NCBI RefSeq assembly: GCF_014672835.1
Contig: NZ_CP060244.1
Span: 695,001-759,000 of the forward strand
DNA from: Entomobacter blattae
Lineage (GTDB): Bacteria > Pseudomonadota > Alphaproteobacteria > Acetobacterales > Acetobacteraceae
DNA length: 64,000 bases
Direction of reading: 5' to 3'
Positions 1 through 64,000 of the stretch are shown one piece after another. Position 1 is the first letter of the stretch, and each line of letters begins with the position of its first letter. The notes beneath the pieces were generated by a model that made no database searches, was not told the DNA's origin, and was given only the letters and a program-made list of their open reading frames with translations. A program made the translations under genes and the position numbers.

Positions 1-2626
1 CTCTAAACAGGCCGGAAACCCGTAAGGTCACATCAACCCGAGGGCGGTTTAGATAGGCTAGGGGTATAATATCAAACCGGTTTATCCGGCGTGAGTGCTG
101 GTCCCATAGGGGTTTTATTCCCATAAAAATAAAAGCCAGTGCCAGGTCTTCGCCGCCTGTACGCAATGTAGGGCTTGCCCATATATCGATGACTGTCTTT
201 CTCAGATAATCGCCTTTCTCCTGCATGTAGCGTTGCAGAAGGGTTTGAGCTGTAGCCTCAGCGAGTGTGTAGGCTGCTTGGGATGGGAGGCCACGAGGAT
301 CAACAGTATAAAGGTTGCGCCCGGTAGGGAGGACATCAGCCCGGCCACGGGTGGGTGCCCCAGCGGGGCCCGGTTGAATGAACTCCCCATTCAGGGCTGC
401 CAGCAACGCTGTGGTTTCTGCTGCAGGAGAGGCTTCTAGTCGATGTTCAATAACATTTTTTTCCAGGGGGCTGTTTTGGGAAATGGCGGTAAGCAAGGCT
501 GCCTGCTGGGTAGGGGGCTGGCCAAACACATGTAAACCAAGGCGAATTTGCAGGTCTTTAATATCGCACAAATAGGCATCCAGCCGACTTAGGGCCACAT
601 CGTCTTCCAGAAGGCTTCGATCGATTCCACTTTCACGCAGAAGGCCCATGGTTTCAGCCTTATTGAGAATATCTGCCCGTAACATGTCCATACGGCGATG
701 GTCTAGGCCATCAGCTTCGGCGTAATCATCAATCATGCTTTCCAGAATAGCCGCCTCGTCATGGTGACCAGCACTTTGAATGGGAGGGGTAAGATGGCCA
801 ATGATCACAGCATTTAACCGGCGTTTTGCACAGGCGGCTTCCCCAGGGTTGTTAACAATGAAAGGGTAGATAATAGGTAACCCCTTAAGAAGGCTTTGAG
901 GGAAGCAGTGGCTGGAAAGGGCTGCGGCCTTACCGGGTAGCCATTCCAGGGTTCCATGGGTGCCCAATTGAACAAGCCCTTGCACGCCTTGCTGGGATAA
1001 CAACCATAAATAACAGGCCAGATAGGTATGGCAAGGAGGGGTATCGGGGTCATGGTAAAGGGCTTTTCGATCGGTATGGGCGGGGTTGCGGTCAGGCTGA
1101 ATAAGGCAGGTGATGTGACCAGTCTGAATAAAGCGTAAATGAAAAGACCCGTTTATGGCTTCGGCTTCCGGTGGGCCCCAGTGTTGGAGCACGGTGTCTT
1201 GTAAGAGAAGGGGAAGGGTTTTAAACAGCGGGTTATATTCTTCTATGGAGAGAAAGGCTTGGGCCGGTTCATGACATAGAGCTTGGATAAGGGTCTCTGT
1301 TTCTGGCAGGGGGGCGGAAAGTGTATAACCTGCCCCTTGTAAAGTCGCCAGTAAGGAGGAGAGGCTTGCAAAGCTATCTAACCCCACAGCATGGCCTTTC
1401 TGGCCTTCAATACCGGGATAGTCAGAAAGGATAATGCCGATTTTTCGTTTGTGAGGGGGCGTTTTTCGGAGGAGGCACCATTTTTTTGCCTGCTCTACAG
1501 TTTGCCTTATACCAGGAAGGTAAGGGGCATTGAAGGCAAGCCCGTTATGCTCGGTTTTAAAAGAAATAGCTGTGCCGGCAAGCCTTCCATCCAGTTCGGG
1601 CAGCACAAGTTGCATGGCCATATCGGTTTGGGAGAGGCCTCGATAGCTTTTTTGCCACAATTCTTCGGTGTTTAAAGGTTGGAAGAGCTGGATAACAGGG
1701 CAATTGGCTGCTTCGAGGGGGGAGTTTGCAAAGTGATCATCGCGGCTGGCAAAAAAGGTGGCGTTAAGGATAATGTCAGGCTTGAGCTTGGCCAGATGTT
1801 CGGCAATAAAATGGCGAACTGTCAGATCTTTGAGGCTAGAAACAAAACAGGCCAAAACGCCAAACCCTTCTTCTTTCAAGGTTTCAAGCAGGCAATCTAT
1901 GGCCTTATGGTCGCCAGACAGCAGATGGGAACGATAGAAAATCACACAAGCTATTGAGTGGCAGCCCTGAAAGGAGAGCGGATCAGGAGGGGAAAGGGAA
2001 AGGGGGTAAAAGCCACAAGCAGGAAAGAGGTTTGCTGTTGTTAGAATTTGAGAGATCTTGCGATGATCAGAGATGTAAGGAGTATCTTGGGATAAAGCAG
2101 TTGGGGATAAAGCTGCGACTGACCCTATATGGGCTACTGATTGCGCAAGAGTGAAGGCTAAATCCATATTGGTTGCCCCCCCTTGATGGAAATAAGCGGC
2201 AAAGGCGTTGCTGAGATAAGGGGGGGCTGTATTATATTCCAGCAAGCTGAGCGCTGCCTCGGCCTCCTCTCCTCCTTCACCGGAAATAATAATAAGGGGG
2301 ATATCTGCTTTCTGGCATATAGCTCGACATTCCTCAAGCCCATAGCGCCAGTATTCGACCCCTCCTAACAGACGAATAATGATACAACGGGCATGAGTAA
2401 GGGTTTTTTCTACATACAGATCAATGGAAAGGGGGTGGCGCAAACGGGCCAGCGGTACACAGCGGGCAGAAGGGGTTTGGGTCGTAGAACGTTTTATTGC
2501 CCCATTAAAGGCAATCAGGTCACTATCGGAAAAAGAGAGAAATACAATATCGGTAGGGGAATGTTCTAGATCTTCCGCCTGGGCCTGTTCATCAAGGCTT
2601 ACGCGTTCTCGCCTAAGAAGATGCAT
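1..2626 (-). CDS. cobN: Cobaltochelatase subunit CobN, 3' end beyond the window
   Basis: Large subunit of the ATP-dependent cobaltochelatase that inserts cobalt into hydrogenobyrinic acid a,c-diamide in aerobic cobalamin synthesis. Reading leftward from the ATG at 2626 gives about 875 uninterrupted codons that run off the left edge, so the C-terminal part (CobN proteins are usually 1,100 to 1,400 residues) is missing. The N-terminus MHLLRRE followed by DIVFLSFSDSDL is typical of the family, and the hallmark QLGTHGTLEWLPGK lies near residues 552-566. The last visible residues, RPRVDVTLRVSGLFR, are also conserved in CobN. A TAG lies four codons upstream in frame, which fixes this start as the first possible ATG. 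cobW follows upstream on the same strand after about 60 bases, so the two are probably cotranscribed. Confidence 0.95.
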   Translation of the reverse strand, partial: MHLLRRERVSLDEQAQAEDLEHSPTDIVFLSFSDSDLIAFNGAIKRSTTQTPSARCVPLARLRHPLSIDLYVEKTLTHARCIIIRLLGGVEYWRYGLEECRAICQKADIPLIIISGEGGEEAEAALSLLEYNTAPPYLSNAFAAYFHQGGATNMDLAFTLAQSVAHIGSVAALSPTALSQDTPYISDHRKISQILTTANLFPACGFYPLSLSPPDPLSFQGCHSIACVIFYRSHLLSGDHKAIDCLLETLKEEGFGVLACFVSSLKDLTVRHFIAEHLAKLKPDIILNATFFASRDDHFANSPLEAANCPVIQLFQPLNTEELWQKSYRGLSQTDMAMQLVLPELDGRLAGTAISFKTEHNGLAFNAPYLPGIRQTVEQAKKWCLLRKTPPHKRKIGIILSDYPGIEGQKGHAVGLDSFASLSSLLATLQGAGYTLSAPLPETETLIQALCHEPAQAFLSIEEYNPLFKTLPLLLQDTVLQHWGPPEAEAINGSFHLRFIQTGHITCLIQPDRNPAHTDRKALYHDPDTPPCHTYLACYLWLLSQQGVQGLVQLGTHGTLEWLPGKAAALSSHCFPQSLLKGLPIIYPFIVNNPGEAACAKRRLNAVIIGHLTPPIQSAGHHDEAAILESMIDDYAEADGLDHRRMDMLRADILNKAETMGLLRESGIDRSLLEDDVALSRLDAYLCDIKDLQIRLGLHVFGQPPTQQAALLTAISQNSPLEKNVIEHRLEASPAAETTALLAALNGEFIQPGPAGAPTRGRADVLPTGRNLYTVDPRGLPSQAAYTLAEATAQTLLQRYMQEKGDYLRKTVIDIWASPTLRTGGEDLALAFIFMGIKPLWDQHSRRINRFDIIPLAYLNRPRVDVTLRVSGLFR

Positions 2627-2689
2627 GGAAAAACCCTATCCATTTAAGAGGAGTAGGCCATTGAGTAAGAAAAGTAAGCCATTGGAGCA

Positions 2690-3721
2690 TCAGCTCAAAG
2701 CCTTGCGGATTGTATCGATATCCAGCCCTTTTTGCCCAATAATAATCAGCTGGCCGTTTTGTGGAATGGTGGGCTCCCAGGGAGTATCATAGTGATAATC
2801 AAAACGTTCGCCAACACCTTGCAAGGCCAACCGTAAGGGTTTGTCTTTCACAGCCAGAAAACCTTTGATACGTAAAATATCATGACGAGCCGAAAGGGCT
2901 TTGAGCTGGTTAATCAATTCCTCTGGGGTGGTAATGGAAGGAATATGGAGGATATGGCTTTCAAAATCATCATGTTCATGGGCACCATCCTCAGCATCAT
3001 GGTGAGAGGGGCGCGCTAATAGGTCATCTTCTGCTGCAGCATTGAGCCCTAAAAGTACGGAAGTGGGTAATGTGCCATCTGCCGTTGTAACAATTTTTAC
3101 ACTTCGGGGGGTTTGGGTTTGAATCTGCTCCTTCAGGGCTTGAACGTTCTTTTCAGAAAGCTTGCTGGTTTTGTTCAAAATCACAAGATCGGCAGCAAGG
3201 ATCTGATCTTCGAACACTTCAGCCAAAGGGTTGTCATGATCAAGGGAGGGATCTGCTGCTTGTTGTTGAGCCACGGCTTCTGGGTTATCGGCAAATCGGC
3301 CTGCGACAACGGCTGGAGCATCCACAACAGTGATGACCCCATCAACTGTCAGGCGGTTTTTAACGTCGGGCCAGTTAAAGGCCTTGATCAAGGGCTTGGG
3401 CAAAGCCAGGCCAGAGGTTTCAATAACAATATGATGGGGGGGATTCGGGCGGTTGATAAGGGCTTGCATGGCTGGTAAAAAATCATCAGCTACGGTGCAA
3501 CAGAGGCACCCATTGGCCAGCTCAACAATATCATCTTCTGTACACCCTGCAATGTTGCAGGATTTAAGGGTTTCGCCATCAATACCCAAAGAGCCAAATT
3601 CATTAACAATAACGGCAATATGTCGGCCTTCACTATGTTCAAGCACATGGCGGAGAAGAGTGGTTTTGCCAGCACCCAGGAAACCGGTAACAATCGTAGC
3701 AGGAATACGGGAGAGGGTCAT
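2690..3721 (-). CDS. cobW: CobW-type metal-chaperone GTPase
   Basis: G3E-family GTPase of the COG0523/CobW group, thought to deliver cobalt to the CobNST chelatase in the cytoplasm. The 343-residue product has a Walker A motif GFLGAGKTT at residues 13-21, the metal-binding GCLCC at 71-75, and a histidine/aspartate-rich loop (HHDAEDGAHEHDD) near residues 237-249. The usual NKxD guanine motif appears as NKTS, a modest deviation. The C-terminal CobW_C domain includes RIKGFLAV. It lies between cobN and a DUF1636 gene on the same strand, the classical cobW neighbourhood. No alternative function is likely, although specificity for cobalt rather than zinc is inferred from the neighbours. Confidence 0.95.
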   Translation of the reverse strand: MTLSRIPATIVTGFLGAGKTTLLRHVLEHSEGRHIAVIVNEFGSLGIDGETLKSCNIAGCTEDDIVELANGCLCCTVADDFLPAMQALINRPNPPHHIVIETSGLALPKPLIKAFNWPDVKNRLTVDGVITVVDAPAVVAGRFADNPEAVAQQQAADPSLDHDNPLAEVFEDQILAADLVILNKTSKLSEKNVQALKEQIQTQTPRSVKIVTTADGTLPTSVLLGLNAAAEDDLLARPSHHDAEDGAHEHDDFESHILHIPSITTPEELINQLKALSARHDILRIKGFLAVKDKPLRLALQGVGERFDYHYDTPWEPTIPQNGQLIIIGQKGLDIDTIRKALS

Positions 3722-3788
3722 GGTGAAGGGCCTTTTGTTAAAAAATGGGAGACAAAGCGATAGGGTGATATTTTATGGCGTAAAAGAG

Positions 3789-4202
3789 TTATGACGTAAA
3801 ATAGTCTGGGGTTTTTTCCTCAGGAGGGTAAGGGGGGATACGCCCCAACACCATATCTTTTAAGCTTGCCGGGCGTTTTGAGGGGAGCACCAGCCCCGTT
3901 TTTGAATGGGCATACAGGTCTGCATATGTCAGCAGGTCTTCTGCAAGGCTTACCTTGAGCCGCCCCAACAGATAGGACCACTTACCCCGCATGCTTATGC
4001 TGGCACTGCAGCCTGTGTTACAAACCCCAAGACATTTTACAGCCTGGAGATGGCAGGAGGGCTTTAGGGTTTTGAGGTGGTCTTGGAGGGCAGTGTAAAG
4101 TTTTTCGCCTTCCGTGGGCGTAAGGGTAACAGGTGTTGGGGAGATACGGCATGTAGAGCAAATGCTGAGTAGGGGGAGTATACGAGAAGGGGTGGAAGGC
4201 AT
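3789..4202 (-). CDS. DUF1636 small cysteine-rich metal-binding protein
   Basis: Belongs to the DUF1636 family, often found beside cobW in alphaproteobacteria and annotated as a predicted metal-binding protein. I start it at the ATG at 4202 (MPSTPSRILPLL), because the longer upstream extension resembles no family member. The 137-residue product contains CSTCR near its N-terminus and a later KCLGVCNTGCSASI segment, so four cysteines are spaced like a thioredoxin-like [2Fe-2S] ferredoxin or a metal site. The tail carries WSYLLGRL. It is the first gene of the leftward group DUF1636-cobW-cobN and is divergent from cobU, with about 205 bases between them that must hold both promoters. Its molecular role is not known; metal handling is inferred from context. 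Confidence 0.85.
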   Translation of the reverse strand: MPSTPSRILPLLSICSTCRISPTPVTLTPTEGEKLYTALQDHLKTLKPSCHLQAVKCLGVCNTGCSASISMRGKWSYLLGRLKVSLAEDLLTYADLYAHSKTGLVLPSKRPASLKDMVLGRIPPYPPEEKTPDYFTS

Positions 4203-4407
4203 TGGTGGGGTTTTTCTGATGATGTGGTTGGGCTTTAAAGCTGATAATATTGTGTATATACCAGCTTTGGAAAGGAGATTCTTCAAGAAAATTTTCAGAG
4301 AAGAATCTTGGGACAGGTAAAGATAGAGTCTCAAGAAAGGAAAAGGGGAGAGGGGTGTTCTCTTATAGCCCCTTCATCCATAACGTCCCTATTAAGGAGA
4401 GGAAACT

Positions 4408-4911
4408 GTGTTACATCTGGTTTTAGGCGGTGCCCGTTCAGGTAAAACCCGGTATGCTCTGAAATGTGTTCAACAAGAGCCACCTCCTTGGTACTATCTG
4501 GCTACAGCACAGCCTCTGGACGCGGAAATGCAGCACCGTATCGCCCTGCACCAACAGGAAAGGGGTGAGCAATGGCGCCACTTGGAGGTGCCTTTCCATT
4601 TGGCTGCAACCTTGCAGGAAAATCTTCTGGGGCCCCTGGTTGTTGATTGTATGACAATGTGGCTTACCAATATGATGTTGCAGGGTTATGATGTAGCTGC
4701 TGAAAAACGCCACGTTCTGCACGCTCTCGAAAGGGCTGGGAAAAGACAGCATGTGGTGGTGGTCTCTAACGAGGTGGGGCTGGGTATTGTGCCAGAAAAT
4801 GCCTTGGCACGGCGCTTTCGTGATGAAGCAGGCCTACTTAATCAAGAGCTTGCCCAAATAGCCGATCATGTTGTGCTAATAGCGGCAGGTCTGCCCTTAG
4901 TGCTTAAATAA
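4408..4911 (+). CDS. cobU: Adenosylcobinamide kinase / guanylyltransferase
   Basis: Bifunctional CobU/CobP enzyme that phosphorylates adenosylcobinamide and then transfers GMP to it, activating the corrin for nucleotide-loop assembly. The 167-residue product opens with the P-loop GGARSGKT (residues 7-14), followed by YYLATAQPLDAEM, VVDCMTMWLTN and VVVVSNEVGLGIVP, all conserved in the family, and ends with QIADHVVLIAAGLPLVLK. The start is a GTG at 4408 with an AAGGAGAGG ribosome binding site just upstream. It is the first gene of the rightward set cobU-cobO-cobQ. The length matches the family, and nothing appears truncated. Confidence 0.96.
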   Translation: MLHLVLGGARSGKTRYALKCVQQEPPPWYYLATAQPLDAEMQHRIALHQQERGEQWRHLEVPFHLAATLQENLLGPLVVDCMTMWLTNMMLQGYDVAAEKRHVLHALERAGKRQHVVVVSNEVGLGIVPENALARRFRDEAGLLNQELAQIADHVVLIAAGLPLVLK

Positions 4912-4973
4912 ACTTAAGAAAAGCTGAGAGAGTAAAAACCCGGGGTGGCTTAATGGGGGAAGGAAGACAGGGA

Positions 4974-5567
4974 ATGGACAATACGCACCAGAAAAAAATG
5001 CAAAAGCGCAAGGAACTATATGAGAAAAAGGTTCTGGCACGGCAAGAAAAACGCGGGCTTTTCATGATCAATACTGGCAAGGGAAAAGGAAAATCCAGCG
5101 CTGCCTTTGGCCTGGCCCTGCGGATGATTGGGCATGGTCGTAAGGTTGGGGTGGTGCAGTTTATTAAAGGGGCATGGCAAACAGGAGAACGCAAAGCCTT
5201 TTCCCATTGGGGGGACCTGGTGGAGTGGCATACGCTGGGGGAGGGATTTACATGGGAGACACAGGATAAAGAGCGTGATATTGTGTCATGCCAGAATGCC
5301 TGGAACACGGCTCTTCGTCTTTTACAGGATGAGAGCCTGTCTTTACTCATTCTTGATGAGTTAAATATTGCCCTTCGCTATCATTATCTGGATGTTCATG
5401 CTGTCGTAAGGGCGATCATGGCAAGGCCTGCTGGCCTTAGCGTTGTTGTAACAGGGCGTAATGCCCCTGTAGAGCTGGTAGCAGAAGCCGATACCGTGAC
5501 AGAGATGGATAATATCCGCCATCATGCGCAAAATGGTGTTATGGCTCAGGAGGGAATTGAGTATTGA
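4974..5567 (+). CDS. cobO: Cob(I)yrinic acid a,c-diamide adenosyltransferase
   Basis: CobO/BtuR-type corrinoid adenosyltransferase, which attaches the 5'-deoxyadenosyl group from ATP to reduced corrinoids. The P-loop is INTGKGKGKSSAAFG about 30 residues in, followed by VGVVQFIKGAW, LLILDELNIAL and VVVTGRNAP, which identify the family. I prefer the ATG at 4974 (MDNTHQKKMQKRKEL) because homologues begin with a similar basic helix and an AGGAAG lies seven bases upstream. An in-frame ATG at 4953 would add seven residues. The TGA stop overlaps the TTG start of cobQ, which suggests translational coupling. Confidence 0.95.
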   Translation: MDNTHQKKMQKRKELYEKKVLARQEKRGLFMINTGKGKGKSSAAFGLALRMIGHGRKVGVVQFIKGAWQTGERKAFSHWGDLVEWHTLGEGFTWETQDKERDIVSCQNAWNTALRLLQDESLSLLILDELNIALRYHYLDVHAVVRAIMARPAGLSVVVTGRNAPVELVAEADTVTEMDNIRHHAQNGVMAQEGIEY

Positions 5568-7072
5568 AAACCCCTGCTCTTATGTTTCAAGGCACTGGCT
5601 CGAATGTTGGTAAGTCTGTTTTACTGGCAGGTCTTGCGCGTGCCTTTTGGCGCCAAGGAGTGCGGGTTAGGCCTTTTAAACCCCAAAACATGTCCAATAA
5701 TGCAGCGGTAACGCTTGAAGGAGGGGAAATTGGGCGGGCTCAGGCCTTACAAGCCCAGGCTTGTGGGGTAGAGCCTAGTGTGCATATGAACCCTGTTTTA
5801 TTAAAGCCGCAAAGTGCAACCGGCTCGCAAATTATTGTTCAAGGCAAAGTTTGGAAAACAGCGCAGGCGCGAGAATATCAGGCCTTAAAGGGGCAGTTGA
5901 TGGAGTCAGTCATGGAAAGTTTCAGCCTTCTTTCCGCTGAGGCTGATCTTGTGCTGGTTGAAGGGGCTGGTTCGGCTTCTGAAATTAACTTGCGTCAGTA
6001 CGATATTGCCAATATGGGGTTTGCCCAGCAGGCAGGGCTTGGTGTTGTGTTGGTGGGTGATATCGATCGAGGGGGCGTTATTGCCAGCCTGGTTGGAACC
6101 CACACAGTGTTACCAGTGGCAGATCGTAGCCGGATTAAAGGTTTTATTGTCAATCGTATGCGGGGGGATGTAACTTTATTTGACGAAGGGATAAAAAGCA
6201 TTGCGCATTATACCGGTTGGCCAGCCTTAGGGCTTGTGCCTTATTATGAGGCATTACAGTTTTTACCTGCAGAAGACAGCTTGGATTTTATGGCCCGTGC
6301 ACAAGACTATTCCGTGGCCAATCACGCGACAGATCGGGACCTGCTCAAGATTGTTATACCGGTTTTGCCAGGGATTTCCAATGTTGATGATTATGACCCT
6401 CTGATTTACGAATCTGGCGTGCAGGTAACTTTTCTGCAAAAGGAAATGCCTTTTCCCAAAGCCGATGTTATTCTTCTTCCCGGTTCAAAAACCACTCAGC
6501 ATGACCTCTCCGTTTTACGTCAATATGGTTGGGATAAAGCCATTGATGCCCACTATCAGCAAGGGGGGAAAGTGTTTGGGATTTGTGGCGGTTACCAGAT
6601 ATTGGGAAAAGTCATTGCAGACCCTTATGGTGTAGAGGCAGGCTCAGCAACGGTAGAAGGCCTGGGCCTGCTCGATGTTAACACAGAGTTTTCTTTCCAT
6701 AAGCAGCTTAGGGTTGTTTCAGCTACTGCACAACGGCCCTTGGCTCCCTCAGTTTTCCAAGCTTATGAGATGCATATGGGGCACACACAGGGCAGCGACA
6801 CTCAAAGGCCATTTGCTCTTGTGAGCGGGCAAAAGCCTGATGGCGCCTGGTCAGCCTGTGGGCGCGTAGGGGGGTGTTATCTTCATGGTTTGTTTGCAGA
6901 TACCACAATTCGGCATGCCTTGTTACATCTTTGGGCCGAAGGCAATTTTCATGGGGATAACGTTTTTCATTATCACGATAAAATAGAGGATGTGCTAAAC
7001 GGTTGGGCAACTCATTTGGAACGTCATGTGGATTTGGGGCAGATATGGGCTTTGGCCCAAGCCAGTGATTAA
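5564..7072 (+). CDS. cobQ: Cobyric acid synthase
   Basis: Glutamine-dependent amidotransferase that amidates carboxylates b, d, e and g of adenosylcobyrinic acid a,c-diamide. The 502 residues begin with a dethiobiotin-synthetase-like domain (MFQGTGSNVGKSVLLAGLAR, then KPQNMSNNA) and end with a class I glutamine amidotransferase domain. The nucleophile cysteine lies in GICGGYQILG near residue 340, and the histidine in YLHGLF near 441. The start is a TTG at 5564 overlapping the cobO stop by four bases (TTGA), with AGGAGG just upstream. Length and motif order match CobQ/CbiP. It is the third gene of the cobU-cobO-cobQ operon. Confidence 0.97.
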   Translation: MKTPALMFQGTGSNVGKSVLLAGLARAFWRQGVRVRPFKPQNMSNNAAVTLEGGEIGRAQALQAQACGVEPSVHMNPVLLKPQSATGSQIIVQGKVWKTAQAREYQALKGQLMESVMESFSLLSAEADLVLVEGAGSASEINLRQYDIANMGFAQQAGLGVVLVGDIDRGGVIASLVGTHTVLPVADRSRIKGFIVNRMRGDVTLFDEGIKSIAHYTGWPALGLVPYYEALQFLPAEDSLDFMARAQDYSVANHATDRDLLKIVIPVLPGISNVDDYDPLIYESGVQVTFLQKEMPFPKADVILLPGSKTTQHDLSVLRQYGWDKAIDAHYQQGGKVFGICGGYQILGKVIADPYGVEAGSATVEGLGLLDVNTEFSFHKQLRVVSATAQRPLAPSVFQAYEMHMGHTQGSDTQRPFALVSGQKPDGAWSACGRVGGCYLHGLFADTTIRHALLHLWAEGNFHGDNVFHYHDKIEDVLNGWATHLERHVDLGQIWALAQASD

Positions 7073-7146
7073 GGGATACCACTGATTAAGGGATAAAGGA
7101 GCGGCTATAGATGAAAGGGGAAAGGGTATGGTGAAAGGAGTAACGG

Positions 7147-8277
7147 GTGTTAAGCAGGCATAAGGTGCTTTTTTTTATGGGGATAATAGCCTTAAGTCAT
7201 GGTCCTGCCAGGGCAGCAAGTCTGCCCGAAAGCTCCAACACATCATCGCAAACCAGGCATGAAACATCTAAGCCAGAGCACACCTCTCCTGCCCAGGGCC
7301 AGCCGTTGGGAGAAAAGCGAGAGATCCAGGATCAAACAGGGCATTCTATTATTCTGCCACCAGGGGTGATAACCCGCTATGCAGATTTATGGTTTGCCCA
7401 TAATGAAACCCTGATCATGCTGGATGGTGCAGATCACATTGTGGCAACGGTGAACAAACCCTCTTCTGTACCATGGATGTTTTATGTGGCCCCGGCCCTT
7501 TATAAGGCCTACCAGGTGCGTGGGGGGTTGCCGAATGTAGAGGAATTGCTCTTGGCGCAAACTCAGCTTGTTTTTGTTTCTTCCAGTAGTCGGTTTATTT
7601 CTTCTGTTTTGCGTAAGGTGGGGCTGAATGTGGTAGAAACAGGCTTTACCAAAGTGAAAGAGCTCAAAGAGTCTGTTAAACTTACGGCCGATGTTATTGG
7701 TACTCCCCATGCTTATAATGTAGCCCAGCACTATTTGGATTGGCTGGATTTTACCTTGGCCTCTGTAACGCAGCGGCTTGAAAAACGACCTGACCGCAAA
7801 CGGTTGAAAATCCTGCATATTCATAGCCTGTCTCCCTTAACAATCGATGGACGCCACACCTTGATTGATACCTGGATCAAACTGGCAGGTGGGGTAAATG
7901 CGGCAGATATCTCAGGCAATATGAAACCTGTTACCCTTGAGCAGATCGCCTATTGGGATCCTGATGTGATTATTTTGGAAAACCATGCCGGGAAGATCGA
8001 TACGAAAAACCTGCAATTGCCCTGGCATTGGTTAAGGGCTGTACGGTTTAATCGAGTTTATAATAACCCCGCTGGTCTTTTTAATTGGGATCGTTATAGC
8101 CTGGAATTTCCCCTACAGGTTGTTTGGGCAGCGCGCACATTTTACCCTGAGTTGTTTGAAGGACAGGATTTTAAGAAGATCATGGCAGGGTTTTATCGCA
8201 CATTTTTTGATGTAGATTTTACGGATACCCAAATAGAGCTTATCCTGAAGGCACAACCTCCTCCGGTATCCCGATAG
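7147..8277 (+). CDS. ABC transporter periplasmic binding protein, FecB/BtuF-like
   Basis: Predicted periplasmic substrate-binding protein of a class II (BtuF/FhuD/FecB) metal-chelate importer. The N-terminus MLSRHKVLFFMGIIALSHGPARAA is a signal peptide, followed by a low-complexity linker and a periplasmic binding domain: IQDQTGHSIILP, then TQLVFVSSSSRF, and later LKILHIHSLSPL and YWDPDVIILENH. I chose the GTG at 7147 because it leaves a good signal peptide. It lies 75 bases after cobQ and is followed by a FecCD permease and an ATPase, with a 550-base gap that contains a small opposite-strand gene. The ligand is not evident: cobalamin is suggested by the neighbours, but siderophore importers share this fold. 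Confidence 0.85.
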   Translation: MLSRHKVLFFMGIIALSHGPARAASLPESSNTSSQTRHETSKPEHTSPAQGQPLGEKREIQDQTGHSIILPPGVITRYADLWFAHNETLIMLDGADHIVATVNKPSSVPWMFYVAPALYKAYQVRGGLPNVEELLLAQTQLVFVSSSSRFISSVLRKVGLNVVETGFTKVKELKESVKLTADVIGTPHAYNVAQHYLDWLDFTLASVTQRLEKRPDRKRLKILHIHSLSPLTIDGRHTLIDTWIKLAGGVNAADISGNMKPVTLEQIAYWDPDVIILENHAGKIDTKNLQLPWHWLRAVRFNRVYNNPAGLFNWDRYSLEFPLQVVWAARTFYPELFEGQDFKKIMAGFYRTFFDVDFTDTQIELILKAQPPPVSR

Positions 8278-8335
8278 GGCCATCTTTCAAGGGGCTATAA
8301 GGCACGCCTTTAAAACGGTCATTATTGGGAAAATA

Positions 8336-8497
8336 TTATTGGGAAAATGCAGTACCCTCTAAATCAGCAAAAGCTGCGACAAGGGCAATTAAAGGGGCCA
8401 TACGAGGATCCTTAATGAAGGGTAAAAAATAGGAGAGGGAAAACCCATTGTGCTGAGGTGCGAAGGAAACGAGGGAGGGGTGGAAAAGCAGAGTCAT
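8336..8497 (-). CDS. Small 53-residue protein of unknown function within the uptake set
   Basis: A short reading frame on the strand opposite the surrounding transporter genes. Translation from the ATG at 8497 gives 53 residues starting MTLLFHPSLVSFAPQHNGF and ending ALVAAFADLEGTAFSQ. The composition is protein-like, with a hydrophobic segment around MAPLIALVAAFADLEG. An AGAAGG ribosome binding site lies seven bases before the ATG, which is the main argument that it is real. I do not recognise the family. Its stop lies in one half of a short direct repeat (ATTATTGGGAAAAT occurs twice near 8321-8348). It could be a small gene associated with cobalamin or metal uptake, or a chance frame in regulatory DNA. 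Confidence 0.45.
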   Translation of the reverse strand: MTLLFHPSLVSFAPQHNGFSLSYFLPFIKDPRMAPLIALVAAFADLEGTAFSQ

Positions 8498-8829
8498 AGT
8501 GGGCCTTCTACCAAAGCCCTGCAGGCTGAATGAAGTTTATAGGGAAATGGGGCCTTTGGGCCTGGCTATTCTCCTAAAAATTTTCTGGCAAAAATTTTTT
8601 AGCAAAGATTTTCTGGTTAGAAATGTTCCATAGAGAAGCGAAAGCGGGAAATTAAATAGCCATTAAACAGCAGAAAACAGAGAGAAATTGATCAAAAATT
8701 TATCAAAAAGAACCTCGTAAAATTGGGACGTGTAAAATAGGAATGGGTAAAATCCTTTTTGTGGTGTATCGCTAAAGCATAACAAGCTTGTAAGCGGCTT
8801 TGTGTTTAGGATGGATAGAGAAAAGAGTT
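8498..8829. other. Intergenic stretch before the FecCD permease gene
   Basis: AT-rich DNA with several near-repeats of TTTTCTGG and AAAATTT motifs and no convincing reading frame. It separates the binding-protein gene from the permease gene, so the latter probably has its own promoter here. I looked for the GCCACTG box of a cobalamin riboswitch and did not find it. Confidence 0.5.
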
Positions 8830-9840
8830 ATGTTTCATACTCGTCTTTTTATAGCGGTCAGCTGTGTGCTGATTATAGCGATGTTCTTATGCTTGTTGGT
8901 GGGGCGCTATCCGGTCACTGTATCAGAGTTAATGGGGGCCTTGTGGCACTCTCCCGTTCAGAATTTTTCTGCAAAGGCCGGTCTTGTTTACAGTTTGGTT
9001 CATTCTGTGCGTCTCCCCAGGGTATTGGGGGCCGTGTTGATAGGGGCTGCCCTTGGGGTTTCAGGGGGGGCTTACCAGGCGGTTTTTCGTAATCCGCTGG
9101 TTTCTCCAGGAATGCTTGGGGTTTTGAGCGGGGCTGGGTTTGGGGCTGCTTTAGCCATTATCTTCAGGGGTGATGGCGCAATGATAGGGGCTTCAGCCTT
9201 TATCGGCGGAATTGCAGCTGCAGGGATGGGAATAACCATTGCCCGTATTTTTAACCCATATTCTATTATGATGCTTATTTTTGGGGGGCTTGTCAGCTCA
9301 GCGTTTTTTACAGCCCTTCTCTCCCTCTTAAAATTTATCGCTGATCCTCAAGGCCAGTTGCCAGACATTGTCTTCTGGCTTTTAGGGACTCTTGCGCGGC
9401 TGGATATGGCCCAAGTTCAGTGGCTATTTGTGCCCGTCATTGGCAGTATTGCCGTTCTCTCATTTTCAGGAAAATATCTTGATGCCCTGGCAATGGGCGA
9501 TGAAGAGGCCGCCTCCCTCGGGGTTCCTGTGGTGATGACGAGAATGGCTGTCATCATTTTAGCGACCATACTTGCTGCCATGACCGTTTCACTTGTGGGT
9601 ATTATTGGGTGGGTGGGTTTGATTGTTCCGCATATTGCCCGTTTTATGGTAGGGCCTGTGAATCGCCATGTTATTCCTATGAGTGCGTTAGTGGGTGGAA
9701 TTTTTTTGCTGGTCTGCGATACGGTCGCGCGAGATTTCTCCAGCCAGGAAATTCCCATTGGCATTATGACTGACCTGATAGGGGTAATGGTGTTTTTAGT
9801 GATTATACGTTTTACATCGGTGAAGTGGGATAGGGGATAA
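8830..9840 (+). CDS. FecCD-family iron-chelate/cobalamin ABC permease
   Basis: Inner-membrane permease of the BtuC/FecCD family, expected to have about ten membrane helices, importing vitamin B12 or iron chelates. Diagnostic segments are LPRVLGAVLIGAALGVSGG near the N-terminus, AYQAVFRNPLVSPGMLGVLSGAGFG, and near the C-terminus GIIGWVGLIVPHIAR with a following ARDFSSQEIPIGIMTDLIG. I use the ATG at 8830 (MFHTRLFIAVS), which follows a GAGAAAAGAG purine tract. An upstream start at 8800 would add ten polar residues before the first helix. The stop is one base before the ATPase start, so the two genes are cotranscribed and probably translationally coupled. Confidence 0.93.
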   Translation: MFHTRLFIAVSCVLIIAMFLCLLVGRYPVTVSELMGALWHSPVQNFSAKAGLVYSLVHSVRLPRVLGAVLIGAALGVSGGAYQAVFRNPLVSPGMLGVLSGAGFGAALAIIFRGDGAMIGASAFIGGIAAAGMGITIARIFNPYSIMMLIFGGLVSSAFFTALLSLLKFIADPQGQLPDIVFWLLGTLARLDMAQVQWLFVPVIGSIAVLSFSGKYLDALAMGDEEAASLGVPVVMTRMAVIILATILAAMTVSLVGIIGWVGLIVPHIARFMVGPVNRHVIPMSALVGGIFLLVCDTVARDFSSQEIPIGIMTDLIGVMVFLVIIRFTSVKWDRG

Positions 9841-9841
9841 A

Positions 9842-10573
9842 ATGGAGGAACAACACGCAGCCCTTATGCAGGTTCAGGCCGTATCGTGTGATCTGGAGCA
9901 CATTTCCGTGCTGAGAGAGGTTTCCTTCTCTCTTCAAAAGGGAGAGATGGTGGGGTTATTGGGAGCTAATGGGGCGGGTAAAACCACCTTGATGCGCCTT
10001 ATTTTAGGATTTATACGCCCCCTTTCAGGAGAGATCTTTCTTGCCGGCCAACATTTAAAACACTATTCTCGTCGGGCGTTAGCCCAATTGATTGCTTATG
10101 TACCCCAAGGGCACTACGCCATGTTTCCTTATAGGGTTATAGATGTGGTGCTTATGGGGAATTTACCCCGAGAATCCTTTTGGTATTCGGCTTCGTCTGC
10201 CCTTGTTGAAGAAGCCCAGCTTGTCCTGGAAAAGCTCTCGATTGGGGATTTAACCTACCGGAGATATACAACTCTTTCTGGCGGCCAACGGCAAAGTGTT
10301 CTTCTGGCTCGTGCCTTATTGCAAAAAGCGCCCCTGCTGGTGCTAGATGAGCCTGAAACGGGACTGGATTATGGCCAGCAGCAAAGGTTATATATTTTGT
10401 TAAGGCAGTTAACTGCGGAAGGATATTGTATTTTCGCAACAACTCATGACCCCCTTCGCGCTCGTCAGGTTTTCCAACGGGCGATCTTGTTACAAAATAA
10501 AACCATTCTGTGTGATGGGCCGGTCTCTACGGCTTTATCAGACAGGCTTATAGAAAAGCTTTATCAGCGATAG
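9842..10573 (+). CDS. ABC transporter ATP-binding protein, FecE/BtuD-like
   Basis: Cytoplasmic ATPase that drives the preceding FecCD permease. The 243-residue product has Walker A GANGAGKTT near residue 40, a Q-loop around AYVPQGHYA, the signature LSGGQRQ, Walker B LLVLDEPETGLD and the switch histidine in FATTHDP. All catalytic elements appear intact. It starts one base after the permease stop. Its position between the permease and the TonB receptor suggests one import system of outer-membrane receptor, periplasmic binding protein and ABC importer. Substrate specificity cannot be read from the ATPase itself. Confidence 0.93.
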   Translation: MEEQHAALMQVQAVSCDLEHISVLREVSFSLQKGEMVGLLGANGAGKTTLMRLILGFIRPLSGEIFLAGQHLKHYSRRALAQLIAYVPQGHYAMFPYRVIDVVLMGNLPRESFWYSASSALVEEAQLVLEKLSIGDLTYRRYTTLSGGQRQSVLLARALLQKAPLLVLDEPETGLDYGQQQRLYILLRQLTAEGYCIFATTHDPLRARQVFQRAILLQNKTILCDGPVSTALSDRLIEKLYQR

Positions 10574-10906
10574 GTCTTTAGGATTCCTCTGAAAGAAAAA
10601 GCATAACATTTTCGCAACACTTTAAGAAAAGTTTTTGAACTCTTCCCAGAAATCAACTCCATAAAATTTAAAAATAAGTATAAATAATAAGGGTTTCGGT
10701 GGTTTCTGTTAAAACAATGTCCTCTTGTGAATGAGCAGTCAGAATTTTAGAGGAGAAACAGGCTGCCCTTTTTAGAAAAAACATTCTAGAAAGACTCCCA
10801 TTCTTTTTGAGTTTATTCTTACTTTATGGGTTTAATTGTAACTGTTCTTTGAAATTCAATTCCGTGGCTTGGTCATAAAAATAAGAGAGATAAAAGGGCA
10901 TCTCCT
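10574..10906. other. Upstream region of the TonB receptor gene
   Basis: About 330 AT-rich bases with no gene. It should contain the promoter, and possibly an iron- or cobalamin-responsive control element, of the receptor. The stretch near 10690-10775 contains GGTGG and GGCTGCCC, which recall parts of a cobalamin riboswitch, but the core boxes in the required order are not present, so I do not call one. Confidence 0.4.
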
Positions 10907-13306
10907 ATGGGAAAAAGTGAAATAAAATCGCTGATATTAGGCAGTTTTACGGTAACGTCTTTTTCGGTTTTTCCTCTTTCTGCTGCTTGGGTCAGCGCTT
11001 GGGCCCAGCCCGGAAGCCAAACAGTACAAGCAGGTGCGAAGAGCTCACCCATTGTAGGTTCTACGCGACCGCTCTCGCCACAAACTCCCAAAACTCTCAA
11101 TTCTAAGGCGGCGGCTACTACCCCTTCCAAAAACTCTTTCAGGCCCAAAAGCCTAGCCCAAAAGCCATCTGGTCAGTCCAGACCAGTCAACGCTTCCTCT
11201 TCTCTGCCTGTCAGTAATAAACAAGGCGGGGCATCAGAGCAGGTCACCATAGAGGCACAACGCCCAGCAGCTGGCTTGGCAGCCCAATATGCCAAACCGG
11301 AAGTGACCTTGGGCCCCTTGGGAACGGTAAAGGTGGTGGATACTCCTTATTCCATCATGTCTATTTCGCATGATGTTCTGGTGAACCAACAGGCCCGGAA
11401 TGTTAATGATTTGTTTAAGTATCTCCCTTCTGTTCAGCTAGAAGCCCGGGGAGATATTAATACCAGCCGTCCGCAAAGCCGTGGTTTTGAGTCCGATGTT
11501 TCAGCCAATAGCCGTATTGATGGGCTGAATATGATCACAACCACGCCTTATGCTGCAGAAAGTATTGAGAGTATTGATGTATTAAACGGGTTATCGGGGG
11601 CGTTATATGGGCCGCAAAATCCGGCAGGCATGTTTTTATATAACCTTAAGCGCCCCACGGATAAAATGATCAATCGGGCAACGTTTGCTGTTGATTCGAT
11701 TTCCACTTTTATGGAAACGGTCGATGCTTCAGGTCGTGCAGGGGAGAATAACTGGTTTGGCTACCGACTTAACCTGCTGAATGCTGGGAATGGAACCGGC
11801 TATGTTCGCCATAGCTGGTTGCGTCGTACCCTGGTTATGGGAGATTTTGATATCCGCCTTTCTCCCGATACGGTGATTGAAATTGATGCGGGCCAATATA
11901 ACTATGCTCAACGCGGGTTTGCTGCAGCCCTGAGTTATAGCGGAACGATAGATTTACCCTCAGCACCCGATATCACTAAACCAGGGTTTGGGCAGGATTA
12001 CGCAGGCTTTAATACAGAAACCAATATGGCACTGGCCAAGATCAAGCACAAGATTAATGAGGACTGGAACCTGACATTAGGTGGCCTTTACCAGAATGCC
12101 TATAGGCAGGTTTTTTCTAATACCAATACCCTTCTTAATAACGAGGGGCTTTATCGGCAAGGAATTTCAGCCGCCGCAACGGCTAAAAATTTTCGTTTGG
12201 GCAGTAACTTGGCTTATATTAATGGTCATGTGAAGACTGATTTTATCAAGCATGATCTGGTCTTGGGAACGAACGGCTATATTATGGGCAATTATAACCC
12301 AACCGTAGGTCAAAGTTTTATTTTGGGCCAGGCTACGCTTGATAATCCCATACGTTTTCCTGGTCAGCAGCCATATTTTTCAGGCAACTATCAGTCTGCT
12401 GTGCAGCAACAGCAATCGTTAATTGCTGGTGATATTTTGCATTTTAACGAACATTGGGCTGTCCAGGGGACTTTTAGCTGGAGTTGGCTGTCCAGTACAA
12501 ATTTTAATAAAACCGACCAAAAAACAGCTTCTTATGGTCGGGCAGGTGCTTTTAGCCCAACAACCAGCCTTATTTTTAAACCCGAGAAAGATAAAACATT
12601 TTATTTTACCTGGGCACGGAGTATTCAGCCTGGTTCTGTAGCACCAGCTGGTGCGGTAAATGCGAGTGATTTTACCCCTCCTCTAAAAAGTGAGGAATAT
12701 GAGATAGGGTATAAAATGGTGTTTGAAGACCGCCTGAATTTAAATGTTGCAGCCTTTCGGGCTACGCGGGATGCCCCTTTTACAGACCCAGACACCAGAA
12801 TTTATGGCGTATATGGTGTACAGCGTAACTATGGGGTGGAGTTTCAGGCTTCTGGTAAAATTACTAACCAGCTTTCTGTTCTTGGAGGTGTAACTTGGTT
12901 AGATCCGCAGTTGGGAAAAACACAAAGCCCCTTGACTTCGCATAAGGAGGTGGTGGGCGTACCCCCTGTTCAGGCGGCCATGTTGCTGGATTATCATTTT
13001 GAAAAACACACCCCCCTTGAAGGGCTTGGGGTGAATGTTGGTATGCATTATACCGACCGTAGGGCTGCTAATGTGTACAATACCACGTATGCTGCGGGCT
13101 ATTTTACGCTGGATTTAGGGGCCCGTTATGCTTTTGCTGTAGAGAAAGTACCCTTTGTTGCCCGTTTTACGGTGAATAATGTTGCCAATAGGCACTATTA
13201 TGCTTCTGTCTATCCTAACAGTGTTAATGGAGATACCACAGCGACCAATAGTGCAGTAGTGGGGTTACCCCGTACCCTTTTTGGCTCATTAAGTGCAGAA
13301 TTTTAA
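10907..13306 (+). CDS. TonB-dependent outer-membrane receptor
   Basis: A 799-residue outer-membrane receptor of the siderophore/cobalamin class. After a short signal-like segment (SFSVFPLSAAWVSAWA) comes a proline- and serine-rich linker to about residue 105, then EQVTIEAQRP, which may hold the TonB box. The plug domain follows: VDTPYSIMSIS, ARNVNDLFKYLPSVQLEARGD, SRGFE, IDGLNM and ESIDVLNGLSGALYGPQNPAG. The rest is a 22-strand barrel ending in the expected aromatic FGSLSAEF. The plug resembles FhuA/FpvA-type siderophore receptors (TIGR01783) more than BtuB, which is short and lacks this linker. Context with cob genes suggests B12 or a cobalt chelate, but a siderophore is equally possible. 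Confidence 0.93.
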   Translation: MGKSEIKSLILGSFTVTSFSVFPLSAAWVSAWAQPGSQTVQAGAKSSPIVGSTRPLSPQTPKTLNSKAAATTPSKNSFRPKSLAQKPSGQSRPVNASSSLPVSNKQGGASEQVTIEAQRPAAGLAAQYAKPEVTLGPLGTVKVVDTPYSIMSISHDVLVNQQARNVNDLFKYLPSVQLEARGDINTSRPQSRGFESDVSANSRIDGLNMITTTPYAAESIESIDVLNGLSGALYGPQNPAGMFLYNLKRPTDKMINRATFAVDSISTFMETVDASGRAGENNWFGYRLNLLNAGNGTGYVRHSWLRRTLVMGDFDIRLSPDTVIEIDAGQYNYAQRGFAAALSYSGTIDLPSAPDITKPGFGQDYAGFNTETNMALAKIKHKINEDWNLTLGGLYQNAYRQVFSNTNTLLNNEGLYRQGISAAATAKNFRLGSNLAYINGHVKTDFIKHDLVLGTNGYIMGNYNPTVGQSFILGQATLDNPIRFPGQQPYFSGNYQSAVQQQQSLIAGDILHFNEHWAVQGTFSWSWLSSTNFNKTDQKTASYGRAGAFSPTTSLIFKPEKDKTFYFTWARSIQPGSVAPAGAVNASDFTPPLKSEEYEIGYKMVFEDRLNLNVAAFRATRDAPFTDPDTRIYGVYGVQRNYGVEFQASGKITNQLSVLGGVTWLDPQLGKTQSPLTSHKEVVGVPPVQAAMLLDYHFEKHTPLEGLGVNVGMHYTDRRAANVYNTTYAAGYFTLDLGARYAFAVEKVPFVARFTVNNVANRHYYASVYPNSVNGDTTATNSAVVGLPRTLFGSLSAEF

Positions 13307-13536
13307 GGGGTACCCCTAGAAAGTTTCAACAGAAAGTTTCAACAAAGAGATTGTCAATACGGGTTAGTTCCGAGGGACAGATGTTCCCCAAATTTATGTT
13401 TCGCATACGGGTAGGACACTTTTAGCAAACGCCTTATCGGATATTACCGTCTCAACCTTAAGGTTTCAACAAAGGCAGCAGGTAGGGGCCGATCTAATGG
13501 GTGGGAGTTATTCTCGAACAGGACTCTCTTCGTTGC

Positions 13537-15036
13537 TTAGGGCAGTGGGGATGATTGCTTAGGGGAGGAAACTTTTATGGAGTGAAGGGTATAAACCTTG
13601 GCAAAGCATCGGTTTATCCAATGTTCGGGGTCGGGGGAGAGGCCCATAAAAACCTTATCTTTTCTAAAAAGCAGGCGCTTGTGTCGGGGACCAATAGTTT
13701 GATCTGGCAGGGTTACATCATTGTTGGTCTGCGTGTGGGCCTGCATGTTGGCTTGGGCGAGATGAAGGGAAAGGATAAGGTTTTTGTGGAATCTGGCCGT
13801 CTCGTTTATATCTTTTTGGCTTTGATAGAGATGCCCTCCCCATAAAAGACAGATGACAATGCTCAGGGGGAGGGGGAAGGTAACCTGTTGGTTTTGATCA
13901 GGTTGCTGTAATAACCCGTAAAGCACGCTGAGCAGATAGCAGATTAGAAAGAGGCTTGCTGGAAAGGAAACCCTAGAAGCCAGGGCAGAGCGGGGAAGGG
14001 CTAGCAGGAGCAGTAAGTAGACGATAGCGCAGGCCCCAAAAATCCATCCCTTATGGGTAGTAAGAATTTCTCCCCATGTTAGCCTTTTTTGGGTATGCCT
14101 GTAGAGAAAAACCAGGATGGCGAGGGCAATGACGCCGAGCCAGTAAGGATCAAAAAGGCTTCCGGTAAAACCTAAAAGGCCATCAATTCTGTCCCATATG
14201 GGGCTGGGAGGGAGGCTTGCTTTGCGTGCAAAATTTCCTGGGGCTGTCAATAATACCAGGCTTCCTGCCCAGTGTCCCAAAAAAATGCTGAGAAAGTAAG
14301 GGGCTTTACGGTTGTTTTTTTTAAGAAAAAGCACGCTATAGAAGAATGAAAACAGGAGGGATAAAGGCTCAAGAAACATGGCCACGATGAAGGCGGCTAA
14401 AAAAAGGGCAAATGTAAGGAGACTTTTTACTATAAAAAGTTTCCCTCTATGAGAAATGGCGGTACGTTTGAGAGAAAAAGCCTGAGTTGAGGGTCTTAAG
14501 CAGAAGGAAATAACAAAAAAGAGAAGCCCGAATTCTCCACTGACAGCCCATAAGTAATTGATCGCTCCTGTTTTCCATAAAACGACTTCCCCTATGGAGC
14601 GGCTTAGCCACCAAAGGGCCATCATAATCAACAGGGTAGTGCTGAACCCGTCAATAAATCTTTTGCTCGGCTGGGTATGAGATGCCAGAAAACAGAACCG
14701 GCTTATGATGAGAAGCAGGCCGGTAAAAAGGGCAGCATTGAGAATATGAAACCCTATAAGGGAGGAGGCTTGCCCAAGACCTAAAAAAAGAAAGGTCAGG
14801 AATGTTGGAGGAAGCCTTCCCGTCCATGTCCAGTATCGTTGCCAGGTGGTGCTGGCATAATCAGTCAGGTTTAAGGGGGCAGTAAAGCAGTAATCATCTC
14901 CCCATAAAGGGGTCATCATGTTTGCCCAGAGTGTAAAAAAAAAGCAAAGGGTAAGAGCAGCCCCCTCTCCGAGGATGAAAGGCCTATGCAAAGAAGGAGA
15001 CCTGGAAAACAGAGAGAAGGGAGAAAAACGGCTCAT
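13537..15036 (-). CDS. DUF6056-type polytopic membrane protein
   Basis: A 499-residue integral membrane protein with about ten hydrophobic segments, matching the DUF6056 group of glucosyltransferase-like (GT-C-like) membrane proteins. Near the N-terminus, after the first helix (GAALTLCFFFTLWANM), comes WGDDYCFTAP, an acidic motif in the first outer loop like those of GT-C enzymes. Later features are WLSRSIGEVVLWKTGAINYLW and LTAPGNFARKA. The C-terminal 80 residues are soluble. It lies between the TonB receptor and bluB but has no obvious role in cobalamin metabolism. Transfer of a lipid-linked sugar is a family-level guess. The gene before it is convergent, with 230 bases between the two stops. 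Confidence 0.7.
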   Translation of the reverse strand: MSRFSPFSLFSRSPSLHRPFILGEGAALTLCFFFTLWANMMTPLWGDDYCFTAPLNLTDYASTTWQRYWTWTGRLPPTFLTFLFLGLGQASSLIGFHILNAALFTGLLLIISRFCFLASHTQPSKRFIDGFSTTLLIMMALWWLSRSIGEVVLWKTGAINYLWAVSGEFGLLFFVISFCLRPSTQAFSLKRTAISHRGKLFIVKSLLTFALFLAAFIVAMFLEPLSLLFSFFYSVLFLKKNNRKAPYFLSIFLGHWAGSLVLLTAPGNFARKASLPPSPIWDRIDGLLGFTGSLFDPYWLGVIALAILVFLYRHTQKRLTWGEILTTHKGWIFGACAIVYLLLLLALPRSALASRVSFPASLFLICYLLSVLYGLLQQPDQNQQVTFPLPLSIVICLLWGGHLYQSQKDINETARFHKNLILSLHLAQANMQAHTQTNNDVTLPDQTIGPRHKRLLFRKDKVFMGLSPDPEHWINRCFAKVYTLHSIKVSSPKQSSPLP

Positions 15037-15182
15037 AGAAGTGAACCTTGTTTGATGAGGTTACGAAGAAGGGGGAGGGGCTAAGAGGGCCTAAAGATCA
15101 ATAAAACCTGACCTCACATTTCACCAAAGAGAGATTTTATAGCGTAGCGGGGGGTAAAAATGGAGCGTTTTATAAAAATTCT

Positions 15183-15821
15183 TTAACGCTCTATCCAATT
15201 TTTCCATTCCTCGCGCCGGTACTCCCACCCCTTTTCTTCAAGTTCTGGGATATCTTGTTCTATTTTAGGCTTACCCACGCAAAGATAGGCAATAAATTGC
15301 CATTCTGGCTTGCTATCAAGTATTTGGCTTACGATGTGTGGATCAAGAATGGAAACCCAGCCTACCCCCACACCATGGGCACGGGCAGCCAGCCAAAAGG
15401 TGTAGATGGCCATAACCGTAGAATAGGCAGCTGTTTCAGGCATGGTATGCCGCCCTAAGCCCCGCCCTTGAGAGGGATTTTTTTCGGAAAAAACAGCAAG
15501 ATGGTGCGGGGCGTCATCCAGGCCTGCCAGTTTGAGCTGGGCGTAATTGGGGGCATCATCTTGGGTTTGTAAACTTAATGCCTCGGCATTGCAGCGCTCG
15601 AACTCTGCTCGTATATTCAGGCGTCGCTCTTTGCTTTCCACCTTCATAAAACGCCAGGGTTGGCTAAGCCCTACAGAAGGGGCGGTATTGGCCAGGGCTA
15701 GAAGATAATCCAACAGGGCGGGATCCAAAGGTGTTGTAAGAAAATGCCTTACATCCCGGCGCCAATAGAGTAACTCTTCAAGATTTTTTTGGAATTCCTG
15801 GGTAAAAACAGGGACAGTCAT
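15183..15821 (-). CDS. bluB: 5,6-dimethylbenzimidazole synthase
   Basis: Flavin-destroying BluB, which cuts reduced FMN with oxygen to release 5,6-dimethylbenzimidazole, the lower ligand of cobalamin. The 212 residues show the nitroreductase-like fold with WRRDVRHF near residue 20, TAPSVGLSQPWRF near 51, and GVGVGWVSILDP near 151, all typical of BluB. The length matches the family. It lies 55 bases downstream of cobD on the same strand, so lower-ligand synthesis and the aminopropanol attachment step are linked. Nothing appears missing. Ordinary nitroreductases lack the VGLSQPWRF signature seen here. Confidence 0.94.
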   Translation of the reverse strand: MTVPVFTQEFQKNLEELLYWRRDVRHFLTTPLDPALLDYLLALANTAPSVGLSQPWRFMKVESKERRLNIRAEFERCNAEALSLQTQDDAPNYAQLKLAGLDDAPHHLAVFSEKNPSQGRGLGRHTMPETAAYSTVMAIYTFWLAARAHGVGVGWVSILDPHIVSQILDSKPEWQFIAYLCVGKPKIEQDIPELEEKGWEYRREEWKNWIER

Positions 15822-15876
15822 GATAATACAGCATGGATAAGAGTTTGAAGAATAGGAAAGTACGAAAATAGTCTTC

Positions 15877-16881
15877 CTAAATAAGTGCTAACAGAAATAG
15901 GCTGATCCCGTAAAGGATTATAATCTGCAACAGGCAGGCCCGTTTAAAAACCGTTAAAGCTAGGACCATATCTTGAACGGTAGCAGGGCGCAGAAAATCC
16001 CCTAACCACGACTCATTAACCAGTTTTCCATGATAAATTCTTGGTCCTGAAAGCCTTAATTTTATAGCGCCTGCCATGGCAGCCTCGGGCCAGCCGGCAT
16101 TGGGGGAGCGGTGCCGGCGAGAAAAGTTTTTTGCCGTAGCAAAAGCTGAGGCTCCTGCAGAAGGGTGGAGGGTAAAAGCTGCAAGAATAAACCATATTGC
16201 ACTAAGCCGTGCAGCTGGCCAGTTAATCAGGTCATCAATTTTGGCAGCGGCCCACCCAAAATAACGATAAGTTGGGGTGAGGTGCCCAATCATACTATCG
16301 GCAGTGTTAATGGTTTTGTAAAAACACATTCCTGGAAGGCCTCCCAGAAAACCCCAGAGCAAGGGAGCACAAACCCCATCTGAAAAATTTTCTGCCAGGC
16401 TTTCTATTGCCGCGCGGATAATGGCAGCCTGGTCAAGTGCCGCTGTTTCTCGGCCTACAATTTGGCTTACGGCCTTGCGGGCCTCTGTGAGAGAAGAGTT
16501 CTCTAGGGCCTCCTGCACAGCTTGGAAATGGTGGTATAAAGACCGGGAAGCTAAAAGTGTGCTGGCAAGAAGCCCACAGACCAGAATGGCTAGCGGGGTA
16601 TGGAGCCAGTGAAAGATCGTAGCTTGTAGTCCAAAACCAAGGATTATGCTTAACAAGGAACAAAAAAATACACTTAGGCCACCAAAAAGCAATTGCTGTT
16701 GTGGGGAGAATCCGGGTTTGTTGAATGTTTTGTCACAAAAACTTATGAGCGCTCCGATCCAAACGACAGGATGCTTTATTTTTTTATACAGCCCGTTAGG
16801 GTAGCCGATAAAGGCTTCAACCAGAACCGAAAACAGGCTAATTAAAATATTCAATGAAAGGGTAAAGGTAAAGGCTGACAT
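15877..16881 (-). CDS. cobD: Adenosylcobinamide-phosphate synthase (CobD/CbiB)
   Basis: Membrane enzyme that attaches (R)-1-amino-2-propanol (or its phosphate) to adenosylcobyric acid to make cobinamide. The 334-residue protein has several hydrophobic helices, and the conserved NGLYKKIKHPVVWIG near residues 28-42, followed by the family segments SQIVGRETAALD, AAIESLAENFSDGVCAPLLWGFLGG and INTADSMIGH. RSPNAGWPEAAMAGA in the C-terminal part is also diagnostic. The ATG at 16881 lies only three bases from the ATG of divergent cobC, so its promoter must lie inside cobC, unless the true start is further in. Confidence 0.94.
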   Translation of the reverse strand: MSAFTFTLSLNILISLFSVLVEAFIGYPNGLYKKIKHPVVWIGALISFCDKTFNKPGFSPQQQLLFGGLSVFFCSLLSIILGFGLQATIFHWLHTPLAILVCGLLASTLLASRSLYHHFQAVQEALENSSLTEARKAVSQIVGRETAALDQAAIIRAAIESLAENFSDGVCAPLLWGFLGGLPGMCFYKTINTADSMIGHLTPTYRYFGWAAAKIDDLINWPAARLSAIWFILAAFTLHPSAGASAFATAKNFSRRHRSPNAGWPEAAMAGAIKLRLSGPRIYHGKLVNESWLGDFLRPATVQDMVLALTVFKRACLLQIIILYGISLFLLALI

Positions 16882-16884
16882 ATT

Positions 16885-17952
16885 ATGGGTAACTTCTTTA
16901 CGGAAGAAAAGGGCGCTAACCTTATAGATAAGCCAAAAATATTACAGCATGGAGGCTGTCTAACCAAGGCCCGCCAGATTTTCCCCCAGGCTCCAGAACC
17001 ATTTATTGATCTTTCCACAGGTATTAACCCCTTTTCTTATCCTATAGACTGGCAAGGGGTAGATTTGACACGTTTGCCTGAGCCGGAAGAAGAAGAAAAA
17101 CTTCGCTCTATTGCAGCACAGGCCTATGGTGTAGCCACTTCTGACCATGTATGCCTTGCCTCGGGCACCCAATTACTTATCTCCCTTTTACCGGTTATAT
17201 TGCCTGTTGGCCGGGTAATGCTCTTAGAGCCCACCTATCAGGAATATCGGCATGTGTGGCATTCCTATGCTCGAGAAGTGATATCCTGTCACTCTTTAGA
17301 GCAGATGGCTCATTATTATACGCAATATCCTCAAGGGTCTCCACTGATCGGTATTCTCTGTAATCCTAACAATCCAGATGGACGAAAGTTTCCCAAAAAC
17401 CAGCTTGCAGCTTTATTGCGCACCGCTCGCCAGAATGGGGGGTGGTTGATCATAGATGAAGCCTATGCCGATATGGAAGGTGAATCTATTGCTGGTCTTG
17501 TCGGGGAAGAAGGCTTGGTGGTCTTGCGTTCATTCGGAAAAAGCTATGGCTTGGCTGGTGTGCGTTTGGGGTTTTTGCTTTCATCAGAAGTGATTGTGCA
17601 AAAGATGCGCCAGCTTATGGGGCCGTGGCCGGTAAGCGCGCTGGCCCTTACGGTGGCCTGCCAGGCCTTGGAGGATAGGCAATGGCTTACCAATTGTCAA
17701 AAAAAGCTCGAGCAACAAGGCTATGCTCTACAGGAAATTTTTTCTCAGGCGGGGTTGGTCTGCCAAGGCCATACACATCTCTTTTACTTGGTTAATACGG
17801 TTTTTGCCCATAAGCTCTGGCAGCATTTAGGTCATTACGGTTTATTGACACGGTGTTTTTCTTATAACGAAAACTGGCTACGTATAGGCATTCCAGAAAA
17901 TGGGGCGGTTTTGGAGCGTTTGGACAATGCCTTGTCTTTATTTCACTTCTAA
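16885..17952 (+). CDS. cobC: Threonine-phosphate decarboxylase-like aminotransferase (CobC)
   Basis: PLP-dependent fold type I enzyme of the CobC/CobD(Salmonella) family, which provides the aminopropanol arm of cobalamin. The 355 residues include LQHGGCLTKAR, then the signature FIDLSTGINPFSYP near residue 46, CNPNNPDG near 153, IIDEAYADME near 190, and the PLP-binding lysine in RSFGKSYGLAG at about residue 218, followed by GVRLGF. The start at 16885 leaves about 20 unconserved residues before the conserved core. It is divergent from cobD with nearly touching start codons. It ends about 150 bases before an exported-protein gene on the same strand. Confidence 0.92.
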   Translation: MGNFFTEEKGANLIDKPKILQHGGCLTKARQIFPQAPEPFIDLSTGINPFSYPIDWQGVDLTRLPEPEEEEKLRSIAAQAYGVATSDHVCLASGTQLLISLLPVILPVGRVMLLEPTYQEYRHVWHSYAREVISCHSLEQMAHYYTQYPQGSPLIGILCNPNNPDGRKFPKNQLAALLRTARQNGGWLIIDEAYADMEGESIAGLVGEEGLVVLRSFGKSYGLAGVRLGFLLSSEVIVQKMRQLMGPWPVSALALTVACQALEDRQWLTNCQKKLEQQGYALQEIFSQAGLVCQGHTHLFYLVNTVFAHKLWQHLGHYGLLTRCFSYNENWLRIGIPENGAVLERLDNALSLFHF

Positions 17953-18105
17953 ATTTCACTACCAAATCTTCTCATGATCACGAGCATTCTTGGGATGAAA
18001 ACCGTAAGTAGAGAGTAATTCACATTTGTTCTTAAAAACTTCCCATTTTTGACATGCTTTTTACGGTAGGATATCAACTATGATATTCAAAGGAGGGCGT
18101 AAGCC

Positions 18106-18597
18106 ATGAAATACCGTAATCATATCTTTGCTACAACATTTGCTGTAGCGTTAGCCTGTGGGGCATTTTCTTTCTCTAATGCCCATGCTGCTGAAGATTC
18201 TTGTGCGCAATCAGCCTCGAAGGATGATGGGGTTTTTGGCGGTTTGGCCCGGCAGGAAAATTGCCTGAATCAAAAAATCAATAACCGCCAGAAGAAAGCT
18301 GAGAGCTGGAAAAAAGATCAGGAAAAAAGAATGGAGGACGGTAGAAAACGTCTGGAAAACCAGCAAAAAAATACTGATGACCGGATGAAAAAATGGAAAG
18401 AAGATAGCCAGAAAAAATACAAAAAATTTGGGGATGATTCCCGCACTAAGATGGATGAGGAAAAGAAATCTTGGAGAGACCAACAAGAGAGCTGGAAGAA
18501 GAAACAAGAAGAAATGAAATCCTCGAACCAGAATGGTATGGAAGATATGCGCCAACGGGCCCATAAAAGGGTAGACAGTTTATTCGGAAATGAGTAA
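18106..18597 (+). CDS. Exported highly charged coiled-coil protein of unknown function
   Basis: A 163-residue protein with a clear Sec signal peptide (MKYRNHIFATTFAVALACG to SNAHAA), so the mature part is periplasmic. After two cysteines near residues 33 and 53, the remaining hundred residues are almost wholly charged and polar and very rich in Lys, Glu, Gln, Asp and Trp, with a repeating pattern such as ESWKKDQEKR, MKKWKEDSQKK and ESWKKKQEEM. This is expected to form a long helix or coiled coil. AAGGAGGG lies just before the ATG. I do not recognise the family. Roles such as metal buffering, envelope spacing or stress protection would be guesses. A strong terminator follows, so the gene is probably monocistronic. 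Confidence 0.7.
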   Translation: MKYRNHIFATTFAVALACGAFSFSNAHAAEDSCAQSASKDDGVFGGLARQENCLNQKINNRQKKAESWKKDQEKRMEDGRKRLENQQKNTDDRMKKWKEDSQKKYKKFGDDSRTKMDEEKKSWRDQQESWKKKQEEMKSSNQNGMEDMRQRAHKRVDSLFGNE

Positions 18598-18650
18598 TAT
18601 ATCTAACATAGTTACATACAACTTCTCTGTTTTATAAAAACAATTTAGGC

Positions 18651-18692
18651 CCCTTACCATCAAGGTTTTACTTTTCTGGTAAGGGTTTTTTT
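18651..18692 (+). terminator. Intrinsic terminator after the charged exported protein
   Basis: A perfect nine-base stem, CCCTTACCA (18651-18659) pairing with TGGTAAGGG (18677-18685), closes a 17-base loop and is followed by seven T residues. It lies about 55 bases after the stop of the preceding gene and just before the heptanucleotide array. Confidence 0.85.
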
Positions 18693-18723
18693 GCATCTTG
18701 AGAAGGGGTTAAATAATCTTTTA

Positions 18724-18901
18724 CCCTATACCCTATACCCTATACCCTATACCCTATACCCTATACCCTATACCCTATACCCTATACCCTATACCCTATA
18801 CCCTATACCCTATACCCTATACCCTATACCCTATACCCTATACCCTATACCCTATACCCTATACCCTATACCCTATACCCTATACCCTATACCCTATACC
18901 C
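18724..18901. repeat. Heptanucleotide tandem array, unit CCCTATA, about 26 copies
   Basis: The unit CCCTATA repeats without error: the CCC triplets recur every seven bases from 18724 to 18899, giving 26 units. It lies 30 bases after a terminator and carries no gene; because seven is not a multiple of three, it gives an artificial open frame encoding LYPIPYT repeats. It resembles the heptanucleotide short tandem repeats (STRR) known from cyanobacteria in form, but not in sequence. Perfect copies imply recent expansion by slippage and probable length variation between strains. Confidence 0.95.
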
Positions 18902-19394
18902 TACTACCATGCGGATGAAAAATGCCATTATGGAGGGAAAATCGGTAATCCGATTTTAGGAGTTGTCACATGGCGAGGCTGGTGCAGGAAGGATATTACG
19001 AGCGTGACCTATGGCGAGCACCTGGGATAAGAAAGGGGCGGTGTGCTGGTACCAGCACTTCCTCTACACAGCTTCTACCTTTACTTCTTCACTCTTCAGA
19101 AGCAGAAGAGGCCTGAAGGGCTACACAACTTTCAACCTGCCTTATTGGACATCTTCATCTCTTTAAGAGCGATCAGCTGCACCTGAGCCTTCTTTTTGGG
19201 AGTTTTTAGTTACTCCCTATAGGCGGGCATTGACTGGCGCCAAACCAATTTCCCCAAAAACGAGTAATATGATTTGTTGGCTGTGCTCCTTGTCAGAGCC
19301 AGTATATTACACGGTCTTGCACAAGGTGATACGATCTGCCCGATCTTGAAGAAGCATAGGGGTTATTACGCGCTGATTTTTGCTCCCAACGCTT
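18902..19394. other. Gene-free stretch between array and helicase remnant
   Basis: About 490 bases with only short frames on both strands and frequent stops. A 48-codon frame starting at the ATG at 18970 has no recognisable ribosome binding site or family. The composition looks like decayed coding DNA, but I could not identify a parent gene. Confidence 0.4.
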
Positions 19395-19597
19395 TAAAGG
19401 ATCTCTTTCTACCTTTTTTAATATTAGGGGCGTTGAGGGTCAAATGGTTACATCATTTCCATCCACAAAAGTGGTAACCCATGCCCACAAAAGTGACGAT
19501 ATTGTTAAAGTGCTCTGAAAAACTTTGGGAGCTTTCAAAGCTGATGGTGGACTTCCGAATATGGATGGCTCCCATATCCTTTTTTAATGGGAGAGTC
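19395..19597 (-). pseudogene. Diverged duplicate of the DEAD-box helicase 3' region
   Basis: This segment aligns base by base with positions about 19815-19985 inside the adjacent helicase gene: both contain TTTTTAATATTAGGGGCGTTGA, GGTTACATCATTTCCATCC and a shared GAATATGGAT block, with many substitutions between them. The copy has a 22-base insertion, itself a local duplication around CCCACAAAAGTG, and is not an open frame. It therefore represents part of the C-terminal RNA-binding region of the helicase, duplicated downstream of the gene and decaying. It is non-functional as protein, and the divergence indicates the duplication is not recent. Confidence 0.85.
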
Positions 19598-19667
19598 CTG
19601 ACAATGGGGAGGTCCTTACGGGCAAGCTAAAAAGCAAGAAAGATAAAAAACACGGTGCAAAGGCGTT

Positions 19668-21509
19668 TTAGGGTGTACTGTGTTTTTTACGAGATGATTT
19701 TTTTTCCGTCTTTTGGGGTGTTTTTCCCTTTTTGCCGGCAAAAGGCTTACCAGAAGAGGGTTTTCCTGAAAAACCTTTCCCAGAGAATGGTTTTTTCTCT
19801 GAGAAGGATTTTTCTTTAAAGGATCTTTCCCTACCCTTTTTAATATTAGGGGCGTTGATGGCAGAAATGGTTACATCATTTCCATCCACAAAAGTGACGG
19901 CATTGTTAAAACGCTCTGAAAAATTTTGGGAGATTTCAAAGCTGGTGGAGGATTCCTGAATATGGATAGTTCCAATATCTTTCTTTTTTATACCGCCCAA
20001 CTTGCATAAAAGAGGAATAAGCCATTTGGGATCAGCATGGTTCTTGCGCCCGACTGGAATGCTGAACCAGTCTCTTTCTGTCGGTGCATGATCAGTATCT
20101 TGCTTGTCATGATCACGATAGGAGGTTCGTTGGCGGCTGTTGGAAGCTTTTCTTTCCGTTACGGGTTTAAAGCTATTACTGGCGGCAGAAATTGGGCGGA
20201 TATCCTCAGGCACCGGAAGCTGAGCCTGGTAGAGAGAGACAATAGTGCGTGCCAGCTCTTCGGGTGAGTAGCGCGAAAGCAGTTGCTGAACCAAAGCAGG
20301 ATCAAAAGCGGTATCGGTATCACTTAACTCTGGGGCCGGTTCTTGAACGAGTTGAACCAGGCGCTCAGCGTCTTTTTTCTGGATATTCTGAATGGAAGGA
20401 ACGGGGCCCCATTGGGCAGAAAGCTTGGCGCCAGCAAGGAGTCTTTCTGCCTTTCTTTGTTGGTTTGCTGGTACAAGAATAGCGCAAACCCCTTTACGGC
20501 CTGCACGACCGGTTCGCCCAGAACGATGTAATAATGTGGCGGAATTTGTAGGGAGGCTGGCATGGATCACCAGGCCAAGGGCAGGCAAGTCTAACCCACG
20601 GGCGGCCACATCGGTGGCCACACACACACGTGCCTGGTGCAGTCGTAGGCTTTCAATAGCGCGTGTACGTTCTGCTTGGCCCAAATCACCTGAAAGGGCA
20701 ACAGAGGAAAACCCCCGTTCAAGCAAGGCAGAGTGCATATGGCGTACCAAATCACGGGTGGCACAAAAGACCATGGTGGTCTGGCTATCAAAATATCGTA
20801 AGATATTTACCACTGCCAGCCCCACCTCGTTAGGGGCAACCATCATGGCCTGATAGTCAATATCGGTATGTTGAGAGGCATTTTTGCCGACATCAATGCG
20901 CAGGGCATTATTTTGGTAACGTTTGGCCAAGGAGATAATGTCTTTGCCCAGGGTGGCCGAGAACATGAAAGTGGTGTGTTGTTCGGGAATAGCAGAAAGA
21001 AGCTCTTCTAATTCATCACGAAAGCCGAGATCGAGCATTTCATCGGCTTCATCCAGAACCACAACCTTAAGGCTAGAAAGGTCAAGTCGTCCTCTTCTGA
21101 GGTGGTCGCACAAACGCCCTGGTGTTCCGACTACGATATGGCAGCCCTGCTGAAGCTGTCGGGCTTCTTTACGGGCATCCATGCCCCCAATGCAAGAGGC
21201 AATGCGGGCATTTGTAAATTTATATAACCAAGCAAGCTCGCGTGTGACTTGCATGGCGAGCTCGCGTGTGGGGGCAATGATCAGCCCCATGGGTGGACCT
21301 GCTTGGGGAAGCTTGTCATCCACAAGCAGGAGCTGTGCCATGGAAAGGCCATAGGCAACGGTTTTTCCTGAGCCTGTCTGGGCAGAAACTAGAAGATCGC
21401 GTTCACCACTAGCTGCTTCTAGAACAGAAAGTTGAACGGGGGTAGGCGTTGTATAACCCTGTTCAGAGAGCGCACGTTCAAGAGTGGGGGAAAGGTTGGG
21501 GAAAAACAT
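19668..21509 (-). CDS. DEAD-box ATP-dependent RNA helicase with DbpA-like C-terminal domain
   Basis: A 613-residue RNA helicase of the DeaD/CsdA class, acting in ribosome assembly and RNA turnover, often at low temperature. Motifs in order: the Q motif region TTPTPVQLSVL (near residue 20), motif I SAQTGSGKT, Ia APTRELAMQ, Ib GTPGRL, II DEADEMLD, III SATL, then VFCATRDLV, ATDVAARGLD and HRSGRTGRAGR. After about residue 480 comes a DbpA RNA-binding domain (WFSIPVGR, IPLLCKLGGIKKKDIG, IHIQESSTSFEI) and a Lys/Gly/Ser-rich tail with repeated KPFSGKGFSGK units. No SD is obvious beyond the immediate start region. A decayed copy of part of its 3' end lies just downstream. Confidence 0.95.
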   Translation of the reverse strand: MFFPNLSPTLERALSEQGYTTPTPVQLSVLEAASGERDLLVSAQTGSGKTVAYGLSMAQLLLVDDKLPQAGPPMGLIIAPTRELAMQVTRELAWLYKFTNARIASCIGGMDARKEARQLQQGCHIVVGTPGRLCDHLRRGRLDLSSLKVVVLDEADEMLDLGFRDELEELLSAIPEQHTTFMFSATLGKDIISLAKRYQNNALRIDVGKNASQHTDIDYQAMMVAPNEVGLAVVNILRYFDSQTTMVFCATRDLVRHMHSALLERGFSSVALSGDLGQAERTRAIESLRLHQARVCVATDVAARGLDLPALGLVIHASLPTNSATLLHRSGRTGRAGRKGVCAILVPANQQRKAERLLAGAKLSAQWGPVPSIQNIQKKDAERLVQLVQEPAPELSDTDTAFDPALVQQLLSRYSPEELARTIVSLYQAQLPVPEDIRPISAASNSFKPVTERKASNSRQRTSYRDHDKQDTDHAPTERDWFSIPVGRKNHADPKWLIPLLCKLGGIKKKDIGTIHIQESSTSFEISQNFSERFNNAVTFVDGNDVTISAINAPNIKKGRERSFKEKSFSEKKPFSGKGFSGKPSSGKPFAGKKGKTPQKTEKKSSRKKHSTP

Positions 21510-21864
21510 GAAGGCCAGATCCAGACATTAAAGTAAAAAAGTAAAAAACAGGGAGAGGGTTAAGGTTGTCCTGTTACGCACAGGCTTATAGGGCTTTTGC
21601 AGAAAATGGCAAAGGGTGCATCAGGTTTTAAAGGAGCATAATACTCACGGTGGATGAATAATCTAAAGGCTTTTTTCTGCTTCTGCGTACTCGTTAAAGA
21701 GGCAAATGCCATATTATTTCCTTAAGGAAAAGTTATTTCTTATATCAGGAAAAAACTCCCCTTAAAATAGATTATTATCATAAATTCCCCCCTTATGAGA
21801 AATGGATTTTATAAGGGGCGAGCTCTTCTTTTTGGAAGGGAAAGCTTAAAGGCAGAATAAAACT
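21510..21864. other. Intergenic region upstream of the helicase gene
   Basis: AT-rich DNA with no reading frame of interest; it should hold the helicase promoter. An imperfectly terminator-like inverted repeat, CCCCTTAT (21789-21796) with ATAAGGGG (21811-21818), lies just downstream of the methyltransferase stop (leftward) and may end that transcript, although no T-run follows. Confidence 0.45.
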
Positions 21865-22497
21865 CTATTTATAACCAATATTGGCATAAATGGATTGCTG
21901 CCAGAAAGGGATATCTTCTGGGGGATGTACGCTGCCTTCATCAGTATGGGTAAAGCCTGCTTGTTTGAGCAAAAGGGTGAGCATACGTTGGCGATCCTCC
22001 ATGGAAAGGGCCTGCCATAGGGCGACAGCCTTGGCGGGGAGGAATCTTTCTCCAAAACTGAGAATAACAGGGCAAGAAGGTTTAAGAACCCGCCAGACTT
22101 CCTTCAAAAGGGCTGAAGAGTTGGTACAGTAGGCTATTCCATCACAACAGCATACCGCTTCAAAGCTTTCATCAGCAAAAGGCAGGGTTGGGGAGGTGTT
22201 GAGGTCGATGAGAAGGGTTTTATCCAGTTGGGGGTTTTTATTAAGGGTGTTAGCATTGATTCCGATGCCAAAAACCTTGCTAAAAGGGAGTTCTGTAGGA
22301 AGATGACTCTCTTCACCTGCCATAAGATCAAGGAGAGTGGTATGAGGCTCCAAAATGGTGGAATACAAGGTTTTAACGGCTTTATCGGCGCCCTGATCCA
22401 AGAAGGAGTCATGAGAGATTGAGGCATAAAATTCTTTATCGGGTGTGCTGTTAGCTTGGAGGAAGGCTTTGGGGTGAAGATTCTTTAAAGAAGCCAT
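21865..22497 (-). CDS. Class I SAM-dependent methyltransferase
   Basis: A 210-residue methyltransferase-fold protein. Motif I is TLLDLMAGEESHLP near residue 60, followed by GIGINANTL (motif II region), then LPFADESFEAVCCCDGIAYCTN (motif IV region) and LLKEVWRVLKPSCPVILSFG (motif V/VI), a typical Methyltransf_11 layout. I use the ATG at 22497 (MASLKNLHPK); an in-frame TTG at 22515 would add six residues. The usual G-x-G-x-G is altered to MAGEES, so cofactor binding may be atypical. No substrate can be assigned. It is the only gene between the helicase and the dapF region, transcribed leftward. Confidence 0.8.
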   Translation of the reverse strand: MASLKNLHPKAFLQANSTPDKEFYASISHDSFLDQGADKAVKTLYSTILEPHTTLLDLMAGEESHLPTELPFSKVFGIGINANTLNKNPQLDKTLLIDLNTSPTLPFADESFEAVCCCDGIAYCTNSSALLKEVWRVLKPSCPVILSFGERFLPAKAVALWQALSMEDRQRMLTLLLKQAGFTHTDEGSVHPPEDIPFWQQSIYANIGYK

Positions 22498-22930
22498 AAC
22501 GATTTCAGAAAACAAGAGGGATTCGTGAGGAGAGCCTGGATATTTTGGGGAACATATCTATTTTAAACCTTAATGAAGGGAAACGCCTCTGGCAAGGGTA
22601 AAGCAGGAAGGGGTACAAGCCTGTTGATTTTGGAGTTTTCTCCTCTATGGTATGCTTACGTGCAAACGCAGAGCCAGATTGAGAAAAAGAACAGAAAAGC
22701 GCGCGAAGGAGAAGAATAGGGACACTATACAAACCTGCAGACGATTGGCATTGGGACGGCGAACGGCCCGCACAATACGAGACATTATGAAGGGGGCCAA
22801 CGCATCGGCCCTGTTTTCAAACTTTCCACCTCTAGGCCTATCCTATTCAGACAGTCGCAAACATAGGATGCACGCATTACCGCTGAAGATAATTTTTACT
22901 TTCAAACAACTTATCTTGCAAATAACTTGT
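22498..22930. other. Gene-free stretch before the second heptamer array
   Basis: A reading frame of about 120 codons on the + strand (from 22652) runs into the repeat array and encodes an arginine-rich sequence with no recognisable domain or ribosome binding site. I regard it as chance. I see nothing else supportable here. Confidence 0.4.
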
Positions 22931-23021
22931 CTTGTGTCTTGTGTCTTGTGTCTTGTGTCTTGTGTCTTGTGTCTTGTGTCTTGTGTCTTGTGTCTTGTGT
23001 CTTGTGTCTTGTGTCTTGTGT
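22931..23021. repeat. Heptanucleotide tandem array, unit CTTGTGT, 13 copies
   Basis: Thirteen perfect copies of CTTGTGT, preceded by a truncated CTTGT. It has the same seven-base period as the arrays at 18724 and 33648 but an unrelated sequence. It is intergenic, about 260 bases upstream of dapF. As in the first array, the period gives artificial open frames with repeated CVLCLVS. Confidence 0.95.
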
Positions 23022-23282
23022 GATGAGCACGCCCAAAATTATGGGGAGTCCTTCAGGATGAAAGAACGCGAGGAGGGGGTGGATATCTGGGTAAAATTGG
23101 GAGACTCTTTTTGAGTAAACATGCTATAACGAGCCTTCAAGCAAGTTGCGTAAGTTGAGTAAGTATGGTCGGCTCCAAGAAACGAGAAGACAAGAAATGG
23201 GCAGAGCTGAAAAATGGTTATGAGTGAGTGATAAGGCAATGAGAATGGCGATATGCCAGGTAGGATTCAGAGGGGGGGGATA

Positions 23283-24107
23283 ATGACAAAAATTCCGTTT
23301 TACAAAATGCATGGGGCAGGGAATGATTTTGTCGTGATTGACCGTAGAACACACCCTGTTTCCTTAAGCCCTTCCCAAATGGCAGCCCTAGCGGATCGGA
23401 ACCGCTCTATTGGGTTTGATCAGCTTGTTATGTTGGACTCTCCTTCTCACTCTGGTGCCGATGTAATGGTGCGCTTTTTTAATACTGACGGCACACAGGC
23501 TGGGGCTTGTGGAAATGCTTCGCGCTGTGTGGTCTATTTATTGCACGAACAAACAGGCCGCAGCCGCTATATTTTACAGACCCTTGCTGGCTTGCTGCCC
23601 GCTTCTTATGAGGGCAAAGATTTCATAGAGGTGAATATGGGCCTTCCGCACTTTAGGTGGGAGGATATTCCCTTAGCGAAGGAATGCGATACCAACCATC
23701 TTCCTCTAACGGGAGATCCTGCTGGGGTTTCCATGGGGAATCCCCATATGACCTTTTTTGTTCCCCAGCTTTCAGCTGTCAATGTGGCCGAGTTGGGTGC
23801 AGCCTTTACTCGTCATCCGCTCTATCCCCAAGGGGCAAATGTAGGGTTTGCTGAAATGCACTCGCCTTCCTTCATGCGGTTGCGGGTATGGGAGCGAGGC
23901 ACGGGGTTGACTTTGGCATGTGGCTCTGGGGCTTGTGCCGCAGTGGCTAACGCCATCCGACGGGGAGTCTCGGGAAAAACCTGTGAGGTGGAAGTCGATG
24001 GAGGCGTTTTACACATTACCCAAAATGCACAAGGGGATATGCTTATGAGAGGGCCCGCGGTCTTGGCGTATGAAGGGGTCATCGAGCTAAACGGGGAGGA
24101 AGGATGA
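23283..24107 (+). CDS. dapF: Diaminopimelate epimerase
   Basis: Cytoplasmic racemase converting LL- to meso-diaminopimelate for peptidoglycan and lysine synthesis. Starting at the ATG at 23283, which follows a GAGGGGGGGG tract, gives 274 residues. The family signature FYKMHGAGNDFVVID is at the N-terminus, the first catalytic cysteine lies in QAGACGNASRC near residue 80, and the second in LACGSGACAA near residue 219. The order and length fit DapF. The TGA stop overlaps the ATG of mtaB (ATGA), indicating translational coupling, and ftsY follows: the same dapF-mtaB-ftsY order is common in alphaproteobacteria. Confidence 0.97.
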   Translation: MTKIPFYKMHGAGNDFVVIDRRTHPVSLSPSQMAALADRNRSIGFDQLVMLDSPSHSGADVMVRFFNTDGTQAGACGNASRCVVYLLHEQTGRSRYILQTLAGLLPASYEGKDFIEVNMGLPHFRWEDIPLAKECDTNHLPLTGDPAGVSMGNPHMTFFVPQLSAVNVAELGAAFTRHPLYPQGANVGFAEMHSPSFMRLRVWERGTGLTLACGSGACAAVANAIRRGVSGKTCEVEVDGGVLHITQNAQGDMLMRGPAVLAYEGVIELNGEEG

Positions 24108-25402
24108 AAAAGCCTTCTCCTCGAATCCTGACCTTTGGTTGCAGGCTGAACACTTATGAAAGCGAAGTCATGCGCCAGCACGCCGAAGGGCAGGATGTGA
24201 TAGTTGTGAATACCTGTGCTGTCACCTCCGAAGCGGAGCGCCAAGCCAGCCAGGCCATTCGGAAAGCCCACCGCGAAAACCCTTCAGCGCCTATTATTGT
24301 TACCGGTTGTGCAGCCCAGCTTAACCCAACCCATTGGGCGAATCTTCCTGGTGTCACAAGGGTTCTGGGCAACGAAGAAAAGTTGCAAAGGCAATTTTGG
24401 GCCCCTTTCGGCTCATCAGAAGGAGAAAAACAGGTTACGGCTGAAGTGTATGTTTCCGATATCATGGCAGCTCGAAAAACAGCCGCTCATTTGGTGACAG
24501 ACTTCTCCGAGCGTTCCCGGGCTTTTGTGCAGGTCCAGCAAGGGTGTAACCACCGATGTACCTTTTGTATTATTCCTTACGGGCGGGGTCAGTCTCGTTC
24601 TGTGCCTGTGGGAGGGATTTATAAACAAGTCGAAAGCCTTATGCGCTCTGGTTATCAGGAGATTGTGCTCACAGGGGTGGATATTGCCTCCTGGGGAGAG
24701 GATTTACCCGGCAAACCTAGCCTTGGGCAGTTATGCAAAAGGATTTTGGCTTTAGCTCCCAATCTTTCCAGGTTACGACTCTCTTCGGTTGACCCAGTGG
24801 GAATGGATGAGGATATGTGGCACCTCTTTAAAGAAGAACCCCGCTTTATGCCTTATCTGCATCTTTCCCTTCAGGCAGGGTGTGACATGATCCTTAAAAG
24901 AATGCGAAGGCGGCATTTAACCCAAGATGTCCGCCAGGTGGTTGAGCGTGCGCGATCCATCCAGCCCACTATTGGTCTGGGAGCAGATCTTATAGCGGGT
25001 TTTCCCACAGAGACTGAAGCCATGTTTGAACAGACCTTGCAATTTGTAGAAGAAATGGCTTTTCCTTTCTTGCATGTTTTTCCCTATAGTGAACGTGAAG
25101 GAACACCAGCTGCGCGTATGCCACAACTTCCCAAAAAGCTGCGCAAGGCGCGCGCTGCTCAATTACGTCAGATTGGGGAAAAAACCAGGCAGCATTATTA
25201 TGAAACTCTGGTGGGCAAACAGATCAATATTTTGCTGGAAACACCGAATAGCGGCCATTCTGAGGAGTTTGCCCATGTACGTCTTCAGCAGGGTTTTCCA
25301 GAAAAAATTGGGCAGGTGGTAACGGCATGGGCAACAGGGGCAGACCAGCAGGCCGTGTATGCGGCAACTGCGGATGACAGAATTGTAGAACATAGAATAT
25401 AG
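24104..25402 (+). CDS. mtaB: tRNA t6A37 methylthiotransferase MtaB
   Basis: Radical SAM enzyme that adds the methylthio group to N6-threonylcarbamoyladenosine at position 37 of ANN-decoding tRNAs. The 432 residues contain the N-terminal UPF0004 domain with three cluster cysteines (FGCRLNTYESE, VNTCAVTSEAE, TGCAAQ), then the radical SAM motif CNHRCTFC near residue 146, and GADLIAGFPTET downstream. A C-terminal TRAM domain is weak or replaced by a short tail. The start ATG overlaps the dapF stop by four bases. MtaB, rather than MiaB or RimO, is favoured by RLNTYESE and by the neighbours. Confidence 0.95.
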   Translation: MKKPSPRILTFGCRLNTYESEVMRQHAEGQDVIVVNTCAVTSEAERQASQAIRKAHRENPSAPIIVTGCAAQLNPTHWANLPGVTRVLGNEEKLQRQFWAPFGSSEGEKQVTAEVYVSDIMAARKTAAHLVTDFSERSRAFVQVQQGCNHRCTFCIIPYGRGQSRSVPVGGIYKQVESLMRSGYQEIVLTGVDIASWGEDLPGKPSLGQLCKRILALAPNLSRLRLSSVDPVGMDEDMWHLFKEEPRFMPYLHLSLQAGCDMILKRMRRRHLTQDVRQVVERARSIQPTIGLGADLIAGFPTETEAMFEQTLQFVEEMAFPFLHVFPYSEREGTPAARMPQLPKKLRKARAAQLRQIGEKTRQHYYETLVGKQINILLETPNSGHSEEFAHVRLQQGFPEKIGQVVTAWATGADQQAVYAATADDRIVEHRI

Positions 25403-25410
25403 GCAATGGT

Positions 25411-26400
25411 ATGGCGTTAGGTTTTTTTTCTCGTCTTAAGCAAGGGCTTTCTCGGTCTACCCAAAAGCTTGGTATGGATCTGGGGGCTGTTTTTACAAAA
25501 CGAAAACTTGATGACCAGGCTTTAGAAGAGCTGGAAGAAGTGCTCATTACTGCAGATCTTGGCCCGAGTTTTGCAGAAAGGATTATTGAGTCTTTCCGCC
25601 ATACTCGTTTTGGTAAGGAAGTCTCTGATGAGGATATTCGTCAGACATTAGCTACGGAGATTGCCCAAGTTCTGGAACCTGTAGCCGTGCCATTTACACC
25701 TAATCCTGAAAAAAAACCTCATGTTGTTTTGGTGGTTGGGGTGAATGGAACAGGGAAAACCACAACTATTGGCAAATTTGCCCGCTATTATGGCGAGAAA
25801 GGGTTAAAGGTCATGATGGTTGCAGGCGATACTTTTCGTGCAGCTGCTGTTGAGCAGCTCCAGATTTGGGGCGAGCGGGTTGGGGCTCCTGTTATTGCCG
25901 GTAAACCCAATGCCGATGCTGCTGGCTTGGCATATGAGGGATTACAAAAGGCAACCCATCAGGGCGCAGACCTCTTGTTGATTGATACGGCAGGGCGGCT
26001 TCATAATAAAGGGGCGCTGATGGAGGAGCTGGCCAAGATTATTCGTGTTATGCGTAAGTTTGATGAGACTGCCCCTCATTCTGTTATTTTGGTTCTGGAT
26101 GCCACAACGGGGCAAAATGCTATAGAACAGGTGCGGGTTTTTAAGGAGCTTGTCGAAGTTACGGGGTTGGTGGTTACGAAACTTGATGGCTCTGCCCGTG
26201 GGGGTATTGTGGTGGCTTTGGCAGAGATGTTCAAACTGCCTGTGCATGCTGTGGGTGTGGGCGAACAGGCTGAAGACCTTCGTCCCTTTTCTCCTCAGGA
26301 CTATGCTATGGGGCTTGTGGGGAGCGTTCAGGGTTTAACGGCAAGTTTGGTAGAAACCGATCAAGAAGAGATACCCAGCCCTTCAGAAGTCAAGCCCTAA
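25411..26400 (+). CDS. ftsY: Signal recognition particle receptor FtsY
   Basis: SRP-receptor GTPase that docks ribosome-nascent chain complexes at the membrane. The 329-residue protein lacks the long acidic A domain of E. coli FtsY and begins directly with the N domain (FFSRLKQGLSRSTQKL). The NG domain contains GVNGTGKTTTIGKFA near residue 112, AGDTFRAAAVEQL, DTAGRLHNKGALMEEL, TKLDGSARGG and GVGEQAEDLRPF, all characteristic. Spacing from mtaB is eight bases, so it is the third gene of the dapF-mtaB-ftsY transcript. The stop is followed by decayed DNA. Confidence 0.97.
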   Translation: MALGFFSRLKQGLSRSTQKLGMDLGAVFTKRKLDDQALEELEEVLITADLGPSFAERIIESFRHTRFGKEVSDEDIRQTLATEIAQVLEPVAVPFTPNPEKKPHVVLVVGVNGTGKTTTIGKFARYYGEKGLKVMMVAGDTFRAAAVEQLQIWGERVGAPVIAGKPNADAAGLAYEGLQKATHQGADLLLIDTAGRLHNKGALMEELAKIIRVMRKFDETAPHSVILVLDATTGQNAIEQVRVFKELVEVTGLVVTKLDGSARGGIVVALAEMFKLPVHAVGVGEQAEDLRPFSPQDYAMGLVGSVQGLTASLVETDQEEIPSPSEVKP

Positions 26401-26462
26401 ACAGGCGGAAATAAAGCACTATACGGGAACAGGCTCATAAAATCCTGTTTTGTTATACCGTT

Positions 26463-26804
26463 TTGTTATACCGTCATGAAGTAGGAGAGAGTTGGCTGAG
26501 CGAGCGGCTAAGGTTGCGCATTGAGTCAGCTTGGCTTGCTGCTCATGAGCGTATCCGCCCTATTTTAATGATATCACTGGCCTTTGTGTTTGGTGTTCTG
26601 CCCTTAGCTATTGCCACTGGGCCTGGGGCTGCCAGCCATGTGGATATGGGTACTAGCCTTACCGGTGGGGTTGTCAGTGCAACTGTTTTGGCCCTGCTTT
26701 TTGTACCTGTGTTTTTTATTGTGGTGTTGCGGGCCTTTGGTGTGAAACCCCGTCCTATACGACAAGAAGCTCCAAAGACAACAGCAGGACAGGCTACGGA
26801 ATGA
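26463..26804 (+). pseudogene. C-terminal remnant of an RND efflux pump (AcrB/MexB type)
   Basis: The translated segment HERIRPILMISLAFVFGVLP, then LAIATGPGAASHVDMGTSLTGGVVSATVLALLFVPVFF, corresponds to the last two membrane helices of hydrophobe/amphiphile efflux RND transporters, in which RPILMTSLAF and the closing VPVFFV are near invariant. About 900 or more upstream codons are absent, so this is a 3' fragment only. A short direct duplication of TTTTGTTATACCG lies just before it (26449-26475). The frame ends properly, as if the tail of the gene was preserved when the rest was lost. It begins a run of decayed fragments. Confidence 0.8.
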
Positions 26805-27035
26805 TGATGGTCAAGCAGGTATTAAACGCTAGAATGCAGGCCCATGGCCTTGTAAAAGGGTATGGGGCTTGTGCAGACAATAGGTCGGCTCAGGGTTTGC
26901 GTCATGGCTTGCGAATGAAGAGGCCTGCTGGGTGGGTTATCAGTGTTTGCATGGTTTTCCTGGTCTCCTTTTTGTGTCTATAATCTATCAGGAAAGTGGG
27001 TTGGATTGGGTCATTTCAGCGGGATACAAGCTGCT

Positions 27036-27185
27036 CAATCTGGTGACTTATTTTACCTATGGCCCCAGGAAACACGGGCATGGACAATGACGAAAGGGAC
27101 AAAGGCCCCCCAAGTGGGCTCTATTCTTCATAATGATTTCGAGCGGGGCTTTATCGCCTGTGAAACGATCGTCTATGCTGAAATA
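27036..27185 (+). pseudogene. C-terminal remnant of the YchF GTPase gene
   Basis: The frame encodes SGDLFYLWPQETRAWTMTKG followed by TKAPQVGSILHNDFERGFIACETIVYAE. This matches the conserved TGS-domain region near the C-terminus of YchF/OLA1 (RAWT, KGTKAPQAAGVIH, DFERGFIRAETI). Only about 50 codons are recognisable and the ends do not fit the family, so it is a fragment without a start. An intact ychF is presumably elsewhere in the genome. Confidence 0.8.
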
Positions 27186-27364
27186 AGAACATTACTCAAG
27201 AGTTTCTCTGTTCTCCCCTAGTGGATGCTTTATAAGCTGGTCGTGTTTATCTCTTTCAATAAGAATAAGACTGTTTTTTCCGTACAGGAAGCGCCTCGTC
27301 TATGGATCCTACGCGATCATCTGCACCGCAACCTCTCTCAAGAAAACCAAAAACACCCTCAACG

Positions 27365-27539
27365 CGTCTTGCGTTTGTTGCCGCTCATCCCCCTCTTACC
27401 CAACAATATAGTAAAGAAATTTACGGCTCTTTATGGCAACTTCTCATCAGAAGAATCAGAAGTTATTATCAGTATTGGGGGTGACGGCTTTATGCTGGAA
27501 ACCTTACACAAAAGTTTTTTCTTTAATAACAATAACTGA
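27365..27539 (+). pseudogene. Frameshifted N-terminal remnant of NAD kinase
   Basis: One frame reads RLAFVAAHPPLTQQ, and after a frameshift near 27410 the next reads FTALYGNFSSEESEVIISIGGDGFMLETLHKS. Together these match the start of NAD kinase: the LAFVAS opening, the LYG segment and the catalytic GGDGFML motif. The frame then degenerates into a Phe/Asn run and a stop, and the rest of the kinase is absent. It is therefore a frameshifted 5' fragment; NAD kinase is essential, so an intact copy should exist elsewhere. Confidence 0.85.
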
Positions 27540-27629
27540 CAGGAGTGAGAAGAGGCATAGGCATACTAGAGTGTTGATGGATTGTCCCCATAAAAACCAT
27601 AGGCTCTTTAGTGGATTAAGAGACTCTTT

Positions 27630-27945
27630 TCGGCCTTTACAACTATAAAGTGTGGTATGGCGAAAATCAGGTTGTCTATCGTGTGGCGCCCTATGCGACT
27701 AAACCGTAAATTAAAGGTGATGTTGAGGCCTTGTTTAACGTTAAGGTGTTAAATATTAACCCTTGGTGCTCAAGGGTAAGACGAAAGACTTTAAAGGGGT
27801 ACCAGGCAGTCGTTCGGATACGAAAGAGGTTTTTGTTCACTGAGCTGAAGGCCAGTTAGCTGAAGGTCAGTTTATTAATCTGATCTCAAAGCGATTCCAA
27901 GGGGTGAGAGTGAAAATTTTAAAACATTTTAACCCGTTACACCAA
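27630..27945 (+). pseudogene. Decayed rplW (ribosomal L23) followed by the first codons of rplB
   Basis: The segment reads NQVVYRVAPYATKP, a stop, IKGDVEALFNVKVLNIN, then after a frameshift GKTKDFKGVPGSRSDTKEVFVH, a stop, and AEGQ..INL. These match ribosomal protein L23 almost end to end (NQVVFRVA, ATKPEIK, VEGLFGVKV, KGKTKRFRGRPG, RSDVKKA, LAEGQ). A small internal duplication repeats AEGQL. Right after it, at 27910, a GTG-led frame begins with LKHFNP, as does ribosomal L2, which follows L23 in the S10 operon. The pair thus looks like a copied and decayed piece of the rplW-rplB junction. The L2 part is only six residues and less certain. Confidence 0.8.
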
Positions 27946-28283
27946 GCTTTTCTTCTTTCTTTAGTGCTTTCTTTGATGAGGAGCGAAACGGTAAACTGCT
28001 AAGCATAGGAAGCGAGGTAGTTAGTGTACAAGGGGTATTGAAGATAATGGTCATGCTCTTTCCCACTTTGGGCAGCTGGATATTATTTTTGCCAATTTGT
28101 GAAAATAGAGTAAAGAGCTCGGTAGAAAAGTAATCTATCAAGCCAAACAGTGTTCGAGGGATTATCGTACAACTCGTAGCCTTAGAAGATAGGGTTTTCA
28201 GCCATTGATATAGGATCAGTCCGCAGAGTTTGGAGCTTGAGAGCTTAGAACTTGCAGAAAGATATTTAAAAACAAAAAATACA
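27946..28283. other. Gene-free decayed DNA
   Basis: Short frames only. One reads DNGHALSHFGQLDIIFAN, which faintly resembles the LDILVNNA segment of short-chain dehydrogenases, but is too short to assign. I see no functional feature before the pgk terminator. Confidence 0.35.
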
Positions 28284-28332
28284 GGGTTTAAAAAACAAAA
28301 ATCCCTTTTTATTTGGTATCAAATAAAAAGGG
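28284..28332 (-). terminator. Intrinsic terminator of the gap-pgk operon
   Basis: A perfect 13-base stem, CCCTTTTTATTTG (28303-28315) with CAAATAAAAAGGG (28320-28332), closes a four-base loop. Read leftward it is followed by ATTTTTGTTTTTT. It lies about 65 bases beyond the pgk stop and so ends the gap-pgk transcript. Confidence 0.88.
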
Positions 28333-28395
28333 TATAGAGACCGGCGAGACACAGTCTCTCAATAGTGATGAAATAAAGTTCAGTGAGTATTCTTG

Positions 28396-29601
28396 CTATT
28401 GGGTAAGCGCTTTAATCCCAGGAAGCTCTTTGCCTTCCAGCCATTCGAGGAAAGCCCCACCGGCAGTAGAGACATAAGACATTTTATCAATCACACCGGC
28501 ATGGCGCAGAGCAGAGACTGTATCACCCCCACCGGCAACACTTTTAAGTTTATGAGCTTGTGTAAGGCTTGCAACAGTGTGTGCAACAGCGTTGGTGCCT
28601 CCATCAAAGGGTTTGACCTCAAACGCTCCTAGTGGACCATTCCATACCAGAGTTTTAAGGGTAGCAATTTTTTGTTCCAGAAGCTGTACAGTTTTTGGCC
28701 CGACATCCAAAGCCATGGCATTTGCAGGAATAGCTTCCACAGAAACTGTTTGCGTGGGGACATTTTCTTTGAATTCAGTGGCCACCACGACATCAACAGG
28801 GAGAACGATCTCGCATTTTTTGGCATCGGCTTCTTTCATAATAGCCTTGGCCGTATCATGCATATCGGCTTCCTGAAGGGATTTGCCAACACTGACCCCT
28901 TTGGCGGCAAGAAACGTGTTGGCCATGGCCCCGCCAATAACCAAAACATCCACCTTACTGACAAGATTTCCGAGAAGATCCAGTTTGGTTGAGATTTTAG
29001 AGCCGCCAACAATGGCACCCACGGGTTTTTCTGGCTTTTCAAGGGCCAGAGAAAGGGCGTTTAGCTCTGCTTCCATAAGCCGACCTGCATAAGCTGGCAG
29101 GAAATGGGTTACCCCTTCAGTACTCGCATGGGCACGGTGGGCTGCTGAAAAGGCATCGTTAACGTAAATATCGGCCAAAGCGGCCATTTTTTTGGCCAGT
29201 TCTGGGTCATTCTTTTCTTCCCCTGCATAAAAGCGGGTATTTTCCAGAACCAGAATATCGCCATCATGCATGGCCTTTACCGCCTGCTCAGCGATAGGGC
29301 CTATACAGTCCTCAGCGAAAGAAACCTTGGCTTTTCCGGAAATAAGCTTACCTAGGGCCTCTGAAACAGGTTTCAGAGACATTTCAGGCACCTTTTGGCC
29401 TTTGGGGCGTGCAAAATGGCTGATCACAATAACCTGTGCGCCTTTTTTGCTCAGCTCTTCCAGCGTGGGAACCAGGCGTTCAAGCCTGGTTTGGTCAGTA
29501 ATTTTTCCATCACGCACAGGAACATTCAAGTCTGCTCGTAGCAGGACTTTCTTACCCTTAGCTTGAAGGTCATCAAGGGTTTTAAAATGTGATGCTGCCA
29601 T
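28396..29601 (-). CDS. pgk: Phosphoglycerate kinase
   Basis: Cytoplasmic glycolytic kinase transferring phosphate between 1,3-bisphosphoglycerate and ADP. The 401-residue sequence has the N-terminal [30 protein letters not shown], the substrate-binding [14 protein letters not shown], and in the C-terminal half [22 protein letters not shown] and [11 protein letters not shown], as expected for bacterial PGK. It overlaps the gap stop by one base (TAATG), so it is translationally coupled to gap. Nothing is missing. Confidence 0.98.
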
Positions 29602-30626
29602 TAGAACTCACCCATAACTTTGGCAGTGTCAGACATACGGGTAGAAAAGCCCCATTCGTTATCGTACCATCCGGCAACACGGACAATTTTGCCACCATTC
29701 ACAAGGCTGGTCTGAGTGGCATCAAAAACAGAGGAGTAAAATTCGTAATGATTAAAGTCAGAACTGACGGTGTCATCTTCATTATAAGCCATAACCCCTT
29801 TTAGCGGGCCAGAAGAAGTGGCTTTTTTGAAATATTCGTTAATTTCTTCAACGGAACCAGGCACTTTTTTTAAGATACAGTCAAAAGAAACAAAGGAAAC
29901 GTTAGCAGTGGGCACGCGAACGGCTGCTCCGTCAAGCTTGCCTTTAAGCTGGGGTAAAACCAGCCCCACAGCACGTGCTGCTCCAGTGGAGGTGGGAATA
30001 ATGTTTTGGGCAGCAGCGCGACCACGGCGAGCATCTTTATGCACGGTATCTACTGTGCGCTGATCGCCCGTATAAGAGTGCGCTGTGAGCATATAGCCGG
30101 CTTCAATACCATAATTTTCTTCCAACACCATGGCAATGGGAGCCAGGCAGTTGGTGGTACAAGAGGCATTGGAGACAATGGTCATGTCTTTGGTAATGGT
30201 TTGATGGTTCACCCCATAGACAATGGTGGCATCGGAGTCTGACGCAGGGGCAGAAATGAGAACCTTACGCGCGCCTGCTTCAAGAAGCAGAGCAGCTTTT
30301 TCCCGTTTTTTAAAGTGCCCTGTACATTCCATAGCAACGTCAATGCCCTTGTAAGGCAGTTTTGTGGGGTCTTGTTCAGTTGTCACCTTAATGGGGTCAT
30401 AGGTACGACCATTCGCTTTAATAAGAATGGAATCTCCCTGAATTGTTACTTCCCCTGGAAAGCGACCATGCATAGTATCGTATTTAAGAAGGTAAGCCGA
30501 TTCTTTAATATCGGACAGGTCGTTAATAGTAACAGGAACGACATCTGTCCTGTTGGATTCTATAATGCTGCGAAGCACCAGACGGCCAATACGCCCAAAA
30601 CCGTTAATAGCTATTTTTACGGCCAC
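29601..30626 (-). CDS. gap: Glyceraldehyde-3-phosphate dehydrogenase, type I
   Basis: NAD-dependent glycolytic dehydrogenase. The 341 residues start [20 protein letters not shown] (Rossmann fold), and the catalytic cysteine lies in [12 protein letters not shown] near residue 156, followed by [11 protein letters not shown] and [15 protein letters not shown]. The C-terminal [12 protein letters not shown] is typical. The start is a GTG at 30626, with AGGAG nine bases upstream. It is the first gene of the gap-pgk operon; a tkt gene often precedes it in relatives but is absent here. Confidence 0.98.
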
Positions 30627-31191
30627 GATGGTATACTCCTAATTCTAAAATAATGAAAAAAGATACAATATATCTTGTACGAAGGGCTATGGGTAAAATA
30701 GCCTTTCTTAATATTGGTATTGTTAATATTTATAGTATATGAGCCCGTTTGTAAAACGGATAAGGCGGACAATTTTTATCTTCTGAAAGGGTCTGTCTGC
30801 CCTCCAAGAAGGAAGAGCCATTGTCCTTGTCATCCTTGAGTTTTTCTCTTTTATAGATAGGTTGAAATCCTTCATTACAAGAGGCGTAGAAAGAAAAAAC
30901 CCACGCTTAACCCTATGTTTAACCCCATGCTTAATCAGTCTTATGATGTTAGCCTCATGATTTGAGCAGGGTAGTCGTTAGGTTTATAAATGAGCCCTGT
31001 GGGTTTTAAGGGTGGCTTAGTGGGGGGTGGGGTTTTGGCAATATTTTTTGGTAGAGTATGCTTTAGGCTTCTGTTTCCGGCTGCCATCTGGTATGGTTCT
31101 AAGGATCATGGCAGAAGGGTTGAAGTGTGCCCTTTTGAGGGGCGGAGAGCTGGTGGGTTATTGTACAAACCCATTATGATAGGGTGAGAAG
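30627..31191. other. Intergenic region upstream of gap and the lipoprotein gene
   Basis: About 565 bases with divergent genes on each side, so it must hold both promoters. The 150 bases nearest gap are very AT-rich. A + strand frame at 30990-31187 of 65 codons has a hydrophobic start but no recognised family and a weak ribosome binding site, and I leave it uncalled. Confidence 0.4.
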
Positions 31192-31698
31192 ATGAGAAAA
31201 GGTAATTTTTTTTCGGCCATACATTCTGGCTTTGCCCTAAAACATTGGGGTCTCATTATGATAGGCCTGCTAGGGGGAGGGCTATTGACAGGATGCGATC
31301 TGATCGATCAGCGTACCTTTAATGATCAAGCCAGCCGCAGACCTTCACCCCCACCTTTGCCAGTTGTCCCCCAATCATCCTCTACGGCTGTGCCGCCTCT
31401 GGTGGAGTTTACCTCCTCTACCCCGCAAGATCAGTGGCAGAAGCCGCTTGAAAAAGGGGCCCAACAGGCGCTAGCCCGTAAACCCAATGTTTTGTTCGTC
31501 GTTATTTTATCCGTCTCTGCCCAGCTTTCAGGAGAGGAGCAACAAAAACATCTAGAGGATATGGCCAAGAACCAGGCCCATAATGTTGCAGATGTTTTAG
31601 TCGGTGCAGGGGTTCCTTCTTCACAGATTGAGCTTCAAGCACATTCTGATGGTGCCTTAAGCAAAGAGAAGGATATGGTCCAGGTTTTTGTACACTAG
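31192..31698 (+). CDS. Small predicted lipoprotein of unknown function
   Basis: A 168-residue protein with a hydrophobic segment (GLIMIGLLGGGLLTGC) ending in a lipobox LLTGC near residue 35, so it is predicted to be a lipoprotein. A proline- and serine-rich linker follows (PSPPPLPVVPQSSS), then a domain of about 90 residues including NVLFVVILSVSAQLSGEEQQ and HNVADVLVGAGVPSSQIELQ. The pattern of a predicted strand, helix and strand near the end weakly recalls OmpA-like peptidoglycan-binding domains (which have NDVLVSAGVPASRI-like segments), but the key residues are not evident. I treat it as unknown. Confidence 0.7.
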   Translation: MRKGNFFSAIHSGFALKHWGLIMIGLLGGGLLTGCDLIDQRTFNDQASRRPSPPPLPVVPQSSSTAVPPLVEFTSSTPQDQWQKPLEKGAQQALARKPNVLFVVILSVSAQLSGEEQQKHLEDMAKNQAHNVADVLVGAGVPSSQIELQAHSDGALSKEKDMVQVFVH

Positions 31699-32205
31699 CT
31701 TTCTTGAGCCTTCTTGGAGCTTCTTTAGGCCCTTACTTTATAGGAATAATATTTACGAGTAGTAAAGCTTACAGTACTGTAAACTGTCAGAAAAAAGAGG
31801 CCATGAGCGATCAGGTTTGATTCTGAGGGAAGAGAGCCTAAGGACCTTAAAAGCTTGGAAGATCAAGACGTATAAAGCCCTTCGTAGGAAAAGCCATACC
31901 CATTTTGTTCATATTTATTTGGTATAGGATCTCATTGTAGAGAAAGGAGGGGGAGATACAGGAGGGCTGGGGCTTTTGATCCGGCATTTTCTTCCTCTGT
32001 AAACATTTTCTTCTCCTGTCAATAGGTATGACCTTTATACAAGTTAGAAATAAGAATTTTTAGTTACTAGAGAGGTAGAAAAAATCTATAAGGAAATAAA
32101 GCTTTAATTAATGTATATTTTTTACTAGATTAGAAAAAGTTAAAAAATGGCCATCACGCCTGCGATAACTATTTATCTTAACCGCCAGAGAAGGAGTAAG
32201 GTCTC
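31699..32205. other. Gene-free stretch upstream of hemA
   Basis: About 500 AT-rich bases. I see no coding frame, RNA gene or strong hairpin. It should contain the hemA promoter. A palindrome-like TTACAGTACTGTAA (about 31769-31782) is the only notable motif and could be an operator. Confidence 0.4.
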
Positions 32206-33471
32206 GTGACCGTTACCAGGGAGAAACACCCTTTTTATTCATTTTGCAATAAAACTCTGGAGGAGATCCGCAGCCAGGGGCGTTATAGGCAGTTCACCCC
32301 CTTAGCTCGGAATGCCAGCCAATACCCAATTTATCAACTTTCGAAAGAGGGCCTTCAGCCTTCTCCTGAGGAGATTGTGGTTTGGTCTGCCAACGATTAT
32401 TTGGGAATGGGGATAGAGCCAGCTGTGATAGAGGCCGCAACCCAGGCGCTAAAGCAGTATGGTGCCGGTGCGGGTGGAACCCGAAATATTGCAGGCACTA
32501 ACCCCCTGCATGGTCAGTTGGAAGCCGAACTGGCTAGCCTGCATCATAAAGAAGCAGGATTGCTCTTTGTTTCGGGCTATGTCTCTAATCAGGCGAGTCT
32601 GATGACGATATTGAACAGTATGCCAGGGTGGATTTCGTTTTCTGACCGGCAAAACCATGCCTCCATGATTGCTGGCCTTAAAGGGGCAAAAAAAGCCAAT
32701 TGTGTTGTTTTTGAGCATAATGACCTTAACGACCTGGAGGCTAAACTTGCAGCTGCCTCGCCAGAAGCTCCAAAATTGATCGCCTTTGAAAGCGTTTATT
32801 CAATGGATGGGGATATTTCTGATATCAAGGCAATCTGTGCCCTTGCCCGCAAATATGGGGCGTTAACCTATCTGGATGAAGTGCATGCCGTGGGGCTCTA
32901 TGGCCAACATGGCGGAGGGGTTTCAGAACGAGAAGGGGTCGCCGATGAGGTCGATATTATCGAAGGAACCCTGGCAAAAGGGTTTGGGGCCCATGGTGGG
33001 TATGTGACTGCAAGCCGTGAGATTATTGACTATTTGCGCTCTGCTGCTTCGGGATTTATTTTTACCACTTCTTTGCCACCTGCTATTGTTGCTGCGGCTT
33101 TACAGAGTGTTCGCATGGTTAAAAAGGACCACTGGCGGCGGGAGAAGCTTTTTGAACGCGTTGAAACCTTCCGTGAAAAGCTTGAGCAGGCCGGTGTTCC
33201 CTATATGAAAACGGAAAGCCATATTGTGCCGATTATGATAGGGGATGCAGAACGCTGTAAAGAAATTAGCCGAAGATTACTTAGTGAATTTGGGCTTTAC
33301 GCTACGCCTATCAATTACCCTACAGTTCCTCGCGGGTCAGAGCGCTTGCGCTTAACACCTAATCCTTTTCATACCGATGAAATGATGGATGATATGGTTA
33401 AGGCTTTGAAAACTCTTTTTTCAGACGTAAAAATTCAGTCAAACTCTGAGAAGGTTATAGAAAACGTCTAA
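32206..33471 (+). CDS. hemA: 5-aminolevulinate synthase (ALAS)
   Basis: PLP enzyme condensing glycine and succinyl-CoA to 5-aminolevulinate, the C4 entry to tetrapyrroles used by alphaproteobacteria. It also feeds the cobalamin genes on this window. The 421 residues include [24 protein letters not shown] near residue 87, [23 protein letters not shown], and the PLP lysine in [14 protein letters not shown] near residue 245. The start is a GTG at 32206 with AGGAGTAAGG upstream. The motif [13 protein letters not shown] differs slightly from the usual GTLGKAFG. It stands alone, with repeat-rich, gene-free DNA downstream. Confidence 0.96.
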
Positions 33472-33647
33472 GGGTGGTTCGAGGCAGCTGTTATCTTAAG
33501 TGTGATCCGTTCGAAATAACAGTTTTAGCCGTTGTGGTTCGTGGTCATCTTGGGGGATTTACGGTAACTGTGGCATCATTAACCGATGCGCCATCCGAGG
33601 TTGCTATAATAAGGGTCTTGCGTTTTTCCTAGCGTTTCCTGAGGTTA
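33472..33647. other. Downstream flank of hemA
   Basis: No gene is called. One frame of 53 codons after 33475 and another on the opposite strand both look protein-like but match no family that I recognise. Confidence 0.35.
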
Positions 33648-33738
33648 TTCAAAGTTCAAAGTTCAAAGTTCAAAGTTCAAAGTTCAAAGTTCAAAGTTCA
33701 AAGTTCAAAGTTCAAAGCTCAAAGCCCAAAGCCCAAAG
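33648..33738. repeat. Heptanucleotide tandem array, unit TTCAAAG, 13 copies
   Basis: Ten perfect TTCAAAG units followed by CTCAAAG and two CCCAAAG variants, in a strict seven-base period. It is intergenic, about 180 bases downstream of hemA. It is the third array in this window with a seven-base period but unrelated unit sequence. The variants at one end suggest that older copies lie on the right. Confidence 0.95.
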
Positions 33739-34527
33739 TGGGAATTCACCATCGCTATTTTTCCACTGGCTCTTCCCTAAGAATAAAGCCCCGCTTGTGC
33801 CGTGCGTTATAGCGTCTGTATTGAAGCGGCCAGTTCGTTGGGCAAAATCGAGTAAGGGCAGAAGGGGGCTGTAACAAGAGTATTCTTCTCAGCAGGGTTG
33901 GTTCTTAAAGGGAAGCTACGCAAAAAAAAGGTCAGCCATCATGGGGAACACGTTGGATACATAACTTAAGCCTGCCCAGTTGGGATAAAAAGCTTAAACA
34001 CATGAAGAGCTTAGACACACTGAGAGACTTAAAAATCCAAGACTGTTTTTCCCTATTTTCCAATGGAGAAAAAAGGGAGAAAAAAGAAAGGATATTGTTA
34101 TGTATCCTCGAGGCGGGGTTCATAATATGACCAAAGTCAGTAATTCTGAATGGGATCCATTCCAAAATAGGCACTTATTTATCTTTTTTGCACTATCATG
34201 ACAATAAAATAAAAATCTAATTTTTATTGGGATTATTTCTCCATGAGATGCAGAGTAATGTCTCTTAGCTCTTCATTTTTTGAGAAAACTGTCCCCCCCT
34301 TATGCGGATACGCTACTTGCTGGGGCCCTTTGGGTGAAGGGCGCTTCTTTTCGTCAAGAAGACTTCTAAGCGTGCCTCTGTTTTATTATCTCCCGTTCAG
34401 GTTATTAAACTAGGGAATATTTGTTATTCTTGCATGGAGGCTCCTTTTCGGAGTGGAATCCTCTCGAAAGGGGGTGATTTTACTGTTTGCTCTTGATGAC
34501 AATAGAAAAGGAGTTTGCACCATATTC
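33739..34527. other. Gene-free stretch between two repeat arrays
   Basis: About 790 bases with no supported gene. A short AT-rich inverted repeat, AATAAAAAT (34208-34216) with ATTTTTATT (34220-34228), is present but unlike a standard terminator. A minus-strand frame at 33932-34174 has no recognised family. Confidence 0.4.
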
Positions 34528-34575
34528 TATGAGTATGAGTATGAGTATGAGTATGAGTATGAGTATGAGTATGAG
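34528..34575. repeat. Hexanucleotide tandem array, unit TATGAG, 8 copies
   Basis: Eight perfect TATGAG copies. Six bases is a multiple of three, so the array reads YE repeats in a frame (34453-34635) that lacks any other protein-like sequence or clear ribosome binding site. I regard it as intergenic. It is the only hexamer among the four arrays in the window. Confidence 0.9.
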
Positions 34576-35062
34576 GCGAAAGGCGATTGCCGGAAGTCTA
34601 GGTTCATAAGGCTCTTTTTATTGAAGCGTAAATAACTTTACCCCCTTGGAAGAGGCATCAAAACTTTGGGATAAGGCTTCATGCATTATTCAATTTTTAT
34701 AAGGCGATAAGGAGCTTTAAGTCGTAAGAAATAAGCCGTAAGAAAAAAGAAGGGTTTTTAATAGAGTGCTCTTTCTTTCCACTTCTTTATGTCGCTGGTG
34801 GTGAACGACTGAAGGGAAAGGAGCAGATAGAAACAAAGAATGGAATTTAATCTCTTAAGGGGATTTTTTTTCAAAAAGCCGCTTTTTTTCAGCAAGAAGA
34901 GGTATATGTTGTAAAAAGTGTCTGCAGGTTTATTGTCCGCTTTCAAGGGGAAAGGCGGGCTCGTAAAGTGGGTTTGAAGTCTGTATTTCTCTTCCATGTG
35001 AGTTTTTTATTCACGCTGTATGGAAGAGATCAACTCCTTGCTTGTGCAGGCAGAAATATGAA
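34576..35062. other. Gene-free stretch downstream of the DsbA-like gene
   Basis: No convincing gene. A 79-codon minus-strand frame (34758-34997) lacks a ribosome binding site. A nested inverted repeat, CTCTTCCATGTGA with TCAC and ATGGAAGAG (34989-35028), may fold into a hairpin 35 bases beyond the stop of the DsbA-like gene and could mark the end of its transcript. Confidence 0.45.
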
Positions 35063-35848
35063 TTAATTGGCTTTGGCTTCACTAGAGTATTTTTTCAGAT
35101 CAGCCAGGCTGATGGCTCCCGGAACAATCGTCTTTCCGAAAATAAAAGCCGGTGTGCCATGAAGGTTAAGATCACGGGCCAGTTGGAGATTGTTGCTAAT
35201 AGCTTGGGTGGTTTCAGGAGCTTCCATGTCTGTGAGCAACTGGTGAACATCTAGCCCTTGCTGCTGGGCAAGCCGTTTGATACGGTCCAGATTAGAAGGT
35301 GCATTATCTTTCATGAGGGCTTGTTGAAGTTTGACCGAAGCATTCTGTTTGGCTGCTCCTACAATGGCGCGCGCTTCAAGAGTGCTTGCCGGCCCCAATA
35401 TGGGAATAACTTTTGTAATAAGTTTAACATCGTTATCCTCTTTAATGAATTGGGCGAGATCAGGTAAGATGCGCCGGCAATAAGGGCATCGTGGGTCGTA
35501 AAACTCTACCACAACCGTTTTTCCGTTAATATTTCCCATAATTCCATCTGTTGGTAGGCCAGCAAGGTCGGCCTGGTGGGTTTGTAGGGCAAGGGTTGTA
35601 GAGGCTTTTTCCTCATTTTCTACTCGTTTTTGTAAGGAACTCAACGCCTCGGAAAGAATGGAAGGATCATTTTTCAGGGCTTCCTTAACGATAGAGATAA
35701 TTTCTTTCCTCTGGGCAGGGGTAAAGCTGTCTTGGGCGTGCCCTAAAAAGGGGAATCCAGTTATGGCTATTCCCAAAGCGGCAGCAAGAAGAGAAGTTTG
35801 AGGAGAGTTTTTATTTAGCACGGTGTTGATTCCAATATGACATAACAA
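35063..35848 (-). CDS. Exported DsbA/ScsC-like thiol:disulfide oxidoreductase
   Basis: A 261-residue periplasmic thioredoxin-fold protein. A signal peptide precedes about residue 40 (SLLAAALGIAITGFPFLGHAQ). A helical N-terminal domain is followed by VVVEFYDPRCPYCRR with the active-site CPYC at 121-124, and the cis-proline loop HGTPAFIFG near residue 237. This layout (BdbD-like DSBA with N-terminal extension) resembles the ScsC/DsbG-type DsbA of alphaproteobacteria. The start could be ATG at 35848 or an internal GTG ten codons later. dsbB on this window (50214) may be its reoxidising partner, although they are not adjacent. Confidence 0.88.
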   Translation of the reverse strand: MLCHIGINTVLNKNSPQTSLLAAALGIAITGFPFLGHAQDSFTPAQRKEIISIVKEALKNDPSILSEALSSLQKRVENEEKASTTLALQTHQADLAGLPTDGIMGNINGKTVVVEFYDPRCPYCRRILPDLAQFIKEDNDVKLITKVIPILGPASTLEARAIVGAAKQNASVKLQQALMKDNAPSNLDRIKRLAQQQGLDVHQLLTDMEAPETTQAISNNLQLARDLNLHGTPAFIFGKTIVPGAISLADLKKYSSEAKAN

Positions 35849-36058
35849 AGCTTTGAACGCCGTTGTGGTTTTTGCAGAGACTGCAAATTATTTAATTATA
35901 AACTATGGTATATTAAATGATGTGTGTTTTAAATGTATAATAAAAGCAGTAATTTAAAAAAAACAGAGAGTTTTGAAAAAATAGTATTTTTTATATTAGC
36001 GGGCTATTTTATAAAAATGCTCTATTCGATATTTGTCTAAATCGTTATTGTAAGGGAG

Positions 36059-37633
36059 ATGCCTGTGTCTGGAAAGTTTTTCGTTTCTGGTTTTTTAGGC
36101 TGGAAAAAAGAAAGGGCAGAAAAGACAGCTGCTGTTTTTACGGCCCCTTTCGGCAGAAACATCCGGATTGGGAACAGGCATGTTACTAAAATTGTGTGTA
36201 TGGCTGGTCTGTCCTTGCTCATGGCCTGCTCTTCAGATCCTGATGAAAAGAAAGGCTCGGAAGCCAAAACATTATATGGCCAAAATGTTTCTTTTCTTGA
36301 TGGGTTTGTCGGGAGCGTTGCGGCAGATGAACCAACAGCAGCCCTTGTAGGGCGTGAGGTGCTTGTCCGCGGTGGTAATGCAGTTGATGCAGCAACCGCT
36401 ATCGGTCTTGCCCTTTCTGTCACTTTGCCCTCACGGGCTTCATTGGGGGCTGGGGGGGCTTGTCTTGTCTCTCATCCAGGGGAGGAAGAACAGGATACAG
36501 CTTTTGAGTTCCTGCCGGTTTCTGGGGAAAATAGAGTACTCGATAATGGTCGGGCCGTTGATAGGCCAGCAGCGGTGCCAATGTTGGCCAGGGGCCTGTA
36601 TTTAATGCAGCTTAAATATGGCAGTGTTAGTTTTGGCCAGGTTGTTTTACCCGCCTATCGTCTTGCCAAACAAGGGATTACCGTGACAAGAGCCCTTTCA
36701 GAGGATATTTCCTATGTCAAGGAAGCTTTGTTAAGCGATGAGTGGGTGCGGAAAGTTTTTTTACGGCCCAATGGTCAGGTTTTACAAGTGGGGGATAGTT
36801 TGGTTCAACCCCATCTTGCCGCTGTCTTACAGCTCATTAGCGCTGCCGGTGTGGGAGATATGTATAATGGGGCCCTTTCAAAGATTATCGTCGATGGTGC
36901 TCAGGCAGCTGGCGGGGGCCTCACACCAGATGATATGCGCAATGCCTTGCCAGTACAGGTTGCTGCATTAACGCTGAGTCCATCGGAAGAGACAACCCTT
37001 TCTTTCTTACCTCCCCCAGCTGATGGGGGGCTGGGTATGGCTTTGGCTTTCCGGGCGATAGAAGCAGGCCAGCATAATGGACTTGCTGTATCGGAAGGCA
37101 GTGTTGCCGCATGGCGCAAAGCCCATTCTGGACAAGAAAAAGAAAATTCAAGAACCCTTCAGGAGGAGGCACAGAATATTATTTCTTCTGGTCGGGCCGC
37201 TACGGGGCGCTTGCCTAATCTGCCTGCCTCCACTTCTTATGTGGTGGTCGATCGGTCCGGGCAGGCTGTTTCCTGTGCTTTGACAATGAATAACCTCTTT
37301 GGGACCGGCCGCATGGCGGGTACAACAGGCATTGTTCTGGCTGCTTCTCCCGCTCGTAAGCCTATTCCACTCCTGGTGGGGGCGGTGGCCAAGCGGCAAG
37401 GGCGTTTCCATGCTGTGATTGGTGCTTCTGGCCAAAATGAGGCTGCTTATGCCGGGGCATTGGCCTTACAGTCTGCCCTAGCTGGCCAGCATTTTTCTTC
37501 TACCTCCCTTTCAGAAGGGCGAATTAATGCAGTCAGCTGTTCAGAAGGCTTGCCAGGAGGGGAGGAAAGCTGCCGGGCTGTGACCGATGAAAAAGGCTTT
37601 GGAATGGGAACCGTGACTGGACCGAGCCATTAA
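36059..37633 (+). CDS. Gamma-glutamyltransferase-family lipoprotein, atypical active site
   Basis: A 524-residue protein of the N-terminal nucleophile gamma-glutamyltranspeptidase family. The lipobox LLMAC near residue 57 predicts an outer-membrane or periplasmic lipoprotein. RGGNAVDAATAIGLAL near residue 104 and GAGGACLV near 130 fit the large subunit. The nucleophile region reads PASTSYVVVDRSGQAVSCALTMNN, where typical GGTs have TTHYSVVD. The expected catalytic Thr is thus Ser391, although Thr392 is adjacent. The FREMAP substrate-binding arginine segment appears as FEFLPV, so the glutamate-binding Arg is lost. Function is uncertain. The ATG at 36059 touches the AAGGGAG, so the GTG at 36065 may be the true start. 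Confidence 0.8.
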   Translation: MPVSGKFFVSGFLGWKKERAEKTAAVFTAPFGRNIRIGNRHVTKIVCMAGLSLLMACSSDPDEKKGSEAKTLYGQNVSFLDGFVGSVAADEPTAALVGREVLVRGGNAVDAATAIGLALSVTLPSRASLGAGGACLVSHPGEEEQDTAFEFLPVSGENRVLDNGRAVDRPAAVPMLARGLYLMQLKYGSVSFGQVVLPAYRLAKQGITVTRALSEDISYVKEALLSDEWVRKVFLRPNGQVLQVGDSLVQPHLAAVLQLISAAGVGDMYNGALSKIIVDGAQAAGGGLTPDDMRNALPVQVAALTLSPSEETTLSFLPPPADGGLGMALAFRAIEAGQHNGLAVSEGSVAAWRKAHSGQEKENSRTLQEEAQNIISSGRAATGRLPNLPASTSYVVVDRSGQAVSCALTMNNLFGTGRMAGTTGIVLAASPARKPIPLLVGAVAKRQGRFHAVIGASGQNEAAYAGALALQSALAGQHFSSTSLSEGRINAVSCSEGLPGGEESCRAVTDEKGFGMGTVTGPSH

Positions 37634-37660
37634 AGGGTCATCAACACTGCTATAATGGTT

Positions 37661-37697
37661 CAATAACCATATTCCATGAAATAGAATATGGTTATTG
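37661..37697. repeat. Perfect 14-base inverted repeat between the GGT-like and catalase genes
   Basis: CAATAACCATATTC (37661-37674) pairs with GAATATGGTTATTG (37684-37697) across a nine-base loop. It lies about 25 bases after the GGT-like stop. No T-run follows on either strand, so it could be a weak terminator or an operator for the catalase gene, which starts 160 bases downstream. It is not an OxyR or PerR site by eye. Confidence 0.6.
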
Positions 37698-37854
37698 GGT
37701 GTATAAAATAAATCATTTTTTCTTATAGGCTGTTTTGTGGCAGACTCCCGTCTAGGAGTTATGCTGCTAGGAAATGTGCGCAGTATGGGTATTGTAAAAT
37801 GATTGGCAGTATTGAAGCTTAGCTTTCTTTTTCGTTTTTTAAGTGAGAGGATTT

Positions 37855-39399
37855 ATGAAAACAGTTTATAAAACGACTCTGGCTGTTCTGCTTTCGTCGG
37901 TTTTCAGCTTTTCGGTTGCGTCGGCACAACCCCATCAGCTGACTGAGGGGAACGGCCGGCCTATTGGTAATAATATGAGCTCTAAAACCGCGGGAGTTGA
38001 TGGCCCAGTCTTGCTAGAGGATTTTTCATTAATTGAGAAATTGGCTCATTTTGATCGGGAGCGTATTCCGGAACGTGTGGTTCATGCCCGTGGTGTAGGG
38101 GTATTTGGGGAATATGTTGAGACGGAAGATTTTTCAAACATTTCTAAAGCAGTTTTGTTTGAAGCCGGCAAGAAAACCCCAGTTTTTGTAAGGTTTTCGA
38201 CCGTTATGAATTTTCGGGGTTCGCCAGAGGCTGCTCGTGATCCCCGCGGGTTCGCTGTTAAGTTTTATACCGAACAGGGGAACTGGGATTTAACGGGGCT
38301 AAGTCTGCCAGTGTTCTTTATTCGCGATGCTGTTAAATTTCCAGACTTTGTACACGCGAATAAGCCCGATCCTGTTACCAATATCCAGGATCCTAACAAT
38401 GCGTTTGATTTCTTTTCAAACATGCCGGAATCAACCCATATCCTAACGTATTTATATACGGACTATAAGGGGATGCCTGTGAGCTATCGTAAAATGGATG
38501 GTCATGGTGTGCATGCTTTCCGTTTGGTGAATGCAAAAGGGGAAACCCATTTTGTAAAATTCCACTGGAAAAGCTTGCAGGGGATTGAAGGGATGAACCT
38601 AGATGAGACCATGAAAGCCAATACCAGTTATGCCACTCACGACCTTTATGAGGTTATTGGCAAGCAACATAAAGCTGCCAAATGGGATCTCTATGTTCAG
38701 GTTCTCACCCCAGAACAAGCTGCAAAATTACCTTATGATGCGTTTGATGATACAAAAGAATGGCTAGGGGTGCCGGAACGTAAAATTGGTACCATGACCC
38801 TTAACCGTATGCCGGATAACTTTTTTGAAACCACTGAGCAAGCTGCCTTTGACCCAGGAATTATGATTCCCGGTATTGAGCCCTCCCCAGATAAAATGCT
38901 GCAAGGGCGCCTGTTTTCCTATGGGGATACTCAGCGTTATCGTATAGGGGCCAATTTCCTCATGCTTCCTGTTAACCGTCCGCGGGTTGAAGTACATTTC
39001 AACCAGCAAGATGGTCACATGAATTTTGGAAACCGCAAAGGCCATGTGAACTATCAGCCTACAAGCCGTCTGGATGACCCTGGTGCAACGGTGGATAATC
39101 CTAAATTTGAGGAAAGCGCTTACGAGGTTTCCGGCCAAGCAAAAAAACAAGTGATTAAACCCCGCGATGATTATAGTCAGGCCGGTCAGGTTTGGGTTTC
39201 CTTGAGTGATCACGAGAAAGAGGCTCTCATTCGTAACCTTTCCTATGATTTGAATGGTGTGACTATTGAGCCCATAAAAATAAAAATGGTGAGCCATTTT
39301 TATAAGGCGAATGTGGACTATGGTACACGTTTAGCTAAAGCAACCCATTTGGATGTTGCCCAGGTTAAACAGGTTGCAGATAAACTCCCTAATAACTAA
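37855..39399 (+). CDS. katA: Exported monofunctional catalase with altered distal-pocket residue
   Basis: Heme catalase of the small-subunit class. The signal peptide (KTTLAVLLSSVFSFSVASA) directs it to the periplasm. The distal histidine is His77 in RIPERVVHARG, and the proximal heme tyrosine lies in RLFSYGDTQRYRIG. The usual distal asparagine (bovine Asn148, in DLVGNNTP) is replaced: the sequence reads GNWDLTGLSLPVFFIRD, so position 149 is leucine. That is unexpected, and activity should be tested. I start at the ATG at 37855 (MKTVYKTT) with GAGAGG upstream. Length (514) and the following ankyrin gene match the periplasmic KatB-AnkB arrangement of Pseudomonas. Confidence 0.93.
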   Translation: MKTVYKTTLAVLLSSVFSFSVASAQPHQLTEGNGRPIGNNMSSKTAGVDGPVLLEDFSLIEKLAHFDRERIPERVVHARGVGVFGEYVETEDFSNISKAVLFEAGKKTPVFVRFSTVMNFRGSPEAARDPRGFAVKFYTEQGNWDLTGLSLPVFFIRDAVKFPDFVHANKPDPVTNIQDPNNAFDFFSNMPESTHILTYLYTDYKGMPVSYRKMDGHGVHAFRLVNAKGETHFVKFHWKSLQGIEGMNLDETMKANTSYATHDLYEVIGKQHKAAKWDLYVQVLTPEQAAKLPYDAFDDTKEWLGVPERKIGTMTLNRMPDNFFETTEQAAFDPGIMIPGIEPSPDKMLQGRLFSYGDTQRYRIGANFLMLPVNRPRVEVHFNQQDGHMNFGNRKGHVNYQPTSRLDDPGATVDNPKFEESAYEVSGQAKKQVIKPRDDYSQAGQVWVSLSDHEKEALIRNLSYDLNGVTIEPIKIKMVSHFYKANVDYGTRLAKATHLDVAQVKQVADKLPNN

Positions 39400-39413
39400 T
39401 TGCGGTCTACTAA

Positions 39414-39446
39414 GCCCATCGTACATTTTGTGTATGATGGGCTTAT
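39414..39446 (+). terminator. Possible terminator or attenuator between katA and the ankyrin gene
   Basis: A 12-base stem of GCCCATCGTACA (39414-39425) with TGTATGATGGGC (39431-39442), one G-U or mismatch, is followed by TTATTGTC. It lies 15 bases after the catalase stop and 40 bases before the ankyrin gene, so it may uncouple the two or stabilise the katA message. Confidence 0.65.
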
Positions 39447-39485
39447 TGTCTTCAGTTTCTCCAGATAAATAAGGAAAAAGAGTTT

Positions 39486-40169
39486 ATGTTTGTGACCTAT
39501 CGTAAAAAAACATGGTCTTTTGTTCGGTCTCTTTCTGTGCTTTCTGCCATGGTGGTCAGTGTTTCCTTACAGGCTGCGCAGGCGGCAGAAAAGGCTACCA
39601 CTCCCCAGAATACAGCTTCTCAGAATACAACTTCTCAGAATACAGGGGAACAAGAACCTTCGCGTATTGGGGTAGACCGCATGAAGGCGCTGTATTTTGA
39701 AGCCGCCAGGGAAGGCCGTAACGATGTTTTGGAAAGTTTCTTAAAAGCAGGGCTTTCAACTGAGGTAAAAGATATAAAAGGCTATACCCCTTTAATTTTG
39801 GCTGCTTATAATGAGCACCCGTCTACAGTAGAGTTTTTGCTAAAAAATGGGGCTCAGCCTTGCGCAGAAGACAAAGCAGGCAATACCGCTCTTATGGGGG
39901 TGGCTTTTAAAGGAAATGTCGAGATATTAAAGCGGCTCATTAAAGCAGGCTGTTCAGTGAACCACCAGAATATGCAGGGAAAAACAGCTTTAATGATGTC
40001 TTCCCTATTTGGAAGAGAAGACGTTGTTAAGACCCTTCTGGCTTCCGGAGCGGACTGGCGCTTAAAAGACAATAAAGGCAACACAGCCCTTTCGCTCTCT
40101 CGCCAACAGGGCAATGATGCTGTGCAGAAAATGCTCGTTGAGGCGGAAAAAGCAAACCATCACCCTTAA
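39486..40169 (+). CDS. Exported ankyrin-repeat protein next to catalase (AnkB-like)
   Basis: A 227-residue protein with a signal peptide (SFVRSLSVLSAMVVSVSLQAAQA), a short linker with repeats of SQNT, and four to five ankyrin repeats from about residue 60 (GRNDVLESFLKAGLSTEVKD, YTPLILAAYNEHPSTVEFLLKNGAQP, GNTALMGVAFKGNVEILKRLIKAGCS, KTALMMSSLFGREDVVKTLLASGAD). The pairing catalase-ankyrin is seen in Pseudomonas aeruginosa (katB-ankB), where the ankyrin protein supports catalase activity, and Campylobacter Cj1386 is implicated in heme supply to catalase. A similar role here is inference from location and domain. AAGGAAAAAG lies before the ATG. Confidence 0.88.
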   Translation: MFVTYRKKTWSFVRSLSVLSAMVVSVSLQAAQAAEKATTPQNTASQNTTSQNTGEQEPSRIGVDRMKALYFEAAREGRNDVLESFLKAGLSTEVKDIKGYTPLILAAYNEHPSTVEFLLKNGAQPCAEDKAGNTALMGVAFKGNVEILKRLIKAGCSVNHQNMQGKTALMMSSLFGREDVVKTLLASGADWRLKDNKGNTALSLSRQQGNDAVQKMLVEAEKANHHP

Positions 40170-40442
40170 GGGGCGGGAATAAAAGGGTTACCTTATAAGG
40201 CATATGCAACAATAATCCTTCTTTGAGAGTATTTTAGTAAAAAATTACCCCACATGATCAAAAATTCTTGCTACCATGCAGTGAAGAAGAGGAGTATATA
40301 CACTTAAAAGGGCTACCGCAGTGATAACGTTTATTAGAATCTACCAGAACTCCTCTTCATGAATGGGTCTTTGTTGTATATTCTACTTTCAGTAGATTCT
40401 CTGTGCAGGCATGAATATTGATAGGGGTGAAGGGGGAATTCT
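40170..40442 (+). promoter_or_regulatory. recA upstream region with a 15-base palindrome
   Basis: Intergenic DNA before recA. The perfect inverted repeat TCTACT-TTC-AGTAGA lies at 40382-40396, about 50 bases before the recA ATG. I did not find the alphaproteobacterial LexA box (GTTC-N7-GTTC). The palindrome could be a non-canonical SOS operator or a small hairpin. GGGGTGAAGGGGG precedes the recA start and includes its ribosome binding site. Confidence 0.5.
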
Positions 40443-41477
40443 ATGGATAAAAGCAAAGCTTTAGAGGGGGCTCTTAGCCAGATTGAAAGAGCCTTTGGCA
40501 AAGGGTCAATTATGCGCATGGGCCAAAAGCCCAATGAGCAGGTTGAAGTGATCTCGACGGGGTCTTTAGGGTTAGATATTGCTCTGGGGATTGGGGGGCT
40601 ACCTCGTGGCCGGGTTGTAGAGATTTATGGCCCAGAAAGTTCGGGGAAAACCACTTTGGCCTTGCATGTGATTGCCGAAGCCCAGAAAAAAGGTGGTACC
40701 TGTGCATTTATTGATGCCGAACACGCGCTAGACCCCATTTATGCCCGTAAGCTTGGAGTAGATGTTGATAACTTGCTTATCAGCCAGCCCGATGCGGGCG
40801 AGCAAGCCTTGGAGATTGCCGATACCCTTGTGCGCTCTGGTGCGGTGGATGTATTGGTGGTCGATAGTGTCGCAGCGCTGGTTCCTAAGGCAGAACTAGA
40901 TGGGGAGATGGGCGACTCCCACGTGGGATTGCATGCGCGTTTAATGAGCCAGGCTTTACGCAAGCTTACTGGTACGATCTCACGTTCCAACACTATGATG
41001 ATTTTCCTTAACCAGATTCGCCAGAAAATTGGCATTATGTTTGGCAACCCTGAGACAACCACAGGGGGAAATGCCCTTAAATTTTATGCTTCTGTAAGGT
41101 TAGATATTCGTCGTATTGGTTCTGTTAAGGACAAAGAGAACGTTGTTGGCAATCAAACTCGCGTTAAAGTGGCTAAAAACAAACTGGCTCCCCCTTTCCG
41201 GCAGGTTGAGTTTGATATTATGTATGGGGAAGGGATTAGTAAACTCGGCGAGTTGATTGATCTGGGCGTGCAAGGCAATATCGTTGAAAAATCTGGTGCA
41301 TGGTTTTCTTATGATAGCCAGCGTATTGGGCAGGGAAGAGAAAATGCAAAACAGTTTTTGCGGGAACATCCAGAAATTGCTCAGACCATAGAGCAGCGAA
41401 TCAGAGAACAAGCCGGCGTGGTAGCAGAAGCAATGCTTGCTGACCCTTCAGAGGATTCTCTGGAAGACGCCGAGTAA
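40443..41477 (+). CDS. recA: Recombinase RecA
   Basis: DNA recombinase and SOS co-protease. The 344 residues contain GSIMRMGQ, the Walker [13 protein letters not shown] near residue 66, [10 protein letters not shown], the Walker [12 protein letters not shown], the L1/L2 loop region [20 protein letters not shown] and [30 protein letters not shown], and an acidic tail DSLEDAE. Everything expected is present. Start ATG at 40443 has GAAGGGGG upstream. A terminator follows about 110 bases after the stop. Confidence 0.98.
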
Positions 41478-41531
41478 GAAGACACGGAAGTCATAGAAGT
41501 CCACCCTTCAGCAAAAGGCAAAGGGCTCCCT

Positions 41532-41759
41532 TTATGGGGGCCCCGCTTCAAGAAGCTCTTTATTTTCCGATGAAACCAATGGAGGACAAGGCCTGCTTTT
41601 CGCAGGCTTTTTTGTGGCCGGTACGGGCGTAGGGCTTTTTTCCTTACGAGCCCTTACCTGGTTTTGCATATGCTCTGGAGTGGGAAGATGGGATTTGTTC
41701 CTGTGGAGTGAGAGTAATGCTGCGAGGGTAGTGGTTCCTGTAGAAAGATAACGTTCCAT
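41532..41759 (-). CDS. Possible small protein overlapping the recA terminator
   Basis: A 75-codon leftward frame starting MERYLSTGTTTLAALLSL, with a proline- and lysine-rich remainder. AAGGAAG lies seven bases before the ATG, a good ribosome binding site, which is the main evidence. Against it, the recA terminator hairpin lies inside its 3' part, and no family is recognised. It may be a real small gene convergent with recA or a chance frame. Confidence 0.35.
   Translation of the reverse strand: MERYLSTGTTTLAALLSLHRNKSHLPTPEHMQNQVRARKEKSPTPVPATKKPAKSRPCPPLVSSENKELLEAGPP
41589..41613 (+). terminator. Intrinsic terminator downstream of recA
   Basis: GCCTGC (41591-41596) pairs with GCAGGC (41602-41607) around a TTTTC loop, followed by six T residues. 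It lies about 110 bases after the recA stop and reads on the + strand. Confidence 0.75.
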
Positions 41760-41844
41760 AATGGCTTCCTTCTTTATCGATATTAATAATTATTCTCAAT
41801 AAAAGATATTTAACTAATCAAATAAAATTAAAAAAATTATAGAA

Positions 41845-42108
41845 TTAATAAATTTTTTTTATCATAATATAGTCTAATCCCAAAAATACAACGCCCTCGC
41901 TCCTTTGGGAGAAACGGTTGAGAGCAAAGTTAAAGGATGAAGGAAGGCTTTTTGAGATTCTCTTTGGGGTAATGGCCCTCAAAACCAAGAGATCAGAAGT
42001 TCGGCTAGAGGCATTTTGAACATTAATACGGGCGACAATAAGCTTCTGTAGGGTTTCAGGTTGGGAAAGCGTTTCAGGCTTAGTGGAAAAAATATCCAGC
42101 GTCGTCAT
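41845..42108 (-). CDS. Possible small protein downstream of the acetyltransferase-like gene
   Basis: An 87-codon frame leading off MTTLDIFSTKPETLSQPETL, with an AAAGAAGG ribosome binding site before the ATG at 42108. The first 50 residues look protein-like; the tail does not. I do not recognise a family. It lies 70 bases downstream of the GNAT gene on the same strand. It could be a truncated gene or a real small one. Confidence 0.35.
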   Translation of the reverse strand: MTTLDIFSTKPETLSQPETLQKLIVARINVQNASSRTSDLLVLRAITPKRISKSLPSSFNFALNRFSQRSEGVVFLGLDYIMIKKIY

Positions 42109-42177
42109 GTCGCCTTCTTTAAAAATCCCAACAGAGATAAGAAAGTCTTTCTTTCTCTCATCAAGGTTATAAAAGGG

Positions 42178-43335
42178 TTAATTTTCGTTTTTTCGGAACG
42201 GTGTCAGAGTGGAAAGATAATCCAGCTCATTCTTTACGGCGAGTTGTTCTTGTGCAAGGAAACGCTCGATAGCCTGTTTAAGGATGGGATCTTGAATCCA
42301 GTGCAGCGAATAAGTGTATTGTGGGGCATAGCCACGCTGTATCTTATGCTCACCCTGGGCGCCTGCCTCGACATGTTTAAGGTTGTGCTGGATGGCAAAC
42401 TCAATAGCCTGATAATAGCAGAGCTCAAAATGAAGATAGGGCCAGTGCCCCAAACTTCCCCAGTTGCGGCCATATAGGGTATCTTCTCCAAGCAGGTTTA
42501 AAGCGCCTGCAACAGGTTGGCCATTGTACTCTGCGGTAAAAAGAACAACCTTATCCCCCATTTTTTGGGAAAGTAGAAAGAAAAATTCTTTTGTTAGGTA
42601 GGCTTGCCCCCATTTTTGCTCCACGGTGGAAAGATAGAATTGATAGAAAGCATTCCATAGTGAGGGCGTAATGTCTTGTCCCTGATAGGTTTTAAAAATC
42701 AGGCCGCTGGCATGGATATCTTTCCGTTCTTTGCGGATGGATTTTCGCTTGCGAGAAGAGAGCGTGTTTAAAAAAGCCTCAAAATCTTTAAAGCCTTGAT
42801 TATGCCAGTGATATTGTACCCCCAGCCGTTGGAGCCATCCTTCCTTTCCCAGCAGGGTATATTCCTCTTCCTGGCAGAAAGTAATATGAGCAGAAGAAAG
42901 CTGAAGCTCTTGGCAGCTACGGGCAAGTTCTTTTCCCAATATGCTTATAATGGTCTGAGAAGGATAATCCCCATGAGGGGAAATAAGAAGACGTGGCCCA
43001 GGCACAGGGGAAAATGGCACAGCACATTGCAGTTTGGGGTAATACTGGCCACCATGGTCTTCGTAAGCACGTGCCCATCCATGATCAAACACATATTCTC
43101 CATAGGAATGCATTTTCCCGTAAAGGGGGATGGCTGCAATTAAAGACCCGTCGGTTTGTTGCAGGGTGGCATGTAAACTGATCCAGCCATTTTCTGGCGT
43201 AACAGAACGGCTTTCTTCCAGGGCAGAAAGGAATTCGTAACAAACAAAAGGGTTTTCAGCACCTGCGCATATGTTCCACTCTTGGGCGGAGAGTTCAGTC
43301 ATGGATTTGTGAAGTGAAAAAACGAGATTATCCAT
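42178..43335 (-). CDS. GNAT-like acyltransferase, COG3146 / peptidoglycan-bridge type
   Basis: A 385-residue protein of the COG3146 (DUF482) family, which pairs two GNAT-like halves like FemABX enzymes. Characteristic segments are NPFVCYEFLSALEESRSV near residue 28, PLYGKMHSYGEYVFDHGWA, SSRKRKSIRKERKD near 192, and the C-terminal VEAGAQGEHKIQRGYAPQYTYS. It is cytoplasmic, with no signal peptide, and the family is annotated as peptidogalycan biosynthesis or N-acetyltransferase; its acceptor is not known. The length is typical. Confidence 0.85.
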   Translation of the reverse strand: MDNLVFSLHKSMTELSAQEWNICAGAENPFVCYEFLSALEESRSVTPENGWISLHATLQQTDGSLIAAIPLYGKMHSYGEYVFDHGWARAYEDHGGQYYPKLQCAVPFSPVPGPRLLISPHGDYPSQTIISILGKELARSCQELQLSSAHITFCQEEEYTLLGKEGWLQRLGVQYHWHNQGFKDFEAFLNTLSSRKRKSIRKERKDIHASGLIFKTYQGQDITPSLWNAFYQFYLSTVEQKWGQAYLTKEFFFLLSQKMGDKVVLFTAEYNGQPVAGALNLLGEDTLYGRNWGSLGHWPYLHFELCYYQAIEFAIQHNLKHVEAGAQGEHKIQRGYAPQYTYSLHWIQDPILKQAIERFLAQEQLAVKNELDYLSTLTPFRKNEN

Positions 43336-43448
43336 AAAACTCCTGTGCCCTTATGGTTATGTTATCCTAAACGTTGTGATAGCAACCCGCAGGGCAGATG
43401 GCTTGTATTTTTTAATGGGAAATGCATTAAGAGAACGGTGTAGGTTCT

Positions 43449-43922
43449 TTAAGTTGCAATTTCAAACAGGGCCTCAATTTCCACAGCAGCGTTCAATGGC
43501 AAACTTGCCACTCCCACAGCAGAACGGGCATGTTTTCCTGCATCTTCAAACACGGCTACGGCTAAGTCAGAGGCGCCGTTGATCACTTGGGGTTGGTTTG
43601 TAAAGTCTGGTGTGCTGGCCACAAAACCGCCAAGGCGGATCAACCTTTTAATTCTGCCTAACGAACCATCAAGTGCGGCCTGGGCTTGAGCTATGATATT
43701 GACCATGCACCATCGTGCGGCTTCGGTGCCTTGCTCCAGGGAGACGGTTTGGCCTAAAAGGCCAGTGGCCACGAGTTTACCATCCCGAAAGGGGAGCTGC
43801 CCAGAAATAATAAGCTGGGAACCTGCAATAATGGCCGGTACATAATTGGCCACAGGTTTTGCTGCTTCAGGGAGCGTAATGCCGAGTTCCTTAAGTTTCG
43901 TTTTGGCGTTTTGGGGTATCAT
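43449..43922 (-). CDS. RidA-family (YjgF) protein
   Basis: A 157-residue Rid-family protein in the longer subgroup with an N-terminal extension. It has the conserved ITLPEAAKPVANYVPAIIAG, IISGQLPFRDGKL, and, near the C-terminus, ARSAVGVASLPLNAAVEIEA, including the arginine that in active RidA enzymes binds the substrate. The 44-residue spacing fits. I start it at the ATG at 43922 (MIPQNAKTKL). The family hydrolyses reactive enamine/imine intermediates of PLP enzymes. It stands alone, 113 bases from the acetyltransferase-like gene on the same strand. Confidence 0.92.
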   Translation of the reverse strand: MIPQNAKTKLKELGITLPEAAKPVANYVPAIIAGSQLIISGQLPFRDGKLVATGLLGQTVSLEQGTEAARWCMVNIIAQAQAALDGSLGRIKRLIRLGGFVASTPDFTNQPQVINGASDLAVAVFEDAGKHARSAVGVASLPLNAAVEIEALFEIAT

Positions 43923-44097
43923 ACAAACCTCGAACAACAGAGAATTCAGGTCTTTTGTGAAGATCCACCTTCTTAAGACCCTTTAAGATATATGGGGGTT
44001 TTTAAGGCGATGTCCACCTTTAAAAACCTGGCTGTAAAAACTGGGTCTTGAACTGCAAAATTGACTGGTAATTTCCTAGCTCATTGACCGGCTCGTG

Positions 44098-45768
44098 TTA
44101 ACTGACGAGCCGTAGGCGCCCTCTGCCGGTTTTGGCTTTGCGGGGGGAAAGGGGGGAAGCCGCGGGGAAAGGTAAGGGGAGAAGAGGCAAGGCAGAATTT
44201 TCCTCTCTTTCCTCGGGGGGTAAGGCGTCAGGCATGTCCTCGTGGAGATAGGTTTCCGCAAGGGTTCTGAAAGTATAATCTAAAAGAGAGGTCGCAAAAG
44301 CCCTGTTGGGGTCACCTTCCACCGTGCCACCCTGGCCAAAACGGGTATAGGCAAAAGCCTTCACAAACTCACTTAAGGGGACGCCATATTGAAGCCCGAT
44401 ACTGACGGCTTGACCAAAACATTCCAAAAGCCCTTTGACCATGGGGTTTTCCCTGGCAGGCACAATGGCAACTTCTCCTACGCTGCCATCTTCATACTCC
44501 CCTGTTCTTACAAAAAGTCCGTGCCCACCAATGCTGGCTTTTTGCGTAAACCCGCTATGGCGATGAGGAAGGGGAAGACGTTCTCCCCTTTTAAGGGTTT
44601 CAGGGGCGATGTTGGGTAGGGCATCGGCTTTGGGGCGGGGAGGCATATGGTCCAGATAGGTTGAAAGGGCCCTGTGCATGGCATAATGAGCATGCTGATC
44701 AGGAAGAGAAAGAATGTTATCACCCATTAACAGGGCGGCTAGAGCTGTTTCCAGTGTGCAGCCCTTGTGAGCGAGACGGCAGAGGGAGCTTTCTGCCAAT
44801 CCTCCTTGAGGGGTCAGGGGAGAAAAAACTGGGGCGAGCCCACAAGTTTCTACTTCCAGCAAGGCATCGACTGGTCCAGGGGAGGAAACGCCTGTTTCTA
44901 TTTTAAAGAAAGAGGAAGGTTTAAGGAAACTTCCTGAAAATTGTGCCAAGCGCTCCTGTAAGGGCTGGAAGGGATGCCCTTTTGTTAAAGAAGGCAAAAT
45001 AAGCGGTGCAGTCTCTCCATTCCAGGCTTGGGCAGCCATATAACGAAGACATCCCGCCAGGTAGCGACTTCTTAGCCGAGCCTCATCGCTATCATAATCC
45101 AGCCCCATCCGTGCAAGGGCAACGTCAAGGTTTGTGAGGAGTAATACCCCTTTTTGTAGGGGAGGAGAAAATTTTTCTGTTTGGGTTTCAAAGCCAAAGG
45201 AATGATGGGCGGCAGAAGAAGACTTGAGGGGAGAAAAAAGGGGCAGCTCTGTGGTGCTCATCGCTGCATGGTGCTTGGCTAAAGCATTCAGGAACTGGCA
45301 GAGAATATAGAGGGTTTCTATAAAATCTTCATGCTCTAGGCTTCCATCGGCTTCAACAAACCGGGCCAGGTTTAAGATAAAGCCCGGCCTATTGTCATAG
45401 TCTCCTTTCCAGAGTGAAAAGGTAGGGGCAGCCTTATGAACCAAAAGCAGGTTAACAAGCTTATGTAAGGGAAAAGGTAGGGGCGAATTGTCCAGACTGT
45501 AAATAGAAGTTGTCTCTAAAAGTCGGGCAAAAGGCATAAGCCAGGCCAGTGATTGTTCGCGCAGATCAACCTCTTCCTCTTCGAGGGGGGCTATTTCCGC
45601 TAGGGCCTGGGCTGTTGTATCGCTCCATCTTTCCGGAAGGGTAACCTTTTTTGTGGGGGCATCTGGATCGCAAGCGGTATATGTCGCCCTAAAGGGGGTA
45701 TCTTGCCAAAGGTCTTGCCAAAGATCTTGCAAGAGTGCTGGAGAGGAGGTGAGAGAAAATTCTGTCAT
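44098..45768 (-). CDS. Protein resembling the C-terminal part of B12-dependent ribonucleotide reductase
   Basis: A 556-residue protein annotated by resemblance. Residues about 405-515 read LKRGERLPLPHRHSGFTQKA, then SIGGHGLFVRTGEYEDGSVGE, and later GQAVSIGLQYGVPLSEFVKAFAYTRF and TSLLDYTFRTLAETYL. These match the segment just before and after the TSCPD region in class II NrdJ. The N-terminal 400 residues lack the 10-stranded barrel motifs and the active-site cysteine pattern known from reductases, so it is probably not a functional reductase. A regulatory or scaffold role for NrdJ, or a divergent relict, are possibilities. It is leftward and has no evident operon partner. Confidence 0.7.
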   Translation of the reverse strand: MTEFSLTSSPALLQDLWQDLWQDTPFRATYTACDPDAPTKKVTLPERWSDTTAQALAEIAPLEEEEVDLREQSLAWLMPFARLLETTSIYSLDNSPLPFPLHKLVNLLLVHKAAPTFSLWKGDYDNRPGFILNLARFVEADGSLEHEDFIETLYILCQFLNALAKHHAAMSTTELPLFSPLKSSSAAHHSFGFETQTEKFSPPLQKGVLLLTNLDVALARMGLDYDSDEARLRSRYLAGCLRYMAAQAWNGETAPLILPSLTKGHPFQPLQERLAQFSGSFLKPSSFFKIETGVSSPGPVDALLEVETCGLAPVFSPLTPQGGLAESSLCRLAHKGCTLETALAALLMGDNILSLPDQHAHYAMHRALSTYLDHMPPRPKADALPNIAPETLKRGERLPLPHRHSGFTQKASIGGHGLFVRTGEYEDGSVGEVAIVPARENPMVKGLLECFGQAVSIGLQYGVPLSEFVKAFAYTRFGQGGTVEGDPNRAFATSLLDYTFRTLAETYLHEDMPDALPPEEREENSALPLLPLPFPAASPLSPRKAKTGRGRLRLVS

Positions 45769-46094
45769 ATTCCTACTGTAACGTCGGGCTAAAAGAAAGA
45801 AAAGAGGGCGGAAAAGGGTTTTCAGTTATACATCCCTCTGGATTGTGGGGATATGGGGGATATTTTCTCTTGCCGCCTGGCGGGAGTCTATGAGATAAAA
45901 ACAATCAGCTAGAAGCCCATCTTGGGAATTGCCATCATAAAGGCCACAATAGGGGCCATTCAGTTAATGACAGGTTTGTCAAAGATTGTATTTGTGATGA
46001 AGTGGTATTTGTAGTGAATTTTGTAATGCATACAGTGTTTTGTAGTGCATATAGTGTGTTGTAAAAACAGTTTGGCAAAGGCCTTGAGTAAACC
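45769..46094. other. Intergenic region between the NrdJ-like gene and ndufa12
   Basis: The two flanking genes diverge, so their promoters lie here. From about 45985 to 46070 a motif near TTTGTAGTGNAT occurs four times at irregular spacing; I cannot tell whether it is an operator or chance. No gene is seen. Confidence 0.4.
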
Positions 46095-46472
46095 ATGGCA
46101 AATATAGGAACACGCCTTTACACATTTTTCCATGGCCGTCTTGTCGGCAAGGATGCTGATGGCCGTGGATATTATGAATCCCGTAAGCCCACGCGCCAGG
46201 GTGGAGGCGAAAAGCGTTACGAGCGGTGGGTTATGTACCGTAAGGGCGAAGATGCCTCTGCTGTACCACCAGAGTGGTGGAATTGGCTGCATCATGTGGA
46301 TCAGGCCCCATTGCCAGAAAGTGCCCGTAAGCCATGGCAACTGCCTTATCGGCCCAACCTAACCGGAACACCAGAGGCTTATCACCCCTCAGGGAGTGAT
46401 TATCGCAGCGGGCGGCGCCAGCGTTCTACCAGTGATTATCAAGCCTGGACTCCCCATGGGGAGGAGTCTTGA
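46095..46472 (+). CDS. NADH:ubiquinone oxidoreductase 17.2 kDa-type subunit (NDUFA12)
   Basis: Accessory subunit of respiratory complex I in alphaproteobacteria, homologous to mitochondrial NDUFA12/B17.2. The 125 residues have the signature GTRLYTFFHGRLVGKDADGR, YYESRKP and ERWVMYRKGEDASAVPPEWWNWLHH, then a tail PYRPNLTGTPEAYHP, all typical. Start ATG at 46095. It is followed after 40 bases by mlaD, with further envelope genes behind; this gene order is common in Rhodospirillales. Confidence 0.96.
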   Translation: MANIGTRLYTFFHGRLVGKDADGRGYYESRKPTRQGGGEKRYERWVMYRKGEDASAVPPEWWNWLHHVDQAPLPESARKPWQLPYRPNLTGTPEAYHPSGSDYRSGRRQRSTSDYQAWTPHGEES

Positions 46473-46512
46473 GTGTGGCAAATAGGGGTGCAGCCCTTAG
46501 GGGGCAAAAGTC

Positions 46513-47112
46513 ATGAATAAAGCAGTACAGGCCTTGGGCGGACGGAGCCTGGTAGAGCTATTGGCAGGCATTGTGGTATTGATTGCCATGGTGGTGATGA
46601 TTGGGTTTGCCATATTCAGCACAGGACGAAAAACCGAAACGGGCTATCCTTTATGGGCATCGTTTGACCATATTGATGGCCTCGGCATAGGGTCTGATAT
46701 TAAATTGGCCGGTATTACCGTTGGCCACGTGGTGGATGAAAATGTCAATCCGCGTAATTATAAGGCCAGTGTTTATTTTGTTGTCCGCCCCGATATTAAA
46801 TTGCCAGTCGATAGTGCAGCCATTATTACCAGTGATAGCCTTCTAGGGGGCAAATATATTGCTCTTACCCCAGGAGCTGATAGCCGAATGCTCAAATTTG
46901 GTGAGCGCATAAAAGATACGCAAGGCTCCATTGGTTTACAGCAATTGCTGAGCAAGTTTCTCTTCAGTGTTACGGAAACGATGACAGCCTTAACAAAGCA
47001 AAAAGCTGAGGAAGAGAAACATCACCTTCAGATGAAGCCCAACTCTAGCGGGACTCCTGGGCATATCCCGGCGTTGGAAGGAACTTCCAAGCCGTTTGCG
47101 CCGTTAAAATAA
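46513..47112 (+). CDS. mlaD: MlaD-like lipid transport protein
   Basis: Inner-membrane anchored MCE-domain protein of the Mla system, which traffics phospholipids to keep outer-membrane asymmetry. One N-terminal transmembrane helix (LVELLAGIVVLIAMVVMIGFAIF) precedes an MCE domain: ASFDHIDGLGIGSDIKLAGITVGHV, then AIITSDSLLGGKYIALTPG, the expected signatures. A C-terminal helix-rich tail ends at residue 199. mlaE and mlaF are not next to it, so it may work with a pump encoded elsewhere. The next gene is 17 bases downstream. Confidence 0.92.
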   Translation: MNKAVQALGGRSLVELLAGIVVLIAMVVMIGFAIFSTGRKTETGYPLWASFDHIDGLGIGSDIKLAGITVGHVVDENVNPRNYKASVYFVVRPDIKLPVDSAAIITSDSLLGGKYIALTPGADSRMLKFGERIKDTQGSIGLQQLLSKFLFSVTETMTALTKQKAEEEKHHLQMKPNSSGTPGHIPALEGTSKPFAPLK

Positions 47113-47129
47113 GCGTTTATGGGAATAAC

Positions 47130-47339
47130 ATGAAGGCGGAAACACCAGTATGGAAGCGGCCAGATGGAAGTTTGGTTGACTGTACGGATAAAGTGAAACT
47201 TCTGGAAGAGAATTACTTAGAGCTTCAACAAGTGATGCAAGATATGTTTGAAGATGCCATTCTCATGGGGGTGGATGAGCAGGGCATGCGTTCAATTATT
47301 CAGGAGATGGTTGAAAAATTAAGGAGCCCCAAAGGGTGA
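47130..47339 (+). CDS. Small conserved-looking protein of unknown function
   Basis: A 69-residue acidic protein with no cysteine beyond one near position 18 (GSLVDCTDKVKLLEENYLEL). The central part, NYLELQQVMQDMFEDAILMG, is probably helical, as is SIIQEMVEKLRSPKG. It begins 17 bases after mlaD and its TGA overlaps the GTG start of the DUF2155 gene (GTGA), so it is an operon member and very probably real. I do not recognise a function; placement suggests an envelope or complex I link. Confidence 0.7.
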   Translation: MKAETPVWKRPDGSLVDCTDKVKLLEENYLELQQVMQDMFEDAILMGVDEQGMRSIIQEMVEKLRSPKG

Positions 47340-48034
47340 AAAAATCTCTGTCATATCTGGTATGGGGTGGTGTGTTATTCGCTGGACTGGGGTGTTTTTT
47401 TGGGAGCTTTTCACCTGTTTTCGCCGCTGAACAGCCAGAGAGTGCACCGCCCGAATCCTCCCCCAGTAAGCCAGTAGGGAAAAAAGAGATAGGAAGTGAA
47501 AAAAAAGGGAAAAAGGGCAACGCCGTAGAGGCTATAAAAAACTATTCTCCCGAGAGCTGGCAAGGTAAAACAGAAGCCAATATTCGTATACTGGATCGGA
47601 TAGAAAATAGCACCAAGCTGATGGCTTTGCCCGTTGGGCAATCTTTAACGTATAAAACATTACAAATAGAAGCAAAAAGCTGTATAAAGCGCCCCGAAGG
47701 CTTACCGCCTGATGCTGCTGTTTTTCTTTCTATTCAGGATACGCAAACCAAAACATCTCCCTTTAATGCCTGGATGTTTCAAGCGGAACCTGCCCTGTCT
47801 GTCTTTCAGAATGCCATTTATAATGTTCAGCTTATTGGGTGTAGTGGGCAAGATGTAGCACCTTTCCCCACTTTACTGGCAGAGCAATCCTCAGCAGAGG
47901 TCTCACCCCAAAAAACAATGTCAGAGGAAGAGCCTATGGAAGGCGTTTCAAAGCAAACCCCTGCAACCACTGCGCCAGCCCCTTCTTTGTCGCAGGAACC
48001 TTCTGCGGAAAATCCCGATCCGGCCGCTCCATAA
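47336..48034 (+). CDS. Exported DUF2155 domain protein
   Basis: A 232-residue exported protein with a signal peptide ending near residue 31 (FAGLGCFFGSFSPVFAAE), a Lys/Pro/Ser-rich linker, then the DUF2155 domain: IRILDRIENSTKLMALPVGQSL and YKTLQIEAKSCIKRP with the conserved cysteine, and later SPFNAWMFQAEPALSVFQNAIYNVQLIGC. A serine/proline-rich tail follows. DUF2155 is found next to ndufa12 across alphaproteobacteria; its function is unknown. The start is a GTG overlapping the previous stop. Confidence 0.88.
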   Translation: MKKSLSYLVWGGVLFAGLGCFFGSFSPVFAAEQPESAPPESSPSKPVGKKEIGSEKKGKKGNAVEAIKNYSPESWQGKTEANIRILDRIENSTKLMALPVGQSLTYKTLQIEAKSCIKRPEGLPPDAAVFLSIQDTQTKTSPFNAWMFQAEPALSVFQNAIYNVQLIGCSGQDVAPFPTLLAEQSSAEVSPQKTMSEEEPMEGVSKQTPATTAPAPSLSQEPSAENPDPAAP

Positions 48035-48146
48035 CAATCTTGATGATGGGGTGATTACGGCTGGTCAGGGTGCTAATTGTGGCGCATACTGATAAAGAGA
48101 GTGGCAATATTTGCCCTCTAATGAATAGGGAATAGGGAGTGGTAAT

Positions 48147-48893
48147 GTGACGATGAAGTCAGATTATACATGGAATCAAATCAACATTCCTCTATTAGGT
48201 GAAGCGGCTTTTTTTCTTGATTTTGATGGCACCCTTGTAGATATTGCCCCAACCCCAGATTCCGTAAAGGTAGAAAGAGGCCTTACGGAGACCTTACAGA
48301 TTTTGCGGAGGCTTTTGGGCAACGCCCTCGCCGTGGTAACGGGCCGCCCCATAGGGCAGATAGACCACTTCCTTCCGCATATCCCTTACGCTGTGGCAGG
48401 CGAGCATGGTGGAGCCCTTCGTTTTTCCCCAGAAGGCCCTATCCAGAATGGCAGCCTGCCAAGCATTCCACAACGATGGCTGGAAGAAGCTGAAAATTTT
48501 GCACAGCACCATGAGGGGGTGATTGTGGAAAAAAAAAATAATGGATTTGTTCTGCATTTTCGCAAGGTGCCAGAGCTTGAGAACAGGTTGCATAAAATGG
48601 CAGAAGAGTGGGTTGGACACCAACCTGATAGTTTTGAATTGCAATCCGCAAAAATGGCCTGGGAGATCCGCCCCAAAGGCGTAGATAAAGGGCAGGCGGT
48701 TTATACTTTAATGGAGCAGCCCCCTTTTCGGGGAAGAAAACCCGTTTTTATTGGTGATGATATAACCGACGAAGATGGGATTAAAGCCGCACAAGCTCTG
48801 GGGGGGGTGGGGTATCGTATCCCGCATGATTTTCCAGATTCGGGCACTGTCAGAGTATGGCTGAAATCCCTTGTAGAAGGAGCAGAAAAATGA
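48147..48893 (+). CDS. otsB: Trehalose-6-phosphate phosphatase
   Basis: HAD-superfamily phosphatase that releases trehalose from trehalose-6-phosphate. The 248 residues include the nucleophile motif FFLDFDGTLVDIA near residue 22, VVTGRPIGQIDHFLP, GEHGGALRF, KGQAVYTLM and VFIGDDITDEDGIKAAQALGG. A GTG at 48147 is used, although an ATG two codons later is possible. The stop overlaps the otsA start (ATGA), so the two are translationally coupled. It provides osmotic or desiccation protection. Confidence 0.96.
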   Translation: MTMKSDYTWNQINIPLLGEAAFFLDFDGTLVDIAPTPDSVKVERGLTETLQILRRLLGNALAVVTGRPIGQIDHFLPHIPYAVAGEHGGALRFSPEGPIQNGSLPSIPQRWLEEAENFAQHHEGVIVEKKNNGFVLHFRKVPELENRLHKMAEEWVGHQPDSFELQSAKMAWEIRPKGVDKGQAVYTLMEQPPFRGRKPVFIGDDITDEDGIKAAQALGGVGYRIPHDFPDSGTVRVWLKSLVEGAEK

Positions 48894-50227
48894 CAAAGCG
48901 TTTGGTTCTGGTGTCAAATCGGGTTCCTTCACCGGGGGAAATGGCTCATCCAGCCGGTGGTTTGGCTGTTGGCTTAAGGGATGCCATAGGCGATCGGAGA
49001 TGTTTATGGTTTGGCTGGTCAGGCAACCAGGTTAAAGAAGGGGACGATATTGCCTTACATACAGATACGGTAGAAAAAGTGACCTTTGCTACAATCGATC
49101 TGACAGAAAAACAGTATGAAGGATTTTATACGGGCTTTTCCAATGGGATACTTTGGCCCTTGTTTCATTACCGTACGGGTCTTATGCAATATGCCCGTTC
49201 AGATTGGAAAAGTTATCTGGAAGTCAATGCCCTTTTTGCTCAGCGGCTAAAGCCGCTCTTACAAAAGAATGATGTTCTCTGGGTGCATGATTATCATCTT
49301 ATTCCTCTGGGGCGCTCTTTACGAGATGGGGGGATTAAAGACAAAATCGGTTTTTTTCTGCATATCCCTTTTCCGCCATGGGGCATTTTTTCTACCTTGC
49401 CTGGGGCAGATCTGCTGTTAATGGATATGCAGGCCTATGATGTTATTGGTGTGCAGACAGAAGAAGATGCCTATAACCTCAATGCTGCTTTTGAATTATT
49501 GGGGCTGAAACCGCGAGCCAAGCCATTTCCGATAGGGATCGATCCAGAGGAGTTTGCTGAGCAGGCAGCAGAAAGCCTTAAGGATATCCACATTCAGCAA
49601 GAAAAACTTAACCTACGTGGTCGAGCCCTGATTATGGGGGTGGACAGGCTGGATTACTCTAAAGGGCTCCCAGAACGGTTGCGGGGATATGCGGCCTTTT
49701 TGGAACGTTATCCTGAATATTTGGGCAAAGTTGTGTTCTTGCAAATTGCTCCCCTCTCTCGTACCGAAGTTCAACAATATCAGGCTTTACGTAAAAGGGT
49801 TGATGAATTGGTAGGCCAAATTAACGGTATTTATACTGAAAGTGGATGGACACCAATCGAGTATGTAACCCGTTCTATCGCACGCCCAATATTGGCGGGG
49901 CTGCATCGTATGAGTGATGTAGCCCTTATTACGCCTTTGCGTGACGGCATGAATTTGGTAGCTAAAGAATATATTGCAGCTCAAGATGAGGACGATCCAG
50001 GGTGTCTTATTTTATCACGTTTTGCGGGGGCGGCTCCGGAACTTGAAGAGGCCATTATTGTTAATCCCTATGATGCTGACGAAATTGCCGATGCCTTGGC
50101 CTTGGCGTTATCGATGAAAAAAGAGGAAAGAAAAAAACGTTGGCAAAAACTTCGCCGCGCAATCGACATTACGACCGCTCACACATGGGCGAAAAGTTTT
50201 ATGGCTGAATTAGATGAAAGACGGTAA
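48890..50227 (+). CDS. otsA: Trehalose-6-phosphate synthase
   Basis: GT20 glycosyltransferase joining UDP-glucose and glucose-6-phosphate. From the ATG at 48890 the 445 residues begin MTKRLVLVSNRVPSP and GGLAVGLRDAI, and have WVHDYHLIPLGRSLR, FFLHIPFPPWGIFSTLP, and late RDGMNLVAKEYIAAQ with the conserved RDG. A frame extending 11 codons upstream of this ATG is less likely, because the ATGA overlap with otsB is a common arrangement. The 3' end overlaps dsbB by 14 bases. Confidence 0.96.
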   Translation: MTKRLVLVSNRVPSPGEMAHPAGGLAVGLRDAIGDRRCLWFGWSGNQVKEGDDIALHTDTVEKVTFATIDLTEKQYEGFYTGFSNGILWPLFHYRTGLMQYARSDWKSYLEVNALFAQRLKPLLQKNDVLWVHDYHLIPLGRSLRDGGIKDKIGFFLHIPFPPWGIFSTLPGADLLLMDMQAYDVIGVQTEEDAYNLNAAFELLGLKPRAKPFPIGIDPEEFAEQAAESLKDIHIQQEKLNLRGRALIMGVDRLDYSKGLPERLRGYAAFLERYPEYLGKVVFLQIAPLSRTEVQQYQALRKRVDELVGQINGIYTESGWTPIEYVTRSIARPILAGLHRMSDVALITPLRDGMNLVAKEYIAAQDEDDPGCLILSRFAGAAPELEEAIIVNPYDADEIADALALALSMKKEERKKRWQKLRRAIDITTAHTWAKSFMAELDERR

Positions 50228-50759
50228 TATCTTTAGATATGATAGGGTCTTGCTTATTCTGTTATGTGCAATAGGGGTTTTTGCATTATTAACGGCATGG
50301 GTGTTAGAGCATATTCTTGGTCTTGCTCCGTGTGATTTGTGCCTCATGGAGCGGTGGCCTTATCGGGTTATTATTATCTTGGGGATTATCGGGTTTTTTC
50401 TTCCCGCTAAAAAACGAAGCTGGATTATGCTGGCAGCGGGGGCTGTTATGACCGTGAATGTAGGCTTGGCCCTTTTGCATACGGGAATTGAGCAAAATTG
50501 GTGGCCAAGCCCATTAACAGCCTGCCAGGCTCCTGTTTTTAAGGAAGGCTCAATAGCAGAACGCCTTGCTTCCATGCCTACCAGGCCTGTTAAACCCTGT
50601 GATGCCCCAGACTATATTTTGCCTGGTCTTCCTATTTCCGTTACCCTCGCTGATTTATTATTGTCCGTAGGAGTTTGTCTTTTTGGTTTTATTTCAGGTC
50701 TATTCCTTCGTAAACATTATCATTCTTTTCGGTGGGGAGGGAATCGGAAAGAGCCTTAG
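50214..50759 (+). CDS. dsbB: Disulfide bond formation protein DsbB
   Basis: Inner-membrane quinone-linked thiol oxidase with four helices that reoxidises DsbA. The 181-residue protein has the first cysteine pair as CDLC in LAPCDLCLMERWPYRV near residue 42 and a second pair split by a loop (TACQAPVF and VKPCDAPDYILPG), as in DsbB. The start at 50214 lies within otsA, giving a 14-base overlap in a different frame, which suggests translational coupling. The likely partner is the DsbA-like protein at 35063, inferred only by function. The length is typical. Confidence 0.9.
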   Translation: MKDGNIFRYDRVLLILLCAIGVFALLTAWVLEHILGLAPCDLCLMERWPYRVIIILGIIGFFLPAKKRSWIMLAAGAVMTVNVGLALLHTGIEQNWWPSPLTACQAPVFKEGSIAERLASMPTRPVKPCDAPDYILPGLPISVTLADLLLSVGVCLFGFISGLFLRKHYHSFRWGGNRKEP

Positions 50760-51184
50760 TTCTTTCCTGGCCGTAAAGGGGCCGTAGTTGTTTTCTTGTG
50801 AAGATGGGGCTTATGGGAGGGGATTTGCTGATGGCGATAGCTGCGGTGTGTATAACGTAGTCGGCGTGAAGGATATTGGGATTGGGAGAGGATCTCCTGA
50901 TCGGTAAGAGGTTTTTTTTGCATGGTTCCTTCAGCGGCTCCTTCAGTTCTCTTCCCCAGGTTTGACGGACGAGAAGGTTGCAGTGCCGGATGGTCTTGTT
51001 GGCTGGAAGAAATTGGAGGAGCATTTTGGGGTATCTCTTGGGGGGCTTCTTGGGAAACCTCTTGGGCGTTGGTTGCAAAACCACCCCATAAGAGCGCCCC
51101 GCCGACAAACAGGGCGTAAGGGATGAGAGGTTTCAATGAAAAAGTCATTCTACGGGTAATGGTTTCTCTTAGGTCAATATTCAT
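50756..51184 (-). CDS. Exported small protein of unknown function, convergent with dsbB
   Basis: A leftward frame of about 142 residues from the ATG at 51184 (MNIDLRETITRRMTF). A hydrophobic segment (LIPYALFVGGALLWGGFATNA) and an A-Q-E boundary look like a signal peptide; the rest is low-complexity, rich in Gln, Pro, Ser, Arg and His (SQEAPQEIPQNAPP, HRSYRHQQIPSHKPH). Its stop lies just before the dsbB stop, overlapping by four bases in convergent orientation. No family is recognised. It may be a real small envelope protein. An upstream ATG would add six residues. Confidence 0.5.
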   Translation of the reverse strand: MNIDLRETITRRMTFSLKPLIPYALFVGGALLWGGFATNAQEVSQEAPQEIPQNAPPISSSQQDHPALQPSRPSNLGKRTEGAAEGTMQKKPLTDQEILSQSQYPSRRLRYTHRSYRHQQIPSHKPHLHKKTTTAPLRPGKN

Positions 51185-51476
51185 GGTGTGTGGATCTCCC
51201 AAATATGGTTTCTCTTATTTTTAAGAGAGAATAATACTTTGAAACAAGCAGCAATTATGTCTATAGGGGCAACAAAATCGGGATGGCAGAGCAAGAAAAA
51301 TACCAGGCCAGAGGCTGGTACCTATTGGCAAGAGTGCCAGTCTTTCCCAGATATAAGGATAAAGAGGGTATTGTGCAAAAATGTCTTGATTATGTTCTCT
51401 CTGTTGGGTGAAGAAATATGCTTCAAAAGCCAAAAATACCTGCTCCTCGTATGAGATAAAGAGGTTACAGACCCTT

Positions 51477-53543
51477 ATGAACGGTAGAAATGTGAAGAAG
51501 TTTAATTCTCTTTATAATCATGGTTTTGTAAGGGTTGCCGCCTGCACACCTGTTATAGCGTTAGCAGCTCCTGCTGAGAATGCAGTTCATATTGTTGAAC
51601 AGCTGAATGTAGCCCAAAAAGAAGGGGTGGCTTTATGTGTTTTCCCCGAATTGGTTGTGTCGGGGTATTCTATTGAGGACCTTCTGTTTCAGGAGCCCTT
51701 ACTGAAAGGGGTGGAAGAAGCCTTGGAGACGATTCGGCAGGCTACGGTAGACCTTACACCTGTTTGTGTCGTGGGCGCTCCCTTGCGGTATGGTGTTGGC
51801 CTGTATAATTGCGCCGTTGTCTTGCACAGAGGAAGAATTTTAGGGGTTGTTCCAAAATCCTTCCTTCCCAATTACCGGGAGTTTTATGAAGGCCGGCATT
51901 TTGCAACAGGGGTGGGTATTAAAAAGGCCAGTGTTCGTATCAATCACCAAGAGGTACCTTTCGGGATAGACCTTCTGTTTCAGGCCGATGATGTGCCAGA
52001 CATGGTTCTTGGTATTGAGATTTGTGAAGATCTTTGGGTACCGATCTCACCAGGAACACTTTCTGCTCTGGCGGGCGCTACGGTTATAGCAAACCCTTCT
52101 GCCAGCAATATTACCGTTGCCAAGGCAGAAGTAAGAGATATGCTCTGTCGGTCACAGTCTCTTAAAAATATCTGTGCGTATGTTTATTCTGCCGCGGGAG
52201 CGGGTGAGTCCACCACGGATGTGGCCTGGGATGGGCAGGCCACTATTTTTGAGTATGGAACCAAACTTGCCTCTGGGACCAGGTTTCCTACCCAGCCCAG
52301 CATGGTGATGGCCGATATAGACCTTGGCTTGCTTCAGCAAGAACGTCGGCAGATGGTTACTTTTGATCATAACCGCATTGCTCATGCGGTTGCTTATGAG
52401 GATTTTCGGACGATATCTTTTACCCTATCCCCAGAATATAAGGATTTTGGGTTAAAAAGAGCTGTCCCTCGTTTTCCTTTTGTGCCGAATGAGGCTGCGC
52501 GCCTGGAGCAAGATTGCTATGAAGCTTATACCATTCAGGTTGAAGCCCTTATTCAGCGATTGAAAAATAGTGGTGCTCGTACCATGGTTATTGGTGTTTC
52601 TGGTGGATTGGATTCCACCCAGGCTCTTTTGGTCATGGCTCAGGCAGCGGATAGGTTGGGGTGGGATCGTCAGCAAATTAAGGCTTATACTATGCCAGGG
52701 TTTGGAACTAGTACAGGCACGTTAGAAAATGCCCAGGCCTTGATGGCTTCTCTTCAGGTTTCAGCTGATATTTTGGATATTCGTCCCACTGCAGAGTTGA
52801 TGCTTAAGGAAATAAAGCACCCTTATGCCGAGGGTAAGCCGGTTTATGATATTACTTTTGAGAACGTGCAAGCAGGGCTAAGAACCGATTATTTATTTCG
52901 GCTTGCTAATCAGTTTAACGGGTTGGTCATTGGCACTGGAGACCTCTCCGAGTTGGCCTTGGGGTGGTGTACATATGGTGTTGGGGATCAGATGTCGCAT
53001 TATGCGGTGAATGCGGGTTTGCCAAAAACGCTTATTCAGCATCTTATTCGTTGGGTTGTCTCTTCACAAGACTTTCCACAGGATGTAGGAAGGGTATTAC
53101 TTTCCATTCTGGAAACAGAAATTTCACCCGAACTGCTCCCTATCGGGGGAGACCAACCGTTACAAAGTACAGAAGAAAAGATAGGACCATATGCTCTTCA
53201 GGATTTTAACCTCTTTTATACACTCCGTTATGGGTTTTCTCCGTCAAAAATTGCTTTTTTGGCGCAAATAGCCTGGCACGATAAAACTCAAGGGGATTGG
53301 CCCTCTGGCTATCCAGATGCGAAAAAAATAGAATACGATCTTGCTACAATCAGACAATGGCTTGTGGTGTTTGTAAGGCGTTTTTTTGGTTTTAGTCAAT
53401 TTAAGCGTTCTGCATTACCTAATGGTCCGAAAATTATAGCTGGCGGAGCCCTCTCCCCACGGGGAGATTGGCGGGCGCCTTCAGATGGGAATGCCCGTAT
53501 ATGGCTTGCAGAGATTGAACGTAATATTCCCACAAATCAATAA
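51477..53543 (+). CDS. nadE: Glutamine-hydrolysing NAD+ synthase
   Basis: Two-domain enzyme converting nicotinic acid adenine dinucleotide to NAD with ammonia from glutamine. Residues about 10-300 form the nitrilase-like amidase with glutamate in VFPELVVSGYS, lysine in VVPKSFLPNYREFYEGRHF and cysteine in GIEICEDLW. The C-terminal synthase has the P-loop VSGGLDSTQALL and VGTGDLSELALGWCTYG near residue 492. I start it at the ATG at 51477 (MNGRNVKKFNSLYNHGFVRVA), as homologues begin near SLYNHGF; the 23 codons upstream look untranslated. An NAD kinase remnant lies elsewhere in the window. Confidence 0.95.
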   Translation: MNGRNVKKFNSLYNHGFVRVAACTPVIALAAPAENAVHIVEQLNVAQKEGVALCVFPELVVSGYSIEDLLFQEPLLKGVEEALETIRQATVDLTPVCVVGAPLRYGVGLYNCAVVLHRGRILGVVPKSFLPNYREFYEGRHFATGVGIKKASVRINHQEVPFGIDLLFQADDVPDMVLGIEICEDLWVPISPGTLSALAGATVIANPSASNITVAKAEVRDMLCRSQSLKNICAYVYSAAGAGESTTDVAWDGQATIFEYGTKLASGTRFPTQPSMVMADIDLGLLQQERRQMVTFDHNRIAHAVAYEDFRTISFTLSPEYKDFGLKRAVPRFPFVPNEAARLEQDCYEAYTIQVEALIQRLKNSGARTMVIGVSGGLDSTQALLVMAQAADRLGWDRQQIKAYTMPGFGTSTGTLENAQALMASLQVSADILDIRPTAELMLKEIKHPYAEGKPVYDITFENVQAGLRTDYLFRLANQFNGLVIGTGDLSELALGWCTYGVGDQMSHYAVNAGLPKTLIQHLIRWVVSSQDFPQDVGRVLLSILETEISPELLPIGGDQPLQSTEEKIGPYALQDFNLFYTLRYGFSPSKIAFLAQIAWHDKTQGDWPSGYPDAKKIEYDLATIRQWLVVFVRRFFGFSQFKRSALPNGPKIIAGGALSPRGDWRAPSDGNARIWLAEIERNIPTNQ

Positions 53544-53547
53544 CCCA

Positions 53548-53860
53548 TTAGGAACAGAAAAATTCAGTCACCTTATCAGGCTCTAGAATATCAAGAACCT
53601 GATAAATTCCTGGACTGTTACTGTTACAGACCCGTATGGGGAATTGTATGTTGTGAGGGATTGCTGTTACGCAAGATACAGGCCTTAGCGGTGTTGCCCG
53701 TAGGGGGTATTTGAATGTCTGAAGGTCTGAAGGTCGTGTTTGCAACGGCTATAGGTCTTGAACATTGCTCTTCCTACCGCTGGAGCTGATTACTTCATTA
53801 ACAATCACCTGACGACTTGGTTTGCCGATCGGTTTGATGCTTTTAGAAGAGAGTTCCCCC
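53548..53860 (-). pseudogene. Unidentified decayed frame with one in-frame stop
   Basis: A leftward frame runs from about 53860 to 53548 with one TAG. It reads SIKPIGKPSRQVIVNEVISS, then SGRKSNVQDL, a stop, and PLQTRPSDLQTFKYPLRATP to VLDILEPDKVTEFFCS. The amino-acid composition looks protein-like on both sides of the stop, suggesting a gene killed by a nonsense mutation. I do not recognise the family. It lies four bases after the nadE stop in convergent orientation. It could be chance, but the length makes that less likely. Confidence 0.4.
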
Positions 53861-54394
53861 CCCCTGCTTTTCCTTTCCTCAGTGTAAATTGACCCATAGA
53901 ATGGAACTAAAAAATAGACGAGATTATGTGGGAAGGTCGGGGATATGACGGGACAATAGTTGGCGGTTTACTACGGGGTTTAGGTAGGGTGTGGATAAAA
54001 AATGAGGCTTTTTGGTTTGACCATTTTGTGTCAGCAACAAAGTGGGGTTTTTAGGGGATTTTGTTAATTTCTTGGAACAAAGCTCTTTTTATTCGAATAA
54101 CCTTCGAGTGGCGTTCGATCAAGGGGTTTTGGGCATTTAGTGTGCCCTTTTTATTTGGTTTGGTGCCAAAAAGAGTATGAAGTTGAATTATTTATGAATC
54201 TTTTAACGTAAGTAATTGAAATATATAGGGTATTTTAATTCACTCACAGACTTATGGATAAACAGCTCTATGGATAAAAAAGAGTGTGAAGTCAGTTTTT
54301 TACCTATTAGATTACTGCCTTCATTTTTATTCATATTTTATCTACAGAACTATGCACAGTTTTGAGGGATTAAATTGTTAACCCACTCTTTTAT
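53861..54394. other. AT-rich gene-free stretch before the S24 repressor gene
   Basis: No gene supported. A possible + strand terminator, GGGCA (54131-54135) with TGCCC (54143-54147) and following TTTTTATTT, lies here. Near 54338-54358, TTATCTACA and CTATGCACA each differ by one base from the DnaA box TTATNCACA, in an AT-rich context, but the evidence for an origin is thin. Confidence 0.4.
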
Positions 54395-55081
54395 TTAATT
54401 ACCCATATGGCCTGAACGCCAGATGACTTTACCGATTATTTGAACTGGGCTTCCCCCACCTTCTATCATTGCCTGCAGTTGTTTTGCGTTTAACTCTTCT
54501 GGGGGATAAAGCGTGTTATCACTTATCACCTGTATATTCCCATTGACCAACCGCCTTAATCGTTTAACCAGTAATTCATTTTCAACTCTTACAACGTAAA
54601 TGGCACCGCTTACAAGTTCATCAATATCTGTTTGAACTAAAATTGTATCGCCATCATGGAGTGTGGGGAACATGCTATCCCCGCTAACGGTCACAGCAAT
54701 AACGTGTTTCCAGTTAATGGAGCTGTAATCTAGTAGGAGTTTTTTCGGTAAAACAACCAGGTCTTTTACATCTTGGGAAATGGGCTCAACGCCGTGGTCA
54801 GCAGAAATAGTAACGTCGTAGATAGGGATAGAAATGACCTCTTTAGAGCTAATAGAGGGGCTACTACCGGCTTCCATATTGCCCACACCATCAATAAGCC
54901 ATTCAAGAGAAATGTTACATGCTTTAGCCAGTTTTGAAGCAATACTGACCTTCATTTCTCCCTTTCCGCTCAGGTAGTTATTCAGGGAAGTTTGAGATAT
55001 CCCAGCGGCCTTTGCTACAGAGCTATACCCCCCACCGCGCTGTAAAGCTTTTTTAAGGCGGTTAGCTAAAGTATTGGTCAC
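54395..55081 (-). CDS. S24-family (LexA/CI-like) repressor with N-terminal helix-turn-helix
   Basis: A 228-residue transcriptional repressor. Residues about 17-65 form an XRE-type HTH (YSSVAKAAGISQTSLNNYLS), followed by a C-terminal S24 domain with serine in VSGDSMFPTLHDGD at residue 136 and lysine in LLVKRL at 173: the 37-residue spacing equals that in LexA. The position where LexA has its Ala-Gly cleavage site reads SADHGVEP, so autocleavage is uncertain; an Ala71-Gly72 occurs earlier, in the linker. Phage CI-like regulators share this design, yet no phage genes are seen nearby. A palindrome upstream may be its operator. Confidence 0.88.
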   Translation of the reverse strand: MTNTLANRLKKALQRGGGYSSVAKAAGISQTSLNNYLSGKGEMKVSIASKLAKACNISLEWLIDGVGNMEAGSSPSISSKEVISIPIYDVTISADHGVEPISQDVKDLVVLPKKLLLDYSSINWKHVIAVTVSGDSMFPTLHDGDTILVQTDIDELVSGAIYVVRVENELLVKRLRRLVNGNIQVISDNTLYPPEELNAKQLQAMIEGGGSPVQIIGKVIWRSGHMGN

Positions 55082-55436
55082 AACACTTTTCTTTATAAAA
55101 AATTGCCGATAACAAAATTTTTATATTGAATACAAAAGAAAAGTTTAGTATCTTCCATATTAAGAGCTTTCGTAAAAGAGTTCTAAAGAAGTTTAGTAAA
55201 AGTTTTAAAAATAGTTCCCGTCGGCAAACGGGAACATTTTTAGGGAAGCAATCCATGTTATCTACTATAGATAAGGGCACTTTAGACTGAAAGGAAAAGA
55301 AGGTAGGTCAAGAATAGTGTTTTAATGTGAATCCCACAAGGGCTTCCCGAAAGGTCAGCAGTGATCTAAGCTCCTTAAAAGGTGCTAGTGCTGACTCATG
55401 GGCAAGCGGTAGTCTAAGCTTTTAAAAGAGGTGGGA
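55082..55436 (-). promoter_or_regulatory. Repressor upstream region with palindrome and direct repeats
   Basis: The perfect inverted repeat GTTCCCGT (55214-55221) with ACGGGAAC (55228-55235) lies 133 bases upstream of the repressor start; read on the + strand it is followed by ATTTTTAG, so it could be a terminator or an operator. Two imperfect direct copies of TCTAAGCTNNTTAAAAG (about 55367 and 55418) follow. I cannot show which bases are bound. The AT-rich DNA up to 55200 should hold the repressor promoter. Confidence 0.45.
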
Positions 55437-58400
55437 TTAGTGGCGATGTAATCCCTCTCGGGCAAGGATTTTAACCCAAGGGTGGCGATTTTCTACAAAT
55501 TCAACCACTTTGGGTTTATGGGTGTTTTGCTCGGTGAGGGTGTTGGTCATAGAAGTATGATGGACTCGGTATTCGGCTAGAATAGTTTTAGCTTGCACAC
55601 CATATAGACCCATTTCTGCAAATGTACACCATAAGTCAAAATCTTCCCATCCCATGGCTTCCCGATTGACATAGTAACCGCCCGCTGCAGCCCACCCCCA
55701 ACGAGTAATCATGGCCATGGCATCTATATAATTTCCACGGACAAGAGAGAGCGGGTAGTAGGGAGGTTCACCTTGAGGTCTTTCCCCCATGAGGTTAGAT
55801 TTTTCTCCAAAAGGTTGAATAAGGGGGTAGGCAAAAGCAGCAAGCGGATTGTCTTTAAGGGTTTTGAGCAAGGTAGAGCAGGCCGCTGGGAGAAGCCGGT
55901 TATCAGCATCAAGTTGCATGATATAAGGGGTTTCGGTTGCGGCAATCCCAATATTTCGGGCTCCTCCTAAGCCACTATTTTTCTGGCTTTGGAGAATATA
56001 TAACCGGTTAAAGCGGTTGGCATGGTCTTGCGCCCAATTGACTAGTAGTTCTTGAGAGGAATCAGAAGAGCCATCATCAACCACGATAAGGTCTATTACA
56101 GAAAGATCTTGTTGATAGACGGAGTCCAAGGCTTCTTTAATGCAATGGGCATAGTTGTAAGAGGTAATAACAACACTAACCTCTGCGCTTTCCAGCATAT
56201 CTCTGGCATAAAGAATGGTGCTTTCAGGGACAACAGGTACAATGCCTTGGCTATACGGCCCTCTTTTGATTAAAAGCTCCATGGATTCGGTGGCGGTAGA
56301 GGTTTTGGAAATACTATCAAGGAATACTTTAAATTGTTTACCCTGCCGTTCGGGGCCAAAGTTCCACAATACAGAATGATAAGCGGCCTGAGCCATTTTT
56401 TGGCGGAGGTCAGGATTATCAATCAATTCAAGCAGATAGTGTTCCCATTCTTCTGGGGTTGTCGCAAGGAAGCCTGTTTTCCCATGGATAACCAGCCTTT
56501 TGAACGGCCCTGTGGGTGAGACAACGGAACAGACATTGGCAAGGGCTGCTTCGGTAAATTTGATTTCACTCTTGGCATTACAGAAAATATTATCGACTTC
56601 TAGCGGTGCGATGGAGATATCAAACCGGCTAAACTCATAGGAGAGTTCTTCAAGTGGTACGGTATCTCGCCATTCCACTTGGCTGGATAATTCCAGAAGT
56701 TCAGGGAATTCTTCCATAATGAGGATAGGGCGTTTGTTTCCAGACTCACGAAACAGCACAAGCCGCACTTCAGGACGCTGACGCAGAACCTTTATTAGGG
56801 CAGGAAGGGCTACGAGGAAGTCTTTCTGATGGGTTCTGGTTCCACTTGTATAGCCAATGCGTATCAACCCATCAGAGGCGAGAAGCTGTCTTTGGCGTAC
56901 ACACCGGCGGGCAAAAGTCAGCATTGTCCTGTCATAAATGTTGCGCATCACCTGTACTGGCGGAATTGCTTCAGACATTTGCTGAGCAAGTTCTGGTGTT
57001 GAGGCTATTCCATAGTCGGAGCGTACCAAGGTTCGGCGCACATTGGTAAAGAATTGTTCGGTATGGTATTCTGTTGACCCTATGGTTCTAATACCGTCAA
57101 TAATGTCAATACGGGCGAGTTCTGGTTTAAAGACAATATCGTCCGCATCGAAAATAACAGGAATACCTTTTTCATGGGCAAGGTGGATCATAATATCCAC
57201 ATGGCCGCTAAATTCTGCCCGCCAAACAATTAAGCAGTCTGCCCAGGTGATATGATCGGGGTTGATGTCCGCCAGGTTAGCGACCTGAGCATCTAACCCT
57301 GCTAACCGGCACGCTTCAGCGTTGCGGTAACATCTATAAAGTACACCCGGTGTATGGGGCTCTCCAGCAACGAAGAGAACATTTTGGATTTTGCCTTTTT
57401 CGTGTTCACGCAGAGTGGGAGGAAGGAGAACTTCTGGATCGATCACTTCCAAAAGCAGGTCTTCTTCAAGGTTGGAAGGCGTGTCATCGCGACCGATTTC
57501 ACGTTCAAGTGTTAAGAGAGCTGTAGAATCCTCAGAGCTGGAAATATTTTCATTTTCTTCAGAAAGAGAATCTCCAGAAAGGGAATGAGATGATGATTCT
57601 GGCGCTGAGGTCTCCTTAGACTGCTGTTCTTTTTGAGAGGGAGGTTCAGAAGAAGTTGGATTTTCAACAGCAACAAGAGTACCATTTTCGGATTCGGGCC
57701 CTCCTGGAAGGTCGATTTGTGGGTTGAGCTGGTGGGGCTCTTTTTGAAGAGTGTCTTGAATATTCTCTTGCGCCCTATCTTTCATCCTATCTTTCTGGTG
57801 GGAGGAAGGCGAAAAAGCCTGCTGGAAAACCTTTGTCCAAGAAGGAATTCGCAGAAAAGGAGAGGGTTTTGATTTGCTCTTTTCTGTGTTTTTGTGGTCG
57901 TCTTCTGGTTTTACTTCTTCAGCTTGGGCTGAGCCTTCAAGAGAAGAAACCGATTCCATGGGCCTGTTTTTTTCTTTTGGAGGTTGGCTTTTCTCACCAG
58001 AGGCACTTGTATTCGATAGGGTGGCGTGATGGGCAATAAGAGGTTGGGATTCTTCTGGCAGTGTTTTGAGGGTAAGGGCCCATGATGTTTGGGCGTTCTC
58101 TTTCCTCTCTTCAGCAAGACGTTGATGGAGTTTTTGGTTCGAGTGCGATAAAGCCTTAAGGTTTTGTTGAAGCAGGCTAATATGGTGCTGCAATGTCTCG
58201 ATATGCGCTTGGGAGGCTGCGAGCTTGTCGGCAGTTTCCTTTTGTCGTTCTGCAAAAAGAGCGGTATTTTTTTCGCTTTTATGCAAGTTGATTTGCAGCT
58301 TTTGGATCACTTCCATCTTTTCAGAGGCAGAACGCTCGGGGAGTAGCTTTTTCTGTTTATGAGATTCTAGAGTTTGGACTGCAAGAATATCTTTTTGCCA

Positions 58401-59093
58401 GTTTTGGGCCACAAAAGAAAAAAACTGTTTAACGGCAAGTTTTTCTTGGTTCGCGCTGGCAAAAATATCTCTAAGGGGTGTTAGCTTGCTATGGGCTGGC
58501 AACCAAAGGCTACTTTTGGAATCAAAAGGAAAAATGAGAAAATGGTTTTTCTCAGCAAAAGCCAACAATGCCTCTTTCTCAGGAGGTGTAAGCGAACCTA
58601 TATTGAAGAGAGCTATAAGAGGTTGAGTTGGGAAAGAGTGTTGGTTTTCTTCAAGGGTTGAAAGATAGGCCTGGAAGCTATTGTCTTTCTCCAGATCAAA
58701 AATCAAAAGGTCAGCGTGCTCGGATTCTTGTACGAAATCCTTTAGTGAATCTGCAAAATAGGTGTTGTGGAGAAAAAGGGTCTCTTTAAAATCAGGAAGC
58801 CGTGCGCGTAAGGTGTTTTTATGTGGACCTGTCTCCCTTAAGACACAGAAACTGGTCAGGCTAGACTTCAATCCCACCCCTTCTTGCAGTAAAGAAAAGG
58901 TGTCCTGGTTTTCGCCTTCACTTACAGCAATCTGGGAGAACGGGAATTGGCTGACCGTCCAGTAAAGAAAAACATGCAGGGGGCTGATCTTTTGCGAAGC
59001 CCTGAATAAAGACTTTGGTGGGGCAAAAATATAAGAAAATTGCTGAACATTCTGGAATATGGGAGAGTGTTCGACAGAGACGTTTTGGCTCAT
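55437..59093 (-). CDS. Large multidomain glycosyltransferase (coiled coil, GT4-like, GT2)
   Basis: A 1218-residue protein. Residues 1-250 form an unknown globular domain; 255-335 a coiled coil; 345-560 an acidic Ser/Pro/Glu-rich linker. From about 570 to 925 there is a GT4/GT1-like module with VLFVAGEPHTPG, VIFDADDIVFKPELARI and FDISIAPLEVDNIFCNAKSE. The final 245 residues are a GT2 domain: VSVVITSYNYAHCIKEAL, VVDDGSSDSSQELL, SGLGGARNIG and LDADNRLL (DxD), then MGWEDFDLW. Two transferase domains fit successive sugar additions. Its first module resembles that of the 931-residue protein at 61201. It diverges from the repeat protein at 59577; promoters lie between. Confidence 0.88.
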   Translation of the reverse strand: MSQNVSVEHSPIFQNVQQFSYIFAPPKSLFRASQKISPLHVFLYWTVSQFPFSQIAVSEGENQDTFSLLQEGVGLKSSLTSFCVLRETGPHKNTLRARLPDFKETLFLHNTYFADSLKDFVQESEHADLLIFDLEKDNSFQAYLSTLEENQHSFPTQPLIALFNIGSLTPPEKEALLAFAEKNHFLIFPFDSKSSLWLPAHSKLTPLRDIFASANQEKLAVKQFFSFVAQNWQKDILAVQTLESHKQKKLLPERSASEKMEVIQKLQINLHKSEKNTALFAERQKETADKLAASQAHIETLQHHISLLQQNLKALSHSNQKLHQRLAEERKENAQTSWALTLKTLPEESQPLIAHHATLSNTSASGEKSQPPKEKNRPMESVSSLEGSAQAEEVKPEDDHKNTEKSKSKPSPFLRIPSWTKVFQQAFSPSSHQKDRMKDRAQENIQDTLQKEPHQLNPQIDLPGGPESENGTLVAVENPTSSEPPSQKEQQSKETSAPESSSHSLSGDSLSEENENISSSEDSTALLTLEREIGRDDTPSNLEEDLLLEVIDPEVLLPPTLREHEKGKIQNVLFVAGEPHTPGVLYRCYRNAEACRLAGLDAQVANLADINPDHITWADCLIVWRAEFSGHVDIMIHLAHEKGIPVIFDADDIVFKPELARIDIIDGIRTIGSTEYHTEQFFTNVRRTLVRSDYGIASTPELAQQMSEAIPPVQVMRNIYDRTMLTFARRCVRQRQLLASDGLIRIGYTSGTRTHQKDFLVALPALIKVLRQRPEVRLVLFRESGNKRPILIMEEFPELLELSSQVEWRDTVPLEELSYEFSRFDISIAPLEVDNIFCNAKSEIKFTEAALANVCSVVSPTGPFKRLVIHGKTGFLATTPEEWEHYLLELIDNPDLRQKMAQAAYHSVLWNFGPERQGKQFKVFLDSISKTSTATESMELLIKRGPYSQGIVPVVPESTILYARDMLESAEVSVVITSYNYAHCIKEALDSVYQQDLSVIDLIVVDDGSSDSSQELLVNWAQDHANRFNRLYILQSQKNSGLGGARNIGIAATETPYIMQLDADNRLLPAACSTLLKTLKDNPLAAFAYPLIQPFGEKSNLMGERPQGEPPYYPLSLVRGNYIDAMAMITRWGWAAAGGYYVNREAMGWEDFDLWCTFAEMGLYGVQAKTILAEYRVHHTSMTNTLTEQNTHKPKVVEFVENRHPWVKILAREGLHRH

Positions 59094-59519
59094 GAATATA
59101 AAGGCTCTAACTTTGAACTTCTGACACTGGAATAAGCTTGATAATATTTCAGGGAATATTATACAAGGGCACCAACATTCTAATAAAAGATGAACATTCT
59201 TTACGTGCTAAGCTTATCCACTATTTTACATAGCCTTCTAAAAACCTAGTTATGGGATATAAAGCCTAGATAAAGGCTTGAGAAATACTAGCAGGTTTTG
59301 GAAAGGCTGGCTAGGGATAAGCCTGGCTTTAAGCGGAAACGAGGTTTCTCTGGCACGCCTAAAAAAATAAAGAAAAAACATTAAAATGTCTTATTCCTGC
59401 AGTAATATAAAAACAAGTGAAAAATGGTGCTTATAAGCAAATCACAGCGAGTATTTAAAGAACGATAAGAAAACGAAATAATACTTGTTTTTAAAGTTTG
59501 GTTTGTGCTAAGCGTTTAA
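59094..59519. other. Divergent region between the glycosyltransferase and the surface protein gene
   Basis: About 430 AT-rich bases with no gene. Both promoters must lie here or in the following bases. TTATCCACT near 59213 is one base from a DnaA box, and I regard it as chance. Confidence 0.4.
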
Positions 59520-59576
59520 TTGACATTATAAAAAACAACAAAATAGTGGTTAAATAAAAATAGGAGAAGGTTAGTA
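59520..59576 (+). promoter_or_regulatory. Possible promoter and ribosome binding site of the surface protein gene
   Basis: TTGACA at 59520-59525 matches the -35 consensus; about 17 bases on there is only a poor -10 (AATAGT or ATAGTG). AGGAGAAGG lies just before the ATG at 59577 and is a strong ribosome binding site. The promoter call is tentative. Confidence 0.35.
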
Positions 59577-61004
59577 ATGGCCATTGTAACGGTCCTAGGC
59601 GCTACAGGCGATACCCATCTAACAGTAACTGTGGATGGGAGCTATTCAGAAAGACAGGCAGACGCTTTTGCACAAAGACTGCTTGATATTTATTCTACTA
59701 CAGATACAACCAAAGCTGTACACGGTTTGGTTAGCCAAGATGGAGGGCTGACAACAAGCGCATCAAGCAATTACGGTGCTATTACAGAGGGTAGTCTATA
59801 CTTTGTTAATAGCCACTACACAGACCTGGTTATAGGTAAACTCAATTCTGGTTCTTCTGTTGCTGGTGCAGGTGCTGGTACAGCAATTATTCCTTCTTCT
59901 GCAAATTCTACCGATGAGGTGCTTACTCAGCCTGTTACTGTTGTTGCGGGTGGTGAGCAGAATACCGAACTTCAGGTTTTGGCTGGTAGTGCTTCTAACG
60001 TTACTTACTATGCCCATTATGAGAACGGCACAATCATTGGCGCTGGTGGTTCGCTGAACTTCTATGGTAGCCAGGAAAGTGGTTCGGCTGGAACCTATCA
60101 AATCGTTACAGCTTTAAACGGTAAGAGCACACTTTATCTGGGTCTGAGCTCCAACTCTGTTTATTCTCAAGGTAGCGATACAATTGTTGGTCCTTATGCT
60201 GGGGTAGAGAATCTTGATGCTGGTTACAGTCAGCAAGTTACTTTGGTTGGAAGCAACTCTGTTGTTAACACAAGCAGTAACTCAAACATTGTTGATATTG
60301 GATCTGGAAACTCTATCTCTGTTGCAGGTCACAGCTTCATTAGTCTTGGTGATCAAGGCACAGCAAGCCTTATCGGCGCCTCAAGCACAGTGAGCGGGGG
60401 CACAAACTCTACCGTTTCTGCTACCAGCAGTGAGCTCAGCGTTATCCAGGGCTTTGGTAACAGCATTACAAGCACAGGCAGCCTGACATTCTATAACGGA
60501 ACCAGTAACTCTACAGTAACAGCTGCAAATTCCACCATCTTCGGTGCAGCAGGCCTGAACTTGAAATACAATGTCACCGGTGATCCTACCAAGAGCTTCT
60601 TTACTGCAAGTGATGGTAATGAAACCCTTGATGGTTCTTCTTCAAGCAATGCGCTTGTGGTTTATGCAACTAGAAATGGTAACCTCAGCGTTGTTGGTAG
60701 TAACAGCGATGATACCTTTGTTGGTGGCACAGCTAATGCAACCTTTACCGGTGGTCTGGGTGATAACCACTATATGTTCCAGAATGGCAGCGGTGGTGGT
60801 AATGATGTTATCACAGACTTTAGCGCTTCTTCTGGGAACAAAATTGAGCTTTACAACTACAATCTGACCAATGAAACTCTGCAGTCTATCCTTGATAGTG
60901 CTCAGAATACTTCTCAAGGGAAAACCATTGTTCTGTCCGATAACACCAAAATTACCTTTACTGGTGTTGATAATCTGTCAGTTAACGACTTCAAACTGGG
61001 CTAA
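59577..61004 (+). CDS. Secreted repeat-rich surface protein with RTX-like C-terminus
   Basis: A 475-residue protein without cysteines or N-terminal signal peptide, rich in Gly, Ser, Thr, Asn and Val. Weak repeats of about nine residues (for example GSNSVVNTSSNS and SGGTNSTVSATSS) suggest a beta-solenoid. The C-terminal part (SDDTFVGGTANATFTGGLGD, then GGGNDVITDFSASSGNKIEL) resembles the calcium-binding, type I-secreted RTX end, although the classical GGXGXDXUX nonapeptides are sparse. About 16 N-X-S/T sequons occur. It lies between two large glycosyltransferases and has its own terminator, so I infer that it is a secreted surface adhesin and a possible glycan acceptor. Confidence 0.8.
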   Translation: MAIVTVLGATGDTHLTVTVDGSYSERQADAFAQRLLDIYSTTDTTKAVHGLVSQDGGLTTSASSNYGAITEGSLYFVNSHYTDLVIGKLNSGSSVAGAGAGTAIIPSSANSTDEVLTQPVTVVAGGEQNTELQVLAGSASNVTYYAHYENGTIIGAGGSLNFYGSQESGSAGTYQIVTALNGKSTLYLGLSSNSVYSQGSDTIVGPYAGVENLDAGYSQQVTLVGSNSVVNTSSNSNIVDIGSGNSISVAGHSFISLGDQGTASLIGASSTVSGGTNSTVSATSSELSVIQGFGNSITSTGSLTFYNGTSNSTVTAANSTIFGAAGLNLKYNVTGDPTKSFFTASDGNETLDGSSSSNALVVYATRNGNLSVVGSNSDDTFVGGTANATFTGGLGDNHYMFQNGSGGGNDVITDFSASSGNKIELYNYNLTNETLQSILDSAQNTSQGKTIVLSDNTKITFTGVDNLSVNDFKLG

Positions 61005-61054
61005 TATTTCTTTCTCCTATTACTCAGTATTCCGATTACTCAGGATTACTATAA

Positions 61055-61085
61055 AAACCAGGCACAGCAATGTGTCTGGTTTTTT
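61055..61085 (+). terminator. Intrinsic terminator after the surface protein gene
   Basis: AAACCAGGCACA (61055-61066) pairs with TGTGTCTGGTTT (61071-61082), with one G-U pair and a GCAA loop, followed by more T residues (61080-61085). It is about 50 bases after the stop and should separate this gene from the following glycosyltransferase. Confidence 0.85.
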
Positions 61086-61200
61086 ATTTGAGGTGAGGGA
61101 ATTTTTTTTAAAGAAAAAAGGCTCTTGTTATTGAAATGTTCCACAGGTTAAAAGAAAGAAGGATTTAGAAAAAGAGAAATTATATGAATGGTGCCGCCGA

Positions 61201-63996
61201 ATGAATCAACCTTTAATGAAAAATCAGAGTGATCTTGAAAAGGATAAAGATAGCATTCTTGAAAGCTATCGCTCGAGCTTGATGATTCAGGATAAGCAGA
61301 TTAGAGGTCTGGAAGCAGAGCGGGATCGACTTTTACATCAGATGCATCAGGTCCAAAATTCTCTTTCGTGGAAAGTTACTCTGCCGTTAAGACTGATAAG
61401 GGTTGCCATGGATGGACGACGAGATGTTTTGAGAGTGTATTTAAACATTTTTCGTCATAGGCTTCTTCGGATCAGACAACCAGATTTTAGAAGGAGAATC
61501 TACGAGCGGGTAACATCACGATTGTTCCCCCCTAAAGTGCCTTCACAGGGCGAACCGAGATCCGCTGGTGTTAAAAAAGAATATTACAGAGCCCCCCAAA
61601 CACATGTGGCTGAAGAGATTTTTTGTCCTTCTGTTCTCATTGTAGCAGAGCTTACATTGCGCCAATGTGCCAAATATAGAGTATGGCAAAAAAAGGAATA
61701 TCTCGAAAGTCTTGGGTGGGAATGCCGGGTGATAGACTGGCGTGAAACGCAGGAAGTTCAGTCTGCCCTTCAGTTTTGTACGCAAGTTATTTTTTATCGA
61801 GTGCCAGGATTCGATAATGCTTTAGATATGGTAAAAGAGGCAAAACGTTTAGGGCTTAAGCCTTTTTGGGAAGTGGATGACCTGATTTTTGATCGAGAGG
61901 CCTATAAAGAGAATAGCAATATCGCCCATCTTTCTCAGGAAGAATATAGGTTATTGTTTTTTGGAGTCGAGAAATTCCTTGCTTGTTTAAAAGCCTGTGA
62001 CCGCGCCATTGCTTCTACTGAAGCTTTGGCTCAAGCGATGAGAGATAAGGGCATTGAACAGGTCGATGTCATTGAGAATGCGATTGACCAGGAAACACTC
62101 GATATTGTTGCCGATATTAAACAATATAGAGCAGATCCCCATTCCCCACAGAATCGGGTTTATGCTGAAAAATATAAAGACCATGTTGTTATCACTTATG
62201 GGTCCGGCACAAAAACACATAATGCAGATTTTCTTACGGCTGCACCGGCTTTAGCAGAAGTGATGAAAAAGAACCCCAAAGTGCTCTTACGCATTGTGGG
62301 AGAATTAGGCCTTCCTGATATTTTTGACGACTTGAAAGACCAGGTAGAATATATTGAGAGTAAGGTCTATTCGGAATATCTCAATATTTTTTCCCGAAGC
62401 GATATTGCTATTGCTCCCCTAGAGGAAACGCTTTTTAACGAATGTAAGAGTAATATAAAATATATTGAAGCTTCTGTTTTTTCTATTCCATCAGTGTGCT
62501 CTCCCCGTCAGCCTTTTAGTCAGATTATTAGGCAGGGTGAGAATGGCTTTTTGGCCCAAAGTCATTCGGAGTGGGTTAAGGCCTTAACCCTGTTGGTAAA
62601 TGACGCCGAACTTAGACGTTCAATGGGGGAAAAGGCCCAAGAAACAGTTGATGGACGCTATTCCCAAAAAGCCATTGCCGAGCAACAGGTTAAGCCGGTA
62701 TTCCCCTTACCTGAAAAACCAAAATCTCGACCTTTTCGTGTCATGTCTGTTAATATTTATTATGAGCCACGCTCTTTTGGTGGGGCAACCTTTGTTGCTG
62801 AAGCGGTGAATAATTTTTTAGTCAAGGAGCCGAATGTAGAAGTTGCGGTCTTTACCTCAAAAGCCAAGGATGGCCAAGCCTATGATGGGATGATTCGCTA
62901 TACCCTGGATAATGGGGTTATGGTTGTTGCTTTACCGCTGACTGATAATCATGGTGGTTTGAGTGGATTGAACAATGAAATGGCTGGTGAACAATTTACG
63001 ATGTTCCTTAAAGCTTATAGGCCAGATGTTGTCCATGTTCATTCTATACAAGGGCTTGGTATTGCCATGTTACGGCAATGTCGCAGGCTTGGGATCCCCT
63101 ATGTTTTAACATTGCATGATGCTTGGTGGCTGTGTGAGCGGCAGTTTATGGTGGATTCAGCAGGCAGTTATTGCTTCCAGAAAAGGGTAGATGTAAAAGT
63201 TTGCCAGTTGTGTGTTCCGGCTGCGCGGCATTTGCAGGAAAGAAGAAATATTCTTCGGCAGGTTATGGATTCAGCAGCATGTTTGATCTCTCCAAGTGCT
63301 TCTCATGCAGAGCTCTATAAAGCTAATGGGGTAGGCCAGAATAACGGCTTGCAAGTCATTAAAAATGGCGTACCTTTGCCAAAAACCCTCCGAACAGCAC
63401 GGAAAGCGGGTACCCCTATACGATTTGGGTATGTGGGAGGAAATGAAGTTATTAAAGGGTTTCCACTCATAGAGCGGGTTTTTCAGGATATCCCTGATGG
63501 GGGATGGAAGTTATTCTTGGTCGATAATAAGGTAAATCTTGGATATTCCTCTATCAACGTCTCCGGTTGGAAGAATAAGGAGAACGTTGTGATTGTTCCT
63601 GCCTATAACCAAAATACAATGGATGATTTCTATAATCATATAGATGTGTTGCTCTTTCCATCACAGTGGAAAGAGAGTTATGGGTTAACAGTCCGGGAAG
63701 CGTTAGTGCGTGATATCTGGGTTATTTCAACTTCTCCTGGAGGCCAGGCGGAAGACATTATCGATGGCGTTAACGGTACTCTTATCCCCATTGATGGGAA
63801 AAAAACAACCTTGCAGGAGGCAGTACAGGCACTCCTGAAGAAACCAGAGTGCTTTACCAATTATCATAACCCTCACAAGGATAGAATCGCGACTTATAAA
63901 CAGCAAGCCGAGGAAACATTTACTGTTTTACAGCATGCTGCAAAGCAGCACCCTTCTATTTCCTCTGAAGAAGAGTATGGAAAAGAGCTTGTATAA
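61201..63996 (+). CDS. Large glycosyltransferase with two GT4-like modules
   Basis: A 931-residue protein. Residues 10-55 are a coiled coil, followed by SWKVTLPLRLIRVAM, a short motif often seen before GT domains. A first GT module (about 143-500) has KPFWEVDDLIFD, IAPLEETLFNECKSNIKYIEA and NGFLAQSHSEWVKA, like the module in the 1218-residue protein. A second GT4-type module (about 512-900) begins RVMSVNIYYEPRSFGGATFVAE and has DVVHVHSIQGLG, TLHDAWWLCER, and a late QWKESYGLTVREALV, the EX7E region. A six-codon frame (61183-61203) ends on this start codon (ATGA overlap), perhaps coupling translation. The stop (TAA) is at 63994-63996. Confidence 0.88.
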   Translation: MNQPLMKNQSDLEKDKDSILESYRSSLMIQDKQIRGLEAERDRLLHQMHQVQNSLSWKVTLPLRLIRVAMDGRRDVLRVYLNIFRHRLLRIRQPDFRRRIYERVTSRLFPPKVPSQGEPRSAGVKKEYYRAPQTHVAEEIFCPSVLIVAELTLRQCAKYRVWQKKEYLESLGWECRVIDWRETQEVQSALQFCTQVIFYRVPGFDNALDMVKEAKRLGLKPFWEVDDLIFDREAYKENSNIAHLSQEEYRLLFFGVEKFLACLKACDRAIASTEALAQAMRDKGIEQVDVIENAIDQETLDIVADIKQYRADPHSPQNRVYAEKYKDHVVITYGSGTKTHNADFLTAAPALAEVMKKNPKVLLRIVGELGLPDIFDDLKDQVEYIESKVYSEYLNIFSRSDIAIAPLEETLFNECKSNIKYIEASVFSIPSVCSPRQPFSQIIRQGENGFLAQSHSEWVKALTLLVNDAELRRSMGEKAQETVDGRYSQKAIAEQQVKPVFPLPEKPKSRPFRVMSVNIYYEPRSFGGATFVAEAVNNFLVKEPNVEVAVFTSKAKDGQAYDGMIRYTLDNGVMVVALPLTDNHGGLSGLNNEMAGEQFTMFLKAYRPDVVHVHSIQGLGIAMLRQCRRLGIPYVLTLHDAWWLCERQFMVDSAGSYCFQKRVDVKVCQLCVPAARHLQERRNILRQVMDSAACLISPSASHAELYKANGVGQNNGLQVIKNGVPLPKTLRTARKAGTPIRFGYVGGNEVIKGFPLIERVFQDIPDGGWKLFLVDNKVNLGYSSINVSGWKNKENVVIVPAYNQNTMDDFYNHIDVLLFPSQWKESYGLTVREALVRDIWVISTSPGGQAEDIIDGVNGTLIPIDGKKTTLQEAVQALLKKPECFTNYHNPHKDRIATYKQQAEETFTVLQHAAKQHPSISSEEEYGKELV

Positions 63997-64000
63997 TAGT

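Follow-up and report, generated by a model that had tools for sequence, protein, structure and literature searches.

In Pseudomonas aeruginosa, katB and ankB form a small operon, and the absence of AnkB lowers both KatB activity and H2O2 resistance (Howell et al. 2000, as related in the available text of PMC2830190). In Burkholderia cenocepacia J2315, the catalase gene BCAM0931 also adjoins ankB. It is preceded by a putative OxyR box and was upregulated 5.7-fold in H2O2-treated biofilms, according to the same part of that report (PMC2830190). In the accessible sections of a review, the distal Asn is named as one of the residues that catalases conserve in their active site (PMC9687031). No natural catalase without this residue was found in the literature searched, which lay mostly outside subscription journals. 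In this study, a heme catalase of Entomobacter blattae was found to carry Leu at this position, and its relatives were compared to see how the substitution is distributed and what accompanies it.

Leucine at the catalytic asparagine position of a KatB-type catalase

The DNA analyzed here, referred to as the window, is a 64,000-nucleotide stretch of the E. blattae genome. Its catalase gene (P0001; 37855..39399, + strand) begins with ATG at 37855 and continues through 514 codons without a stop or shift. The product, a KatB-type protein of 514 aa, contains both the core and the C-terminal domain of monofunctional heme catalases (PF00199, E 6.3e-157 over residues 30-404; PF06628, E 2.8e-18 over residues 435-496). 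It matched 96 distinct PDB sequences at E <= 0.001, and the 60 listed are catalases. The segment 37855..37926 (+ strand) encodes MKTVYKTTLAVLLSSVFSFSVASA, judged by eye to be a probable Sec signal peptide; because of this signal-like N-terminus, the window catalase is probably periplasmic. The genome's second catalase has the usual GNNTP motif, and a profile search of this genome for KatG-type proteins (PF00141) gave no match. A gamma-glutamyltransferase-like frame (36059-37633) with a lipoprotein-like signal near its start precedes the catalase gene; it matches PF01019 and scores 156 bits, well under the NCBIfam cut-off of 358 bits. An inverted repeat (37661-37697; CAATAACCATATTC, 9 bases, GAATATGGTTATTG) lies between the two genes. 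A phage search gave 15 records, and the five matches listed all had less than 60% identity.

An earlier note on this DNA had proposed aligning the protein to clade 3 catalases. In the usual labeling of catalases, human catalase belongs to clade 3. The scores lean against this placement for the window protein: in the phmmer search of PDB, 4qol (531.9 bits) and Pseudomonas syringae CatF (1m7s; 530.5 bits) scored higher than bovine catalase (1tgu; 409.6 bits), and CatF was also first by fold (Foldseek, 49% identity in the match), which confirmed the catalase fold. BCAM0931 is called a clade 1 catalase in the available text of PMC7377471.

The motif GNWDLTGLSLP was read in the frame translation at 38278..38310 (+ strand), where the catalase frame encodes GNWDLTGLSLPVFFIRD from 38278 onward. 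The ungapped opposites of this segment in the PDB relatives are GNYDLVGNNLPIFFIRD (4qol), GNWDLVGNNFPTFFIRD (1m7s), GNWDFVGNNLPVFFIRD (2j2m) and GNWDLVGNNLKIFFIRD (4cab). All four relatives have Asn in the column of Leu149 (CTA, 38299..38301, + strand), which is the column of the bovine catalytic Asn148. The earlier note's claim that Leu has taken the place of the catalytic Asn in this motif is therefore confirmed. It had also named an alignment placing a different Asn in the pocket as the finding that would speak against it; none of the four ungapped alignments puts one at this column. A misalignment hiding another Asn is ruled out on the same grounds, the second Asn of GNN being Ser in the window catalase. 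A pseudogene or frameshift is ruled out by the open 514-codon frame and by homologues with the same change. Since the seven nearest homologues in the window's bacterial family all have Ile at this column (7/7), the loss of Asn in the window catalase is not random noise.

Distribution and repeated origin of the Asn-less catalases

Relatives of the window catalase were collected from contigs (the best 80 of 592 related stretches kept), from 299 genomes of the same family, from a phylum sample of 398 genomes and a class sample of 385 genomes (the best 30 loci each), and from plasmids (9 of 569 matching records opened). After duplicates with identical last 450 residues were merged, the 201 hits were reduced to 179 distinct catalases, in which the residue at the Asn148 column is Asn in 158, Ile in 19 and Leu in 2. 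The Asn-less proteins all fall inside the KatB-type group, defined as the 66 sequences scoring >470 bits to the window protein; 21 of these 66 lack Asn and 45 keep it, a proportion that reflects the choice of sequences for their likeness to the window protein and is not a natural frequency. Among the KatB-type loci of the phylum sample (>660 bits, among the best 30), 3/19 are Asn-less, one of them being the window, which was always included. Among those of the class sample (>770 bits, among the best 30), 5/6 are Asn-less, with the window and genome G065 included again. For catalases at large, a wide sample was taken from the same phylum sample as the 150 best-scoring matches listed, with the KatB type among the lower-scoring ones outside it; Asn was found in 147/147 (three read by motif search, all GNN). 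The remaining three of the 150 genes, namely the second catalase of the window's genome and two genes of genome G552, are also GNN.

Eight of the Asn-less sequences, the window catalase and the seven homologues mentioned above, belong to the window's family and carry GINFP, GINLP, GIDFP or GLSLP. Three others come from the same class (GINEP), and nine come from Burkholderia, Trinickia, Caballeronia, Paraburkholderia, one Pseudomonas and G552 (GINLP, GINWP, GINFP or GLNKG). The last is from Cobetia crustatorum (GINFP). The separate subfamily suggested by the earlier note is thus supported by a set of 21 distinct, probably secreted Asn-less sequences in the KatB group, in which other residues change with Asn. 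The earlier note had also proposed looking for conservation of GLSLP: among the sequences listed, these letters occur only in the window, and the other Asn-less catalases have GINxP, GIDFP or GLNKG. The only other Leu-type protein found (GLNKG, with the usual Pro lost too) is the second of two annotated catalases in tandem on a plasmid of Paraburkholderia sp. FT54 (L196, 2502-6452). Three Asn-type KatB relatives (L176, L116 and L118) carry His or Gln as the second residue of GNN (GNHTP, SNHPP, GNQTP).

A maximum-likelihood tree of 73 rows was built with the motif columns left out. The window gene (row L002) lies inside the 66-row KatB group with a branch support of 97/98. The Asn-less state needs three changes on this tree, and the same number was obtained when all active-site columns were left out. 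A single origin for all 21 Asn-less sequences was rejected by the AU test (p = 0.006, a value weakened by the set having been named after the tree was viewed). A clade joining the alphaproteobacterial and Burkholderia-type Asn-less sets was compatible with the data (AU p 0.207), so that the number of origins is given as at least two and not three. The KatB-AnkB group therefore saw two or more separate losses of Asn, and Cobetia is one origin, represented by a single sequence; the change counts are also compatible with a regain of Asn. The replacement of Asn by Ile takes one base from either Asn codon, and the Ile codons observed in the Asn-less genes are ATC or ATT.

Downstream of the window catalase gene, in the same orientation and across a gap of 86 bases, lies a gene for an AnkB-like ankyrin-repeat protein with a signal-like N-terminus (39486..40169, + strand; PF12796, E 5.8e-56). 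An AnkB-like gene was found downstream of 19/21 Asn-less and 39/45 Asn-type KatB-group catalases, indicating that an ankyrin neighbor is a trait of the KatB group as such and is not tied to the missing Asn. Among the Asn-less genes, only those of G028 and G115 (L184 and L185) have no such neighbor, even in 7-kb stretches. A hairpin of 16 pairs with a 3-base loop and a weak T tail (39411..39445, + strand) lies between the catalase and ankyrin genes of the window and may attenuate the latter. Three terminator-like sites were found around this region against a shuffle mean of 3.3, which is no enrichment. In Acinetobacter sp. 10FS3-1 (L118), a katB-ankyrin pair is carried by a 13 kb mobilizable plasmid together with a second catalase, and a BrnT/BrnA pair lies beside them.

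Conserved active-site residues and co-changing gate positions

Apart from the distal Asn, the catalytic residues examined are intact throughout the group. His77 (38083..38085, the bovine catalytic His75), Ser115 (38197..38199, bovine Ser114), and both Arg352 and Tyr356 (38908..38922, bovine Arg354 and the proximal ligand Tyr358), all encoded on the + strand, are kept in 66/66 KatB-group sequences. The same holds for Arg113, Val117, Arg128, Asp129, Phe154, Phe155, Phe162 and Arg363, the bovine equivalents including Val116 and Phe153/154/161. An exception on the proximal side is position 220 (bovine His218), which is Asn in 1/66 (L152). The pocket geometry of the window catalase is unreadable in the one AlphaFold model obtained (mean pLDDT 77.5), since the model is too weak there, with values <50 at residues 71-78 and 120-126.

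With a probability of roughly 0.62, we consider the window protein to be a KatB-type, probably periplasmic heme catalase encoded beside an AnkB-like gene and still acting as a peroxide scavenger, with a lower turnover. The distal amide, the partner of His75 at the peroxide-binding site, has been replaced by an aliphatic side chain, Ile in most Asn-less members and Leu in the window catalase. In the proposed mechanism, His77 (His75) and Ser115 would carry out the acid-base step leading to Compound I, and Tyr356 and Arg352 would hold and tune the heme. Peroxide would be positioned less well, and for this reason a lower catalatic turnover and a longer-lived Compound I are proposed. Such a low-rate scavenger fits the engineered Asn148 variants of human catalase, in which the rate was altered and the chemistry remained the same, as far as the available part of the report describes them (Gao et al. 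2008).

Two stretches near the motif change with the loss of Asn: Met118-Asn119-Phe120-Arg121 (38206..38217, + strand), in which 118 is the position of a gate-valve partner, and Phe165 to Asn169 (38347..38361, + strand). Column 118 is Ile or Val in 45/45 Asn-type but in only 1/21 Asn-less sequences, the change being to Met or Leu. At column 165, Met is replaced by Phe or Leu in 20/21 Asn-less versus 2/45 Asn-type sequences, and at column 169, Leu or Phe is replaced by Asn or Gln in 18/21 versus 0/45. The gate valve described for Neurospora CAT-1 consists of Phe170/Phe171 and lies above the His92/Asn165 site; the distances from it to Val133 and Leu134 were tracked (PMC9687031, in the sections available). 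When CAT-1 is mapped by counting back from Asn165, Leu134 falls at column 118 and Val133 at the invariant column 117; thus, the gate partner changes together with the amide. The co-variation of these columns is a description only, because the co-change test had three independent pairs and was unable to reach 0.05; shared descent of the two large Asn-less sets could explain most of it. The altered gate residues are probably an accommodation to the lost amide or a compensation for it.

Column 119 (bovine position 118) raises another explanation, namely that a different side chain such as Asn119 supplies the amide and leaves the chemistry unchanged. His occupies this column in 43/45 Asn-type and 0/21 Asn-less sequences, whereas Asn is found in 12 of the latter. 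The change may even have come first in the Cobetia line, since both Cobetia and its Asn-type sister Abyssibacter (L017) have Asn119; of columns 118, 119, 165 and 169, only 119 has changed in Cobetia. However, eight of the 21 have Gly here and one has Lys; a substitute amide from Asn119 would therefore not be available to the whole Asn-less set, and we regard the explanation as quite improbable. His119 is also not generally required alongside Asn, because the wide sample, with Asn throughout, has Gly at this column in 145/146 aligned rows.

The changes in the gate and channel, found at column 118 in 20/21 Asn-less and 0 of 45 Asn-type sequences and in similar excess at 165 and 169, may also be taken to mean that the Asn-less proteins are now peroxidases or peroxygenases; a peroxygenase-like activity had been raised by the earlier note. 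According to this explanation, a more hydrophobic pocket and the changed gate would favor organic hydroperoxides, or donors would be oxidized by a long-lived periplasmic Compound I. Four genomes of the window's family (G000, G100, G060 and G069) retain an ordinary Asn catalase as well, which counts in favor of such a role. Against this, the fold, length and C-terminal domain of the window protein are those of a full catalase, and its downstream ankyrin gene is shared with most of the Asn-type KatB proteins. On balance, we hold a shift to peroxygenase chemistry to be unlikely.

Selection, possible function and comparison with known catalases

Nine pairs of Asn-less genes were compared: six with usable dS gave dN/dS values of about 0.07-0.13, one (dS 3.2) gave 0.05, and two were saturated. 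Two of three Asn-type pairs gave about 0.03, and the third was saturated. The low values indicate purifying selection on the Asn-less catalases; some relaxation is possible, as they lie above those of the two Asn-type pairs. The latter difference, the lost catalytic residue and the ordinary catalase elsewhere in the window's genome could all be expected of a decaying or non-enzymatic catalase that serves as a heme store, a sensor or a scaffold bound by AnkB. Nevertheless, dN/dS is still about 0.1, and twelve other active-site residues are kept in every KatB-group sequence. In G065, moreover, the search for PF00199 matched the Ile-type gene alone, and that for PF00141 matched nothing. In G135, it is the ordinary catalase (C1:1905117-1906261) that is split into two overlapping frames, possibly as a pseudogene or through a sequencing error, while the Ile-type gene is open. 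Decay or a non-enzymatic role is thus highly improbable, and a slow but working scavenger remains the preferred reading.

Some clues to function come from B. cenocepacia. In another strain of this species (L114), an ankyrin gene comes after that of an Ile-type catalase, and BCAM0931 is presumably the same gene. The putative OxyR box and the H2O2 induction of BCAM0931 speak for a peroxide-scavenging role. Mutants in the KatG-type KatB of B. cenocepacia showed no effervescence and left approximately 90% of the H2O2, in the part of the report available (PMC2830190), and this KatB is described as the major determinant of catalase activity in the species in the accessible text of PMC7377471. Such a phenotype would fit BCAM0931 as a poor catalase, and equally as a protein with another job or with low expression; the little bulk H2O2 removal left without KatB is also what a peroxygenase would lead one to expect. 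A broader proposal, possible but doubtful, is that bacteria have repeatedly built a second periplasmic heme catalase by replacing the amide with Ile or Leu and rebuilding the gate (His119 lost, Met or Leu at 118, Phe or Leu at 165, Asn at 169). Its long-lived Compound I would then act as a peroxidase or peroxygenase, or the enzyme would be a catalase able to work without any distal amide.

Having lost Asn at least twice while keeping the other examined residues under continuing selection, the natural Asn-less set offers ready-made test proteins for what the amide contributes to making Compound I and to the second step, in which oxygen is released. It also shows which neighboring residues tend to move with the amide.

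The coral enzymes cAOS and cHPL resemble the window protein in their catalase-like core, distal His and proximal Tyr, as far as the available text of PMC5617202 describes them. Unlike it, they keep the distal catalase residues including Asn: N137 is present in cAOS, and cHPL is stated to retain the defined catalytic residues (PMC5617202). Each is fused to a lipoxygenase and has a fatty-acid hydroperoxide as its substrate, and cAOS is stated there to be unable to scavenge H2O2; a domain search of the window catalase gave no lipoxygenase match. Since the coral enzymes left catalase chemistry with their catalytic residues kept, the loss of Asn alone is no pointer to a fatty-acid peroxygenase. Human catalase, a clade 3 enzyme, has been altered at the same position, and the resulting proteins differ from the window catalase in being laboratory point mutants and not natural. 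These Asn148 variants share with it the state of a heme catalase without the distal Asn (Gao et al. 2008, in the part available). CatF is the top match of the window protein by fold and, with 4qol, by sequence, but differs from it at two columns, with Asn opposite Leu149 and His opposite Asn119. The KatB-AnkB system of P. aeruginosa, as described above, resembles the window in pairing a catalase gene with one for an ankyrin-repeat protein. Most of the KatB-group sequences compared (45/66) keep Asn, whereas the window catalase carries Leu.
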